Virus record (IMG/VR): IMGVR_UViG_3300045995_000467
Span: 1-45,069 of that record
Reading direction: 5' to 3' (one strand)
From: a virus
Length of the DNA: 45,069 bases
Part shown: positions 1 to 45,069 of the stretch, one piece after another
Layout: every line of letters starts with the position of its first letter
Numbering within the stretch: position 1 is the stretch's first letter
Translations under genes and position numbers: made by a program
The notes under the pieces: model-generated
Told to the model about the DNA's origin: nothing
Seen by the model: only the letters and a program-made list of their open reading frames with translations
Database searches by the model: none

Positions 1-813
1 AAAGGGTCGTTAGCAAGGCGAATAAAAGCTATAAAACTGGTTGAGTCTGATTTTATGGGCAACTTGTTAGTATTGGACAATCATTTAATGATTGATAGCA
101 CAGTAGATATGTCGATGCTAAAAATTGAAATAGACAAATATAACCCTATCCTGGTTATATTTGACACATTCGGTTCGTTGGTTGGCAATACCGATGAAAA
201 TAGCGCGTCGGATGTCGGTAGGGCGTTACGGTTAGTGAAGGAAACGTGCCGTAATGGCACAACAAGCTCAATGATAGTGCATCATTATGGTAAAGACGGC
301 AGTAAGGGTATGCGCGGGTCAATAGCTTTTAAAGCCAACACCGACTTTGAATTTAGTCTTGAAAGGCAAGCATCGACAATGATAACCGTCATGGAATGTG
401 TGAAGATGAAAGACGGCGAAAACTTCTACCCCATAGCTATGGAGGCTCATATAGTTGATTTAGGGCTGGTTAGGCAGGATGGTAATACATCGACAAGCCT
501 GGTGATAAAAAAATCGACTGGTGACTTTAAAAACAATTCTGGCATGTCATTTCTAACCGGGCAAATTTTAGGCGCTTTGGAATTAGCAATAGAGGAAATT
601 GGTAGTAATTTTTACCACAATTCGGATGTAGTAAAGAGCGTAACACTGGACGATTTCAGGCGTTACGCTTACCCTTTTTTCAATGTTAAGGCCAGTTCAA
701 GGCGCACAACCCTTAAACGCCACATAGATTTAATGATAAATTTCGATAAGATCATGTTTTATAATGATAATTTATGGTTATTGGATAGCGTAACAGGGTG
801 TAACAGGGTGTAA
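1..813 (+). CDS. RepA-like AAA ATPase (replicative helicase), 5' truncated by window edge
   Basis: The frame is open from base 1, so the ATG at 55 is internal. The first residues (GSLARRIKA) match the stretch that follows the GEG strand in RepA/AAA_25 hexameric helicases. ILVIFDTFGSLV is the Walker B strand with its Asp, and MIVHHYGKDGSKGMRGS is the conserved sensor region. The Walker A part is missing because it lies before the window. The last 80 residues look like a winged-helix tail. It probably unwinds DNA for phage replication. The primase fragment at the other end of the window carries exactly the N-terminal domains that usually precede this ATPase, so both are likely one gene. The stop lies inside the first iterons (tandem gtaacagggt). 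Confidence 0.85.
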   Translation, partial: KGSLARRIKAIKLVESDFMGNLLVLDNHLMIDSTVDMSMLKIEIDKYNPILVIFDTFGSLVGNTDENSASDVGRALRLVKETCRNGTTSSMIVHHYGKDGSKGMRGSIAFKANTDFEFSLERQASTMITVMECVKMKDGENFYPIAMEAHIVDLGLVRQDGNTSTSLVIKKSTGDFKNNSGMSFLTGQILGALELAIEEIGSNFYHNSDVVKSVTLDDFRRYAYPFFNVKASSRRTTLKRHIDLMINFDKIMFYNDNLWLLDSVTGCNRV

Positions 814-1064
814 CAAGGCACTCTAACGTAAAAGACGCTCTTTTTATTGCATTATGTTAAATTGTAAACTCGGTGTTTTTTAGGCTTGTTACGGTGTTTG
901 TTACGGCAATATGATTATAAGTTATTGATATTAATATAATTAATTTCAACGTAACAAAGCGTAACAAAACGTAACAAATTGCGGGTGTTTCGATGTAACG
1001 TAACGTAACACACCCCTATAGGGGTGTTACGTTTGTTACGTTACACTGTTTTTTGAATGTTACG
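787..1064. repeat. Iteron cluster, candidate replication origin
   Basis: About 14 copies of GTAAC(A/G) or its complement lie in under 280 bases. Three are spaced exactly 10 bp at 790, 800 and 810 and three exactly 10 bp at 950, 960 and 970. Others start at 888, 900, 995, 1000, 1005, 1026, 1035, 1040 and 1059, some inverted. The interval 907-949 is very AT-rich. Direct and inverted iterons at helical-turn spacing, an AT-rich stretch and a neighbouring primase/helicase gene are the usual parts of a theta-type origin. There is no gene between 814 and 1182. The origin role is inferred; the repeats are seen directly. Confidence 0.6.
1010..1027. other. 18-bp perfect palindrome within iteron region
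   Basis: acacccctataggggtgt is a perfect inverted repeat. It extends imperfectly to GTAAC on the left (1005) and GTTAC on the right (1030), so it is built from an inverted iteron pair. It could be a dimer binding site for the initiator or a cruciform at the origin. There is no U-tract, so a terminator is unlikely. Confidence 0.55.
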
Positions 1065-1109
1065 CACAAAAAGAGCCTTGATTTCTACATAAAATAAATA
1101 ATAAATAAC

Positions 1110-1158
1110 TTTACATTTAATTAAAAAAGAGTATACTATATATCAAGCCATCCGGCTT
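1110..1158 (+). promoter_or_regulatory. Sigma70-like promoter with 5'-terminal mRNA hairpin (copy 1)
   Basis: TTTACA (1110-1115), a 16-bp spacer and TATACT (1132-1137). The expected start near 1144 is followed at once by the hairpin AAGCC-ATCC-GGCTT (1145-1158), so the transcript would begin with a small stem-loop. The whole element from about 1088 is nearly identical to the reverse complement of 35797-35853, and the hairpin alone recurs at 1442-1455. It drives the small genes from 1183 on. Confidence 0.65.
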
Positions 1159-1182
1159 TTTATAATTTTTTGGAGGGTTGTC

Positions 1183-1434
1183 ATGAAAGCACTACAAGCA
1201 TTTACCCAAGAAGGTCTGAGCTATAGGCCTGTCCAGGTGATCAATGGCCACGGCACGCTATGGCGTTGTGATTACCCGGATGGCGAATACAGTCTGGCCA
1301 TGATTTATAAAAATACCATCAGAAAAGCTGATGTAATCGCTGCTGCTGCTGAACTGGAAACTTACTCAGCACGGGGATCCTGTGCTGGTAAAGATAATAA
1401 ACCGGCATGGTCCTGCGCAGAGTTTTTGGGATGA
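1183..1434 (+). CDS. Hypothetical 83-aa protein
   Basis: First gene after the promoter at 1110, with a strong ribosome site (ggaggg, 7 bases before ATG). The protein is soluble, without a membrane segment or recognised domain; it has an aromatic-rich first half (WRCDYPDGEYSLAM) and an Ala-rich helix. Position in a short early operon next to the origin suggests an accessory or takeover function, but nothing in the sequence shows which. Confidence 0.6.
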   Translation: MKALQAFTQEGLSYRPVQVINGHGTLWRCDYPDGEYSLAMIYKNTIRKADVIAAAAELETYSARGSCAGKDNKPAWSCAEFLG

Positions 1435-1441
1435 GCTTACC

Positions 1442-1455
1442 AAGCCATCCGGCTT
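1442..1455 (+). promoter_or_regulatory. Repeated 5' UTR hairpin (copy 2)
   Basis: AAGCC-ATCC-GGCTT is identical to the hairpin at 1145-1158 and is followed by a similar A/T leader and a G-rich ribosome site (ttttttgggg) before the ATG at 1489. No good promoter precedes it, so it may be a processing or mRNA-stability element, or the remnant of a duplicated leader. Confidence 0.5.
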
Positions 1456-1488
1456 TATAAATAAAATAATCTTTTTTGGGGAACTATC

Positions 1489-1947
1489 ATGAAAACAATA
1501 TTCTTAACCGAAGAAACAGAAAATGTACAAAATTTTTATATCACGACCGATGGAGACGTTTTATTCAAGACGGAAATAACTTGTCTTGACACAATAGCAA
1601 TAAAAGTTGTGGCTGATAATTTTTACCCGGGAACCATTGATGAATGGAAAAAATCTATCAAAAGCCGCGTAGAAAATAACGTAATCATACTGCCAATAGA
1701 TTTAGAAAAAACTTTATGGGCAGATGACGTTGAGCTTGAATTACCAGGTAAAACTTACTCGCTGGCCGATATGAACAACGGCGTACTGGCTACTTACGAT
1801 ACCAAAGCAGAAGCTAACGCCGCTTATAACGAAGCCGTCGAAGAAGGCTATCAATGTAACCTGCAAAATATCGACGAAACTGGCGAGACGGAAGAACAAG
1901 CACTGCAATCGGCTTATGATTTTTATGAAATTATTGAAAATAATTAA
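1489..1947 (+). CDS. Hypothetical acidic 152-aa protein
   Basis: ATG preceded by a ggggaa ribosome site. Very acidic in the C-terminal half (EAVEEGYQCN, TGETEEQAL), with a predicted helix YDTKAEANAAYNEAVEEG and no cysteine pairs, signal peptide or membrane segment. Such small acidic early proteins are often DNA mimics or inhibitors, but that is only a guess. It shares the leader hairpin with the previous gene, so the two are probably expressed together. Confidence 0.6.
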   Translation: MKTIFLTEETENVQNFYITTDGDVLFKTEITCLDTIAIKVVADNFYPGTIDEWKKSIKSRVENNVIILPIDLEKTLWADDVELELPGKTYSLADMNNGVLATYDTKAEANAAYNEAVEEGYQCNLQNIDETGETEEQALQSAYDFYEIIENN

Positions 1948-1958
1948 AGGTGGATTTT

Positions 1959-2231
1959 ATGATAAGAGAATATTTACAGCAAGCTGCGCAATTTGAGTGT
2001 AATGCCGCAGCATTCAAGGAAGATGCAGCTCATGTTATGCTTCTAAAGCCTAAAATTTACCCTGAAGGGGATAAAATAAAAAACAAACAAACATTAACGA
2101 TGGCGTTAGACCCGGCGTTTCACCAGGCTTTAAAAACGTTTGCAGCAGAGCAGGGCTTGAGCATGATAAAAGTTGTGGTTTTGGCGGTTAACAAGTTGAT
2201 AGCGGAACAATCATGCAAAGACAGCAAATAG
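1959..2231 (+). CDS. Small ribbon-helix-helix-like protein
   Basis: I take the ATG at 1959, with aaaggtgg 8 bases upstream, rather than an in-frame GTG at 1950. The second half (KQTLTMALDPAFHQALKTFA, then AEQGLSMIKVVVLAVNKLI) has the strand-helix-helix pattern of Arc/CopG-type DNA-binding proteins. This suggests a small regulator or a plasmid-type copy/partition factor beside the iterons. The N-terminal 35 residues are a separate helix. The family call is tentative. Confidence 0.6.
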   Translation: MIREYLQQAAQFECNAAAFKEDAAHVMLLKPKIYPEGDKIKNKQTLTMALDPAFHQALKTFAAEQGLSMIKVVVLAVNKLIAEQSCKDSK

Positions 2232-2341
2232 GACGCGTTTTAATGCCGCTAGCGACTTTTATTGCTTTAGCAGTGCTAGCGGTAGGATTTATGGCTATCT
2301 GCGTTAGAACACTGTTTTTTTATGGAGTAAGGAAATGTTAG
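2213..2341 (+). CDS. Tiny membrane protein (42 aa)
   Basis: Starts inside the end of the previous gene in another frame and ends in ATGTTAG, overlapping the next start. One hydrophobic segment (LATFIALAVLAVGFMAI, about residues 13-29) flanked by basic residues. The ribosome site is weak (gcggaa). Overlaps at both ends favour a real gene translated by coupling. Confidence 0.45.
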   Translation: MQRQQIGRVLMPLATFIALAVLAVGFMAICVRTLFFYGVRKC

Positions 2342-2454
2342 AATTTTTAGCCGAGGTTTTTTCCGTAGCGCTTGTCTTTGCGGTTATTTTTTTACTGTCT
2401 ATTTTGCTGGCAAATTTAATCGGATATGCCATCAATCGTAAAGAAAAAAAATAA
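2335..2454 (+). CDS. Tiny membrane protein (39 aa)
   Basis: Overlaps the preceding 42-aa gene by 7 bases and has a good ribosome site (ggagtaagga). One membrane helix (VALVFAVIFLLSILLANLI) with a basic tail RKEKK. With its neighbour it forms a pair of single-span peptides far from the lysis genes. They could be a membrane toxin, superinfection-exclusion or holin-like pair; the sequence does not decide. Confidence 0.5.
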   Translation: MLEFLAEVFSVALVFAVIFLLSILLANLIGYAINRKEKK

Positions 2455-2457
2455 TTC

Positions 2458-2484
2458 TTGCTTTTTGCGTATTATTGGTATAAT
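2458..2484 (+). promoter_or_regulatory. Extended -10 promoter before the packaging genes
   Basis: TTGCTT (2458-2463), a 15-bp spacer and a perfect TATAAT (2479-2484) with the extended TG two bases upstream. The predicted start near 2491 lies just before the ATG at 2510, so it would transcribe the GIY-YIG gene and the terminase genes. Confidence 0.5.
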
Positions 2485-2509
2485 GCATTTTTCAAACGGA
2501 CTGACTCAC

Positions 2510-2833
2510 ATGAGAAAAGATAAAGCAATAGGGTACACATATAGTCTAATTGATCCACGAGACAAATCTGTGTTTTATATTGGTAAAGGAAAGGGCGCAA
2601 GAATTGACGCGCATGAAAAAGAAGCCATAAAAGGGGTATGTTCAAACAAATGTAATAAAATCAGAGAGATATTGGATTCTTTTGGCGTTAGCGGAGATTC
2701 AATAATTAAATCCATTATTGAAGTATATCTTAATGTTTTTATACCTAATTGTTTTAATAAGTTCGACAGAACAAAAGAAAATATTAACAAACTTAATGAA
2801 GCCTTTAATAAATATGAGGTTCACATACCCTAA
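2510..2833 (+). CDS. GIY-YIG nuclease-domain protein
   Basis: The frame is open further upstream, but the promoter at 2458-2484 places the start at ATG 2510 (107 aa). YTYSLIDPRDKSVFYIGKG is the GIY-YIG core (Y-T-Y ... Y-I-G), followed by the basic helix GKGARIDAHEKEA with the expected Arg. Only one domain is present; the usual late Glu region is hard to place and the C-terminus (FNKFDRTKENINKL) does not match, so it may be truncated or divergent. It lies directly before the small terminase gene (TAATG overlap), a typical place for a homing or packaging-associated nuclease. Confidence 0.65.
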   Translation: MRKDKAIGYTYSLIDPRDKSVFYIGKGKGARIDAHEKEAIKGVCSNKCNKIREILDSFGVSGDSIIKSIIEVYLNVFIPNCFNKFDRTKENINKLNEAFNKYEVHIP

Positions 2834-3081
2834 TGGCAGCAAGAAAATCAACACTTGAGCTAAAAGATTCATGGCGAGAAAAGATACAAGCGTCTTTAAT
2901 TATAAACAGGCTTGTTGCTCATAGCTTGGGCAAAAATGAAATGACGTCAACGCAGATTAACGCGGCTAAAATTGTCCTAGCTAAAGTCCTGCCAGATTTA
3001 AGGTCAACAGAAATCAAGGCCGATGTCAATATTGTCTCACAAAAAACAATCGACGATTTTTACAACGAAATAAATGGATGA
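2833..3081 (+). CDS. terS: Terminase small subunit
   Basis: 82 aa. WREKIQASLIINRLVAHSLG followed by STQINAAKIVLAKVLPDLRS matches short small-terminase proteins in which a helical DNA-recognition part precedes the invariant (Q)I-NAA-x-I-L-x-KVLPDL motif. It should bind phage DNA and hand it to the large subunit. Overlaps the large-subunit gene by 8 bases, as expected for a coupled pair. Confidence 0.85.
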   Translation: MAARKSTLELKDSWREKIQASLIINRLVAHSLGKNEMTSTQINAAKIVLAKVLPDLRSTEIKADVNIVSQKTIDDFYNEING

Positions 3082-4453
3082 ACAAAAACCCTCTTTAAAC
3101 CCTGCACTAAAAACATTCTGGCAAATGCCCTCACATTACCGGGTTTTGTATGGGGGACGCTCTAGCAGTAAAAGCTGGGATAGCGGCGGGTTTGCGATTT
3201 TAATGGCGGTGAGTTGCTCAGTGCGTTTTTTATGCGTGAGACAATTCCAAAATAAAATAGACGAGTCAGTTTACACCTTGCTAAAAATTCAAATCCGCCG
3301 TTTCGGGCTTGATCATGATTTTGAAATAACCAATAACAAAATCCGTTGCATATCTACAGGCAGCGAATTTATATTTTACGGGCTATGGCGAAATATTGAA
3401 GAAATCAGGGGGATGGAGGGGATAACTGTCTGTTGGATAGAAGAAGGGCATTTATTATCGGCTGAACAATGGCAAATATTAGAGCCGACATTAATACGCA
3501 ATAAGGGCTATCAATTTTGGATTGTATTTAATCCAAAGTTTGCAACTGATTTTGTTTACAAACGCTTTGTCGTTAATCCACCGCCCGGATCAATGGTTAG
3601 GCTGATAAATTATACGGAGAATCCTTATTTAAACCCGGAAGCGCTGGAAGTTATTGAGCGTATGAAAACAGAGGATTATGACGAATATCGGCATGTTTAT
3701 TTGGGTGAGCCGCTGGAAGATGACGACTCGGTTATTATCAAACGCTCATGGATAATGGCATCTATTGACGCCCACATTGTATTAAACAAGCCTGCTAGCG
3801 GCCATAAACGACTCGGTTTTGACGTAGCTGATAGCGGCGCTGACAAATGTGCCACTATTTACGCGCACGGGCATGTAGTCGAATGGGGCGATATGTGGAA
3901 AGGCGCAGAAGATGAACTGTTAAAATCCTGTACGCGCGTGTATCATGCAGCTAAAGAAAGAGACGCTTCCATTACCTACGATTCGATAGGCGTTGGCGCA
4001 TCTTGCGGGGCCAAGTTTGGGGAGATAAATGTTAGCCTCAATAACCGCGTACAATACAATAAATTTAACGCTGGAGGTGCTGTTTTTAGACCGGATGCCA
4101 TTTATTCAAACGGCACAACAAACAGGGATATGTTTAGCAATATTAAAAGTCAGGCATGGTGGCTGCTTGCAGACCGATTTAGAAATACATACAATGCAAT
4201 AAATAACAAGCAAAGATTTAAAGATAGTGAGATAATCAGTATCTCTAGTGATTTGCCAAATTTGCAATTATTGATTGATGAGCTATCAACACCAAAACGT
4301 GATTATGACCAGAATGGGCGCGTAAAAGTGGAAAGCAAAAAAGACCTTTTAAAAAGAGAAATAGCAAGCCCCAACTGTGGCGATGCCTTGGTTTGCGCAT
4401 TTGCACCGGGTATTACACCGATGCGCATTAACCCCGTGATGATTCAAGGATAA
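3074..4453 (+). CDS. terL: Terminase large subunit (PBSX/Terminase_3 type)
   Basis: 459 aa, usual length. The ATPase has Walker A GGRSSSKS (residues 27-34) and Walker B ITVCWIEE (117-124); GMEGITVCWIEEGHLLSAEQW is the classic signature of this family, with coupling and arginine-rich segments around it. The RNase H-fold nuclease begins at RLGFDVADSGADKCA (Asp250) and continues through ITYDSIGVG and CGDALVCAF. It is the motor that cuts and packages DNA into the prohead through the portal encoded next. Confidence 0.95.
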   Translation: MDEQKPSLNPALKTFWQMPSHYRVLYGGRSSSKSWDSGGFAILMAVSCSVRFLCVRQFQNKIDESVYTLLKIQIRRFGLDHDFEITNNKIRCISTGSEFIFYGLWRNIEEIRGMEGITVCWIEEGHLLSAEQWQILEPTLIRNKGYQFWIVFNPKFATDFVYKRFVVNPPPGSMVRLINYTENPYLNPEALEVIERMKTEDYDEYRHVYLGEPLEDDDSVIIKRSWIMASIDAHIVLNKPASGHKRLGFDVADSGADKCATIYAHGHVVEWGDMWKGAEDELLKSCTRVYHAAKERDASITYDSIGVGASCGAKFGEINVSLNNRVQYNKFNAGGAVFRPDAIYSNGTTNRDMFSNIKSQAWWLLADRFRNTYNAINNKQRFKDSEIISISSDLPNLQLLIDELSTPKRDYDQNGRVKVESKKDLLKREIASPNCGDALVCAFAPGITPMRINPVMIQG

Positions 4454-4456
4454 AAA

Positions 4457-6670
4457 ATGTTCTGGTTTAAGAAAAAAGAAATATCTATTAAACCAGAACC
4501 AAAGCAGCCAACACGCGCGCCTATGCGTATTGCACCTACATTCGCACAGGATGAAACAAAGCCCTCACTTTACGACCTGCCATCAACACCTCCCCATGTA
4601 ATACCGTCAAAAAATAAAATGGCATGTGATGCGGCTATGGAGGCCAATTACAGCTATGCAGCGGTCAGTTCGATTTTGAGCGAAGGCCAGGGATTCTTGG
4701 GCTATCCTTATTTAGCAGAACTTACCCAACGCCCTGAATACCGGCGTATCAGTGAGATTATCGCTAAAGAAATGACCCGCAAATGGATAAAATTAACATC
4801 GGTTGGTAATGACGATATTGAAGATAAAGCCGATATTATAAAGGCCATTGAGGACGAGTTTAAGCGCCTTAAAGTACAAGAAGTTTGTTTAAAAGTGTTG
4901 GAACATGACGGTTTTTTTGGCCGTGGCCAGATTTACATCGACACCGGCGCGACGGATAACCCGACTGAACTCCTCACAGAACTAAAAGACACCAAACAAA
5001 AGATAGGCATCGGATCCATACAACGCTTAACGCCCGTGGAAGCCATGTGGACGTATCCAAACAGCTATAATTCAATGGATCCCTTAAAGCCGGATTATTT
5101 TGTACCAACGGAATGGTTTGTGATGGGTAAGCGGCTTCATGCTTCCCGGATGATATTTTGTACCAGCCGGAAAGTCCCCGACCTGTTAAAGCCAATTTAT
5201 GCGTTCGGCGGCTTGTCTTTATCGCAAATGTGCAAGCCTTATATCGATAACTGGCTACGCACCAGACAGAGCGTTAGCGATCTGGTTCATAGCTTTAGCG
5301 TGTCAGGCATCAAGACCAACATGGCCGATATTCTAAACGGCGGCGCTTCTGATGTGATGCAGGCAAGAGCACGTCTTTTTAATCAATACCGTGATAATTC
5401 CGGCATGATGATGATTGACAAAGATACGGAAGAATATTTTAACGTATCAACCCCGCTGACAACGTTAGACGCGTTGCAGGCACAAGCCCAGGAACATATG
5501 GCAAGCGTCGCAGGCATACCGTTAGCGATTCTGTTAAAAATAACGCCGTCCGGCTTAAACGCTTCTAGCGAAGGTGAGATACGGATATTTTATGATTTTA
5601 TCGAATCTGAACAGGAAGCCAACCTTCGGCCAATTCTTGAGCGTATTTTAAATATTACACAGCTCAACCTTTTTGGCGAAATCGACAAAGAAATAGGCTT
5701 TGCGTTTGAGCCTTTATGGTCGATGAATGAGATTGAGCTGGCTACTGCCCGCAAGACCGAGGCCGATACCGATGTTGAATACATTAATGCCAATGTTATT
5801 GCGCCGGAGGAAGTACGTACTAGACTGGCAAAAGAAGAAAACAGCATTTATGCAGCGTTAGATTTAAATGTTGAGATTGAGCCGCCTGAAACGGATTTAG
5901 AAGATGATAGTGAGGATAGTCCTGCAATGGATAAGGCTTTTAAAGAATCAGAGCATCCAAGAGCAAATAATGGCGAGTTCGGCACTGGCGGGTCAACTGC
6001 GCAAAAAAAAAACATAAAACATAAAACAACATTTACGGAAGAACGCTCAAGCAAAGGAGAATCAATTAAAAGTGTATTTCCATTAGCTGCCAAGCCGCAA
6101 TTGCAAAAAATAGGGGATGATTTAATAGCAGGACTTAACGGGAATTACGACATAACAATGACCGGCGTAAAATATTCAAAATCAGAGCAAGCGGTTGAAT
6201 TCGAATGTGCCGGCGAAGATGGCACTCACGCCCGCTTTCATTTTGTAAAAGACGGTGAAACACCTGTTAAAATGGAATTTGTAACATTGGTAGCTGGCGA
6301 ACAAAAGACAGGTATTGCTAAAAAAATGCTTTTCAATATGCTGAAAGTTGCAGCGTTGAATAACATAAAAATTATTGATACCCATGCCAACATGAGCGTT
6401 GGCGGCTATGTTTGGGCAAGAGCCGGATTTGTTCCGTATCAAGAATCTTGGGACGATTTGAGAGCCAGGATTATAAAAAATAACCCGGACATAATTGATA
6501 AAAATACGTTAGATTTATTGAATAACCCAAACCCGAAATCTATAACGGACTTAGCCGATAGCGCTGACGGGAAAAAATTATTGATGAATACTTCTTGGTA
6601 TGGAACATTCGATTGCAGCGATGCTGAAAGCCTGGAAAATGCAGCTAAGTATATAAAAAACATGAAATAA
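4457..6670 (+). CDS. Portal protein (DUF1073 family) with GNAT-like C-terminal extension
   Basis: 737 aa, about 250 longer than a plain DUF1073 portal. Residues about 60-470 are the portal: EYRRISEIIAKEMTRKW, YGGLSL-like AFGGLSLSQM, HSFSVSGIKTNM and GIPLAILLKITPSGLNASSEG are typical. A linker at about 490-515 (KESEHPRANNGEFGTGG) is of the HPR-x-NG-x-FG-x-GG type that often joins phage head proteins to extra enzymatic domains. The tail, residues about 530-737, has a GNAT-like pattern: LVAGEQKTGIAKKML (acetyl-CoA loop-like) and GGYVWARAGFVP. A cargo or effector domain injected with, or displayed on, the capsid is possible; activity is unproven. Confidence 0.85.
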   Translation: MFWFKKKEISIKPEPKQPTRAPMRIAPTFAQDETKPSLYDLPSTPPHVIPSKNKMACDAAMEANYSYAAVSSILSEGQGFLGYPYLAELTQRPEYRRISEIIAKEMTRKWIKLTSVGNDDIEDKADIIKAIEDEFKRLKVQEVCLKVLEHDGFFGRGQIYIDTGATDNPTELLTELKDTKQKIGIGSIQRLTPVEAMWTYPNSYNSMDPLKPDYFVPTEWFVMGKRLHASRMIFCTSRKVPDLLKPIYAFGGLSLSQMCKPYIDNWLRTRQSVSDLVHSFSVSGIKTNMADILNGGASDVMQARARLFNQYRDNSGMMMIDKDTEEYFNVSTPLTTLDALQAQAQEHMASVAGIPLAILLKITPSGLNASSEGEIRIFYDFIESEQEANLRPILERILNITQLNLFGEIDKEIGFAFEPLWSMNEIELATARKTEADTDVEYINANVIAPEEVRTRLAKEENSIYAALDLNVEIEPPETDLEDDSEDSPAMDKAFKESEHPRANNGEFGTGGSTAQKKNIKHKTTFTEERSSKGESIKSVFPLAAKPQLQKIGDDLIAGLNGNYDITMTGVKYSKSEQAVEFECAGEDGTHARFHFVKDGETPVKMEFVTLVAGEQKTGIAKKMLFNMLKVAALNNIKIIDTHANMSVGGYVWARAGFVPYQESWDDLRARIIKNNPDIIDKNTLDLLNNPNPKSITDLADSADGKKLLMNTSWYGTFDCSDAESLENAAKYIKNMK

Positions 6671-6704
6671 ATGCTATAATAGTAGTCATTTAGGAGATAA
6701 AAAA

Positions 6705-6890
6705 ATGTCAATAAAAAAACCCGTTGTCGTTTACGCAGCACGAAAATACGACCCAATAAAAGAGGGCGCGATTGATGGTATGCTTGAGTTCATGGAAAAC
6801 GACGCCGATTTTATCAGAGAACCCTATTCCGGCAAATCCGCTAAAGAAATAATGGCCGACTTATATGCTCATGCAGAGACATGGGCATAA
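6705..6890 (+). CDS. Hypothetical 61-aa protein after the portal
   Basis: Good ribosome site (aggag) and a TATAAT at 6675-6680 just upstream, though no convincing -35. The small charged protein has no known domain (YDPIKEGAIDGMLEFMEND, GKSAKEIMADLYAH). Its own possible promoter and its position directly after the GNAT-like extension leave open a partner or immunity role; nothing proves this. Confidence 0.55.
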   Translation: MSIKKPVVVYAARKYDPIKEGAIDGMLEFMENDADFIREPYSGKSAKEIMADLYAHAETWA

Positions 6891-6922
6891 AATAAAATTA
6901 ACTTATAAAATCAGGATTAGCT

Positions 6923-7582
6923 ATGTCAAGTCCACAATATCCAACAAGTCAACCGGTTAACGGAGTGGTTCCGGGCGTAGTAATAATGACGCTTGACGGC
7001 AACGGAGTAGCTCAACCGGCCGGAGGCGGCGGTTCCGGTACATCAGACACCACCGAAACCACACAACTGCTGGTAAAAACCGCCGTCCAGGATTTAGACA
7101 CAGCAATGGGCACAGTGACAGCCAGTCCTACGGCCAATACTTTGTTAGACAGGGTTAAAGCGTTACTAACCGGCACTATCCTTGCCGCTGGATCGGCAAT
7201 TATCGGCAAAGTGAGCATTGACCAAGTTACCTCCGGCGCTAATATAGTCGTGTCCACAACACAGTCATCCACTAATGTATCTGTATCGGCGTATGCCACA
7301 AACTTGGTTATTTCTGCGACATCAAAAAGATTATTCGGGATGAGTGGGTACAATTCAAATGTGGCGGGGCAATTTATACAATTGCACGACGCTTCGACAT
7401 TACCCGCAGATACAGTCGTACCAGTCGTTATATTTTTTGTCCCTGGATTATCTAATTTCAGTATTGATTTTGGGGTACGCGGCAGGAATTTCACCACCGG
7501 CATTGTCGTTTGCAATTCCAGTACTGGTCCAACCAAGACCATTGGCGCGGCCGATTGTTTCTTTGATGCACAGGTACTGTGA
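6923..7582 (+). CDS. Putative virion protein, beta-rich
   Basis: 219 aa, no recognised catalytic motif. N-terminus VVPGVVIMTLDGNGVAQPAG and the Gly/Ser linker GGGGSG followed by a helical segment (TTQLLVKTAVQDLDTAMGTV) and Thr/Val/Ser-rich strands are typical of phage head-associated or decoration proteins. Translationally coupled to the propeller gene (TGATG). Confidence 0.55.
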   Translation: MSSPQYPTSQPVNGVVPGVVIMTLDGNGVAQPAGGGGSGTSDTTETTQLLVKTAVQDLDTAMGTVTASPTANTLLDRVKALLTGTILAAGSAIIGKVSIDQVTSGANIVVSTTQSSTNVSVSAYATNLVISATSKRLFGMSGYNSNVAGQFIQLHDASTLPADTVVPVVIFFVPGLSNFSIDFGVRGRNFTTGIVVCNSSTGPTKTIGAADCFFDAQVL

Positions 7583-9024
7583 TGAGCAATTTACAAATAA
7601 CCCCCGCGATAGGTAATAGCCTTTCTTTATCCGGCGTAATCAGGACAGATGCTTTTTTACAGTCAAAGTATAGAGTAGTAGCGCCGCCGTTTGCTAAAGT
7701 AAATTCTACTGGCGCTTTGACTACCATAACGACCGCTATTGCCTCCGGCACAGGTCCATATTCAGTCTGTGCCGATCCCACAGGCCGTTTTGTTTATGCG
7801 GCTAATTTTGGTGCCAACACCGTCTCGATGTATTTGATCAACCAAAGCACAGGCGCTTTGACCAGCATAACGACCGCTATCGCTTCCGGGACAAGTCCAC
7901 GTTCAGTCTGCGCCGATCCGACTGGACGTTTTGTTTATGCGGCTAATAATACTGGAAACACCGTCTCGATGTACTCGATCAATCAAAGCACAGGCGCTTT
8001 GACTACCATAACGACCGCTATCGCTTCCGGGACAACTCCACGTTCAGTCTGTGCCGATCCGACTGGACGTTTTGTTTATGCGGCTAATTTTGGTGCCAAC
8101 ACCGTCTCGATGTACTCGATCAATCAAAGCACAGGCGCTTTGACCAGCATAACGACCGCTATCGGATCGGGGACAGCTCCTTTTTCAATCTGCGCCGACC
8201 CGACTGGACGTTTTGTTTATGCGGCTAATAATACTGGAAACACCGTCTCGATGTATTTGATCAACCAAAGCACAGGCGCTTTGACTTTAATTACGACTGC
8301 TATTGCCTCCGGGACAGGTCCACAATCAATCTGCGCCGACCCGACTGGACGTTTTGTTTATGTCGTTAATTATGGTGCTTCCACCGTCTCGATGTACTCG
8401 ATCAATCAAAATACAGGCGCATTGACTACCATCACAACAGCCATCGGATCGGGAACTAATCCTTTTTCAATCTGCGCCGACCCGACTGGACGTTTTGTTT
8501 ATGTCGTTAATTATGGTGCCAACACCGTCTCGATGTACTCGATCAATCAAAGCACAGGCGCATTGACTACCATCACAACCGCTATCGGATCGGGAACTAA
8601 TCCTATATCAGTCTGTGTTGACCCGACCGGACGCTGGGCGTATGCAACTAATTACATTGACTACACAGTTTCGATGTTCTCAATCGATTACACGTCTCTC
8701 GCACGGTTAGACGCACCGCAAACTTTTCTTGCGCAGCAAACATTTACTAATATAAATCTGGATAAAACAATAATTGCCGCAGGCACTACAGGCGCTCAAA
8801 CTATAAATAAACCTACAGGTTCCGTCAATTTTGCGGCGGCAGATGCGTCATTAGTAGTGACAAATAGTTTAGTGTCCGCTACCAGCATTATACAAGTATC
8901 CGTTGGTACTAATGATGTCACCATGAAATCGGCTCAAGCAGTTGCCGCCGCCGGCAGCTTTACAATATACCCAAGCGCCAACCCGACAGCAGAAACGCGG
9001 GTTAATTTTACAATAACAAATTAA
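7582..9024 (+). CDS. Seven-bladed beta-propeller virion protein
   Basis: I choose ATG 7582 (overlapping the previous stop) over an adjacent GTG. After a 40-residue N-terminus come exactly seven near-identical 47-residue repeats with the pattern STGALT-ITTAI-SGT-P-S(V/I)CADPTGRFVYA-N-NTVSMY-INQ, the lactonase/YVTN type, enough for one closed seven-bladed propeller. The remaining about 110 residues contain a beta-rich trimer-like tail (KPTGSVNFAAADASLVVTNS) often found at the ends of phage surface proteins. No lactonase metal-site residues can be assigned, so binding (host surface, mucus or partner protein) is more likely than catalysis. Confidence 0.75.
   Translation: MSNLQITPAIGNSLSLSGVIRTDAFLQSKYRVVAPPFAKVNSTGALTTITTAIASGTGPYSVCADPTGRFVYAANFGANTVSMYLINQSTGALTSITTAIASGTSPRSVCADPTGRFVYAANNTGNTVSMYSINQSTGALTTITTAIASGTTPRSVCADPTGRFVYAANFGANTVSMYSINQSTGALTSITTAIGSGTAPFSICADPTGRFVYAANNTGNTVSMYLINQSTGALTLITTAIASGTGPQSICADPTGRFVYVVNYGASTVSMYSINQNTGALTTITTAIGSGTNPFSICADPTGRFVYVVNYGANTVSMYSINQSTGALTTITTAIGSGTNPISVCVDPTGRWAYATNYIDYTVSMFSIDYTSLARLDAPQTFLAQQTFTNINLDKTIIAAGTTGAQTINKPTGSVNFAAADASLVVTNSLVSATSIIQVSVGTNDVTMKSAQAVAAAGSFTIYPSANPTAETRVNFTITN
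7705..8691 (+). repeat. Seven tandem 141-bp repeats (propeller blades)
   Basis: Seven in-frame units of 141 bp, many stretches identical at DNA level (e.g. cgttttgtttatgcggctaa in four units). The last unit is the most diverged. High DNA identity means recent expansion or gene conversion, and unequal recombination could change the copy number. Confidence 0.9.
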
Positions 9025-9036
9025 TAGGACATAAAA

Positions 9037-9159
9037 ATGGCATCCACAAAACAATCACAAGTCACGAGTTTAGCGAATAAATTTATTGCATTTATGACCA
9101 ACGGCGCGGTGGTTACCAAAGACCGCACGAATGATACGGATGCTATTTTAGGTCGATGA
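9037..9159 (+). CDS. Small 40-aa protein before the MuF gene
   Basis: Starts with a fair ribosome site (aggac) and ends TGA overlapping the next ATG by 4 bases. Sequence begins MASTKQSQVTSLANKF and ends DRTNDTDAILGR. No domain recognised. Tight coupling to the head gene supports translation. Confidence 0.55.
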   Translation: MASTKQSQVTSLANKFIAFMTNGAVVTKDRTNDTDAILGR

Positions 9160-9956
9160 GTAAAAAATTTGTAACTTTAAACCCAGTACACCCTAACGCT
9201 GGCATACAGGCAGCGTATAGGCGCAAGATTGATGCGTTTATTGACGAGATGCACCATTCCATTGTCTATTGGGTTTTAAGCGGCTACAAAAATAATAAGC
9301 CTGAGATGGCGCAAGATGCAAGCCCGGCCATGGCAATGCGCAAGTTAATGCGCAAGCTCACAAGGCGATGGACAAAAAATATCAATAAAACCGCACCGCA
9401 ATTAGCCGATTATTTTGCTACGGCAATCAGCAAACGGTCAGATGCAACGCTGCAATCAATATTGAATAAAAGCGGTATGACTGTCAATTTCAAGATGACC
9501 GCAGAAATGAATGACGTGATTCAGGCAACAGTTGGATCACAAGTATCTCTCATAACAAAAATGACAACGCAACATCTGGCAGAAATTGAGGAGCTAGTGT
9601 TGCGCAGCGTTGCCGCCGGACGTGACATGAAATACTTGTCAGAACAATTGAAGTTACGTTATAGCATGACGAAGCGCCGCGCCGCACGTATCGCGCGCGA
9701 TCAAAACAATTTTGCTACAGCGCAGTTAGTCAGGGTAAGACAGAAAAAAATAGGCGCAACCCATGCCATGTGGGTACATAGTGCAGGCGGTAAAGAGCCG
9801 AGGGAATCACATGTTAAAGCAGGAAAAGATAAGCTCATTTATGAAATTGATAAAGGCGCTTATCTTGAGAGCAATGGCGGCAAATTTGATTGGATTTGGC
9901 CGGGTGCAGGCGCAATAGGTTGCCGCTGCGTATCAAAAACTATTATTCCTGATTAA
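9156..9956 (+). CDS. MuF / SPP1 gp7-like head morphogenesis protein
   Basis: 266 aa. The C-terminal half carries the PF04233 pattern: RRAARIARDQNNFATAQLVRVRQ, then WVHSAGGKEPRESH and the Cys/His end GAIGCRCVSKTI. These proteins are minor head components near the portal and may be ejected with DNA. Its stop overlaps by 4 bases the 3' end of a convergent gene on the other strand. Confidence 0.85.
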   Translation: MSKKFVTLNPVHPNAGIQAAYRRKIDAFIDEMHHSIVYWVLSGYKNNKPEMAQDASPAMAMRKLMRKLTRRWTKNINKTAPQLADYFATAISKRSDATLQSILNKSGMTVNFKMTAEMNDVIQATVGSQVSLITKMTTQHLAEIEELVLRSVAAGRDMKYLSEQLKLRYSMTKRRAARIARDQNNFATAQLVRVRQKKIGATHAMWVHSAGGKEPRESHVKAGKDKLIYEIDKGAYLESNGGKFDWIWPGAGAIGCRCVSKTIIPD

Positions 9957-10066
9957 TTATTTTTTTCAAGAAATTTTATGTACAAATAAGTAATAGGGAC
10001 TGCTATAACAATAGCAAATCCAAAAACCGCAATAAAAAAATATAACAGTTTTAAACAGTCATTCAT
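9953..10066 (-). CDS. Tiny membrane protein (37 aa), third gene of antisense cassette
   Basis: ATG overlaps the stop of the secreted-protein gene (ATGA). One strongly hydrophobic helix (LYFFIAVFGFAIVIAVPITY) ending in charged LEKNN. The last bases overlap the stop of the head gene on the + strand. Coupling and composition suggest a membrane partner of the secreted protein. Confidence 0.6.
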   Translation of the reverse strand: MNDCLKLLYFFIAVFGFAIVIAVPITYLYIKFLEKNN

Positions 10067-10614
10067 TGCAGTCGGCTTCTTGAAAATTGCATTTGCAAGT
10101 TATCGGCCTGCTCTAAAAAACCATCATCTTTTATAGCGCGGCAGGATGTAATGCCTAGCTTTTCTTTGCCTTCAGTCGTTAGATAATCTTCCCGTGCTTT
10201 ATCAGACAGTTTGATAGATTCGTCAATGTAATCGACTGAATCAGGATATTTGGCTTTCAATGTATTCATTCTGGCGATGGTTTGATACATCAAGCCGTTG
10301 CCTAGCGTATCGCGCCAATACTCACCTCTAAAGCCGCAATACATAATGGTGACTGACAACATTTGCACTCGTGCGGCTATGAGTGCAAAGTCTCTAAATT
10401 CTTTTAGTTCAGCCTGTTTTTTAGTATCATATTCGCTTTGCATTTTATTGTTTTTATTAACCATTTCTGGAACCAGTGCGTTACATTCGTTTGTTTGGGC
10501 AATAGTTGGCTCAGCACCGCTTAAAAATAATTTAGCGCACGAATTAATAGTTGTATCTGCGAGTGAAATTGTGGTATATAATCCCAATATCACTATTAAA
10601 AGTATTTTTTTCAT
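10063..10614 (-). CDS. Secreted/periplasmic protein of unknown function
   Basis: 183 aa with a clear Sec signal peptide (KKILLIVILGLYTTISLADT, cleavage near residue 19). The mature protein is helical and charged, with four cysteines (SCAKL, NECNAL, YCGFRG, TSCRAI) that could form two disulfides in the periplasm. It lies on the strand opposite to the head genes and is flanked by a ribbon-helix-helix gene and a membrane peptide, all linked by ATGA overlaps. That makes it a likely lysogenic-conversion (moron) or superinfection-exclusion gene. Not a lipoprotein: there is no cysteine at the cleavage site. Confidence 0.75.
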   Translation of the reverse strand: MKKILLIVILGLYTTISLADTTINSCAKLFLSGAEPTIAQTNECNALVPEMVNKNNKMQSEYDTKKQAELKEFRDFALIAARVQMLSVTIMYCGFRGEYWRDTLGNGLMYQTIARMNTLKAKYPDSVDYIDESIKLSDKAREDYLTTEGKEKLGITSCRAIKDDGFLEQADNLQMQFSRSRLQ

Positions 10615-10754
10615 TTTCGTTCCTTATCTATATGTAAAAAATAAAAGTCAATGGCTTTCCTGATTATGTCGGCCATGGATAGTTTTGTTTGGATAGATTG
10701 TTCACGCAATCTGTCCAAAATACGTTGTGGTAAAAACATTTGAAATCGTTTCAT
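10611..10754 (-). CDS. Ribbon-helix-helix DNA-binding protein (47 aa)
   Basis: Begins MKRFQMFLPQRILDRL (strand then helix A) and continues QTKLSMADIIRKAIDFYF (helix B), the Arc/CopG fold with the usual S-x-A-x-x-I-R-x-A-I motif. Stop overlaps the start of the secreted-protein gene (ATGA). The first gene of the cassette probably represses it through the palindrome just upstream. Confidence 0.75.
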   Translation of the reverse strand: MKRFQMFLPQRILDRLREQSIQTKLSMADIIRKAIDFYFLHIDKERK

Positions 10755-10773
10755 GTATTTAATTGTTTGATTA

Positions 10774-10783
10774 AAGTATACTT
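10774..10783. promoter_or_regulatory. Palindrome between divergent genes, likely operator
   Basis: AAGTATACTT is a perfect 10-bp palindrome 20 bases before the ribbon-helix-helix start and 24 before the + strand protease gene. A - strand TATAAT lies next to it at 10785-10790. Short palindromes of this kind are typical targets of ribbon-helix-helix dimers, so autoregulation is a fair inference. Confidence 0.45.
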
Positions 10784-10806
10784 AATTATATACACATACA
10801 CACATA

Positions 10807-12117
10807 ATGTCCATCAATAAATTAGCGTTTGATAAAAGCACGGTACGCACTATTGACCAGGACGGTCGCATGCATATCTCGCTTACTAATATATCAAAAG
10901 CTACTGTTAACCCCTATCTGGGGTCAGAAATCCCGAACGGCGAAGAATTGGGGCTTGATAACGAAAAAATTTATCAGTTATTAAGAGATCCTGAAGAACT
11001 AAAAAAAGCCGCTTCAACATTTAATAATATCCCGCTTCTTAGCGATCACGTTCCCGTCTCGGCAGATGATCATCAACCCAGCATAGTAGTCGGTGCGACA
11101 GGGTCACATGCACAATTCAACGCGCCGTATCTTCAAAACAGTCTGGTAATTTGGGCGCAAGATGCAATTGATGGCGTAGAAAATAATGATCAACGGGAAA
11201 TATCCTGCGCGTATCGATATGTAGCCGATATGACACCAGGCAAATTTAATGGCGTGGCTTACGACGGCATTATGCGTAATATAGTAGGCAATCACGTCGC
11301 ATTAGTCGAAACCGGCAGAGCTGGCCCAGATGTAATAGTCGGCGATTCACAACTAAAAATAACCGAGGTAACAATGAAAAAAAAATCATTATCTCAGTTT
11401 GCAATTTTGACTAAAGGGGCGCTAACAGTTGCTCTCAAGCCATTGTTAGCAGCTGACAAAAAAATAGATTTAAACACCGTCTTGTCTGGCATAACCGCTA
11501 AAAATTGGGATGATAAAAAATCATCCATTGCAGCGGCTATCAAACCTAAACTGTCAGTTGATGCTGATTTGGCGGCCATTCATGAATTGCTCGACTCGCT
11601 TGATTCAGAGTCTAAAAATGATGTTTATGAATCAGTCGCCGAGGACGAAGAAGAAACCGAGGCTGAAAAAAAGGACGAGGAAGAAGATAAACCCGCAGAA
11701 GATGCCGATCCGCTTGAGGAAATCATCGCTAACCTGCGTGAGTTGATTAACGGCGCTAAACCTGTTGCCGATGAATTCCCGCCCGCAGCCGAAAAAGACG
11801 AAAAAGAGGAAAAGAAAGCTATGGATGCCGCACTTGCCAAAAATACCGATGAAACCATTAAAAAAATGCGTGCCATTGTAACCGCCGAAAAAAATATATT
11901 CCCGTTGGTTGGTGAATTATCACTGGCGTTTGATAGTGCCGAAGCTGTTTACAAAGCGGCTTTAGACATTATGGATATTGATGTTAAAGGCGTTCATCCA
12001 TCAGCTTATAAAGCTATTTTGGATGCACAACGTAAACCGGGCGCATCGGTGGCAATGGACGAATCAGTTGACATTAGCGACAAAGTACCCGGCGCACGTA
12101 AAATCAAACAGCTTTAA
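10807..12117 (+). CDS. DUF2213 prohead protease fused to scaffold
   Basis: 436 aa. Residues 1-180 match the DUF2213 head-protease family: TVNPYLGSEIPN, FNNIPLLSDHVPVSADDH (catalytic His candidate) and IVGNHVALVETGRAGPDVIVGDS (second His, then Ser/Asp region). Residues about 190-436 are a Lys/Glu-rich coiled-coil scaffold with a very acidic stretch (EDEEETEAEKKDEEEDK). An in-frame ATG at 11374 with gagg upstream could yield scaffold alone (247 aa). It should direct capsid assembly and cleave scaffold or head proteins during maturation. Confidence 0.8.
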   Translation: MSINKLAFDKSTVRTIDQDGRMHISLTNISKATVNPYLGSEIPNGEELGLDNEKIYQLLRDPEELKKAASTFNNIPLLSDHVPVSADDHQPSIVVGATGSHAQFNAPYLQNSLVIWAQDAIDGVENNDQREISCAYRYVADMTPGKFNGVAYDGIMRNIVGNHVALVETGRAGPDVIVGDSQLKITEVTMKKKSLSQFAILTKGALTVALKPLLAADKKIDLNTVLSGITAKNWDDKKSSIAAAIKPKLSVDADLAAIHELLDSLDSESKNDVYESVAEDEEETEAEKKDEEEDKPAEDADPLEEIIANLRELINGAKPVADEFPPAAEKDEKEEKKAMDAALAKNTDETIKKMRAIVTAEKNIFPLVGELSLAFDSAEAVYKAALDIMDIDVKGVHPSAYKAILDAQRKPGASVAMDESVDISDKVPGARKIKQL

Positions 12118-12129
12118 GGAGCAAATATT

Positions 12130-13290
12130 ATGTTTCAGACACAAGTAAATCTAAATCCTGCTCCTGCGGTTGTCGGTGATTTTGCATCAGCAAATCCACG
12201 GGCAACTGTTTTGGCAGGAGCCGGTGCTTTGGTAACCGGCGCAGCAGGCGCAACCGTTGGCCATTTTGCATGGGCAGATGCCAACGGCCTCGTATCATCA
12301 ACGGGAGCAGGCGCACCAACCGGCTTTGTCCATCGCGGGCAACAAGCGTTAATCACTACTTTTCTTAGCGATAATACAATGGTTGTGCTTCCCGGCCTGC
12401 CGATTACATTATTTCAAGCGGGTGACTTTTGGGCTAAGAACGAAGGCGCAGCAGCGGCTACAATCGGTCAAAAAGTTTATGCAAATAATGTCAACGGCGC
12501 TATCAGTGCAGCAGCGACAGCAACCCCTACCGTTTCCGGTACAGCTTCAGCAGCAACCTTGCAAGTTATTACTTCCGCTTCAACTGGCGGCGCTCTACCA
12601 ACAACCAATACCGCAACCGGTTCAATTGCCGGTACTGTATTGTCTATCACCGCTGTCGGTGTAGGTTCGGTAGTCGGCCCCGGTGTCTTTACGCTTCCCG
12701 GCGCTATTGCCAACACAGCTATCTTGTCGCAAATTAGTGGTACTTTGGGCGGTATCGGTACTTACCGAGTCAACCTTAGCCAAACCGTTGTTTCCGGCGC
12801 TATTGCCCTTTTTGGTGGTGGTTTAACACTGACAGGCGGTAATGCTTCCGGTATTTTTGCTATTGGGCAGGTAATCACCGGTACTAACATACCGTTGGGC
12901 ACAACCATTACAGCATACGGCACGGCAACCGCAGGCGGCGCTGGTACTTATCAAGTGTCTAATGTGGCAGCTTCGGCGGCAACTGCGTCAACTATTACTG
13001 TCACTAACGCGATGTTTTTGACCGTTGCCGGTACAGTGACCGGCACATTTAATCTAAACGATTTATTGACTGGTACAACTGTATCAGCACAACAAATCAT
13101 TGCCAATAACACAATCAACGCCAACTTAACTGGTTTGGGTGTAGCGGGTACGTACTTAACTAACTTGGCACAAGGTGCATTAACGTCTCAAGCGATTAAT
13201 GCCAATGCCAACACAGAGACAAAATGGGTCGTTGCTTCCTCTGGTGCGGTAGGCGAATTGATCAAAATTTCAACCTGGCTTTTAGGATAA
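12130..13290 (+). CDS. Capsid cement/decoration protein with three beta-module insertions
   Basis: Residues 1-135 match phage structural cement proteins (VVGDFASANPRATVLAG, FVHRGQQALITTFL, GLPITLFQAGDFWAKNEG, GQKVYANN), normally only about 140-180 aa. Between core and last strands (residues about 162-356) lie three tandem copies of a Gly/Thr-rich beta module (see 12613-13197). The core resumes with TKWVVASSGAVGELIKISTW. It trimerises at capsid gaps and stabilises the head; the modules would project outward. Confidence 0.8.
   Translation: MFQTQVNLNPAPAVVGDFASANPRATVLAGAGALVTGAAGATVGHFAWADANGLVSSTGAGAPTGFVHRGQQALITTFLSDNTMVVLPGLPITLFQAGDFWAKNEGAAAATIGQKVYANNVNGAISAAATATPTVSGTASAATLQVITSASTGGALPTTNTATGSIAGTVLSITAVGVGSVVGPGVFTLPGAIANTAILSQISGTLGGIGTYRVNLSQTVVSGAIALFGGGLTLTGGNASGIFAIGQVITGTNIPLGTTITAYGTATAGGAGTYQVSNVAASAATASTITVTNAMFLTVAGTVTGTFNLNDLLTGTTVSAQQIIANNTINANLTGLGVAGTYLTNLAQGALTSQAINANANTETKWVVASSGAVGELIKISTWLLG
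12613..13197 (+). repeat. Three copies of a shared virion beta module
   Basis: Each copy is about 65 codons with the pattern GS(I/A)-G-x-L-x-(I/V)T ... G-x-x-I-x(T/G)-x-I ... (Q/T)-(I/L)SGTxGGxGTY-V-xSQTV. Clear relatives are encoded at 16669-16869, 17702-18085 and 26257-26439, in proteins of other families. Confidence 0.75.
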
Positions 13291-13294
13291 TCTG

Positions 13295-14350
13295 ATGAGC
13301 AAAATATCAACACAGGCAGAGTATAAAAGCGCTTCAGAAATCTATGGTATCCATTTAGGTGCCACTAAAGGCGTTTTGAACAATGCAGTAAAACGACAAA
13401 TGGCGATGGATGCCCAGCCATCGTTGGTAACAACCAGCAACGCGGGTATTCCTTTCTTTCTGGCAAATTATTTTGACCCTGATTTAATTGAGGTTTTGGT
13501 TACCCCAAACAAAGCCGCTGTTATTTTAGGCGAAGCCAAAAAAGGCGACTGGACAACACGTACAGCGATTTTCCCTATCGTTGAACGTACCGGCGAAGTA
13601 TCATCTTATGGTGATTATTCAAACAATGGTGTAGCAGGATTTAACGCTAACTTCCCGGAACGTCAAAACTATCTTTATCAAGTTATTACACAATGGGGAG
13701 AGCTTGAGCTTGAAATGACAGCACTGGCGCGTATTGATACAGCGGCACAAAAGAATATTGCCTCTGCTATCGTTATGTCAAAGTTTGAGAATCAAGCGTA
13801 CTTTTATGGTATTGCCGGACTTCAAAACTACGGCTTGCTTAATGATCCTTCTTTATCAGCACCTATTGCACCCGGCTACAAAACTTTTAATACCGGCAAT
13901 GGCCCCTGGATTACCAACGGTCAAGTCACTGCGCAACCTCAAGAAGTTTATGCGGATATTCAAGCGCTATTTTTACAGCTTGTATTACAATCCGGCGGTT
14001 TGGTGGATATGGAGACAAGCATGGTTCTTGCTATGTCCCCCGCTTCCAGTGTGGCCTTGACAGCAACAAACGTCACTTTTGCGACTAATGTTATTGATTT
14101 GGTCAAGAAAAACTTCCCTAACATTCGCGTTGAAACAGCTATCCAATATAGCGCAACCGCTGGCAACTCCGTGCAGTTGATAGCCGAAAATGTTGAGGGT
14201 CAGGATTCCGGTTATTGTGCGTTCTCAGAAAAAATGAGAGCACATCCGATTATCCGTGATTTATCAAGTTTTAAGCAAAAGAAAACCGGTGGCGTATGGG
14301 GTTCGGTTATTCGTATCCCATTCGCTTTTGCATCAATGTTAGGCGTATGA
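13295..14350 (+). CDS. Major capsid protein (DUF2184 family)
   Basis: 351 aa. Typical features include VTTSNAGIPFFLANYFDPDLIEVL, SSYGDYSNNG, the E-loop region FPERQNYLYQVITQWGELE and the C-terminal GGVWGSVIRIPFAFA. This HK97-fold protein forms the capsid shell. A Rho-independent terminator follows the gene directly, consistent with high expression. Confidence 0.9.
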   Translation: MSKISTQAEYKSASEIYGIHLGATKGVLNNAVKRQMAMDAQPSLVTTSNAGIPFFLANYFDPDLIEVLVTPNKAAVILGEAKKGDWTTRTAIFPIVERTGEVSSYGDYSNNGVAGFNANFPERQNYLYQVITQWGELELEMTALARIDTAAQKNIASAIVMSKFENQAYFYGIAGLQNYGLLNDPSLSAPIAPGYKTFNTGNGPWITNGQVTAQPQEVYADIQALFLQLVLQSGGLVDMETSMVLAMSPASSVALTATNVTFATNVIDLVKKNFPNIRVETAIQYSATAGNSVQLIAENVEGQDSGYCAFSEKMRAHPIIRDLSSFKQKKTGGVWGSVIRIPFAFASMLGV

Positions 14351-14358
14351 TTAAAATA

Positions 14359-14389
14359 GCCCGAACGCTCAACCTTTCGGGCAATTTTT
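14359..14389 (+). terminator. Rho-independent terminator after the capsid gene
   Basis: GCCCGAA (14359-14365) pairs with TTCGGGC (14376-14382), loop of 10, then AATTTTT. Only nine bases separate it from the capsid stop. It would reduce read-through into neck genes. Confidence 0.75.
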
Positions 14390-14408
14390 CACTTAATTAG
14401 GAATTAAA

Positions 14409-14753
14409 ATGGCTGAAAAAATAGCAGTTGCTATAAAAACACCCCACGGGCTACATTTAGATATACAAAGCGCTGCCGGAGTCCGTGAACGTGTGACTTT
14501 AAAAGGCTTTGTGCATGATGGGGCTGTCGGCGGATTCGGTATTACCGAAAACGTAGAAAAAGCACACTTCGACCAATGGATGAAAGAAAACAAGGACTTG
14601 GCTATCGTAAAAAAAGGCCTGATTTTTGCCCATGTACAGCTCAAATCTGTCACTGATCAAGCTAAAGAAAAGGTTGAATTAAAAAGCGGTTTGGAACGAT
14701 TAGACCCGAGTAACCCGATGCTGGGTATTGAACCCATGAAAGCCGTGGCCTAA
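14409..14753 (+). CDS. Hypothetical head-region protein (114 aa)
   Basis: Good ribosome site (aggaatt). Contains ERVTLKGFVHDGAVGGFGITENVEKAHFDQWMKENKDLAIVKKGLIFAH, a pattern seen in small proteins encoded just after capsid genes in related phages. Those are sometimes given as hypothetical head or head-tail joining proteins. No catalytic motif. Confidence 0.55.
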   Translation: MAEKIAVAIKTPHGLHLDIQSAAGVRERVTLKGFVHDGAVGGFGITENVEKAHFDQWMKENKDLAIVKKGLIFAHVQLKSVTDQAKEKVELKSGLERLDPSNPMLGIEPMKAVA

Positions 14754-14756
14754 AAA

Positions 14757-14942
14757 ATGAACGCTCCTAAGTTTTCTTTAGATGAAGAAATATGGATGGG
14801 TAAATCAGGAATAGGCCGTATTGATAGAATTATCATAAAACCGGAAGAAATTCGTTATTTTATTTGCTACCGAAACGGATTCGATAACTTTGATTATATT
14901 GAGTGTCTTGAAAATATGATAGAAAAAAGAGTTAAAATATAA
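14757..14942 (+). CDS. Hypothetical 61-aa protein
   Basis: Starts three bases after the previous stop and overlaps the next start (TAATG), so it is translated by coupling. SLDEEIWMGKSGIGRIDRII resembles an SH3-like barrel strand pattern (a G-x-G-x-I turn). No assigned function. Confidence 0.5.
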   Translation: MNAPKFSLDEEIWMGKSGIGRIDRIIIKPEEIRYFICYRNGFDNFDYIECLENMIEKRVKI

Positions 14943-15388
14943 TGGCAATTGTCGTTTTTGATTATAACTTGTGGGGTGCCAGATACCCAGAGCTAGCAAA
15001 CTCTGTGCAGCAGTCATTAGCGCAAGCGTATTTTCAGGAAGCGCAGCTTTATTGTGATAACACACTTACCAGCCCTATAGCTGATGATACTGTGGGCGGT
15101 GCACGCTCGTTGTTTTTGAACATGGTCGTCGCACATATCGCGCAATTAAACGCGGCTATTAATGGTCAACCGGCAAGCCCGATAGTCGGACGTATCAATA
15201 ATGCAACCGAGGGCAGCGTGACAGTAGCTAGTGAAAACTTGTATCCCCCAGGCACAGTGCAATGGTGGCAACAAACGCGCTACGGTGCAGCCTTTTGGGC
15301 AGCAACCCAGCAATACCGGAAAATGTATTATGCTCAGGGCTATCCGCGTATCGTTGACCCCTACGCGCCTTACGTTAATGGCTACTAA
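14942..15388 (+). CDS. Head-tail connector (DUF4054-like)
   Basis: 148 aa. FDYNLWGARYPELANSVQQSLAQAYFQEAQLYCDNT is the helical N-terminus of DUF4054 adaptor proteins, and RSLFLNMVVAHIAQLNA and WWQQTRYGAAFWAATQQYR fit the rest. These form the ring under the portal on which the neck is built. Confidence 0.8.
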   Translation: MAIVVFDYNLWGARYPELANSVQQSLAQAYFQEAQLYCDNTLTSPIADDTVGGARSLFLNMVVAHIAQLNAAINGQPASPIVGRINNATEGSVTVASENLYPPGTVQWWQQTRYGAAFWAATQQYRKMYYAQGYPRIVDPYAPYVNGY

Positions 15389-15929
15389 AAACCTGTCTGG
15401 CGGCGATAGATTAAAAGCGACTTTGGCGCGGTTATCAAAGCAAGTTAAGACAGCCGCATTGTTAAAAGTCGGCTTTCAAAATGGCGCTAGATACTCGGAG
15501 CAAGACGGCGGTCAGTCAATAGCTTATGTTGCTATAATTAACGAGTTCGGAGCGCCTTCACGCGGCCAACCGCCACGGCCGTTTTTTAGAAATATGATAG
15601 CAAAAAATGAAAACGGGTGGGGCGATAATTTAGCAAAATATTTAACAAAAAATGATTATGATGCAAAATTAGCATTTAATAAGCTGGGCGAGGAAATGAT
15701 AGGAGAATTACAAGATTCTATCATAGCAACAAACGAACCAAAATTGTCGCCTATTACTGTTATGTTGCGTCATATGCGGTCAGAAAACCCGGATTTAATA
15801 GTGACGGGTAAAACAGTCGGCGAAGCGGCTAAAAGAGTAAAGGAAGGTAAAACTACTGGCGGGGCATCTATTAAACCTTTAGTCTATACCGGCGATATGT
15901 TGCGGGCAATTACAAAAGAAACAGAATGA
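15378..15929 (+). CDS. Neck / virion morphogenesis protein (HK97 gp10-like)
   Basis: I start at ATG 15378 (11 bases inside the previous gene) because upstream codons are the shadow of the DUF4054 gene. 183 aa. SIAYVAIINEFGAPSRGQPPRPFFRNMI is the hallmark (E-x-G-x-x-x-PPRPF-R) of tail-completion/neck proteins of this class. Acts at the head-tail junction. Confidence 0.7.
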   Translation: MATKNLSGGDRLKATLARLSKQVKTAALLKVGFQNGARYSEQDGGQSIAYVAIINEFGAPSRGQPPRPFFRNMIAKNENGWGDNLAKYLTKNDYDAKLAFNKLGEEMIGELQDSIIATNEPKLSPITVMLRHMRSENPDLIVTGKTVGEAAKRVKEGKTTGGASIKPLVYTGDMLRAITKETE

Positions 15930-16303
15930 ACCTGCATAATATTGTTTCCGGGTATGTTGGCACTATTAACCCGTTCGTAACTGCAAGTATCCAGAAATCT
16001 AGCGGATATACAACAGCGGCAGACGGGACACGGACACCGACATATCTTGCGCCTATCTCTATATCAGTACAGCTTCAAGCGCTACAATATAATGACTTGA
16101 TGGCTATTGACGGGCTTAATATTCAAGGCGAAAGATATGCCATTTATGTTAATGGCACTTGGGAAGGCACTGTTCGCGCAGATGGCTCAGGCGGCGACTT
16201 GATCACCTTGCCGGATGGGTCAATATGGTTAGTTGTGTTTGTCTTTGAGAATTGGGGATACACGGCAGGATGGTCAAAATTATGTGTCACGCGCCAGTTA
16301 TAG
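15926..16303 (+). CDS. Putative head closure / neck protein (125 aa)
   Basis: ATGA overlap with the previous gene. Beta-rich sequence (SISVQLQALQYNDLMAIDGL, ERYAIYVNGTWEGTVRADGSGGDL) at the place where related phages have the stopper protein. No sequence motif decides the exact role. Confidence 0.55.
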   Translation: MNLHNIVSGYVGTINPFVTASIQKSSGYTTAADGTRTPTYLAPISISVQLQALQYNDLMAIDGLNIQGERYAIYVNGTWEGTVRADGSGGDLITLPDGSIWLVVFVFENWGYTAGWSKLCVTRQL

Positions 16304-16312
16304 GAGTTTAAA

Positions 16313-16471
16313 GTGCCGTTAAAATCAGGTTCAAGCCAAGCCGATATTTCCGCAAACATAAAAAAAGAACGCGATGCAGGAAAGCCGGAAAAGCAAGCCG
16401 TCGCCATTGCAGAAAGCAAAGCGCGTGAGGCAAAGGACGCTTTACCGAAATGGACAGGTAAAAATGTCTGA
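16313..16471 (+). CDS. Small conserved phage protein (52 aa, GTG start)
   Basis: taggag precedes GTG 16313. The sequence MPLKSGSSQADISANIKK and KPEKQAVAIAESKAREA is the compact pattern (PL-x-G-S/K-S ... I-S-x-NI-x-x-E/L ... G-x-P-x-KQAVAIA) that recurs in many phage structural regions, function unknown. Stop overlaps the next ATG (TGATG). Confidence 0.7.
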   Translation: MPLKSGSSQADISANIKKERDAGKPEKQAVAIAESKAREAKDALPKWTGKNV

Positions 16472-17181
16472 TGCTGCCGATTAGTTTAACCGAAGTTCAG
16501 ACGTTCACCGCCTTGCGTTCATTTCTGCAGGCCGTATTGCCTGGAACTACAGAAGTTATCCGCGCACAGAATAACCGCGTACCGGAACCGCACGGCACGG
16601 ATTTTGTGATAATGACACCGCTGTTAAAAGAGCGCCTGGAAACAAACATCGATAACTATATAGATACGGTTTTTACCGGGTCAATAGCGCTGACTATATT
16701 AACTGTTACAGCCATTGGCTTTGGATCGCTTGTTAATGGCTATACTTTATTAGGCACAAATATCCTGCCCAACACAACGATAGTATCTCAACTATCCGGC
16801 ACACCGGGAGGTATAGGGGCATACATAATATTTCAGTCACAATCACTCAATAGCCAAAAAATAGCCGCCGGTGTAATGACGGTATTACAGCCTACAAAAT
16901 ATACCGTGCAGCTAGACATCCACGGCATTTTTAGTGCTGATAATACCCAGGTAATCAGCACTTTATTTAGAGATGATGCAGGCGTACAATTGTTTCAATT
17001 ATCTGGCTACGACGTGACTCCACTTTATTGTGATAATGCTAGACAAATACCTTTTTCAAATGGCGAACAACAACTAGAAAACAGATGGACAATGGACGCG
17101 GTGATGCAATGTAACCCAATTATAACCGTGCCAATGTATTTTGCCGACCAATTAACAGCAAGTTTTAACGAAATTATTTAG
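16471..17181 (+). CDS. Tail terminator-like neck protein with beta-module insertion
   Basis: 236 aa. The core (LTEVQTFTALRSFLQAVLP, VIRAQNNRVPEPHGTDFVIMTPL and later KYTVQLDIHGIFSADNTQVI, FRDDAGVQLF) resembles the LIC_12616-type tail-terminator family. Residues 67-133 (ILTVTAIGFGSLVNG, VSQLSGTPGGIGAY) are an inserted copy of the beta module also found in the cement, sheath and baseplate proteins. Confidence 0.7.
   Translation: MLPISLTEVQTFTALRSFLQAVLPGTTEVIRAQNNRVPEPHGTDFVIMTPLLKERLETNIDNYIDTVFTGSIALTILTVTAIGFGSLVNGYTLLGTNILPNTTIVSQLSGTPGGIGAYIIFQSQSLNSQKIAAGVMTVLQPTKYTVQLDIHGIFSADNTQVISTLFRDDAGVQLFQLSGYDVTPLYCDNARQIPFSNGEQQLENRWTMDAVMQCNPIITVPMYFADQLTASFNEII
16669..16869 (+). repeat. Copy of shared virion beta module in neck protein
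   Basis: 67 codons, interrupting the core of the tail terminator-like protein. SQLSGTPGGIGAY aligns with SQISGTLGGIGTY of the cement protein and SQLSGSTGGVGTY of the sheath. Confidence 0.75.
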
Positions 17182-17191
17182 GAGCTAACCC

Positions 17192-19126
17192 GTGACCATA
17201 CCAGCCTCGCAATTTGTACAAGTAACGCCCAGTGTGTTAAGCGCTGGTGGTAACCCACTCGCTCTTAACGGCCTTGTTTTAACAACCAGCTATCGTGTCC
17301 CCAACGGGCAGATATTGTCTTTCCCGTCGGCTATTTCTGTCGGCGCTTTCTTCGGACCCACATCCGCTGAATATAATATTGCAGCCACCTATTTTCTGGG
17401 CTTTGATAATTCAAACATTAAGCCTGGTGCCATTCTGTTTAGTTCATACAATTTAATAGATGATCCTGCATGGCTGCAAAGCGGCGTTGTGTCAGGATTG
17501 ACAATACCGCAATTACAAGCACTGTCAGGCACATTGATTGTTTCAGTTGATGGCGCTACTAAAACAAGCTCATCTATTAATCTATCCAGTGCAAACAGTT
17601 TTTCAGCCGCCGCAGCGCTCATACAAACCGGCTTCAACGCGTTTGATGGCGTAACCACATCAGCATCAACCATCGCCGCAGGCTCGGCGTGTAACACTAC
17701 CGGCGGCTCAATTACCGGCAATGTGCTGACAGTCGGCACAACATTAACCGGGTTATTCGTGGTTGGCGGCGTATTGTCAGGTACTGGCGTAACCGCAGGC
17801 ACCCAGATTTTAAGTCAATTATCCGGCTCTACAGGCGGCGTGGGTACGTATCTTGTTGATACTGTGCAAAATGTAGTCAGCACAACTATTACACAAAGCT
17901 ATGGCCTGATGACTGTAGCCGCAATGACCAGCGGCTATTTAGCCCCCGGCCAGACTATTACCGGCGGCACAATCGCGGCAAATACAAAAATCGTTTATCA
18001 AGCCTCAGGCGTTACCGGCGTATCAGGTACGTTTGTAACCAGCGGCGGCGCGCAAACGGTCTCAGCAACCACTGTCTCAGCAGGACAATTAACCTGTGTT
18101 TATGACAGCGTTACCGGCGGCTTTTTAATCACTGGCGGCACACCTGGCGCTTTGGGTACTATTGGCTATGCAACCGGCACATTAGCCGCAAGCTTAAAAT
18201 TTGACCTTGCAGACGGCGCAAACGTCAGTCAAGGTGCAGTAGCATACACACCTGCCGGGGCAATGAACGCAATAACCGCAATTAGCCAAAACTGGGCATC
18301 ATTCATGACGGTCTTTAATCCCGATGCTTTTGGCAATGCTAACAAACAATTGTTTGCAGCGTGGACTAATAGCACGGTTGACCGCTATGTGTACATTTGC
18401 TGGGATACTGATGCAACCATAACCACATCAAACAACTCAACGACCAGTCTGGCCAACATTTTAAAAGTTAATCAGTCTAACGGCACATTTGTTATTTTGT
18501 CACCTGATTATATTTTTGCCGCGTTTTATTGTGGCGCTATCGCCTCAGTCGATTACTCGCAACGTCAAGGCTTGACTAATTTCTGTTTTAGAAGTCAATC
18601 TGGTTTAACGCCGTACATCACGAATCAGACCCAATATCAAAATATTATTGCCAATGGTGCGGTGACCTATATCGCAGTTGCCACAGCTAATCAGGGCTTT
18701 GTATTTGGCGCAAACGGTCAGGTGTCCGGTGCATTTCAGTGGCTCGATGCGTATGTTAACCAGATTTGGTTAAACAACGCTATTCAGCTTGCATTGATGG
18801 TCTTATTGACAAGCGCCAAGTCTGTGCCAAGCAACTTGGTAGGCCGCGAATTAATTCGCGCGGCTTGCATGGATCCCATTAACCAGGCGTTAAACTTTGG
18901 TATGTTTGGCCCTAGTGACCCTTTATCGGCTTCACAAGCGGCGCAGGTGAATAACAATGCAGGGCTTGAAATTGCATCGACTATCGCCGCACAGGGATGG
19001 TATTTGCAGATCCTTGCTGCTACGGCGCAAGTCAGGGCGGCCAGAACATCACCGCCAATTACCTTCTGGTATCATTATAATCAATCAATCAATCAATTGA
19101 ACATTGCTTCAATTGAAGTTGCTTAA
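17192..19126 (+). CDS. Contractile tail sheath protein (DUF3383)
   Basis: 644 aa with GTG start (ggag upstream). DUF3383 features include NPLALNGLVLTTSYRVP, SFPSAISVGAFFGPTSAEYNIA, WASFMTVFNPDAFGNANKQLF, GNFCF-like LTNFCFRSQSGLTPYITNQ and the C-terminal handshake region. Two beta-module copies occupy residues about 171-298, which explains the extra length over the usual about 500 aa. The sheath contracts to drive the tube through the envelope, and shows that the phage is a myovirus. Confidence 0.9.
   Translation: MTIPASQFVQVTPSVLSAGGNPLALNGLVLTTSYRVPNGQILSFPSAISVGAFFGPTSAEYNIAATYFLGFDNSNIKPGAILFSSYNLIDDPAWLQSGVVSGLTIPQLQALSGTLIVSVDGATKTSSSINLSSANSFSAAAALIQTGFNAFDGVTTSASTIAAGSACNTTGGSITGNVLTVGTTLTGLFVVGGVLSGTGVTAGTQILSQLSGSTGGVGTYLVDTVQNVVSTTITQSYGLMTVAAMTSGYLAPGQTITGGTIAANTKIVYQASGVTGVSGTFVTSGGAQTVSATTVSAGQLTCVYDSVTGGFLITGGTPGALGTIGYATGTLAASLKFDLADGANVSQGAVAYTPAGAMNAITAISQNWASFMTVFNPDAFGNANKQLFAAWTNSTVDRYVYICWDTDATITTSNNSTTSLANILKVNQSNGTFVILSPDYIFAAFYCGAIASVDYSQRQGLTNFCFRSQSGLTPYITNQTQYQNIIANGAVTYIAVATANQGFVFGANGQVSGAFQWLDAYVNQIWLNNAIQLALMVLLTSAKSVPSNLVGRELIRAACMDPINQALNFGMFGPSDPLSASQAAQVNNNAGLEIASTIAAQGWYLQILAATAQVRAARTSPPITFWYHYNQSINQLNIASIEVA
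17702..18085 (+). repeat. Two copies of shared virion beta module in the sheath
   Basis: Residues about 171-235 and 236-298 of the sheath, in tandem. They lie in a surface-exposed position of the N-terminal half, right after the FNAFDGVTTSASTI strand. Confidence 0.7.
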
Positions 19127-19138
19127 GGAGTATAAATC

Positions 19139-19579
19139 ATGGCAAAGCAAGGCGACATAACAAGCGCAAATTCAATCTTAATGCTGGGTATTACCAGCCT
19201 TTTCAGTGTCCCGCAACAACTGCAAGGCTTTGCTGATGGCGACTCCTACAGCGTTGATGCTGTTGATGTAACCGAGTCATTAATGGGCGTAGACGGGCGT
19301 AAGTCATCCGGTTGGATTCCTCAGATCAAAACTATGAGCGTCACCCTGCAAGCGGATAGCTTATCAAATACATTTTTTGAAGCCTGGTATGCAGCGCAAG
19401 AAGCAGGACGCACAATCTATACGGCTTTCGGTACAGTATCACAAGATGCTGTAAAAAAGGTTTATGTGCTCACTAACGGCTCGTTGAAAAATTATGCCCC
19501 GCTTTCTGATGGCGGCAAGACGCTAAAGCCGAGAAAATTCTCGATAGAGTGGGAAAGCATCATAGGATCGAACATTTAA
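19139..19579 (+). CDS. Tail tube protein (DUF3277)
   Basis: 146 aa, usual size. FADGDSYSVDAVDVTESLMGVDGRKSSGWIPQIK and TVTLQADS-like MSVTLQADSLSNTFFEAWYAAQE are the family signature. Hexamers stack into the inner tail tube; the gene directly follows the sheath as in other contractile tails. Confidence 0.9.
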   Translation: MAKQGDITSANSILMLGITSLFSVPQQLQGFADGDSYSVDAVDVTESLMGVDGRKSSGWIPQIKTMSVTLQADSLSNTFFEAWYAAQEAGRTIYTAFGTVSQDAVKKVYVLTNGSLKNYAPLSDGGKTLKPRKFSIEWESIIGSNI

Positions 19580-19580
19580 T

Positions 19581-20015
19581 ATGGCTCGGAAAATAGCGAC
19601 AGTAGTTATTTCCGGTGGCCGTGATGACGGCAAGACTTTCATCTTGAAAGAAATGCCTGCATCACAAACCGAGAAATGGGCAACACGGGCTTTTCTGGCT
19701 ATTGCACGGTCAGGCTCAAGCGCTATTAAAGACGCGCTTAATTTTGACTTTGACGAAGCCAATTGGCAATCCAAAGCGACAATTTGCGAAGTGGCGACAC
19801 ATGGCATCAGCATATTTGGCGCTATGGATTTTAAAGAAGCAGAGCCTTTACTCGATGAAATGTTTAGCTGTATTACTCTCATGCCCGACCCATCAAAGCC
19901 AATGGTTACGCGCTCTTTGATTGAGGATGATATTGAAGATGTAACAACCCGGCTAACACTACGCAAAGAAATATTTAAGCTACACGTCGATTTTTTTACA
20001 GCCGCCGCCGCTTAG
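19581..20015 (+). CDS. Tail assembly chaperone, unshifted product
   Basis: 144 aa, one base after the tube stop. Position between tube and tape measure, size and the frameshift signal at its end identify it as the gpG-like chaperone. KEMPASQTEKWATRAFLAIARSG fits the family. It coats the tape measure while the tube is being built. Confidence 0.85.
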   Translation: MARKIATVVISGGRDDGKTFILKEMPASQTEKWATRAFLAIARSGSSAIKDALNFDFDEANWQSKATICEVATHGISIFGAMDFKEAEPLLDEMFSCITLMPDPSKPMVTRSLIEDDIEDVTTRLTLRKEIFKLHVDFFTAAAA

Positions 20016-20209
20016 ATATATTTTTTGACGGTGGCGGCGATTTTATCGATTATGTTAATGTCCCCATTTCAATAGCATCGGTGGTGTCAAGTAAACTGGC
20101 GTCGCTGGTTGATTTGGACACCGTTCTTGGCACCGAGGATTTATACGACTTGCTGGAAATACTGGCGGTCGATACTTATAATCAAAATTTAGCAAACAGA
20201 GAAAAATAG
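19581..20209 (+). CDS. Tail assembly chaperone, -1 frameshift product
   Basis: A -1 slip at TTTTTTT (19991-19997) joins residues 1-139 to 70 residues of the -1 frame: YSRRRLDIFFDGGGDFIDYV through VDTYNQNLANREK, stop at 20207-20209. The downstream frame has no start of its own close to its beginning and ends in TAGTG overlapping the tape-measure start, so fusion is the only sensible way to make it. Equivalent to gpGT; the T part recruits tube subunits. Confidence 0.8.
19991..20038 (+). promoter_or_regulatory. Programmed -1 frameshift signal
   Basis: Slippery heptamer T-TTT-TTT in the zero frame, a 3-base spacer, then a 10-bp stem GCCGCCGCCG (20001-20010) with CGGTGGCGGC (20029-20038), one G-U pair. 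The 18-base loop contains the zero-frame stop codon. Confidence 0.8.
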
Positions 20210-22026
20210 TGGCGACAATTATAGACAGTTTGATCGTTTCTCTGAATTTAGACGCTTCCGGCTTTGCTAAAGGTCAAAAAAACGCGGTTAATGCTCTCAA
20301 CGCGCTTGAGGGTAAAAGCGGCAAATCCAACAAAAATATCCAGTCAGACGCGGATAAAAGCACAAAATCCTTCACAAAATTCAGGAATGAAATTCTAGCG
20401 GTTGCTACGGCTTTTATGAGTATTGGCGCTATCAAGTCATTTTCTGAAAAAATGACGAATGACGATGCCAGCTTAGGCCGTTTGGCCGTCAATCTTGATA
20501 CCAATGTTGAAACATTATCCGCATGGGCAATGGCAGCCGATAAAATGGGCGGTTCATCGGAAGGGATGATTAGCTCAATTAAAGGCATGGTATCCGCTGT
20601 TAATCAGTTTTCAATGACTGGCAAAGGCGGCGAGAGTTTCCAGTATTTTATGTCTGGCCCCGGCGGGATGATCGAATTGATCGATCAGGCCACTGGTAAA
20701 ATGCGGCCTTTCGATGACATACTTTTAGATGCAGCAGACAAGTTAAAAGCAATAGCAGATACGCAAGGGATGGCAAAAGCCCAAGAATGGGGGGTGGGTA
20801 TGGGCTATGACTATGACACTATAAATGTCCTGGTCCTTGGGCATAAAGCCATATTAGACAATGTTAACGCACAAAAAAAGCTAGCTATAGTTACCGGTCC
20901 TGATGCTAAAAATGCGCAGGAGCGGCAAATAGCGTGGAAAAAGTTTGGCAATACTCTCGAAAATGTATGGCGGGGTATTTTACTTACCCTAAGCCCGTCA
21001 ATTGTACATTTAACAGATGAAGCGACTAAGTGGGTAAATTCGCTTGATTTAACGTTTGTCAATGAAAATATTGATAAGTTTGGCGAATATCTAAAAAAAT
21101 TAACATGGGAGGATGCAAAAAAAGGCGCTGAATCTTTTTTAGACCCTATTCTAAAATTAGCGGATGCTTTAAATGTGTTAATGATCCCGTTAAGATTGCT
21201 CAAAGACGCAGGGACATGGTTGGGCGAAACGGTAGCAAAAAATCATCCTGAATTAGGAGAAAATATAGACAAAGCCCTTCAGACTGATGCTATTTTGCTT
21301 GATGACACGACTAATTTTCTTAGAGACAAGGCTAATTGGCTTGGTGACAAGGCTAAAGCAGTTATGGATTTTTTTATTAGTAAAGGTTGGGCTAGCAAAG
21401 ATGCAGCAGGGATAACGGCAGGATTAAAAGCAGAAAGCCCTTCATTTAACCCGCAAGAAAAACAAAAAGGCGGCGGTCCTGGACGAGGGATAGCGCAATG
21501 GGAAGCTCCACGGCAAAAAGATTTTATTGAATGGTCAAAGAAAAACGGTTCCGGCACGGATATTATGCATGCAACATTGCCGGAAGAACTGGAATTTACA
21601 CATTATGAACTTACCAAGGGATCAAGAAAGAAAGCCGGAGACGCTATAAAAGCCTCAACCAGTGCAAAAGAAGCCGGTGCCATTGCATCAAGAAAATACT
21701 TTCAACCGCGCGATGCAGAAGGACAGGCAGAAAAACGCGGCAATGCAGCACAAGATATTTTTGCAAAACTAAAACAGCTTAAAGAATTAGAAGTGCAAAA
21801 CAAAGTAAATAACACCGGCTTGTCACCCAGTCAAATTTATGCGCAAATGAACGCCAATAAAAACAATAAATCAAATGGCAATACATCAACCAACACAAGC
21901 GACGTTAAAATTGCTACTATAAACGTCAATACACAGGCAATCGATGCCAAGGGCATTGCACGGGATATAACCGGCGCGTTGAAAAACCATACGTTTGTTA
22001 ATCAGGCTAATGCAGGAGTACGATGA
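20209..22026 (+). CDS. Tail tape measure protein with tail lysozyme domain
   Basis: 605 aa, GTG start coupled to the chaperone stop. N-terminus IDSLIVSLNLDASGFAKGQ is typical of tape measures; a helical body with hydrophobic parts follows. Residues about 385-510 are a phage_lysozyme2-type domain (DAAGITAGLKAESPSFNP with Glu409 as likely catalytic acid, GRGIAQWEAPRQKDF). It sets tail length and, after injection, opens the peptidoglycan locally. It is short for a myovirus, so the tail should be well under 100 nm. Confidence 0.9.
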   Translation: MATIIDSLIVSLNLDASGFAKGQKNAVNALNALEGKSGKSNKNIQSDADKSTKSFTKFRNEILAVATAFMSIGAIKSFSEKMTNDDASLGRLAVNLDTNVETLSAWAMAADKMGGSSEGMISSIKGMVSAVNQFSMTGKGGESFQYFMSGPGGMIELIDQATGKMRPFDDILLDAADKLKAIADTQGMAKAQEWGVGMGYDYDTINVLVLGHKAILDNVNAQKKLAIVTGPDAKNAQERQIAWKKFGNTLENVWRGILLTLSPSIVHLTDEATKWVNSLDLTFVNENIDKFGEYLKKLTWEDAKKGAESFLDPILKLADALNVLMIPLRLLKDAGTWLGETVAKNHPELGENIDKALQTDAILLDDTTNFLRDKANWLGDKAKAVMDFFISKGWASKDAAGITAGLKAESPSFNPQEKQKGGGPGRGIAQWEAPRQKDFIEWSKKNGSGTDIMHATLPEELEFTHYELTKGSRKKAGDAIKASTSAKEAGAIASRKYFQPRDAEGQAEKRGNAAQDIFAKLKQLKELEVQNKVNNTGLSPSQIYAQMNANKNNKSNGNTSTNTSDVKIATINVNTQAIDAKGIARDITGALKNHTFVNQANAGVR

Positions 22027-22610
22027 TGGCTAACGGAATCCCGAATCTTTGGAGCAATATAGCCAATGTGGTTAATGTCGTATCGCTTGTTATTTCTGAT
22101 GCTGCGTTAATTTATCAACGCTTTCAGGTGTCTGGATGGGGCATTTATAACAAGGACGGTTCTGTTGCCATTATCCCTGATTCTATCGTATCAATAGACT
22201 TTCATAATGAGTGGCCGACATCTACCTACCCCATGGAGCGCGGTGCGTTTCAAAGTTATAATAAAGTACAAACGCCTTTTGAAAATAAAATAACGATGAC
22301 CAAAGGCGGCTCGATAGCTGAAAAACAGGCGTTTCTTGTTCAAATAGACAGGATTGGCGATAGCTTGTCGATGTTTGACATTATCACCCCAGAACAAATT
22401 TATGCCGACATGACCATAGAAAGCGTTGACTATATGCGCTCTAGCGAAAACGGTGCATCCATGTTGACTGTCGACGTGGGATTTAAAGAGATACGCTTTT
22501 CGGCTGACGCTATCGGCAGCAACCCGAAGAACTATAATGATAGAACGCCGGTATCGACATCGCCCGTGCAGCCGCAATCCCCGGCAGCAGAACCGGCACC
22601 GGTTACGTAA
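22023..22610 (+). CDS. Tail/baseplate protein of unknown family
   Basis: 195 aa, ATGA overlap with the tape measure gene. Beta-rich middle part (SIVSIDFHNEWPTSTYPMERGAF, FENKITMTKGG, DMTIESVDYMRSSENGASML) like proteins at the tape measure-baseplate junction (distal-tail/LysM-adaptor position). Pro/Ala-rich disordered C-terminus. Confidence 0.65.
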   Translation: MMANGIPNLWSNIANVVNVVSLVISDAALIYQRFQVSGWGIYNKDGSVAIIPDSIVSIDFHNEWPTSTYPMERGAFQSYNKVQTPFENKITMTKGGSIAEKQAFLVQIDRIGDSLSMFDIITPEQIYADMTIESVDYMRSSENGASMLTVDVGFKEIRFSADAIGSNPKNYNDRTPVSTSPVQPQSPAAEPAPVT

Positions 22611-22638
22611 TGTGAAAATTAAAATAATAGGCTTTTTG

Positions 22639-22688
22639 CTTACCCGAAAAGCGCCGTGCAACTCGGCACCCTTTTAACTTCTGGTAAG
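22639..22688 (+). ncRNA. Candidate structured leader RNA upstream of KilA-N gene
   Basis: Nested pairings: outer CTTACC (22639-22644) with GGTAAG (22683-22688), middle AAAAG (22647-22651) with CTTTT (22671-22675), inner GCCG/CGGC or alternatively GTGC/GCAC (22653-22669). It ends 8 bases before the KilA-N ATG and covers the ribosome-binding part (ggtaagag). I cannot name an RNA family. It is probably a translational control element or part of the inserted unit. Confidence 0.5.
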
Positions 22689-22696
22689 AGAAAATT

Positions 22697-23380
22697 ATGA
22701 AAACGCAAAATAAAGTTGTTCCATTATTCGATAACTCTACATCAATAAGAATTGGTGATACCGTTATTCACATGGATGAGAATGGGCGTTATTGTCTTAA
22801 TGATTTACATCAAGCAAGTGGTGGGCATGGAAATGATAGACCCAGTATTTGGTTAACAACAAAAACAGCTAAAAATTACGTTACTTTTTTAACAGACCTA
22901 AGCAAGAATTCTTGCTTAGCTTCGCCAATAGAATCTATAAAAGGAACAGCTAATCCTGGAACTTATGCAGTAAAAGAATTAGTTTATACTTACGCTGCTT
23001 GGATAAGTATTAAATTTCATCACGAAGTAATTTCTACTTATGACAAAGTTATCATGGCAGAGCATTACCAACTCGAATCTGCACAAGAAAGATTAAAACA
23101 TTCAATTCTATTAAATAAAGATTGTCCAAAGTCTATTATTGGCACCCAGAAAAATCAAGACATAAATTTGCTTTATCAACGAATGGAATTGGATGGATTG
23201 ATAATCAAGCAGGAAATTATTAAAGTTTTGTATCGATACATAGTTACTACCAAAGGCACTGAATTATTTGGCGTAAGAAATTCGTTAAGTGGCGTAAGAA
23301 TTAGTGAAGAATATCATAATGCTTTGCGTGACCTAATGCAGAAGATTTTACACGAAGATCAAGATGACTGGACTATTTAA
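22697..23380 (+). CDS. KilA-N domain protein (antirepressor-like), inserted among baseplate genes
   Basis: 227 aa. Residues about 17-110 are KilA-N: YCLNDLHQASGGHGNDRPSIWL, ANPGTYAVKELVYTYAAWISIKFHHEVISTYD. KilA-N domains bind DNA and are frequent in phage antirepressors and in stand-alone mobile phage genes. The C-terminal part is helical and unrecognised. It separates the tail protein at 22023 from the plug protein whose ATG overlaps its stop. Codon use looks more AT-rich than the flanking tail genes, pointing to acquisition. Confidence 0.85.
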   Translation: MKTQNKVVPLFDNSTSIRIGDTVIHMDENGRYCLNDLHQASGGHGNDRPSIWLTTKTAKNYVTFLTDLSKNSCLASPIESIKGTANPGTYAVKELVYTYAAWISIKFHHEVISTYDKVIMAEHYQLESAQERLKHSILLNKDCPKSIIGTQKNQDINLLYQRMELDGLIIKQEIIKVLYRYIVTTKGTELFGVRNSLSGVRISEEYHNALRDLMQKILHEDQDDWTI

Positions 23381-23676
23381 TGAACAGCCAAACAATACCA
23401 ATTACTGATAATCCTAACCAGATTCTAACCGTATCGCTGGGCGGCCAACAATGTACGATAAATTTGTATCAAGAATCTTACGGCCTATTTTGTGATGTTA
23501 GCGTTAATAACGTCCTTATTGTTGCTGGTGTTATTTGTCAAAATCTTAATCGCATTGTTAGAGATTCCCATCTGGGCTTTGTTGGTGATTTGTATTTTAT
23601 TGACACTCAGGATTTATCAGACCCGGTAAGTCCTGGATTGGGGTCGCGTTTTTTATTCAAATATCTCAACGCATGA
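23380..23676 (+). CDS. Baseplate plug protein (Pam3 gp18-like)
   Basis: 98 aa, start overlapping the KilA-N stop. The pattern TVSLGGQQCTINLYQESYGLFCDVSVN, VAGVICQNLNRIV and DLYFIDTQDLSDP with GLGSRFLFKYL matches the small plug proteins that seal the tube at the baseplate hub. Confidence 0.75.
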   Translation: MNSQTIPITDNPNQILTVSLGGQQCTINLYQESYGLFCDVSVNNVLIVAGVICQNLNRIVRDSHLGFVGDLYFIDTQDLSDPVSPGLGSRFLFKYLNA

Positions 23677-24533
23677 CATTTATAACGCGCAAAATTGATG
23701 TAAAAGTACATTTCAAGGCCAGCGGCGACATGCTGGAACTGCCTAATCACCGTGTCATGTGTAATGCTGTCTGTGCTGGCGGCGTGGGCATGGGGCAATT
23801 ACAGCTTAGAATTTTTGGCATGAAGCCGGGCGACATGAACGCGCTGTCGACTATTGGCTTGTTGCCGAATCAATTCACCGGTAATTCAGTCACTGTGTTG
23901 GCCGGGGATGATTCAGGGTCGCCATTAAATCAAGTCTATCAAGGCACTATTACCGCGGCTTATGCAGATATGATGAGCGCACCCGAGGTTAGTTTTGTGA
24001 TCATCGCTATGGCCGGGATGATAGAAAATTTACAGATTACGCCTGATTCTTGTTACCCCGGCTCCGCTGATGCCGCCGATATGATCAAAACATTAGCTGG
24101 TCAAATGAATTTAGGATTTGATAATAGCAATAATGCGTCACAGATTTTACGGGATCAAACGCTGGTAGGGACAGCACGGCAACAAGCGTTTGACTGTGCC
24201 AAAGCCGCCGGGTTTGAGATTTTAATCTGGAACGGTGTCTTGTCAATCTGGAAAAAAGATACGTTTAGAAAGGCGCGTATCCCGGTATTAAGCCCGGTTA
24301 CCGGTATGGTTGGCTATCCCAGCTATGCAGGCGTTGGGCTTGTTGTGCTTGCGCTTTATAGCCCTGATTTCGTGTTTGGCGCGTTGGTTGAGGTGCAGAG
24401 CGATTTATTAATCGCTAACGGCAAATGGCAAATATTGACCATGACCCATGATATTTCAGCAGATTTACCCAATGGCCCGTGGTTTACGCAATTATTGCTA
24501 ACACGCCCCGGCTATTTAGTGGTGTCTTTATGA
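23673..24533 (+). CDS. Baseplate hub protein (gp27-like)
   Basis: 286 aa, overlaps plug and spike genes. MCNAVCAGGVGMGQLQLRIFGM and DAADMIKTLAGQMNLGFD with TLVGTARQQAFDCAKAAGFE are typical of hub proteins in DUF3383-type myoviruses. It forms the trimeric hub that carries the spike. Confidence 0.75.
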   Translation: MTFITRKIDVKVHFKASGDMLELPNHRVMCNAVCAGGVGMGQLQLRIFGMKPGDMNALSTIGLLPNQFTGNSVTVLAGDDSGSPLNQVYQGTITAAYADMMSAPEVSFVIIAMAGMIENLQITPDSCYPGSADAADMIKTLAGQMNLGFDNSNNASQILRDQTLVGTARQQAFDCAKAAGFEILIWNGVLSIWKKDTFRKARIPVLSPVTGMVGYPSYAGVGLVVLALYSPDFVFGALVEVQSDLLIANGKWQILTMTHDISADLPNGPWFTQLLLTRPGYLVVSL

Positions 24534-25165
24534 GCGACAGTTTAGGATCGACAGGCTATCAATTACCCACTTCGGGATCGTCAGAATTTAATGCGCAATC
24601 GTTTCTTGTTGAATCGTTATTATCCAAAATAAATACAACAACGCTTGTTAAAGTTGTTGCCGTTACCAATGCCGGGACACTTGACCCCGTCGGCTTTGTT
24701 GATATTATCCCGTTGGTTAACAAACTTGATGGATCAGGGAAGGCATTGCCTAACGGTATCATTTACCATTGCTGTTATTTTCGCTTGCAGGGCGGCTTAA
24801 ATGCGGTGATTATTGACCCACAGGTAAATGATATTGGTATTTGTTGTTTTGCCGACAAAGATATTTCCAGCGTCCAAATAAACAAGCACACGTCAAACCC
24901 GGGCAGTTACCGGCGGTTTGATTGCTCTGATGGTATTTATTTGGGCGGCGTGTTGAACGGGTTGCCTACACAGATCGTGCAGTTTAACACGGCTGGAATA
25001 AATATTACATCGCCAATAAAAGTAACTGTAAGTGCTCCAGACATTGCATTGATTGGTAAAACAACACATACGGGGCAGGTTTGGATGAATGGGAAACGAG
25101 TTGATGAGTCTCACTTGCACAACAATACACAACCTGGAACTGGCAATAGTGGAGTAGTGGTCTAA
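24530..25165 (+). CDS. Central spike protein (Gp138 N-terminal domain)
   Basis: Start at ATG 24530 (ATGA overlap); 211 aa. VKVVAVTNAGTLDPVGFVDI and PLVNKLDGSGKALPNGIIYHCCYFRLQGG with IDPQVNDIGICCFADKDIS form the Gp138_N OB-fold. A beta-helical tip follows (INITSPIKVTVSAPDIALIG) and a SHLHNNTQPGTG end. It is the membrane-piercing needle at the tail tip. The H-x-H pattern at the end may hold a metal ion. Confidence 0.85.
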   Translation: MSDSLGSTGYQLPTSGSSEFNAQSFLVESLLSKINTTTLVKVVAVTNAGTLDPVGFVDIIPLVNKLDGSGKALPNGIIYHCCYFRLQGGLNAVIIDPQVNDIGICCFADKDISSVQINKHTSNPGSYRRFDCSDGIYLGGVLNGLPTQIVQFNTAGINITSPIKVTVSAPDIALIGKTTHTGQVWMNGKRVDESHLHNNTQPGTGNSGVVV

Positions 25166-25515
25166 TGAATACAATTTACATGACACAACCTGCTTATGAT
25201 TTGGCATTAGATTCTTCTGGCAATATCGCAATGGCAAGTCAACCATACGCACAAGCGCAGGATGCCGCGTCGGCTATTCGTACATTTATTGGAGAGTGTT
25301 ATTATGATCTCACTCTTGGAATACCATATTGGAATCAAATACTTGGCAAAAACCCGCCGCTGGAATTTATCCGCGCCCAGTTTATAAAACAGGCGCTAAC
25401 CGTACCCGACGTGATAGCCGCACGGGTATTCTTTATCAGTTTTAAAAACAGGGTTTTAACCGGGCAAGTGCAAATAACCAATTCGCAAGCAATTGTTACC
25501 GCAATGAATTTTTGA
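25165..25515 (+). CDS. Baseplate wedge protein (gp25/gpW/DUF2634-like)
   Basis: 116 aa, TAATG overlap. SSGNIAMASQPYAQAQDAASAIRTFIGECYYDLTLGIPYWNQILGK is the typical wedge motif (lysozyme-like fold without activity). Links sheath to baseplate. Confidence 0.85.
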   Translation: MNTIYMTQPAYDLALDSSGNIAMASQPYAQAQDAASAIRTFIGECYYDLTLGIPYWNQILGKNPPLEFIRAQFIKQALTVPDVIAARVFFISFKNRVLTGQVQITNSQAIVTAMNF

Positions 25516-25548
25516 TACAATAATGCGCATAAAATATATGAGTGGATT

Positions 25549-26943
25549 ATGACCAATATCCCTTCCCCCACCTTCGGACCAAAAGGCTTTATAGCCCCGG
25601 CTACCGGTGCAATACTAACCGGCGTACAAGCTGATTATAACGCAGCTTTCGGCGGCAATCTTAACCCTGCACTCAATACCCCGCAAGGGCAGCTTGCTAC
25701 CTCAGAAACAGCCATTATCAATGATAAAAACGCGCAGTTTCTGGCCTTGGCTAATGGCGTTGACCCAGCCTATGCAGCGGGACGGATGCAGGATGCTATT
25801 GGGCGTATTTATTATATATCGCGTATAGCCGCCGCTTCAACAGTTGTTACAGCTACCTGTACCGGCGCGTTTGGCACAATTATCCCAATAAACGCGCAAG
25901 CAGTTGATCAAGCCGGTAATGTTTATTTATGCACAGCGGCAGTCACGATACCTGTTTCAGGGCATATTGACACAACATTTTCCTGTGTAAATACCGGCGC
26001 CATTGCTTGCCCAATAGGGTTTTTAAATAAAATCTATAAAGCAATCCCGTCATGGGATTCCATATCAAACGCAGCAACAGGGACGATTGGCAACGACGTT
26101 GAAACGCGCGCGGCTTTTGAGTTAAAGCGGTCGCAATCGGTGGCATTAAACGGGCAAGGTTCGTTACAATCGATTCTAGGCGCTGTTTTTAGTGTCGCTG
26201 ATGTATTGGATGCTTATATCTTGGAAAACGATACCGGTGTAACCAGCGGCGCTACCTTTTCCGGGTCAATATCCGGCTTTACCCTGACAGCAGGGACATT
26301 AACCGGATCGTTAGCAATCGGCTATATTGTTACCGGGACCGGCGTGGCGCAAGGCACGTACATCACAGGCGGTACATTCCCGACTTATCAGGTTAATATC
26401 AGCCAGTCTGTCGGCGCTACGGCCATGACTGCCAGCATGGGCGGTTATCCGCTGGTTGCCAATTCGATTTATGTCGCAGTTTATGGCGGCGTTAGCGCTG
26501 ACATTGGACAAGCTATTTTTACCAAAAAATCACCAGGCTGCAATTACAACGGCAACACAACAGTAAATATTTTAGACACACAGAACGGCTTATATACGCC
26601 CCCTTACCCATCTTACAACATCACTTTTAATATCCCCACGCCGGTCGCCATTAAATTTGCTGTCAGCATGGAAAACAGCACTTTTGTCCCGTCTGATGCC
26701 ATTACCCAGGTTAAAAACGCTATTTTAGCGTCTTTCAATGGCAGCGACGGTACGCCCAAAGCGCGTATTGGCTCAAATATATTTCACAGTAAATTTTATG
26801 CGGGTATTTTTGCGCTAGGTTCATGGGTTAATGTTTATGAAATTCAAGTGGGCGTTGGGACAGCCAATCAGGATTCTGTATTGATGCGCATTGATCAGTT
26901 GCCGACCTTGTCATTAACTGATATTACCGTGACATTTATCTGA
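25549..26943 (+). CDS. Baseplate J-like protein with beta-module insertion
   Basis: 464 aa. GFIAPATGAILTGVQADYNAAFGGNLNPALNTPQGQLATS is the gpJ/gp47 N-terminus; NGQGSLQSILGAVFSVADVLDAYILEND and NSIYVAVYGGVSADIGQAIFTKKSPGC continue it. Residues about 237-297 (SGSISGFTLTAGTLTGSLAIGY, SQSVGATAMTASM) are an inserted copy of the module shared with cement, neck and sheath. A building block of the baseplate wedge. Confidence 0.9.
   Translation: MTNIPSPTFGPKGFIAPATGAILTGVQADYNAAFGGNLNPALNTPQGQLATSETAIINDKNAQFLALANGVDPAYAAGRMQDAIGRIYYISRIAAASTVVTATCTGAFGTIIPINAQAVDQAGNVYLCTAAVTIPVSGHIDTTFSCVNTGAIACPIGFLNKIYKAIPSWDSISNAATGTIGNDVETRAAFELKRSQSVALNGQGSLQSILGAVFSVADVLDAYILENDTGVTSGATFSGSISGFTLTAGTLTGSLAIGYIVTGTGVAQGTYITGGTFPTYQVNISQSVGATAMTASMGGYPLVANSIYVAVYGGVSADIGQAIFTKKSPGCNYNGNTTVNILDTQNGLYTPPYPSYNITFNIPTPVAIKFAVSMENSTFVPSDAITQVKNAILASFNGSDGTPKARIGSNIFHSKFYAGIFALGSWVNVYEIQVGVGTANQDSVLMRIDQLPTLSLTDITVTFI
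26257..26439 (+). repeat. Copy of shared virion beta module in baseplate J
   Basis: About 61 codons placed exactly between two J-protein strands (ILENDTGVTSGAT and MGGYPLVANSIYVAVYGG). Pattern G-S-I-S-G ... VTGTGVAQGTYITGGT ... YQVNISQSV. Confidence 0.75.
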
Positions 26944-27593
26944 TGATAAATATCAAGGACACCATTTTAAGCCAGTACGCCAATAGCCCGACATTATTGG
27001 CGTTAATCAATAGCATGAATGATGCTATTGACCCCGGCGTTAATATTGATGATTTTTATAATAAAATATGGGACATAACAACGGCACAAGGTTTTGGTTT
27101 AGATGTATGGGGCAGGATAGTCGGCGTGTCCCGGATATTGAATGTCGCGTCAGGGAAAAGCCTGGGCTATAAAGAAGGCGGCACTATTGACTATGACCCG
27201 TTCGGTCAATCCAAGTTTTTTAGCGGGTCAATAACCACATCAAATTTTGCGCTGTCCGATAATGCGTTTAGGGTATTAATTTTAGTTAAAGCCTTATCGA
27301 ATATATCACGGACAGTAATACCAGTTTATAATAAGATATTAATGCAATTGTTTCCGGGACGCGGTAATGCGTATGTATCAGATACCGGTTCAATGGGCGC
27401 ACGGTTGACATTTGAGTTTTTATTATTACCGTTTGAAATAGCAATTTTAAAACAGTCTGGTGCGTTTTTTAACCCGACTGGCGTACAATTTTTTATCATG
27501 GACATATCCATACCACATACTTTTGGTTTTTCTGAAGCCGGTTACAGTGCAGCAGGATTTAATCAAGGCATTTATTTTAAAGGATACGAATAA
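26943..27593 (+). CDS. Baseplate protein (DUF2612)
   Basis: 216 aa. IDDFYNKIWDITTAQGFGLDVWGRIVGVSR is diagnostic of DUF2612, and FGFSEAGYSAAGFNQGIYF closes it. Usually found after gpJ, connecting wedge and tail fibres (gpI-like). Confidence 0.85.
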   Translation: MINIKDTILSQYANSPTLLALINSMNDAIDPGVNIDDFYNKIWDITTAQGFGLDVWGRIVGVSRILNVASGKSLGYKEGGTIDYDPFGQSKFFSGSITTSNFALSDNAFRVLILVKALSNISRTVIPVYNKILMQLFPGRGNAYVSDTGSMGARLTFEFLLLPFEIAILKQSGAFFNPTGVQFFIMDISIPHTFGFSEAGYSAAGFNQGIYFKGYE

Positions 27594-28282
27594 TGTTAGC
27601 ATCCGCAATACCTACAAGCTTCCCGCTTACTTTCGGTGCCTCAGCAGGTGCCGGATTTATACACCCCATTCCGACTGCGTCACAAATCAGCATTACCCCG
27701 GGTGCTGCGTCATTAACTGATGGATTCCCGCCACTAAACTTCTTGCCCGTTTCGGCAGGCGGCGTCCCTCCCTTCGGAAAGGACATGAACGGCATTTTAA
27801 AAGCCATTACGCAAGCTGTGCAATGGCAACAGGCCGGTGGTTTACCAATTTATAATAGTACGTTTTCAACCGCTATCGGAGGATATCCCCATGGTGCAGT
27901 TTTAATAAAAGCGTCGGGTGTTGGGTTTTGGTGCAGTACAGCAGACAATAATACATCAAATCCCGATACGGGCGGCGCCAATTGGATTACCGCAATTGAC
28001 AGCCCTTCTTTATTATCCGCAAATGGTTGGAAAAAATACAGTGATCCTAACAGTCCGACAGGCTATTTTATAGAGCAATGGGGCAGCGTTATCGCGACAA
28101 CTTTAAATACTATTCAAACCATTAACTTACCCATAGCTTTCCCGAATGAAATTCTTTTTGCTTTAGCATCAGGCGGCGGCTTGGATCAATATGCATATGT
28201 AGCAGTGTCTAGTTTATCGACATTGATGGGAGCTTGCAATCAAACGGGCGGCGGTATTATTTATATAGCGAAGGGATATTAA
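27593..28282 (+). CDS. Tail fibre protein
   Basis: 229 aa. N-terminal part FLPVSAGGVPPFGKDMNGILKAITQAVQWQQAG is a common fibre collar motif; GYFIEQWGSV and TINLPIAFPNEILFALAS form the gp53-like C-terminal receptor-binding domain. Likely contacts the host surface. Followed by a gene of the assembly-chaperone type. Confidence 0.8.
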   Translation: MLASAIPTSFPLTFGASAGAGFIHPIPTASQISITPGAASLTDGFPPLNFLPVSAGGVPPFGKDMNGILKAITQAVQWQQAGGLPIYNSTFSTAIGGYPHGAVLIKASGVGFWCSTADNNTSNPDTGGANWITAIDSPSLLSANGWKKYSDPNSPTGYFIEQWGSVIATTLNTIQTINLPIAFPNEILFALASGGGLDQYAYVAVSSLSTLMGACNQTGGGIIYIAKGY

Positions 28283-28283
28283 A

Positions 28284-28793
28284 ATGAGATATTCACAAAC
28301 AACCCACGGCTTTTATCCCGAAGAAATTGCCTACACAAGCCTGCCAATTGATTTAATTACAATCACAGACATTGAATATAATGCAGCGATGAATTTAGCC
28401 CCCGGCGAAAGCCTTAATGTCGTCGGCGGAGTTTTGGTAATAGTCCCTGCAAGTCTGTCATTTTTTAAAGCGCAGCAGGATGCTATTTTAGATGCGGCTT
28501 ATAAAACGGCCATTACATCAGATATTACTTTTGGAGCAGGGAGTAATGTCTTTGCTATGGATATACTCAGTCAGTTACTGCTTACCCAAATTTTGGTTAC
28601 CGGCAGCGTTCTAATTGATTTTAAATGGAATGATATAAATAATATACAGGTTTCTATGACATTCGTAGAAATGCAAAATTTTAGCAGTTTATTATTTGAC
28701 CGTAATCAGGGCTATTATCTACGACTACAGGCGCGTAAAGCCTCAGTCAACGAGGCAGCTACTCAAGTCGATATTGAATCAGTAATTTGGTAA
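28284..28793 (+). CDS. Tail fibre assembly-like protein
   Basis: 169 aa, starts one base after the fibre stop. MRYSQTTHGFYPEEIAY and the following acidic part resemble tail fibre assembly proteins; the helical second half (FKAQQDAILDAAYKTAITSD, VEMQNFSSLLFDRNQGYYLRLQAR) resembles DUF4376. Likely a chaperone or attached part of the fibre. Confidence 0.65.
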   Translation: MRYSQTTHGFYPEEIAYTSLPIDLITITDIEYNAAMNLAPGESLNVVGGVLVIVPASLSFFKAQQDAILDAAYKTAITSDITFGAGSNVFAMDILSQLLLTQILVTGSVLIDFKWNDINNIQVSMTFVEMQNFSSLLFDRNQGYYLRLQARKASVNEAATQVDIESVIW

Positions 28794-28808
28794 ACAGGAG
28801 TCATAATA

Positions 28809-30518
28809 ATGCCATTAAATCACAGAATTAATTTACTAACCGGAGCGACTGAATATTTTATAGAAGATACTTCTAAAACGTATGATGCTGCTGCTAATAT
28901 TCCAACCACGTCAAATGTCGCTGTAATCCCGAAACTATCTACAATCTCATTTAATATGGGCAGCGCGGGTCGTCCTACTGTTTTATTTTTCGGTAATTCC
29001 ATCGCTTCGCAAAACAATCGATTTTTACAGATAGCTACAACAACGATAAGCTCTGCCATTAGAGCGGGTAGTACCGTACTTCCTGTAGCCGCCACCACTG
29101 CTTTTGTAATTACAGCCGGTGCATTTGTTATTGGCAACAAATATAAAATATTAGTACCAGGCACGACTGATTTTACTTTAATTGGTGCGCTAGATAGCGT
29201 TGCTGGTACAGTATTTATGGCAACCGGCGTTGGCACGGGGACTGGGACAGCAATACATCGTGATATTGCCATTAATCAACCGGGCGGCGGGTTTTTTTTA
29301 GCGAAGATAGAATCTCTTGTCGCCGGTGTTAGTCTTACAATTGATAATCCATTGCCGAGAACTATAACAACGATTTCAGGACAGAATATTATCAGTAAGT
29401 ATCAAAACGGATACCCGTTAACATCAATGACTTACGGGCCATTCGCTTCGATTTTTGCGCAGCTGGGGCATCCTGTTGAGATTCTAGCCGGTTTTGGCTT
29501 TTCAGGAAGCTATTTATATGAAGTTATTTTTGAGCTGTCTAAATACTTAAAGTTTTACCGGCCGACTTACGTTATTCTGCAAGTACTTGAAAATGATTTG
29601 AATGGCAACGGGTTTCCTGTTTCAGCTATTTCACGATGGTTAAAAGCAGCTTGTACACTATGTATAAATACAGGTGCAATACCGATTGTTACTACTTGCC
29701 TTCCGCGTTCTACAATTAATTCACCTTCGTTAATAGCCGCGTGGGATGCTATGTACAGCTTTGCTATGACCCTTCCGGCTTTAGTTCCAGGCACTGTAGT
29801 GGTCGACTGGTCGACGCCTTGGCTTGACCTTGGTCTAACTACTTCACGCGCACCATTATCAGGATGGACTGATGGCACACACCCATCACCTGGGAAGTGG
29901 CAAACCATCGCGGCGTTATCACAATCTTCTTTAGCTAATATTTTTAAATACAGAACTAGCCATGAAGATATCGCTTTATGGTTTTCTGATATGTCAGGAA
30001 CATCAGGTACTTTTCTTGGGACTGCCACAGGCGTAACGGCTACCGGCACATTATTGTACGGTACATCAGATATAACCGTAACGGGCTCAAAAACACCGGC
30101 TAATAAACAAAATATTGTTTTTGCCTCGACATCATCTACTGTAGCGACTACCCAAGCTTTATTGGTTACTACAAGTTATGGTATGACTGTGGCTTACGGC
30201 GGTCAATGGGTGCGCGGTTTTATGCGGGTTAAGCTAAAGTCAGCCAGTAATGTCGGGACATTACAGATAGAGGCGATTCAGGACAATTCTAACTTAAATC
30301 ACACTATTAATGCTAGTTATACCACTTTTGGAGCCGACCCGGCGATGATAAATACAGAGATCACCATGGAAACCGCTCCATTTAAATTGCTAAGCGCCGT
30401 AGCTACAGCAAAAATGCAAATTATCGTTAGGCCAGGAACAACAGCGGCAATGACCGGAGAGATTGAAATTATTGAAATAGGCTTTCTGCCTGCTACAGAA
30501 GATATTAGTTATCAGTAA
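28809..30518 (+). CDS. SGNH/GDSL-esterase tail protein
   Basis: 569 aa. Block I FFGNSIASQN with Ser64, block III LENDLN (Asn262) and the catalytic pair DGTHPS (Asp355, His358) place it in the SGNH hydrolases, which often deacetylate host surface sugars. A Gly/Thr-rich module (residues about 101-148, GAFVIGNKYKILVPGTTDFTL) is inserted between block I and II, a type common in phage tail proteins but different from the cement/sheath module. The C-terminal 200 residues form a beta-rich binding domain. Probably a tailspike or fibre enzyme. Confidence 0.8.
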   Translation: MPLNHRINLLTGATEYFIEDTSKTYDAAANIPTTSNVAVIPKLSTISFNMGSAGRPTVLFFGNSIASQNNRFLQIATTTISSAIRAGSTVLPVAATTAFVITAGAFVIGNKYKILVPGTTDFTLIGALDSVAGTVFMATGVGTGTGTAIHRDIAINQPGGGFFLAKIESLVAGVSLTIDNPLPRTITTISGQNIISKYQNGYPLTSMTYGPFASIFAQLGHPVEILAGFGFSGSYLYEVIFELSKYLKFYRPTYVILQVLENDLNGNGFPVSAISRWLKAACTLCINTGAIPIVTTCLPRSTINSPSLIAAWDAMYSFAMTLPALVPGTVVVDWSTPWLDLGLTTSRAPLSGWTDGTHPSPGKWQTIAALSQSSLANIFKYRTSHEDIALWFSDMSGTSGTFLGTATGVTATGTLLYGTSDITVTGSKTPANKQNIVFASTSSTVATTQALLVTTSYGMTVAYGGQWVRGFMRVKLKSASNVGTLQIEAIQDNSNLNHTINASYTTFGADPAMINTEITMETAPFKLLSAVATAKMQIIVRPGTTAAMTGEIEIIEIGFLPATEDISYQ

Positions 30519-30543
30519 TTAAGACCTACTTTAGGAGATAATA

Positions 30544-30726
30544 ATGAACATTGAAATCAAGAATCAGGCATCGACACAACGCGGCGTATTGCTGTCAGTC
30601 GGTGCAATTTTATCGTTAGTGTTTGAGTGGTTTGGCCATTCCAGCGCCGCTATCATGCCTATATTTGTAGGGCTTGCAGGCGTCCATGGGCTGCTCGTTG
30701 ATGACGGGACGGAGCTGCCAAAATGA
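30544..30726 (+). CDS. Small membrane protein, holin candidate
   Basis: 60 aa, good ribosome site (aggagat). Two hydrophobic stretches (RGVLLSVGAILSLVFEWFG, AAIMPIFVGLAGVHGLLV) separated by a short polar loop and first in the lysis block, which suits a small two-span holin. Overlaps the next gene (ATGA). Confidence 0.55.
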   Translation: MNIEIKNQASTQRGVLLSVGAILSLVFEWFGHSSAAIMPIFVGLAGVHGLLVDDGTELPK

Positions 30727-31007
30727 GCGGGTTATATATTTACGGCGTAGTAATCGTTGCTATTTTTGTCATTACCGGCGGTTTATATGCCTGGGCAAAG
30801 TATCAGGAAGCCAAAGCCGACCGGCTAAAGTTACAGATGCAGGCCGCAATCGATACAGCGCGATCCGCACAGGTGCAAATGGCGCAAGTCGCTAAAACTG
30901 ATGATGCAGTGGCAGTTATTAAGGAAAACTTAAGAACTGAACAAGTCGTTGAACAGGCTAAAATCGATGCGGGTGATAGAAGCTTTATGTCGTCGGAGAA
31001 TTTTTAA
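30723..31007 (+). CDS. Membrane-anchored coiled-coil protein, inner spanin candidate
   Basis: 94 aa: N-terminal membrane helix (YIYGVVIVAIFVITGGLYAWA) followed by a charged coiled coil (YQEAKADRLKLQMQAAIDTARSAQ) facing the periplasm. This is the layout of i-spanins, although short. It lies just before the lysozyme. Confidence 0.5.
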   Translation: MSGLYIYGVVIVAIFVITGGLYAWAKYQEAKADRLKLQMQAAIDTARSAQVQMAQVAKTDDAVAVIKENLRTEQVVEQAKIDAGDRSFMSSENF

Positions 31008-31087
31008 TGATAGTCCCACTAACACTATTAATAATAGCAGCAGCTTGCATGATAATTTTGGCATCGCACTCAAATATAAATGATTAA
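31007..31087 (+). CDS. Possible 26-aa membrane/lipoprotein peptide
   Basis: TAATG coupling to the gene before and overlap with the gene after. MIVPLTLLIIAAACMIILAS is a hydrophobic helix with an AAAC lipobox-like site. Very short; supported only by its place in an unbroken overlap chain. Confidence 0.35.
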   Translation: MIVPLTLLIIAAACMIILASHSNIND

Positions 31088-31199
31088 AGGCGCTTGGATC
31101 CATAAAAAGAATTTAAAAATACGTAGATTAATCCCGTTTAATTTACGAATAGGCACGACAGAATTTTATTTACGATGTAAACGAAAACTAAAAAAATGA
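31080..31199 (+). CDS. Possible 39-aa basic protein
   Basis: MIKGAWIHKKNLKIRRLIPF and a KRKLKK tail: strongly basic, no membrane helix. Overlaps the previous peptide by 8 bases and the lysozyme start by 4 (ATGA). No function recognised. Confidence 0.4.
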   Translation: MIKGAWIHKKNLKIRRLIPFNLRIGTTEFYLRCKRKLKK

Positions 31200-31672
31200 A
31201 CGCAGCAATAAATATAGCAATTAACAAGATCATAAAAAATACCTCTGGCGCAGGCGAAGGATGTGAATTAACGGCTTATTGGGATAAAGACGGCAAAAAA
31301 TGGACAGTGGGACGTGGTTGTACAGGACCCGATATTAAGCGCGGCACAACCTGGACGCAAAGCGAAGCCGATCAGGCGTTAGATGACAGGCTACAAGGCT
31401 GTTTTAATCTGGCGATTAAATCATCACCAATACTGTTAAAAGCAACAGCAAACCAGTGTGCGGCTATCATAGATTTTATCTATAATGCCGGTTACGAAAA
31501 TTACATTAACCCAGAACGCGACGGTAAAATATCAACACTTAAAAAATACATTGACGCAGGCAACTTTAAGAAAGCAAGCGAGGAAATATTAAAATGGAAT
31601 CACTCAGGGGGAAAGGTTTTATCAGGATTGACGAAACGATGTGCAATAAGGTCTGAACTATTACTATCATGA
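31196..31672 (+). CDS. Endolysin, GH24 (T4/lambdoid) lysozyme
   Basis: 158 aa. GEGCELTAYWDKDGKKWTVGRGCTG has the E-8-D-T arrangement of lysozyme active sites (Glu21, Asp30, Thr37), and NQCAAIIDFIYNAGYENY is the typical second helix. No signal peptide, so it needs a holin. Cleaves peptidoglycan at the end of infection. Overlaps the lipoprotein gene by 4 bases. Confidence 0.9.
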   Translation: MNAAINIAINKIIKNTSGAGEGCELTAYWDKDGKKWTVGRGCTGPDIKRGTTWTQSEADQALDDRLQGCFNLAIKSSPILLKATANQCAAIIDFIYNAGYENYINPERDGKISTLKKYIDAGNFKKASEEILKWNHSGGKVLSGLTKRCAIRSELLLS

Positions 31673-31944
31673 ACGAAAAAACTTTTACAATTTTAGGCAA
31701 TGCGCTTTGGATATTGCTTGTCATCGCAATGATTGTATGGATGGCCGGTTGTGCGCCGACAATCGAGACAAGGTATATCACTACTGAATTGCACCACGAC
31801 ATACGACCCATATTGCCGAAAGTAAGTGCCACTGAATTACAGTGTTTGACAAAAGAGACGGTGCAAAAGTTGTACGACCGTCAGCGCTTGATAACAGATT
31901 ATGCTATTGTGTTGGAATCAATAATAGATAGCACAAAAAAATAA
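31669..31944 (+). CDS. Lipoprotein, outer spanin-like lysis protein
   Basis: 91 aa with a lipoprotein signal (NALWILLVIAMIVWMAGC, Cys27). The mature part (RPILPKVSATELQCLTKETVQKLYDRQRLITDYAIVLESII) resembles lysis-region lipoproteins that follow endolysins in myoviruses. An o-spanin role fits; with the coiled-coil membrane protein at 30723 it could form the pair that disrupts the outer membrane. Confidence 0.65.
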   Translation: MNEKTFTILGNALWILLVIAMIVWMAGCAPTIETRYITTELHHDIRPILPKVSATELQCLTKETVQKLYDRQRLITDYAIVLESIIDSTKK

Positions 31945-31946
31945 TA

Positions 31947-32522
31947 ATGGACGCACACGATAAGGCAGACCCCACAGCATTAACTACAGCGTTACTACAG
32001 CGAGAGTTAGAAAACCTGCACAGGGTCATCGAATCAAGGCTTGACGGCATGGACAAACTGATGATTTTGCAAAGAGCCGACAAAATTGAAAGTTCTGATT
32101 TTTTGGCTAAAGAGATCAATCACGCACAAGAATTGAATAGTGCCGTTTTTAAACAGGTGTTTACAGAATTTTCAACATTGAAAGAGCGCACTGAACAGCA
32201 TTTCACAGATAAAAAAATAGCCGTAGACATTGCCTTTTCAGCCGCTGAAAAACTGGTAGGAAAACAGAACGAATATTTTATACAAAGTATTGCTAAAAGC
32301 GAGCTGGCTAATGAAAAATTGATGGATCAAATGGCCCGAGGCATGAAGGCGATTGGAGAAAACGCAGCTACTGGCTTGGAAGGGCTACGGCTACGTATTG
32401 CTACAATCGAAGCGCACGGAAACACTTACAAAGAAAGTAGGGATGACAGTAAATCAATCATTGCTTTAATCATTGCTGCGCTTGCTGTAGCTGTATCGAT
32501 TTTTTTAAATTTTAAACATTAA
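31947..32522 (+). CDS. Coiled-coil protein with C-terminal membrane anchor
   Basis: 191 aa. Long heptad-rich region (LQRELENLHRVIESRLDGMDKLM, FSTLKERTEQHFTDKK) and a tail anchor IIALIIAALAVAVSIFLNF. Such proteins are common near phage lysis genes, possibly as holin or antiholin partners; unproven. Confidence 0.65.
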   Translation: MDAHDKADPTALTTALLQRELENLHRVIESRLDGMDKLMILQRADKIESSDFLAKEINHAQELNSAVFKQVFTEFSTLKERTEQHFTDKKIAVDIAFSAAEKLVGKQNEYFIQSIAKSELANEKLMDQMARGMKAIGENAATGLEGLRLRIATIEAHGNTYKESRDDSKSIIALIIAALAVAVSIFLNFKH

Positions 32523-32539
32523 CAAGCGAGGGGGTTCTC

Positions 32540-33106
32540 GTGTTTTTACTATCTATTAAATGGTTTTTAATGTTGATAACAAATTTATTAACAAACCTTA
32601 TGTCATTGCCTTTAATCCCGCTTGTTTCGCTATTTGTCACAAAAGATGATCACCTGCCTAAATGGCTGTATTGGTTTGACACGAACGACTGTGTTTTATC
32701 TGGCGACATTGGCTGGCAAACAGAGTCAGCCCCATATAGGCCAGCGGTTAATGCGTATCAACGGTATCGAAATAGGGTAGGTTGGTTAACAAGAAATCGC
32801 CTTTACGGCTTCTCACGCTCATTTTTAAGCGTGACATACGATCCTGCAACTGATGTGATAGTGATATACGGCGACAATGGCATAGGCAATGGCCCCGGCG
32901 GCAAGTCAGGCTGGTGCTACAAAAAGATGATACGTAACGGCAGACAAGTCGTGGGCTTTAAGTTTTACTACATCCGGCAATATCAGCGCTGGCCTACAAA
33001 GTGCATACGTATTTTGTTAGGATGGAAACTGCCCAATATAGGCGAAACGGACAATGTTGCTACGATGGGTTTTAGCCCAAGCCCGTGGATGCACTTCATT
33101 GCATGA
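32540..33106 (+). CDS. Membrane-associated hypothetical protein (188 aa)
   Basis: GTG start with an excellent ribosome site (gaggggg). N-terminal hydrophobic helices (FLLSIKWFLMLITNLLTNLM, PLIPLVSLFV) followed by an aromatic-rich soluble domain (KWLYWFDTNDC, RVGWLTRNRLYGFSRSF, GWCYKKM). A recurring but uncharacterised protein type of phage genomes; no enzymatic motif. Confidence 0.6.
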   Translation: MFLLSIKWFLMLITNLLTNLMSLPLIPLVSLFVTKDDHLPKWLYWFDTNDCVLSGDIGWQTESAPYRPAVNAYQRYRNRVGWLTRNRLYGFSRSFLSVTYDPATDVIVIYGDNGIGNGPGGKSGWCYKKMIRNGRQVVGFKFYYIRQYQRWPTKCIRILLGWKLPNIGETDNVATMGFSPSPWMHFIA

Positions 33107-33384
33107 GTACAGCGCACTTTCAGTTGCTTACCCCTAAATGGATGGCATTATTCAGTTTTAAAATTGGCATACTGCGCGTATTTGAAAACCCCAACAAAGC
33201 CCCGCCGGATGAATACAAGTTTTTTATTGTTTGTGTTATTTTTAAGTCTATCTGTAACATCCACGGCATGTACAACTCGCAGATAACCCGGAAAAATTAC
33301 CGGGCTATTTCTGACAAACTACGCGCAATGGGGGTTGTAAAAGCGGAGTGGACGCATGACGGTCGGCGGCATATTATCAAATAA
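33103..33384 (+). CDS. Hypothetical 93-aa protein
   Basis: ATG 33103 overlaps the previous stop (ATGA). Contains TPKWMALFSFKIGILRVFENP and a basic C-terminal NYRAISDKLRAMGVVKAEWTHDGRRH reminiscent of a winged helix; no confident family. Confidence 0.55.
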   Translation: MSTAHFQLLTPKWMALFSFKIGILRVFENPNKAPPDEYKFFIVCVIFKSICNIHGMYNSQITRKNYRAISDKLRAMGVVKAEWTHDGRRHIIK

Positions 33385-33386
33385 TT

Positions 33387-33414
33387 TTGTAAAAATCTTG
33401 ATTTCGACTATAAT
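33387..33414 (+). promoter_or_regulatory. Sigma70-like promoter
   Basis: TTGTAA (33387-33392), 16-bp spacer, perfect TATAAT (33409-33414). Start expected near 33421, just before the coiled-coil gene at 33441, which would therefore have its own transcript. Confidence 0.6.
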
Positions 33415-33440
33415 TAAATTTCACTAAAAAATGGTGATTT

Positions 33441-33791
33441 ATGAACATTCATATTTCGTTCAATACGCCGGAATGGGCTATTGAATTAATCAAAAATCAG
33501 GAGAAAATGATGGCTACACTAGAAGAAAATACAAAAATAATTGCTGACATTGCTGCATCGGTTGTTTCCAATACTGATTTACTGGCAAGCCAGGAAGCAG
33601 TTATCGACAAGATTTTTGCGGAAGTAAACAAACTTGTTGAAGCCGCTGGAACTACAATACCTGGTCTCGAAGAATTACAAGCGGCTATCAAATCACAGTC
33701 AGATGTAATTGCCGCATCAATTGCAAAATCTACCGCAGTTGATGGTTTGATTCCTGATTTACCCGTTGTACCCGTAGTGCCTGCCGTATAA
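33441..33791 (+). CDS. Small coiled-coil protein, last gene of the rightward block
   Basis: 116 aa. LIKNQEKMMATLEENTKIIADIAASVV and EAVIDKIFAEVNKLVEAAG form amphipathic helices; the Pro/Val-rich tail ends PDLPVVPVVPAV. No family recognised. It lies between its own promoter and a pair of terminators, like an independently expressed accessory gene. Confidence 0.6.
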   Translation: MNIHISFNTPEWAIELIKNQEKMMATLEENTKIIADIAASVVSNTDLLASQEAVIDKIFAEVNKLVEAAGTTIPGLEELQAAIKSQSDVIAASIAKSTAVDGLIPDLPVVPVVPAV

Positions 33792-33803
33792 AATCCAGTT
33801 ACT

Positions 33804-33840
33804 TTTTAGCGTTTATCGGGGAAACCTGAAAACGCTAAAA
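33804..33840. terminator. Hairpin after the rightward block, possibly bidirectional
   Basis: TTTTAGCGTTT (33804-33814) pairs perfectly with AAACGCTAAAA (33830-33840), 15-base loop. It starts 12 bases after the stop at 33791. The T/A ends give weak tracts on both strands. Confidence 0.6.
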
Positions 33841-33892
33841 TTTATAACTTATTGATTTATTTAATTATTTTATTTAAGTGCATTAAAAAACA

Positions 33893-33938
33893 GGGTTAAA
33901 ACCGGTATTTTACCCCACTGATTTTTAGCCCTTTTTTT
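33893..33938 (+). terminator. Rho-independent terminator, end of rightward transcription
   Basis: GGGTTAAAA (33893-33901) pairs with TTTTAGCCC (33923-33931, one G-U) and is followed directly by T7. An inner competing stem uses TTTTACCC. The rest of 33841-34106 is AT-rich with no gene seen. Confidence 0.7.
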
Positions 33939-34106
33939 ATTAATAAAATCAATCTATTACAACGCTTAAAAACAGCAAAAACGCGCTACGCTGTTTTGAC
34001 AATATTTGAGCGCATAATCATCCGTCAGAATTGTTTAAATGCACCCAAATTACTATGTAACAAATTGATTTATAAAGTATTTTAGCTAATTCACTCGGGA
34101 TACTCT

Positions 34107-34424
34107 TCAATATCCAAAAGTTTTTGACTTTGGTGGTTCCCAATTGTAATTTTCTGCAAAACGTTCGGCGTTTCTAATTTCAAAAATTTGCATTTCATGA
34201 CCGTAACAATCATAAAGAAAGTCACCAACAAAAACCGGCTTTTTTTTAACATACGCGATGGGAAAGATATACAGTGATGGTTCGAGACTAAAACCCGGTT
34301 GCACATTTTCAGTTATAGTAAAAAGATTATTAGCCGCGCCAGTCAATTTAAAACACGGATCAGCATCACCGCACATCCTCAAAACTTTAGCCCAGGCTTC
34401 GTATAAATCCGCTTTAGTTTTCAT
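34107..34424 (-). CDS. Hypothetical 105-aa protein, paralogue of the 34754 gene
   Basis: FPIAYVKKKPVFVGDFLYDCYG followed by AERFAENYNWEPPKSKTF matches FPLAVVEGKPVFVGDKLYNVDG and PELFAKKHSWNPP of the gene two places upstream. The N-terminal helix (KADLYEAWAKVLRMC) also matches KAELHRKYADALELC. A small beta-rich protein family of unknown role in phage early regions. Last gene of the leftward block; its start overlaps the previous stop. Confidence 0.65.
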   Translation of the reverse strand: MKTKADLYEAWAKVLRMCGDADPCFKLTGAANNLFTITENVQPGFSLEPSLYIFPIAYVKKKPVFVGDFLYDCYGHEMQIFEIRNAERFAENYNWEPPKSKTFGY

Positions 34425-34606
34425 TTCATTTTCCTAATGGCTATTAAAATTTGCTTTGCTAACACAGTTTGACAGTCGTCACTTTTTTCGATAAGCGTCT
34501 CGATCATTTCACAGATTTTAGAGCGCTCACTGTTTTCACCACATGCCATGCTGTTTTTAGCGACTTGTGACATTAAGTCGATTCGTCGTGTTGTTGACAT
34601 TGTCAT
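34421..34606 (-). CDS. Hypothetical 61-aa helical protein
   Basis: ATGA overlaps at both ends. Helical and charged (ICEMIETLIEKSDDCQTVLAKQILIAIRK). A second in-frame ATG two codons later is an equally good start. No family recognised. Confidence 0.5.
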   Translation of the reverse strand: MTMSTTRRIDLMSQVAKNSMACGENSERSKICEMIETLIEKSDDCQTVLAKQILIAIRKMK

Positions 34607-34752
34607 TTTTTTTTCTTACAAGGTTTTTTGATTTTATGGTGAACAGTAAGCGCACCTAAAACAGTAATAATGCCATAATAATTTGTTAATTTTTTATGTT
34701 GATCAGTGTCTACACACCCAGTCGGCGGCATAATCCATACTTTTGTTTTCAT
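34603..34752 (-). CDS. Hypothetical 49-aa protein
   Basis: ATG one base after the previous stop; stop overlaps the following ATG. Sequence starts MKTKVWIMPPTGCVDTDQHK and ends KIKKPCKKKK. One mildly hydrophobic stretch (YYGIITVLGALTVHH). Real by coupling, function unknown. Confidence 0.45.
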   Translation of the reverse strand: MKTKVWIMPPTGCVDTDQHKKLTNYYGIITVLGALTVHHKIKKPCKKKK

Positions 34753-34753
34753 A

Positions 34754-35209
34754 TTATTTTCCGTCCAGCAAGTCAAAAATGTATTTTTTTACCCTATCCG
34801 AATCAGCCCTGTTTCTAAAGTAAAAATTAGTATTGTCTATAAACAGGACATATCCGCCAGGCTCGATTGATGGACATGGCACCTTAGTGCCATTCAACAT
34901 AAAAGTTTTAGGCTTGATTGGTGTTGGCGGGTTCCACGAATGTTTTTTTGCAAAAAGTTCTGGATCACTCATATTGCAAAGGATTTCCGCAAAAGTGCCA
35001 TCGACGTTATAAAGTTTATCGCCCACAAAAACGGGCTTGCCTTCCACGACGGCAAGTGGAAAAGTATAGTCATCTAAGTATTCGGTAAAAGTCGGAAGAA
35101 ACCCAACATAGTTACCGTCAAATTTAAACGACTGACAAACTGGCACGTTATGCTTTTCGCACAACTCCAAAGCGTCTGCGTATTTTCTATGTAATTCTGC
35201 TTTTTTCAT
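34754..35209 (-). CDS. Hypothetical 151-aa protein, paralogue of the 34107 gene
   Basis: I use ATG 35209 (gggggtt upstream) instead of farther in-frame starts lying in the neighbouring gene. N-terminal half is shared with the 105-aa paralogue (KPVFVGDKLYNVDG, SWNPP); the extra C-terminal part repeats the theme (KVPCPSIEPGGYVLFIDNTNFYFRN). Confidence 0.65.
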   Translation of the reverse strand: MKKAELHRKYADALELCEKHNVPVCQSFKFDGNYVGFLPTFTEYLDDYTFPLAVVEGKPVFVGDKLYNVDGTFAEILCNMSDPELFAKKHSWNPPTPIKPKTFMLNGTKVPCPSIEPGGYVLFIDNTNFYFRNRADSDRVKKYIFDLLDGK

Positions 35210-35210
35210 A

Positions 35211-35423
35211 TCAACCCCCAAAAATAGTATGCAGCGCTTGCAAGGGCGACAGCTCAATGTCAAAGAGTGCCATGACGATAATGACGGCGGACAGCAGCAA
35301 TACCAATGTGGCACCCACAATACGGTCAACGTTTAGATCAGTTAATAGCGTAGTCAGTTCTATCAGCAAATCCCGTGCATGTTCGATGCTGATCAGGCGT
35401 TGTTTGTGTTTATACGTTGTCAT
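35211..35423 (-). CDS. Single-span membrane protein (70 aa)
   Basis: Start ATG 35423 overlaps the previous gene by 14 bases. Soluble helix (SIEHARDLLIELTTLLTDL) then membrane helix (VGATLVLLLSAVIIVMALFD). No family recognised. Confidence 0.55.
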   Translation of the reverse strand: MTTYKHKQRLISIEHARDLLIELTTLLTDLNVDRIVGATLVLLLSAVIIVMALFDIELSPLQALHTIFGG

Positions 35424-35757
35424 TTTGTTGTCCCGGATATTCCCGTTTAGCAAGCGCCCAGGCTTGTGAGCGTATGGCATTATTGATGAGGGTATTGATA
35501 GGGTCGTGCCGGTTTTCCCATTTACCATACAATGTGCTTCCGACAATAGCCCGCAGCAGCTCGTAGTCCTCGTCATTGAGCAATTCAGCCGATAGATGAT
35601 TGATAAACGCCACCGAGGCTATATCAACGTCGCTTTTTATTTCTTTTTCGATTTTGTCAGTAAGACACGCTTGTTTTTGTTCCAAGGCTTCTTCAAGAGT
35701 CGTTTCTGGTTCTTGTGCATTGTCGTAGTCCAGTTGATTTTTAAACATTTTTATCAC
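35410..35757 (-). CDS. Hypothetical 115-aa protein whose 5' end is duplicated upstream
   Basis: The first 23 codons (starting MIKMFKNQLDYDNAQEPETT) are the same as those now fused to the Hsp90-like ATPase gene, apart from one codon. The remainder (KIEKEIKSDVDIASVAFINH, AIRSQAWALAKREYPG) is helical. It is preceded by a promoter and leader very like those at 1110-1158. It appears to be the original gene into which the ATPase unit was inserted; it was kept intact because the repeat restores its start. Confidence 0.6.
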   Translation of the reverse strand: MIKMFKNQLDYDNAQEPETTLEEALEQKQACLTDKIEKEIKSDVDIASVAFINHLSAELLNDEDYELLRAIVGSTLYGKWENRHDPINTLINNAIRSQAWALAKREYPGQQNDNV

Positions 35758-35759
35758 CC
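35689..35759. repeat. 71-bp direct repeat, copy A
   Basis: Identical to 37421-37491 except one base (aagag versus aaaag). Covers the ribosome site and first 23 codons of the 115-aa gene. Confidence 0.9.
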
Positions 35760-35796
35760 CTAAAAATTATTGTTATTGGCCGAATGGCTAACTTGT

Positions 35797-35824
35797 AATA
35801 TACTCTTTTTTAATTAAACGTAAA
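35797..35824 (-). promoter_or_regulatory. Sigma70-like promoter with leader hairpin (copy 3)
   Basis: On the - strand: TTTACG (35824-35819), 16-bp spacer, TATATT (35802-35797). About 55 bases around it are nearly identical to the + strand promoter at 1110-1137. The leader again starts with a GCC-ATTC-GGC hairpin (35778-35788), then an A/T leader and aggggtg before ATG 35757. Confidence 0.65.
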
Positions 35825-35875
35825 GTTATTTATTATTTATTTTATTTATATCGTCATTTTTGTTAAAATCACGCG

Positions 35876-37489
35876 CTAAAGTTTCAAACGCTTAACTAAT
35901 TGTTCGACAATCCGATGTGCTTCACCTCTATCTCGGCAAATTTCATGGATGTGACCAAAAATTTCAACATACTCTTGAGCTACAATTTTTGTAGGTGTAA
36001 TGCCGTTGAAGCTTTTTTTCACAAGTTCCATTCTAGTGGAAAGGTCATCAACATCAACTAACAAATATTTTCTATCTTGTTCGGTAAGTAAGTCTGACTG
36101 GATAGCTTTTGTTGCTAATACAATAAGATTTTGACAGTTTTCAATGGCTAGCTTTCTGGATGTAAATGACAAGTTTTCATCGCAAGCAAATTCCAATTCA
36201 GCGCTACATTTCGCTAAATAATCTCTTGCAATTTTGACTCTGTTTCGAGCGGAAGATTTGTCACGACATTTCTTTGATATCTTGCTAGCATTTACTGACA
36301 CCTGCCCTAAAAGGTTCTGGTAATGAACGCTGTATTCGAAATCATCACGTCGCCCATTCGGAACTATTTTGTCTGAAAGAACATGGACCTCTGCGACGGT
36401 CCATGAATTGAAACGAGATTCTGGGAATATATCAGCTACCAGCTCAGCGGAACCAACCTGAATATTCCCAGAACGGATTCTGACGCCTGAAAGACCAAAC
36501 TTTTTTGTTATTGATCCATGGTATGAGTGGTTAAGAATCCAACCAATAGCATCTTGAGTGCCATCTTGGCCAATTACTTCAAAAAACTCTACATCTGTAA
36601 AGTGATCCTTTAGTTTCTCAGAAACAAAAAATTCCGTTTGATGTGGTCGATATATTTGTCCTCTACCGTCATTAATTGTGACGTTATATGTTTTAGCTTT
36701 TCCGTATTGAGCCAACCTAGTTTGAATTTTATGGCCTAATTCAAATTCGGGGTGAAATGGAACAGAGCCTACTTGAGCTAAGTAAGATCTCACCTCATCT
36801 TCATTAAGTAACAAGTCATTTTTTAGTCGTCCTACTTTAACTAATTCCACCTCGAAAAAATGCGGCAAGGAGTTATCAGCTTGAATAATCTTAATTGTGG
36901 CTATTTCTTTGATTATATCTACAAGGCTACCTTTGAAGTCTGGGTTCCTTATGGTCTCTTTAAGTTTTCGACCATTCCAACTTAACTCATAAATATTGGC
37001 ATCACCTGCCGCCCTTGAGCGGAATATAAGTTCTTGGCAGTATCCAAGGCCAGAGAGGCGGCCAACACCACGAAATCCACGCTGTCCTTTTCCTCGCTTC
37101 TGACTTCCTCCGATAGCCGTAAGGATATGTGAGAATTCCTTGTTGGAGACTCCTATCCCGTTATCACGAATTCGAATTGATCGACTTGTCTGGTCAAGTT
37201 CAATAGATATGCTGGGGGAATGCTCTTCATATAGATTATTTCTTTCGGCTTCATCAATTGAATCAACTGCGTTCTGCATATACTCGCGATATATACATAA
37301 TGGATCAACATACATAGCCCCAGTTAGTAGATCTAGAATATCTTTCCCAATTACAATATCTCCCTCAATCGCACTTGGCTTGTAAATGTTTTGTGCTATA
37401 GGTATTTGTGGATAATTCATTTCTTCAAAAGTCGTTTCTGGTTCTTGTGCATTGTCGTAGTCCAGTTGATTTTTAAACATTTTTATCAC
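35876..37489 (-). CDS. Hsp90-like (GHKL) ATPase, likely cargo gene
   Basis: 537 aa. The Bergerat fold is clear: REYMQNAVDSIDEAE (Asn73 for Mg-ATP), IRIRDNGIGVS (Asp109, DNG-x-G) and the glycine lid GQRGFRGVGRLSGLG (about 135-149). The middle domain resembles HtpG/MORC-like proteins, but the C-terminus is unrecognised and far shorter than HtpG. Residues 1-23 come from the neighbouring gene; the ATPase's own ATG is codon 24, exactly at the repeat edge. Stand-alone ATPases like this occur in defence loci, so a role in defence against other phages or in counter-defence is plausible but unproven. Confidence 0.8.
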   Translation of the reverse strand: MIKMFKNQLDYDNAQEPETTFEEMNYPQIPIAQNIYKPSAIEGDIVIGKDILDLLTGAMYVDPLCIYREYMQNAVDSIDEAERNNLYEEHSPSISIELDQTSRSIRIRDNGIGVSNKEFSHILTAIGGSQKRGKGQRGFRGVGRLSGLGYCQELIFRSRAAGDANIYELSWNGRKLKETIRNPDFKGSLVDIIKEIATIKIIQADNSLPHFFEVELVKVGRLKNDLLLNEDEVRSYLAQVGSVPFHPEFELGHKIQTRLAQYGKAKTYNVTINDGRGQIYRPHQTEFFVSEKLKDHFTDVEFFEVIGQDGTQDAIGWILNHSYHGSITKKFGLSGVRIRSGNIQVGSAELVADIFPESRFNSWTVAEVHVLSDKIVPNGRRDDFEYSVHYQNLLGQVSVNASKISKKCRDKSSARNRVKIARDYLAKCSAELEFACDENLSFTSRKLAIENCQNLIVLATKAIQSDLLTEQDRKYLLVDVDDLSTRMELVKKSFNGITPTKIVAQEYVEIFGHIHEICRDRGEAHRIVEQLVKRLKL

Positions 37490-37491
37490 CC
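37421..37491. repeat. 71-bp direct repeat, copy B
   Basis: See 35689-35759. The inner end abuts the ATG (37420) of the original ATPase frame and keeps it in frame, so the two copies bracket a 1,661-bp unit of ATPase gene plus promoter. Confidence 0.9.
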
Positions 37492-37766
37492 GCTTTTTTT
37501 TCTTCCAAATCTAATATAGCGTCACGCCGCATAAAAAATTCATCAAGATAATCATCAAGATAATCATCAAGATAATCATCAATTAATAAGGCGCGTTTTT
37601 TTTTAGGTATTTTTTGCGCCTTTAAGTGTTTATCCAGTTCTTTTGTAAAAACGGCATCACTTATCATTTGCGCCTTTAAGTGTTTATCCAGTTCTTTTGT
37701 AAAAACGGCATCACTTATCATTGTGGCATCAATTGTTAGATATTCGGTTAATGTTAGTTTTGTCAT
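37473..37766 (-). CDS. Repeat-containing acidic/basic protein (97 aa)
   Basis: Start ATG 37766 overlaps the previous stop. Contains MISDAVFTKELDKHLKAQ twice in tandem and then DDYL three times, followed by EFFMRRDAILDLEEKK. Both repeats are exact or nearly exact in DNA, so its length can vary by slippage. Function unknown. Confidence 0.55.
   Translation of the reverse strand: MTKLTLTEYLTIDATMISDAVFTKELDKHLKAQMISDAVFTKELDKHLKAQKIPKKKRALLIDDYLDDYLDDYLDEFFMRRDAILDLEEKKAGDKNV
37541..37586. repeat. 12-bp tandem repeat (catcaagataat)
   Basis: Nearly four units of catcaagataat, coding for DDYL units in the - strand gene. A multiple of three, so copy changes keep the frame. Confidence 0.85.
37613..37720. 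repeat. 54-bp tandem duplication
   Basis: 37613-37666 and 37667-37720 are identical copies; 18 codons each, in frame. A very recent duplication. Confidence 0.9.
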
Positions 37767-37984
37767 GACTCGCTCCAATCCAGCCAAACCCCGTCCAGCA
37801 TTGGCCTTCTAATCCCCTGCTTAAAATAATATTCATTCGCCAAAATACCCAACACAAAGCCGCCAGCGCACTGCGCACCGGCTACCCAAGCGGCTAGTTC
37901 GTCTATCGATTTATTGTGCAGTGAGTTTGTTCTAGCGTGGTTTAAATCGTCCAATAATTCGTGATAACGCGCATTGAGTTTCAT
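37763..37984 (-). CDS. Hypothetical 73-aa protein
   Basis: ATG 37984 with gggtg upstream and ATGA overlap. KLNARYHELLDDLNHARTNSLHNKSIDELAAWVAGAQCAGGFVLGI: helical, one mildly hydrophobic Ala/Gly segment. No family recognised. Confidence 0.55.
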   Translation of the reverse strand: MKLNARYHELLDDLNHARTNSLHNKSIDELAAWVAGAQCAGGFVLGILANEYYFKQGIRRPMLDGVWLDWSES

Positions 37985-38256
37985 TTTTTCACCCACTCGT
38001 TAAATTCATCAGTTTCTTCGTTATATTTTTTTTCCCATTCGACAGTAAATACAATATCACCGATGCTTGTCATCCAACCGATGGGACGTTCCCGTATTTC
38101 CAGCTTTGCATAATCATCGATATAGCCGGGGCTATCCCAGTCGTCGGGTAACAAATTTTCGCATTTTTGAATGGCTTCTTCTTTATTTAAGTATAGGGCC
38201 ATAGGCCAATACATTTCGTCATCAGACGCATCGATCACTTCGTATATTTTTTTCAT
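37981..38256 (-). CDS. Hypothetical 91-aa protein
   Basis: MKKIYEVIDASDDEMYWPMAL and DDYAKLEIRERPIGW with VEWEKKYNEETDEFNEW: acidic, of the small phage early-protein type with a YEV-x-D-x-x-D start. ATGA overlaps both sides. Function unknown. Confidence 0.6.
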   Translation of the reverse strand: MKKIYEVIDASDDEMYWPMALYLNKEEAIQKCENLLPDDWDSPGYIDDYAKLEIRERPIGWMTSIGDIVFTVEWEKKYNEETDEFNEWVKK

Positions 38257-38315
38257 TTTATTGCCTTCTTTTCATAATATTCTAGCCATTCTTCATTTTT
38301 ATAGATTTTATTCAT
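38253..38315 (-). CDS. Possible 20-aa peptide
   Basis: MNKIYKNEEWLEYYEKKAIK with gggtg ribosome site and ATGA overlap to the next gene. Possibly only a leader peptide coupling translation. Confidence 0.3.
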   Translation of the reverse strand: MNKIYKNEEWLEYYEKKAIK

Positions 38316-38319
38316 TTTA

Positions 38320-38517
38320 TCACCCATTCCATATTGGATTATTGAAAATCCCCTCAAAATTTACCAGCGAACAGACACCAAATTGTCTAGCATGGTGTAT
38401 CAGCCCCATGATATGTGTCTTAGTTTCGTTGAGCGACCCGACTTTTTGGCCTCGTATGTTGATATAATAAAATATTAAAATATCGTCAATGCAGTTGCAA
38501 TCTGTACATTTTTTCAT
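38320..38517 (-). CDS. Hypothetical Cys-containing 65-aa protein
   Basis: ATG 38517 overlaps the Rha-P63C stop (ATGA). MKKCTDCNCIDDILIFYY has a C-x2-C-x-C cluster, but only one cysteine follows (GVCSLVN), so a zinc site is uncertain. Function unknown. Confidence 0.5.
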   Translation of the reverse strand: MKKCTDCNCIDDILIFYYINIRGQKVGSLNETKTHIMGLIHHARQFGVCSLVNFEGIFNNPIWNG

Positions 38518-39245
38518 AAAAATACGCTCAGTTGCAAAGGTGCGCCACAAAACATGGTTGCACATCTTGATTCAAAATCTTTTCTGCCTTGAGATATTCT
38601 GGCAAGCATAGTCACCGCTTCGATTTGCCGTGCCAATCTTAAGCGCCCGCCTTCATTGTTAAACCAAGTATGCTTTTTTTCCTCCTTTTGATTTTCGTCT
38701 ATTTCGTTCAAAAGCTCTTTTGGTAATATAATTTCATATATCCATTTTCGCGTTATCGTTCCGCAATAACTGGGGCGATAACGTGGGTCAGTTATTTTTT
38801 GACCGTATAGCGCGGTTAATGCGTCATAAAACTCTGTAGGATATAATTTTACCCATTCTTGAGGAGCATCCAGTAATAAGTCTTTTCGGATGGCATCAAG
38901 GTAAATATTGGGTCGTGCTATTTTTGCCAGTTCTTCACGTAGCCTGAAAAATTCTTTTTCAACGCGGCTTTTTAAGTCAATGCTTTCTGTAGTGTTTTTT
39001 ACCAGCATGATCAATAGCATAAATTGACGTTCGTTTAGTAAAAAACTTTCATCAGGTCTTCCGCCTTTCGTGCCTTGTAGGGGTTTAGTTTTTTCCAGTA
39101 CGTAAACCCCCCTTTCTTCAAACATTGATTTATTATTAATAATTACACGCTTTAAATCAAAATGCGTGTTATATCCGAATGCTTTCCACATATCACGAGT
39201 TTTAATTCGCGGCTCTTTATCTTTTAAAAATACTAATTCGTTCAT
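38514..39245 (-). CDS. Rha-type regulator with P63C domain
   Basis: 243 aa. N-terminal DNA-binding part FGYNTHFDLKRVIINNK and GGRPDESFLLNERQFMLLIMLVKNTTESIDLKSRVEKEFF is of the pRha/antirepressor kind. C-terminal EWVKLYPTEFYDALTALYGQ and YCGTITRKWIYEIILPKELLNEI form P63C. These are phage-encoded regulators often derepressed in lytic growth. It has its own promoter at 39278-39305 and heads a run of overlapping small genes. Confidence 0.8.
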   Translation of the reverse strand: MNELVFLKDKEPRIKTRDMWKAFGYNTHFDLKRVIINNKSMFEERGVYVLEKTKPLQGTKGGRPDESFLLNERQFMLLIMLVKNTTESIDLKSRVEKEFFRLREELAKIARPNIYLDAIRKDLLLDAPQEWVKLYPTEFYDALTALYGQKITDPRYRPSYCGTITRKWIYEIILPKELLNEIDENQKEEKKHTWFNNEGGRLRLARQIEAVTMLARISQGRKDFESRCATMFCGAPLQLSVFL

Positions 39246-39277
39246 TATTTAACACCAGTTAGTTTTTACCAGATTTA

Positions 39278-39305
39278 AGTATAACGTGCTTTTTACTAAA
39301 ATCAA
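39278..39305 (-). promoter_or_regulatory. Sigma70-like promoter for Rha-P63C block
   Basis: On the - strand TTGATT (39305-39300), 16-bp spacer, TATACT (39283-39278). The predicted start is about 25 bases before the Rha-P63C ATG. Confidence 0.55.
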
Positions 39306-39319
39306 TAAAAACTTTATTC

Positions 39320-39493
39320 TTATTGTTTATTATCTATTTTATGTGAGTCAAGGGCGGTTATTATTTTATTTAAAGCAATTCTGTACGCAGAATTCCAAAC
39401 TCTAAAAACCCCACGATACAAGATGTTTATATCTTCCTGTCTGTAATAATTTAATGCTTTTTGGCATAGTAAAATACCTGTCTCGATACTCAT
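39320..39493 (-). CDS. Possible 57-aa protein
   Basis: MSIETGILLCQKALNYYRQE and RVWNSAYRIALNKIITALD look protein-like and a gggtg site precedes the ATG. It overlaps, in another frame, the 60-aa frame at 39402-39584; only one may be real, or the two are one frameshifted gene. Confidence 0.4.
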   Translation of the reverse strand: MSIETGILLCQKALNYYRQEDINILYRGVFRVWNSAYRIALNKIITALDSHKIDNKQ

Positions 39494-39584
39494 CACCCAG
39501 CATAAATAATAAACTTTTTACGCAAACCCTGTTTTGAAATCTTCCCCACTCATAAAAATCCCTTTTGTTTTTAAGCATGCTCAT
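39402..39584 (-). CDS. Possible 60-aa protein downstream of Rha-like gene
   Basis: ATG overlaps the previous stop (TAATGA). The N-terminal half KRDFYEWGRFQNRVCVKSLLFMLGDEYRDRYF appears coded, the end less so. See the conflicting frame at 39320-39493. Confidence 0.35.
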   Translation of the reverse strand: MSMLKNKRDFYEWGRFQNRVCVKSLLFMLGDEYRDRYFTMPKSIKLLQTGRYKHLVSWGF

Positions 39585-39748
39585 TATTTCTGCAACGGCT
39601 TGGTTTTTCCACGACTGTTAACAAAATCTGATAGCTGAAAATTCAGCCGTGAGAATTGTTCATCACAACCGAGTTTTTCAATGGATTGCAAAATATTTTT
39701 ATGTGCTTTTCCAAAATGTTTAACAATAATTAAAGAGGTTGTTATCAT
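39584..39748 (-). CDS. Short Rha-like regulator (54 aa)
   Basis: VKHFGKAHKNILQSIEKLGCDEQFSRLNF and VNSRGKTKPLQ are the N-terminal half of phage Rha proteins (FGK-H-NVL-I ... C-EF-RLNF ... GK-P). The usual continuation (MTRDGF) is missing, so it is either a truncated remnant or a mini-regulator. Divergent from the VRR-NUC gene across 58 AT-rich bases. Confidence 0.65.
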   Translation of the reverse strand: MITTSLIIVKHFGKAHKNILQSIEKLGCDEQFSRLNFQLSDFVNSRGKTKPLQK

Positions 39749-39806
39749 TTCTTTCGTGTTTATGTGTTTTTTGATAGAATATAAATTTTAAATAATAATC
39801 AATATC

Positions 39807-40280
39807 ATGGCACTTTCCAGATCACCACGAAAGACAGTTCGGGAAAATATAGCAAATAACCAGGCTCAAATTTCGGCCATGTGCAAACTGGCCGGTAAAC
39901 CTGCCCCGGTTTTTTCCGAGATACTAAAGCCCGTAAAGCCTCGCGCACCGGCAAAGCCTAGTATTTATCCAACCGAAGCGCAGTTTTTAAAGACCGCTTT
40001 GAAATACCTACGGCTGCATCCTAAAGTTGCCTGGGCGTGTAGGCAAAATAGCGGTACTTTCATGGACGGCGACCGTTTTATTTCTGCAAATTCGCAGAAA
40101 GGCATGAGTGATATTTTAGGCATGATGTTAGGAGGCCAGATTTTTGCAATTGAATGTAAGGCACATAACGGTCGATTGATGGATCACCAAGCCGATTTTT
40201 TAGACCGAATAGCGAAAGGCGGCGGCCTTTCAGGCATGGCTAAAACGCTTGAATGTATCGATAAAATCTTAGGGCTTTGA
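39807..40280 (+). CDS. VRR-NUC nuclease
   Basis: 157 aa. VAWACRQNSG, KGMSDILGMMLGGQIFAIECKAHNG and DHQADFLDRIAKGGG are the VRR-NUC (PD-(D/E)xK) motifs with Asp102, Glu116, Lys118 and Gln128. N-terminal 50 residues are a basic Pro-rich tail (KPVKPRAPAKP). Such phage enzymes resolve branched DNA (Holliday-junction type). It is the only + strand gene between 34 and 43.7 kb. AT-rich promoter region 39749-39806 (ttgatagaatataaat) without a clear consensus. Confidence 0.85.
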   Translation: MALSRSPRKTVRENIANNQAQISAMCKLAGKPAPVFSEILKPVKPRAPAKPSIYPTEAQFLKTALKYLRLHPKVAWACRQNSGTFMDGDRFISANSQKGMSDILGMMLGGQIFAIECKAHNGRLMDHQADFLDRIAKGGGLSGMAKTLECIDKILGL

Positions 40281-40313
40281 TAATCGCGCTGGATTAGTTT
40301 CATGATTTTAGCC

Positions 40314-40365
40314 AAAAAAAACCCCAACTACTCGGGACTAGCGAATAATTGAGGTCAGTTGGGGT
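40314..40365 (-). terminator. Strong Rho-independent terminator of the SSB/Erf operon
   Basis: Read on the - strand: ACCCCAACT (40365-40357) pairs with AGTTGGGGT (40329-40321), then T8 (40321-40314). It stops leftward transcripts from 43.6 kb before they run antisense into the VRR-NUC gene. Confidence 0.8.
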
Positions 40366-40458
40366 GGGTTAAACTGTATCAACTATCTAGCCATAGCTGA
40401 TTAATACCCGTATTTTACTATGTTTTAACTAATTCACAAGCCCAATTCTTTCACAATT

Positions 40459-40608
40459 TCAAACCCAGCTCCTGCTCCCGCTCCCGCTCCAGCTCCTGCT
40501 CCAGCTCCCGCTCCCGCTCCTGTTCCAGCTCCCGCTCCCGCTCCAGCTCCCGCCCCCGCTCCAGCTCCTGCTCTCGCGTTTAAATTGCGATCTTTTAGTG
40601 TTTATCAT
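40459..40608 (-). CDS. Low-complexity Ser/Arg/Trp/Gly peptide (49 aa)
   Basis: ATG 40608 has an excellent ribosome site (gaggaag). After MINTKRSQFKRE it reads through a degenerate hexanucleotide tract as SRSW / SGSG repeats to the stop. Another frame of the tract reads (Ala-Gly)n but lacks a start. Either a disordered peptide or a DNA element that only happens to be open. Confidence 0.4.
   Translation of the reverse strand: MINTKRSQFKRESRSWSGGGSWSGSGSWNRSGSGSWSRSWSGSGSRSWV
40466..40576. repeat. Hexanucleotide microsatellite (ctcc(c/a/t)g)n
   Basis: About 18 units of ctcccg, ctccag or ctcctg in a GC-rich island inside AT-rich DNA. Frame-preserving unit length. Comparable in design to the ccgtag tract at 42763-42942. 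Confidence 0.85.
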
Positions 40609-40629
40609 TTTACTTCCTCAATCTTATAC

Positions 40630-40902
40630 CTACTTAACAATCCCGAAAGACTCCACCATTGCAGTCATGACGTATATTTCATTCGGCAGCGCTTGAGCGT
40701 CCTTCCACGTTTTTGTATCAAACGCGCCAGTTTCATAGACAATTTTTGGGTTTTCCAGCTTTACGTAGTCTTTATTAACGCCGACTAATTTACCTGTGTA
40801 AATATATACGGCACAAAACAGCGTTATTGTCTCGCCTAACAGCGAGTTAAAGCCTTCATTTTCTACTTCGATTACTGATACTGTTGGGGCTAATGTTTTC
40901 AT
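40630..40902 (-). CDS. Conserved phage protein of the SSB neighbourhood (90 aa)
   Basis: FCAVYIYTGKLVGVNKDYVKLENPKIVYETGAF and EIYVMTAMVESFGIVK form a pattern I associate with small phage proteins encoded near recombination genes (YTG-L-GVN ... L-NP-IVYETG ... V-ESFG-K). SH3-like beta fold likely; function unknown. Confidence 0.65.
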   Translation of the reverse strand: MKTLAPTVSVIEVENEGFNSLLGETITLFCAVYIYTGKLVGVNKDYVKLENPKIVYETGAFDTKTWKDAQALPNEIYVMTAMVESFGIVK

Positions 40903-40940
40903 TGTATTTTACCTGTAAGTTATTGTTTTTATTTACTATT

Positions 40941-41348
40941 TTAAAAGGGTATAGTGTCACTGTAATCATCCACCGGCGTATCATCCCGTACATTGCTTTT
41001 TTGGGCAGGTTGTCCGCCAGTCTGTTGACCTGCATCACGACCACCGATTAAATCAACAATAGTCGCGTTAAGCTCCAGACTGGTTTTATTCGTGCCATCT
41101 TTAGCAATGTACTCATTTATTGATAATTCTCCCGATACAAACACTTGCTGACCTTTTTTTAAGTAAATTTGTAGCTGCCCGTCCGCCTTTTTTCCAAACA
41201 CCGCAACCCGTATCCATAAGGTTTGCTTTTTATCACCGTAGCCGATATTGTTTGCCGCGGAAAAGCTTAAAACCGACAGACCTGACTGGGTTATTTTTAC
41301 TTCTGCGTCGCGGCCCAACGTTCCAACAAAACTAAAAACATTACTCAT
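40941..41348 (-). CDS. ssb: Single-stranded DNA-binding protein
   Basis: 135 aa. OB-fold: VGTLGRDAEVKITQSGLSVLSFSAA, TLWIRVAVFGKKADGQLQIYLKKGQQVFVSGEL. Acidic tip DDTPVDDYSDTIPF, the usual docking end for partner proteins. Excellent ribosome site (aggagaag). Works with the Erf protein and the replication helicase. Confidence 0.95.
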   Translation of the reverse strand: MSNVFSFVGTLGRDAEVKITQSGLSVLSFSAANNIGYGDKKQTLWIRVAVFGKKADGQLQIYLKKGQQVFVSGELSINEYIAKDGTNKTSLELNATIVDLIGGRDAGQQTGGQPAQKSNVRDDTPVDDYSDTIPF

Positions 41349-41357
41349 TTTCTTCTC

Positions 41358-42008
41358 CTAAAAGTTTAAAAATTCGGTTTCAAGCTCTAACAGCTTGGCG
41401 CTGCGGCTCAAAAGTTCTTCATATTCGCTACGTGTGATAGTTACCATTTCCGTATTATTTTGACTATTTTCAAAATCTAACGGTAAATCATTATAAAGAT
41501 AACGGGCTTTTCTTAGATCATGCAGCTCGTTTAAATCAATGGCATCCTGCCAGTCAAGCTCAAGTTTTTCAGCGGCCAGCCGTTCATTTTCGCGGTCTAA
41601 CTGCTCATCAACCAAACGGTTTTGTTCATCTTCATATTCAGTTAGCGGCGCTCTGTGCTTAGCCGCTATGCTACGCACACCGGCTTCAAAATCTTTTCTA
41701 AAATTTATCCCTTGTTTTATTTTTTTTGCATAGTCAGCATCAAGCTTTTTACTTGTCGCCAGTGCCGGTGATATACAGCGTATGATTTGAGCAACGTGCC
41801 GCTTACATTCGTTGCGGCCGTTTTTATCATTAATATCAAAAACCGGACTTCCAGCCTGCGCGGCTATTTTATCAAGCAGTTTTTGAGGTTCCGTGTAAAA
41901 TACGGCAATTTCTGCAAGATCGATTGAGATTTCCGGTAGTTGATCAACGGCTACCAGCAGCTCACCAGGCAGCAGTTCGCCCGTTTCTTTGTTGATTTTA
42001 ATTTTCAT
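41358..42008 (-). CDS. Coiled-coil protein of the Erf recombination operon
   Basis: 216 aa. VFYTEPQKLLDKIAAQAGSP, NDKNGRNECKRHVAQIIRC and KHRAPLTEYEDEQNR, then helical DEQLDRENERLAAEKLELDWQ, match the TolA-mislabelled phage proteins found next to annealing proteins. ATGA overlap with the erf-like gene shows co-translation; likely an accessory recombination factor. Function not established. Confidence 0.7.
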   Translation of the reverse strand: MKIKINKETGELLPGELLVAVDQLPEISIDLAEIAVFYTEPQKLLDKIAAQAGSPVFDINDKNGRNECKRHVAQIIRCISPALATSKKLDADYAKKIKQGINFRKDFEAGVRSIAAKHRAPLTEYEDEQNRLVDEQLDRENERLAAEKLELDWQDAIDLNELHDLRKARYLYNDLPLDFENSQNNTEMVTITRSEYEELLSRSAKLLELETEFLNF

Positions 42009-42559
42009 TCCGATGCCATAGGGGATAATTTCGACTTCATCAAATCCTTGAGATCACTATACTCGTGCTGCAATTCGCGAGGGATTGTTTGCCATTTCAA
42101 GCCAAGTTCAGTCAAGCTTTTTGCCGATAAAAGCTCTTTTTGGTGATTGACAGCTGTTGACTGTTTGTATTGACTCGCCGCATTACCGTCATCATCATCA
42201 GCAGCTATCCCCGTGATAGCGCTAAAAGCATATCGCCTGGCATAAGTTATCGCGCTGCCCATTGCTTGAGGGTCAGTCTTGACGGGACGAATCGGGTACT
42301 TGCCACCAATAAACTCGCCGCTTGCATGCATCAATATTGTTTCGAGAATTATATCGTTAGACTCGGTAGTTTCGCAGATTTGACAGACTGATAAGCCGTT
42401 ATCCGCCAGCGGCTTTTTTGCAGCGTCAATGACACTGGCTAAGTCTGCGTATGAGCTTTTAAAATACTCGTTTTTAGTGTCTTTTTTTGCGTGATTAAAT
42501 TCACCTTGTGCTTTAGATAAAGACTTGGCGAGATTGATTATTGATTCAGACTTGATCAT
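42005..42559 (-). CDS. erf: Erf-type single-strand annealing protein
   Basis: 184 aa. LAKSLSKAQGEFNHAKKDTKNEYFKSSYADLASVIDAAK, NGLSVCQ, and GSAITYARRYAFSAITGIAADDDDGN are diagnostic of the ERF superfamily. It anneals complementary single strands in phage recombination and genome circularisation. SSB and the coiled-coil partner follow in the same operon. Confidence 0.95.
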   Translation of the reverse strand: MIKSESIINLAKSLSKAQGEFNHAKKDTKNEYFKSSYADLASVIDAAKKPLADNGLSVCQICETTESNDIILETILMHASGEFIGGKYPIRPVKTDPQAMGSAITYARRYAFSAITGIAADDDDGNAASQYKQSTAVNHQKELLSAKSLTELGLKWQTIPRELQHEYSDLKDLMKSKLSPMASE

Positions 42560-42731
42560 TTTTTTTATCCCCCTTTTTATTTTTTAAATATTCTGCCACA
42601 ATTTCATCAGCCAGCTCAGAGATAGAGCGCCCCGCTTCGACTGCAATGATTTTTAATTTTTGATGCAAATCCCCGCTTACGCTCAGCATGCCGCGTGCGC
42701 GTTTTTTTATCGCTTCTTTTTCTTTACTCAT
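42546..42731 (-). CDS. Arc-like small DNA-binding protein (61 aa)
   Basis: RARGMLSVSGDLHQKLKIIAVEAGRSISELADEIVAEYL has the strand-helix-helix layout of ribbon-helix-helix proteins with a Lys-rich start and end. Ribosome site ggagaac. Overlaps the erf-like gene by 14 bases. Possibly regulates this operon. Confidence 0.65.
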   Translation of the reverse strand: MSKEKEAIKKRARGMLSVSGDLHQKLKIIAVEAGRSISELADEIVAEYLKNKKGDKKNDQV

Positions 42732-42759
42732 TTTTGTTCTCCAATTTTAATATAAGATT

Positions 42760-42966
42760 TTAGCCGTCGCCGTAGCCGCTGCCGTCGCCGTAGCCGCTGC
42801 CGCTGCCGTAGCCGCTGCCGTCGCCGTCGCCGCTGCCGTCGCCGTAGCCGCTGCCGCTGCCGTAGCCGTAGCCGTAGCTACCGTAGCCGTAGCCGTTGCC
42901 GTAGCCGTTGCCGTAGCCGTTGCCGTAGCCGTAGCCGTCGCCGGTCAATGTTTCTATGCTATCCAT
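42760..42966 (-). CDS. Gly/Tyr/Asp/Ser dipeptide-repeat protein (68 aa)
   Basis: Begins MDSIETLTGDGYGYGNGYG and continues as alternating Gly with Tyr, Ser, Asp or Asn to the end. Encoded by a hexanucleotide (ccgtag / ccgctg / ccgtcg) tract. No fold expected; Gly/Tyr-rich chains can form condensates. Overlaps the DUF6948-like gene by 13 bases; the combination recurs in related phages in my recollection. Confidence 0.65.
   Translation of the reverse strand: MDSIETLTGDGYGYGNGYGNGYGNGYGYGSYGYGYGSGSGYGDGSGDGDGSGYGSGSGYGDGSGYGDG
42763..42942. repeat. Hexanucleotide tract (ccgtag/ccgctg/ccgtcg)n
   Basis: About 30 consecutive six-base units with one variable triplet. Strongly GC-rich against an AT-rich background, and frame-safe for expansion or contraction. 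Confidence 0.9.
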
Positions 42967-43250
42967 ATGGCCACACCATCAATAGATGATTTTGCTTTTT
43001 CGGTAATCGGAATTATTTCAATCACTTCCGTTAAAAGCACTTCGGCAACAGCGACGGGAAATTTACAGTTTTGTGGTTTACTGGTTCCGTCTGTTGCCAA
43101 TTGTGATAGTGTCGCCGCACCGTCCCAATAATAAATCCGCCGGGCGTTCGACAAGAGTGCTTCTTTGCCATTTCTTTCTTTAATAGTCCCAGCAAATACG
43201 CCCGCCGAATAGGTTCGTACCATACAAAATTTACCCATTAAATTACTCAT
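42954..43250 (-). CDS. DUF6948-like protein
   Basis: ATG 43250 is chosen (ggagaata upstream). 98 aa: LMGKFCMVRTYSAGVFAGTIKERNGKEALLSNARRIYYWDGAATLSQLA and AEVLLTEVIEIIPITEKA form the DUF6948 pattern. Function unknown, often near recombination genes of phages. Confidence 0.75.
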   Translation of the reverse strand: MSNLMGKFCMVRTYSAGVFAGTIKERNGKEALLSNARRIYYWDGAATLSQLATDGTSKPQNCKFPVAVAEVLLTEVIEIIPITEKAKSSIDGVAIWIA

Positions 43251-43251
43251 T

Positions 43252-43626
43252 TTATTCTCCAAAAATTACCGGCTCAACAAAGCCGATGTGTGTAAAAATC
43301 TCTTCATTTTTGCCATAAAAGGCATAGATTGCCTTTATACCCCGGCTTGCCAGCGCTGACTCCAGTGCACTTGCAAAAAAGTGCGGCGGATCAACCATAG
43401 CTTTTTTAGCGCCGGTGAGTGCTGCGATTGATGCTATCCAGTACGCACGTTCCAACAAGTCATCAGTGCTGGGTAGATCATAAAAAGTTGTAGCGACAGT
43501 CACCACGGCTTTTTCCGCTATTTCCACCACGCCTGACGCTATTTGTTCATCCGTAGCGACTGATTTAGTCAGGTTTAAAATCGGTTCATATGCACCGCTA
43601 TAATTTGCCAATGTTTCGACCTTCAT
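43252..43626 (-). CDS. First gene of leftward early operon, unknown (124 aa)
   Basis: Directly after the consensus promoter at 43660-43688. KVETLANYSGAYEPILNLTKSVATD, then a helical Ala-rich middle (AYWIASIAALTGAKKAM). Not a CI-type repressor: there is no helix-turn-helix pattern and no peptidase Ser/Lys pair. Role unknown. Confidence 0.6.
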   Translation of the reverse strand: MKVETLANYSGAYEPILNLTKSVATDEQIASGVVEIAEKAVVTVATTFYDLPSTDDLLERAYWIASIAALTGAKKAMVDPPHFFASALESALASRGIKAIYAFYGKNEEIFTHIGFVEPVIFGE

Positions 43627-43659
43627 TTTTGCCCATGCAATTTATTAAAAAGTTGACTC

Positions 43660-43688
43660 AATATAAACTTAATTTTATTAATTGTCAA
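43660..43688 (-). promoter_or_regulatory. Consensus sigma70 promoter of leftward early operon
   Basis: On the - strand TTGACA (43688-43683), 17-bp spacer, TATATT (43665-43660). The best promoter in the window; it drives the DUF6948/Erf/SSB operon. A palindrome taaatattta (43691-43700) lies just upstream, possibly an operator. Confidence 0.8.
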
Positions 43689-43720
43689 ATTAAATATTTA
43701 TTATGTCTAAAATAAGGCTC

Positions 43721-43748
43721 TTGCAATTGCCATAAAGCAGCGTATATT
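43721..43748 (+). promoter_or_regulatory. Promoter for cro-primase genes with operator-like palindrome
   Basis: TTGCAA (43721-43726), 16-bp spacer, TATATT (43743-43748). The perfect palindrome GCAATTGC (43723-43730) overlaps the -35 box. Back-to-back with the leftward promoter, as in lambdoid control regions. Confidence 0.6.
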
Positions 43749-43782
43749 TTTCATTTTTATCTTAACTAACTTTAAAAATACG

Positions 43783-43983
43783 ATGACAAAAACAGACGTT
43801 ATAAATTATTTCGGCAACAAAACAAAAACAGCCAGAGCGCTAAGGATAAGCTATCAAGCCGTAAAAAATTGGCCTGTAGAATTAACGGACAGGATTGCCT
43901 TTCGCGTTGAGCTGGTGACCAATGGGGCGCTAAAAACCAATGAAACATTATTAATGGAGCAATTAAAAAATGATAATAGATAA
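43783..43983 (+). CDS. cro: Cro-like repressor (P22 Cro family)
   Basis: 66 aa. MTKTDVINYFGNKTKTARALRISYQAVKNW has the P22-Cro helix-turn-helix (KTARALRISYQAVKNW), then ELTDRIAFRVELVTNGAL as the dimer strand. Expected to bind between the divergent promoters and switch off early transcription. No partner CI gene is visible across from it. Confidence 0.85.
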   Translation: MTKTDVINYFGNKTKTARALRISYQAVKNWPVELTDRIAFRVELVTNGALKTNETLLMEQLKNDNR

Positions 43984-44059
43984 AATTTTGCCGTTATTAA
44001 GCGGTGTAAAAAGAACCGGCACAGACCGTTATTTCCTGAATATTATCTTGGCGCGTTAA
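43970..44059 (+). CDS. Possible 29-aa remnant of a zinc-finger primase N-terminus
   Basis: ATG overlaps the Cro gene; ggag 10 bases upstream. LLSGVKRTGTDRY matches the start of TOPRIM/CHC2-type phage primases (L-GV-R-TG--R-), but the zinc finger that should follow is absent and a stop comes after FLNIILAR. Likely a leftover from replacement of one primase by another. Confidence 0.35.
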   Translation: MIIDKILPLLSGVKRTGTDRYFLNIILAR

Positions 44060-44075
44060 TGTAAGGGGATAAAAA

Positions 44076-44300
44076 ATGACAATTTTAGAAGACCTGGAAA
44101 AACAAACAGAAATAAAACCTACGGGAAACGCCGGTATGTTAAAGCCGTGCTCTCGTTGTGGACACAAAGAATTTGAAGTTAAATTTTGTATCAATAAAGA
44201 CGGTAAAACATGCTATCCCTATTTTTGTAAAAAATGTAATAACCGTAGCCCGATAATCGAGACTAAAGACTATGCCAAAAGCTTGGGGTTTTTTGTATGA
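44076..44300 (+). CDS. Zinc-ribbon protein (74 aa)
   Basis: PCSRCGHKEFEVKFC ... YFCKKCNNRSP: two C-x2-C pairs about 24 residues apart form a zinc ribbon. Ribosome site aagggg. ATGA overlap with the primase gene. Similar small zinc-ribbon proteins (Lar-like) precede phage replication genes; role unknown. Confidence 0.7.
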   Translation: MTILEDLEKQTEIKPTGNAGMLKPCSRCGHKEFEVKFCINKDGKTCYPYFCKKCNNRSPIIETKDYAKSLGFFV

Positions 44301-45069
44301 TTAATGACTATGATAATATCCCACAAATCATGCGCGACGCTCCCCGCTGGCTACTTTGGAGATTAATACCCCGCAAAGACACCGCTAAAAAACCCCGTAA
44401 AGTCCCTTTTTATTGCTCAGGCGAACCGAGAAGTGGGGAGCTTGACAGTGCTGCCGACTTGGCAAACTTTGCGACGTTTGAAGCCGCGTATAGCGCTTTT
44501 ACAGAAGGCAACTATACTGGCTTTGGCTTTGCGCTAGGTCCTGACGGCACTGGCAATTATTGGCAAGGGGTTGATTTTGATGTTGTATCAAAACGCCCAA
44601 TTTTAGGGCTCATGGTTGAAGATATGCCCGGCTATACGGAGCTGTCCCCATCAGGAGATGGTTGGCATAGCATAGGCTATGGGCGTAAGTTTGAGTCAAT
44701 GGGCAGCAATGAGTCGGGTATAGAGGCTTATAGCTCAGGACGTTATTTTACAGTGACAGGGGAGTGCTCTGGAATTGCTGATCCATGCTGTATAGCTGAC
44801 TATGTAGAGCAGTCTTTAAAGCCACTGCATACGCCATTTATTGTAAAAGAGCAGGACATAACCCTGCCATTAGAAACAATATCACCCAAAAACATGGCAG
44901 CGCTACGCAGCGCGCTCTTATATATGCACAGCGATGACAGAGAATTGTGGCAAAAGAACGGGCATAGGTTAAAAGGTTTGGGCGACGCTGGTCGAGGGTT
45001 ATGGTTTGAGTGGTCTAGCCAGTCAGCCAGTTATGATCCTCCGGAAGACGCTAAAACCTGGGAGTCTTT
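44297..45069 (+). CDS. Primase-polymerase with PriCT-2 domain, 3' truncated by window edge
   Basis: 257 codons visible, no stop. N-terminal prim-pol: YWQGVDFDVV (catalytic Asp93, Asp95), SPSGDGWHSIGYG (His124), GIEAYSSGRYFTVTG, as in NrS-1-like primase-polymerases. From about 205, SDDRELWQKNGHRLKGLG, FEWSSQSASYDPPEDAKTWESF is PriCT-2. The usual next domain is the RepA-like helicase found at base 1 on the same strand. It makes primers and perhaps copies DNA at the phage origin. Confidence 0.85.
   Translation, partial: MINDYDNIPQIMRDAPRWLLWRLIPRKDTAKKPRKVPFYCSGEPRSGELDSAADLANFATFEAAYSAFTEGNYTGFGFALGPDGTGNYWQGVDFDVVSKRPILGLMVEDMPGYTELSPSGDGWHSIGYGRKFESMGSNESGIEAYSSGRYFTVTGECSGIADPCCIADYVEQSLKPLHTPFIVKEQDITLPLETISPKNMAALRSALLYMHSDDRELWQKNGHRLKGLGDAGRGLWFEWSSQSASYDPPEDAKTWES

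Follow-up and report, generated by a model that had tools for sequence, protein, structure and literature searches.

A predicted three-hairpin kissing-loop leader RNA ahead of a KilA-N gene inserted among phage baseplate genes

A KilA-N gene between Dit and plug genes

The window analysed here, that is, the whole 45,069-nucleotide stretch of the viral record IMGVR_UViG_3300045995_000467, carries on its plus strand a gene for a KilA-N domain protein of 227 aa (22697–23380) lying between two tail genes of the same orientation. On its 5' side there is a Dit-like tail/baseplate gene (22023–22610; PF21821, E = 3.1e-08), the product of which shows 26–38% identity to its homologues from L013 to L016, and on its 3' side a Pam3 gp18-like baseplate plug gene (23380–23676; PF22479, E = 1.1e-15), whose ATG shares 1 nt with the KilA-N TAA. 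Pfam family PF04383 matches residues 20–117 of the KilA-N protein (E = 2.3e-15) at 56.8 bits, against a family cut-off of 23.8, and its PHROGs match is phrog_129 ("transcriptional regulator"), with a weaker match to phrog_2127 ("anti-repressor").

Homologous Dit and plug genes occur in four relatives. The two genes overlap in the phages Amjad_SA (Pseudomonas) and Acjo_20 (Acinetobacter), and a single base separates them in Brutus (Acinetobacter) and ST15-VIM1phi2.1 (Klebsiella). Since these four relatives have no KilA-N gene between Dit and plug, the leader and the KilA-N gene of the window represent an insertion of about 770 bp, in agreement with the preliminary description of this DNA, which had placed a KilA-N gene with a stop overlapping the next ATG inside a coupled baseplate block. 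In Acjo_20 and Brutus, other small genes sit one position beyond the Dit-plug junction, so this tail-gene block tolerates additional genes. As for the function of the inserted gene, a Pfam search of the record (which may be a fragment) gave no phage integrase, and no CI-type repressor was noticed among the ORFs examined in it; an antirepressor role of the KilA-N protein is thus unproven, and we treat it as a candidate only.

Other features of this DNA were also recorded. A 22-bp perfect palindrome, CTAAGCAAGAATTCTTGCTTAG (22898–22919), lies within the KilA-N coding sequence, at a place where the homologues vary. Two ORFs on the minus strand, at 35757 and 37489, start with an identical sequence of about 60 bp (GTGATAAAAATGTTTAAAAATCAACTGGACTACG...), corresponding to a recent partial duplication, and the second of them encodes a GHKL ATPase-like protein. 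By eye, a small GIY-YIG-like ORF (2426–2833) precedes the terminase gene, and the portal gene bears an acetyltransferase-like C-terminal extension (5940–6670). Finally, in another tail block, that of a Klebsiella phage, an inserted Rha-family gene has a long structured leader (L016, 420–515).

Fold of the leader RNA and its covariation

The region that precedes the KilA-N gene and runs through its start codon (22631–22699, plus strand) was matched by R2, a covariance model built from 30 sequences with the window left out, at 64.4 bits (E = 3.6e-18), this being the sole match in the 45 kb. The predicted fold consists of three hairpins in tandem, the first and the third being joined by a kissing loop within the same molecule. 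Hairpin H1 (22631–22652) has a stem of 8 bp, formed by GCTTTTTG (22631–22638) and CGAAAAGC (22645–22652), and a CTTACC loop (22639–22644). Hairpin H2 (22653–22667) pairs GCCG (22653–22656) with CGGC (22664–22667) around the loop UGCAACU, which fits the GNRA-like signature UGNRACY (A4/A5 pair counts and loop list). Hairpin H3 (22679–22692) pairs TTCT (22679–22682) with AGAA (22689–22692), and its loop GGTAAG (22683–22688), which is the Shine-Dalgarno region, is complementary at 6/6 positions to the H1 loop, the kissing contact thus spanning 22639–22688.

All the sequence strings quoted in the preliminary description before the KilA-N start are present, and the structured leader that it had proposed, including the ribosome site, is borne out by the R2 match and by covariation, although with another arrangement of the pairings. 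Its CTTACC/GGTAAG pairing is genuine, but as a loop-loop contact and not as the base of a nested stem; of the two registers given for the inner GC stem, GCCG/CGGC stands, whereas GTGC/GCAC cannot form in most relatives; and the nesting of AAAAG with CTTTT had to be abandoned, as relatives pair AAAAGC in the 5' direction with GCTTTT, within the 8-bp H1 stem. The 5' arm of H1 and the whole of H3 had been missed. An IMG/VR search for the exact nested pattern CTTACC..AAAAG..CTTTT..GGTAAG gave 11 matches attributable to chance, none of them rightly arranged before a recognisable gene, and an H-type pseudoknot reading of the leader was dropped in favour of the kissing loop after H3 was recognised. 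Taken as a single sequence, the window leader folds weakly (RNAfold, z = -1.16), its non-pseudoknot MFE omits H3 and the kissing loop, its H3 has only 4 bp, and the Shine-Dalgarno, at -2.9 kcal/mol, is weak.

The evidence for the fold comes from its relatives. A model built from 13 sequences (R1) found 60 matches, and the family comprises 48 distinct members; the kissing pairing is part of neither R1 nor R2. The H1 stem sequence differs in nearly every member, with 46 distinct 5' strands and double changes at 8/8 stem pairs (49 distinct rows). In 46 of the 48 members, the whole H1 loop is complementary, along 6–7 bp, to a stretch immediately upstream of the start codon, and about a dozen versions of this pairing occur, including CTTACC/GGTAAG, CTCACC/GGTGAG, CTCGCC/GGCGAG, CTCATCC/GGATGAG, CTCACT/AGTGAG, and CTCTCC/GGAGAG. 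The mean kissing match was 6.06 nt, compared with a maximum of 4.39 over 2000 shuffles of partners among members. Regarding H3, its stem has at least 3 bp in 46/47 rows, and flush stems average 4.55 bp versus 2.10 with exchanged partners (maximum 2.87); in each of two separate alignments, its pair counts gave 0/500 shuffles for paired cells and for the covariation score, whereas in alignment A7 the count of pair types was not above shuffles. When all the helices were considered jointly, 95% of cells were paired and 17/23 pairs showed double changes (0/500 shuffles), and the covariation signal collapsed in slid registers. Since the sequences are related, none of these shuffle results is a probability, and a stronger argument than the shuffles lies in how varied the H1 and loop sequences are. 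Judged from these alignments, the covariation is strong for the H1 and kissing pairs and clear for H3.

In contrast to the changing H1, the sequence of H2 is conserved, 33 members having GCCG-UGNRACY-CGGC or stem variants of it and 15 members a second type, GCCGG-A..CGUAA-CCGGC. No family in Rfam 15, its known riboswitch classes included, matches the leader, and the literature, as far as it was searched, holds no description of a three-hairpin kissing-loop leader. This leader family, absent from Rfam 15, follows the established principle of hiding the ribosome site by means of a distinct fold.

The second-type H2 hairpin, GCCGGAYAACGUAACCGGCA, was also detected in its own right in 55 IMG/VR contigs, mostly outside the kissing leader and often behind another hairpin, ACGGUC..GAC (L323–L376, e.g., L342 5722–5741 and L340 4259–4278), as well as in phages ZF40, Sasha, SEN5, and Sf12 (L377–L381). 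No Rfam family was found at this hairpin in the 20 loci scanned, and it has the appearance of an RNA module that is widespread in phages and unclassified.

Distribution of the leader and of the genes behind it

A context-free search of IMG/VR with GCCGTGCAACTCGGCNCC gave the first relatives (L216, L220, L224, L225, and L226), in all of which the leader immediately follows one phage head gene and is succeeded by differing genes. Searching with the head protein yielded 80 more loci, some 50 of them with the leader RNA, and two further pattern scans added members; the IMG/VR pattern scans required an exact H2, so that other contexts are perhaps under-sampled. All the verified members are downstream of a phage head gene with one exception, the window leader, which is also alone in preceding a KilA-N gene. 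In the window, where the leader follows Dit instead, neither the head gene nor the usual genes behind the leader (its clients) had a homologue; the head-gene position is a context common to the other members, whereas the family is defined by its fold.

At 69 non-redundant head-site loci, about 48 carried the leader and about 7 an intrinsic-terminator-like hairpin instead, some of the terminator flags in this count being the leader's own H2; L236 and L276 showed both elements, and the remaining loci neither. Model R2 recovered all nine phage records known as carriers, with one leader copy per phage, and the same tool found nothing in 369 Gammaproteobacteria genomes under filters stricter than those of the nine-record run. 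No type-1 leader was detected among the isolate phages in INPHARED, where the searches returned 0 records for the stand-alone client described below, 2 for the methyltransferase fusion, and 1 for the head gene.

In 40 of 55 cases, the client was a SAM methyltransferase fused to a C-terminal domain, and in nine more this domain stood alone; its predicted fold shows a weak likeness to DUF115-type archaeal HPPK and to the sialyltransferase CstII (TM about 0.4). Other clients were a smaller methyltransferase, a GIY-YIG/NUMOD3 gene, and a small Cys-rich ORF, the last two placed between the leader and the usual client. Several clients are followed by head-tail connector genes, two phages (L302 and a Desulfofustis phage) have no client at the head site, and client genes also occur without the leader. 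As far as these comparisons go, the leader is the re-used part, and it is the gene behind it that changes. In L236, the GIY-YIG/NUMOD3 endonuclease gene (4483–5104) immediately follows the leader and precedes the usual client, as though by insertion at this point it had captured the leader.

The expectation that the leader would always accompany KilA-N genes did not hold, as none of 96 other loci, KilA-N-related or used for comparison and with the closest homologue found (L190) among them, gave a match, and the verified relatives precede other genes. The leader was thus seemingly acquired independently of the KilA-N gene family. When KilA-N relatives were collected by protein and their leaders aligned, C4/isrK, sRNA-Xcc1, and others emerged, but not the kissing-loop leader. 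The RNAs of immI antirepressor control, C4 (RF01695) and isrK (RF01394), are similar to it in being structured and directly upstream of phage KilA-N genes; however, the fold of C4 differs, and its model has no match at the window leader. Likewise, sRNA-Xcc1 (RF02221) is found directly 5' of KilA-N genes in L017, L039, and L053, but it is a different RNA, with no gathering match in the window.

Along these KilA-N loci, C4 precedes many Methylococcales genes (L181–L209), several of them also with isrK, corresponding to immI-type antirepressor control; the idea that these Methylococcales leaders were new pseudoknots was wrong, as they are C4. The sRNA-Xcc1 copies (L017 1348–1431, L039 3875–3960, and L053 3848–3931) are in Acinetobacter, this RNA being known from Xanthomonas and integron cassettes, and their location before phage KilA-N genes suggests a C4-like role. 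In addition, two further recurrent hairpin leaders were found 5' of KilA-N genes (L031, L034, L036, L051, L079, L110, and L136; likewise L044, L068, L082, and L095), one in Acinetobacter, with stems that change yet remain complementary, and another in enterobacteria, with a TGCAG apical loop.

Proposed translational control and its alternatives

In 34/41 members, the H3 loop shares at least 3 nt with the segment that best matches the 3' end of the 16S rRNA (anti-SD), and the median distance from this loop to the start codon is 10 nt, so that the Shine-Dalgarno region falls within the kissing loop. We propose, with a probability of about 0.7, that the leader acts in cis on translation, throttling, and maybe regulating, a non-structural gene embedded in a late head or tail operon that is strongly transcribed. 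The H1-H3 kissing contact would hide the Shine-Dalgarno region from the 30S subunit, and the client protein would thus be made at a low level, or only once this contact opens. The leader is modular: in metagenomic phages it heads, as a rule, a methyltransferase/DUF115-like gene that follows the head genes, and in the window phage it heads the KilA-N gene inserted between Dit and plug. The newcomers found directly behind it (the GIY-YIG gene and the Cys-rich ORF) count in favour of a modular throttle, and the alternation of leader or terminator at the head site is consistent with the attenuation of a gene behind capsid genes; both elements may be means of limiting a non-structural gene located after capsid genes with strong expression. 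In the window, given the overlap between the KilA-N stop and the plug start, the leader might also affect the essential baseplate plug gene. Of the switch on an antirepressor that had been put forward in the preliminary description, the control of the ribosome site appears well supported by covariation, but the antirepressor part keeps the candidate status given above.

This arrangement recalls T4-type homing endonuclease genes (I-TevI, segB, and Aeh1 mobE), whose ribosome site is sequestered by RNA structure (PMC2988022). In both cases a foreign gene lies in an essential phage operon with its ribosome site hidden by RNA; however, each T4-type gene was described with a single structure of its own (PMC2988022), whereas here one conserved fold of three hairpins with a kissing loop is reused ahead of different genes across many phages.

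The conservation of the H2 loop, beyond what simple occlusion needs, suggests a partner. It is possible, if tentative, that the leader is a modular kissing-loop switch responsive to a ligand or factor, which phages would reuse and exchange in order to time or limit any accessory gene arriving behind it in a late operon; in the window, it would have moved from the head modules of one type of phage to the baseplate module of another, with a new client. More specifically, a riboswitch, in which a small molecule bound at H2 and at its junction with the kissing complex would open or close the ribosome site, seems unlikely, even though the conserved loops (UGNRACY or AYAACGUAA-type) and the many clients that are SAM methyltransferase fusions would fit it, and ribosome-site-sequestering pseudoknots are a common riboswitch design. 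Those of preQ1-II, SAM-II, SAM-V, and SAM/SAH share with the leader a long-range pairing, a 3' strand that is the Shine-Dalgarno, and an extra hairpin between the strands. However, the 3' strand of the kissing leader is a hairpin loop, no Rfam riboswitch matches it, and its clients are functionally mixed (stand-alone DUF115-like proteins without methyltransferase, GIY-YIG, the small Cys-rich protein, and KilA-N). A SAM riboswitch in particular was weakened as a candidate, since stand-alone DUF115-like clients without methyltransferase carry the same leader.

The partner could also be a protein, either of the phage (the head protein, the client, or KilA-N) or of the host, which would bind the leader and set its translation, as in the translational operators of MS2 coat and T4 gp32. 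The GNRA-like conserved H2 loop offers a possible docking site, and DNA-binding phage regulators can bind RNA, but the same leader serves phages and clients that share neither head protein nor client, and the window lacks both, which makes such an operator quite improbable.

The insertion with its empty sites in relatives and the GIY-YIG gene behind the leader in L236 would be expected if leader and gene formed a single mobile unit, with the RNA involved in mobility, as had been suggested in the preliminary description. In that strict sense the suggestion is very improbable: leader and client combine variously, clients occur without the leader as well, no shared termini were seen, and the distance from leader to start codon is kept, as for an element acting on the ribosome site. 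Finally, control of an antirepressor by a C4-type antisense RNA, of the immI type known from P1 and P22, has hardly any chance of applying to the window despite C4 and isrK preceding KilA-N genes elsewhere, because RF01695 gave no match at 22560–22760 even at E <= 10 and the leader has a different architecture and matches another family.

In conclusion, translational throttling by the leader is the reading we prefer, and in dozens of unrelated phages the same fold stands before further extra genes, the proteins of which it probably throttles too. The finding adds an RNA family with strong covariation in which the ribosome site is predicted to be tied into an intramolecular loop-loop complex. 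If the proposed throttle is true, it would account for the tolerance of phages to accessory genes within the operons that they express most strongly, and the leader could serve to mark such embedded accessory genes in uncultured phages.

Follow-up and report, generated by a model that had tools for sequence, protein, structure and literature searches.

An orphan Hsp90-like ATPase gene joined to a duplicated translation start in a phage early operon: a candidate counter-defence protein

The 45,069-nt stretch of viral DNA analysed here (hereafter, the window) contains a lambda-like control region, comprising a Cro/CI-like gene and a pL-like promoter, followed by a leftward gene run with ERF, SSB and antirepressor genes. 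Placed in this run, directly after a small gene denoted gene U, is a gene for an Hsp90-like ATPase, P0001, the start of which lies within one of two copies of a 71-bp direct repeat. The features of the locus, together with the promoter-like elements discussed below, are as follows:

1086..1138, plus strand: P1, a promoter-like element (TTTACA-16-TATACT) before the ORF at 1183, paralogous to P2
35410..35748, minus strand: gene A, encoding P0002 (112 aa, no known function), in the reading frame that continues from repeat copy A
35689-35759, minus strand: repeat copy A, with the ribosome site and the first 20 codons of gene A
35796..35848, minus strand: P2, a promoter-like element (TTTACG-16-TATATT, hexamers at 35824-35797) with an A/T-rich upstream part
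35876..37480, minus strand: Hsp90-like (GHKL) ATPase P0001, 534 aa, assigned by Pfam HATPase_c_3, fold and the starts of its relatives
37421-37491, minus strand: repeat copy B, whose ribosome site and 20 codons are fused to the ATPase and which contains the stop of gene U (37473-37475)
37473..37766, minus strand: gene U, 97 aa, the upstream neighbour of the ATPase gene, with a stop that overlaps the ATPase start (ATGTTTAA)
43660..43688, minus strand: pL-like promoter (TTGACA-17-TATATT, recognised by consensus match only) heading the leftward early operon
43783-43983, plus strand: Cro/CI-like gene, divergent from the pL-like promoter

The two repeat copies, recovered here at the same coordinates as in the first-pass annotation, are identical at 70 of 71 positions, with a single base difference, and their starts are separated by 1732 bp. 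The longest exact run within the repeat is 62 nt, whereas 10 shuffled windows gave longest exact repeats of 13-16 nt, a difference that excludes a chance origin. On the minus strand, both copies comprise 11 nt of leader including the ribosome site, followed by 60 nt of coding sequence, i.e., 20 codons from the ATG. Copy B runs in frame into the ATPase and copy A into gene A, which, as had been proposed, is thereby kept whole at 112 aa. The ribosome site previously placed in the repeat is present, whereas the number of codons had to be corrected from 23 to 20, the protein lengths from 115 and 537 aa to 112 and 534 aa, and the ATP-site residues from Asn73 and Asp109 to Asn70 and Asp106 (the same residues, renumbered from the ATG); the earlier numbering was off by three because the ORFs had been started at an in-frame GTG located three codons upstream and overlapping a GGGTG ribosome-site-like sequence. 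The 1,661 bp between the copies carry the intact ATPase gene on the minus strand and, except for an antisense frame at 37140-37385, no other ORF of at least 60 aa. Terminal inverted repeats were sought at the ends of this segment and none were found. Transposon-type insertion was considered and rejected, given the lack of a transposase and of terminal inverted repeats as well as the length of the duplication, which at 71 bp far exceeds the usual target duplications.

Other repeats are scattered over the window. A 141-bp unit (47 codons) occurs six times in direct orientation at positions 7708-8712, the copies being 72-90% alike, in a 481-aa ORF (7579-9024) between the portal and head protease genes, and short in-register tandem repeats with units of 6-12 bp are found at 42763-42957, inside the ORF 42760-42966, and at 40465-40566. 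Gene U itself contains a 54-bp tandem duplication and 12-bp repeats encoding DDYL units (37533-37715), a duplication-prone region directly upstream of the ATPase gene. Downstream of gene A, 2 paralogous small genes with 34% identity (34107-34424 and 34754-35209) are located two places apart.

The first codon past copy B is an ATG (M21 of P0001, 37418-37420), followed by A. In an alignment with the four nearest relatives, M21 pairs with M1 of 3 of them (L041, L044 and L045) and with M4 of the fourth (L043), in agreement with the earlier observation that copy B is fused exactly at the ATPase's own ATG; candidate starts in the remaining relatives fall mostly around P0001 residues 14-28. Given that the relatives' ATPases begin at M21, residues 1-20 represent a phage-derived addition. 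In the AlphaFold (AF2) model, residues 1-22 have pLDDT values below 50, and the N-terminal tail is thus predicted to be probably disordered and attached to a well-folded protein.

P2 is located downstream of the ATPase gene and reads into gene A, and hence is not the promoter of the ATPase. P1 and P2 are 94% identical, both with A/T-rich upstream parts, lie in opposite orientation 34.7 kb apart and each head a gene run. Over the core the match is 48 of 50 positions, and over the transcribed leader 29 of 51, which exceeds the shuffled sequences in all but 4 of 500 cases; no RNA structure beyond that of shuffles was detected in the leader. The first-pass annotation had suggested that the inserted segment brought along a promoter and leader homologous to those at position 1110: the homology is evident for the core and fainter for the leader, but the element serves gene A rather than the ATPase. 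Compared with the repeat copies, identical at nearly every position, the leaders of the promoter pair have diverged considerably, so that the pair appears to predate the 71-bp duplication. P2 is therefore probably a promoter that gene A already possessed and not part of the same recent event, and we infer that this event placed a duplicate of the translation start of gene A, together with the ATPase gene, upstream of P2. In an alternative order of events, the ATPase gene and P2 may have been inserted jointly into a U-A operon.

P0001 matches Pfam HATPase_c_3 (2.5e-11), and its AF2 model (mean pLDDT 86) displays, according to Foldseek, the Hsp90 N-terminal plus middle domain fold, with TRAP1 and HtpG as the best PDB matches; its original identification as an Hsp90-like ATPase is thus borne out. 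The C-terminal part is helical, and neither the model nor the Foldseek matches revealed an effector domain in the protein. No PADLOC 2.0 family matched P0001 or the gene A product, P0002. The C-terminal region has diverged slightly beyond background (0.15 against 0.20, sd 0.08); divergence of this region as a mark of lost partner binding was considered and rejected, because the value falls within the background of comparable pairs. Of the 51 positions conserved across 95% or more of the relatives, P0001 retains 50, the sole exception being P239S, and the near-invariant residues that are kept include E66, N70, D106, G108, RGFRGVGRL and NGRRD, indicating that the ATPase gene is not decaying. This bears on whether the gene could be a functionless newcomer, inserted recently by accident and retained because it is harmless. 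The single base separating the repeat copies implies that the duplication is recent or that the copies are kept alike by recombination, and the phage is an isolated case with no second example, both of which would be in keeping with an accident. However, such an accident would have had to hit the native start codon exactly, in frame and with a ribosome site supplied, and to leave an intact frame of 534 codons with 50 of 51 conserved positions kept, so that we regard it as very improbable.

The protein resembles the chaperones Hsp90, HtpG and TRAP1 in the fold of the N-terminal ATPase and middle domains, but the structural matches are only 12-15% identical, no counterpart has been established for the C-terminal helices, and P0001 fails the HtpG and Hsp90 equivalog cut-offs (38 bits against 371 and 59 against 455). 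RIIA of T4-like and other phages (PHROG 24904, 38678 and 612) is likewise a solitary phage GHKL ATPase with N-terminal and middle domains of similar fold. However, the sequence match to RIIA profiles is confined to the ATPase domain (approximately residues 43-167, E 1e-6), so that P0001 was rejected as an RIIA homologue, its true family being one found in bacterial operons.

A profile scan of bacterial genomes, with two short patterns, yielded 385 genome relatives of P0001, and the neighbourhoods of the best 80 of these were inspected together with viral and plasmid loci; more orphan copies may thus occur in the family. Family members are 34-42% identical to P0001 from end to end (40-42% for the nearest), and full-length relatives found by tblastn on alphaproteobacterial plasmids cover 92-95% of the protein at about 38% identity. 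No close relatives of P0001 were found in IMG/VR. In the ATPase tree, the root of which was placed for drawing only, P0001 is nested among operonic ATPases, with a sister group made up of the Methylobacter, Nitrospirae MAG, Paraburkholderia and Roseateles copies (SH-aLRT 95). The terminal branch leading to P0001 is long (0.85), but a similar length is seen elsewhere in this tree (0.83 for L045). Screening of other Gammaproteobacteria for further ATPase copies gave a single positive among 369 genomes, namely Methylobacter itself.

The family has a highly conserved gene neighbourhood. A B12-type radical-SAM gene adjoins the ATPase gene in 98 of 100 loci from bacterial genomes, plasmids and viral contigs, comprising 88 of 90 genome and viral loci (L041-L130), 3 further viral loci (L174, L175 and L178) and 7 plasmid or phage-collection loci (L034-L040). 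Among the former 90, the radical-SAM gene is upstream of the ATPase gene in 86, and in 48 the ATPase start overlaps the radical-SAM stop by 4 nt (ATGA); the 2 loci that have no adjacent radical-SAM gene are L048, where the contig starts within the ATPase gene, and L128, a distant paralogue in a different cluster. Most bacterial loci also encode a DGQHR protein (DndB in Pfam, DpdB in PADLOC), a ZorD/DpdE-like SNF2 helicase and ParB-like proteins, and some a PIN protein and a second Hsp90-like ATPase. The resulting island, with DGQHR, B12-type radical-SAM, Hsp90-like ATPase, ParB-like and SNF2-helicase genes, often accompanied by the PIN protein and second ATPase, recurs in L035, L036, L038, L039, L041-L045 and others. 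One locus retrieved with the plasmid and phage collections, L040 (MT836743.1, 'Bacteriophage sp.', from human faeces), has a run of HerA-like, Hsp90-like ATPase, radical-SAM and Schlafen/AlbA-like genes and may be a fragment of a bacterial or mobile-element genome instead of a phage.

The DGQHR/radical-SAM/ATPase island is apparently undescribed: no description was found in the literature searched or in PADLOC 2.0, although such absence is not proof. Judged by its gene content, it appears defence-like, since neighbours of the ATPase resemble the defence components DpdB/DndB, the DpdE/ZorD helicase and ParB-like proteins. The islands share with the Dpd (7-deazaguanine) and Dnd (phosphorothioate) systems the DpdB/DndB-like DGQHR proteins and the DpdE/ZorD-like SNF2 helicase, whereas the phage itself lacks any DGQHR or helicase component of this kind. 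No DpdA, DndC, DndD or DndE was seen among the scanned proteins of the relatives' islands and radical-SAM and Hsp90-like subunits are not known to be components of Dpd or Dnd systems. With the radical-SAM-linked ATPases (e.g., the WP_010890924/WP_011906620 pair of Novosphingobium plasmid pNL1), P0001 shares membership of the family over its whole length, the start and the domain order, but it differs from them in the 20 foreign N-terminal residues and in lacking radical-SAM, DGQHR, helicase and ParB-like partners.

No relatives of the radical-SAM, DGQHR or helicase partners are encoded in the 45,069-nt window. Both ends of the window (1-813 and about 44298-45069) appear to belong to a single primase/helicase gene, which suggests that the genome is circular or permuted with a small gap; the record is then nearly whole, and the gap is unlikely to conceal a partner. 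With the ATPase alone present and the partner common to nearly all relatives missing, P0001 is best described as an orphan subunit, a family member by descent on the grounds of its sequence, and not a complete system. This runs counter to the first-pass view of the gene as typical defence cargo, given that PADLOC gave no match and that in its relatives the ATPase is a subunit of a multi-gene assembly of which the radical-SAM partner is missing here. An ATPase that, alone or with gene A or gene U, protects the lysogen from other phages would fit the intact and conserved state of the gene, the antirepressor and Cro/CI-like genes, which suggest a temperate phage, and the presence of GHKL ATPases in defence proteins, the Shedu protein VcSduA being one example (PMC12137116). 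Nevertheless, we consider such stand-alone defence unlikely, as the protein comprises only Hsp90 N-terminal and middle domains and a helical C-terminus, with no effector domain, matches nothing in PADLOC, is separated from the partners of nearly all its relatives and is encoded in an early lytic operon, not behind a promoter of the kind expected to be active in a lysogen. Lacking effector domain and partner, the ATPase is less likely to provide defence by itself than to interfere in trans.

The Hsp90 N-terminal and middle fold, the conserved ATP site and the absence of a partner from the phage would also suit a chaperone or remodeller, repurposed to act on a host or phage protein independently of the parent system. 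Against this stand the retention of every family position expected in an operonic setting except P239S and a C-terminal region only slightly beyond background divergence (0.15 against 0.20, sd 0.08), and this possibility also appears doubtful.

We searched for related phages and for an empty site. No relatives of gene A were found in IMG/VR, in 30 related phage records, among phages and plasmids or in 301 genomes of the Methylobacter order, and the gene at 34754, the repeat sequence and the promoter have no close relatives in IMG/VR. No relative with a single copy of the 71-bp sequence was found, neither gene A nor the genes around it having a relative in any collection searched. What related phages have in common with this one is mostly structural genes, at about 25-66% identity, and no early gene adjoining the ATPase is among them. 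A terminase search for the host in two bacterial orders gave a best identity of 45%.

Collectively, these observations lead us to propose, with a probability of roughly 0.5 for the proposal as a whole, that P0001 is a captured orphan subunit expressed early in infection and acting in trans as counter-defence; the direction of capture, the expression and the role in counter-defence are what we infer. The phage would have captured a single gene, that of the Hsp90-like ATPase subunit, from a bacterial DGQHR/B12-type radical-SAM/ATPase system. Because the ATPase start often overlaps the radical-SAM stop, the captured gene would have arrived without a ribosome site of its own, and its ATG would have been joined exactly to a 71-bp duplicate of the ribosome site and first 20 codons of gene A. 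The ATPase gene would thereby have entered the leftward early operon in translatable form and in coupling with gene U, with gene A remaining intact behind its own promoter. Produced early in infection without partners and with an intact ATP site, the ATPase would then most likely act in trans on the cognate system of the host, either as a decoy for partner binding or by forming an unproductive, dominant-negative mixed complex. The complete set of ATP-site residues argues against a pure decoy, which would not need the ATP site. Interference in trans, RIIA-like in kind, would be the most economical function. RIIA, a phage GHKL protein of the same fold, has been described as a counter-defence protein (PMC7824862), so that a solitary GHKL ATPase of a phage would have a forerunner in such a role. 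More tentatively, and with odds clearly lower than those of the proposal itself, the stolen subunit may poison from inside an uncharacterised defence or DNA-modification system built of DGQHR, B12-type radical-SAM and Hsp90-like ATPase proteins.

Captured host subunits are known in phages, and the value of this one lies in the pointer to an uncharacterised system. The junction solves a real problem, in that a gene whose start often lies within the preceding gene obtains a working start copied from the adjoining phage gene. A phage early gene is here tied to a widespread uncharacterised bacterial cluster, with the lone subunit pointing both to the job of this cluster and to a way in which it can be blocked. 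The ATPase is thus a testable candidate for a phage countermeasure and, should it indeed poison that system from inside, the orphan gene would be the first evidence that the DGQHR/radical-SAM/ATPase system restricts phages.
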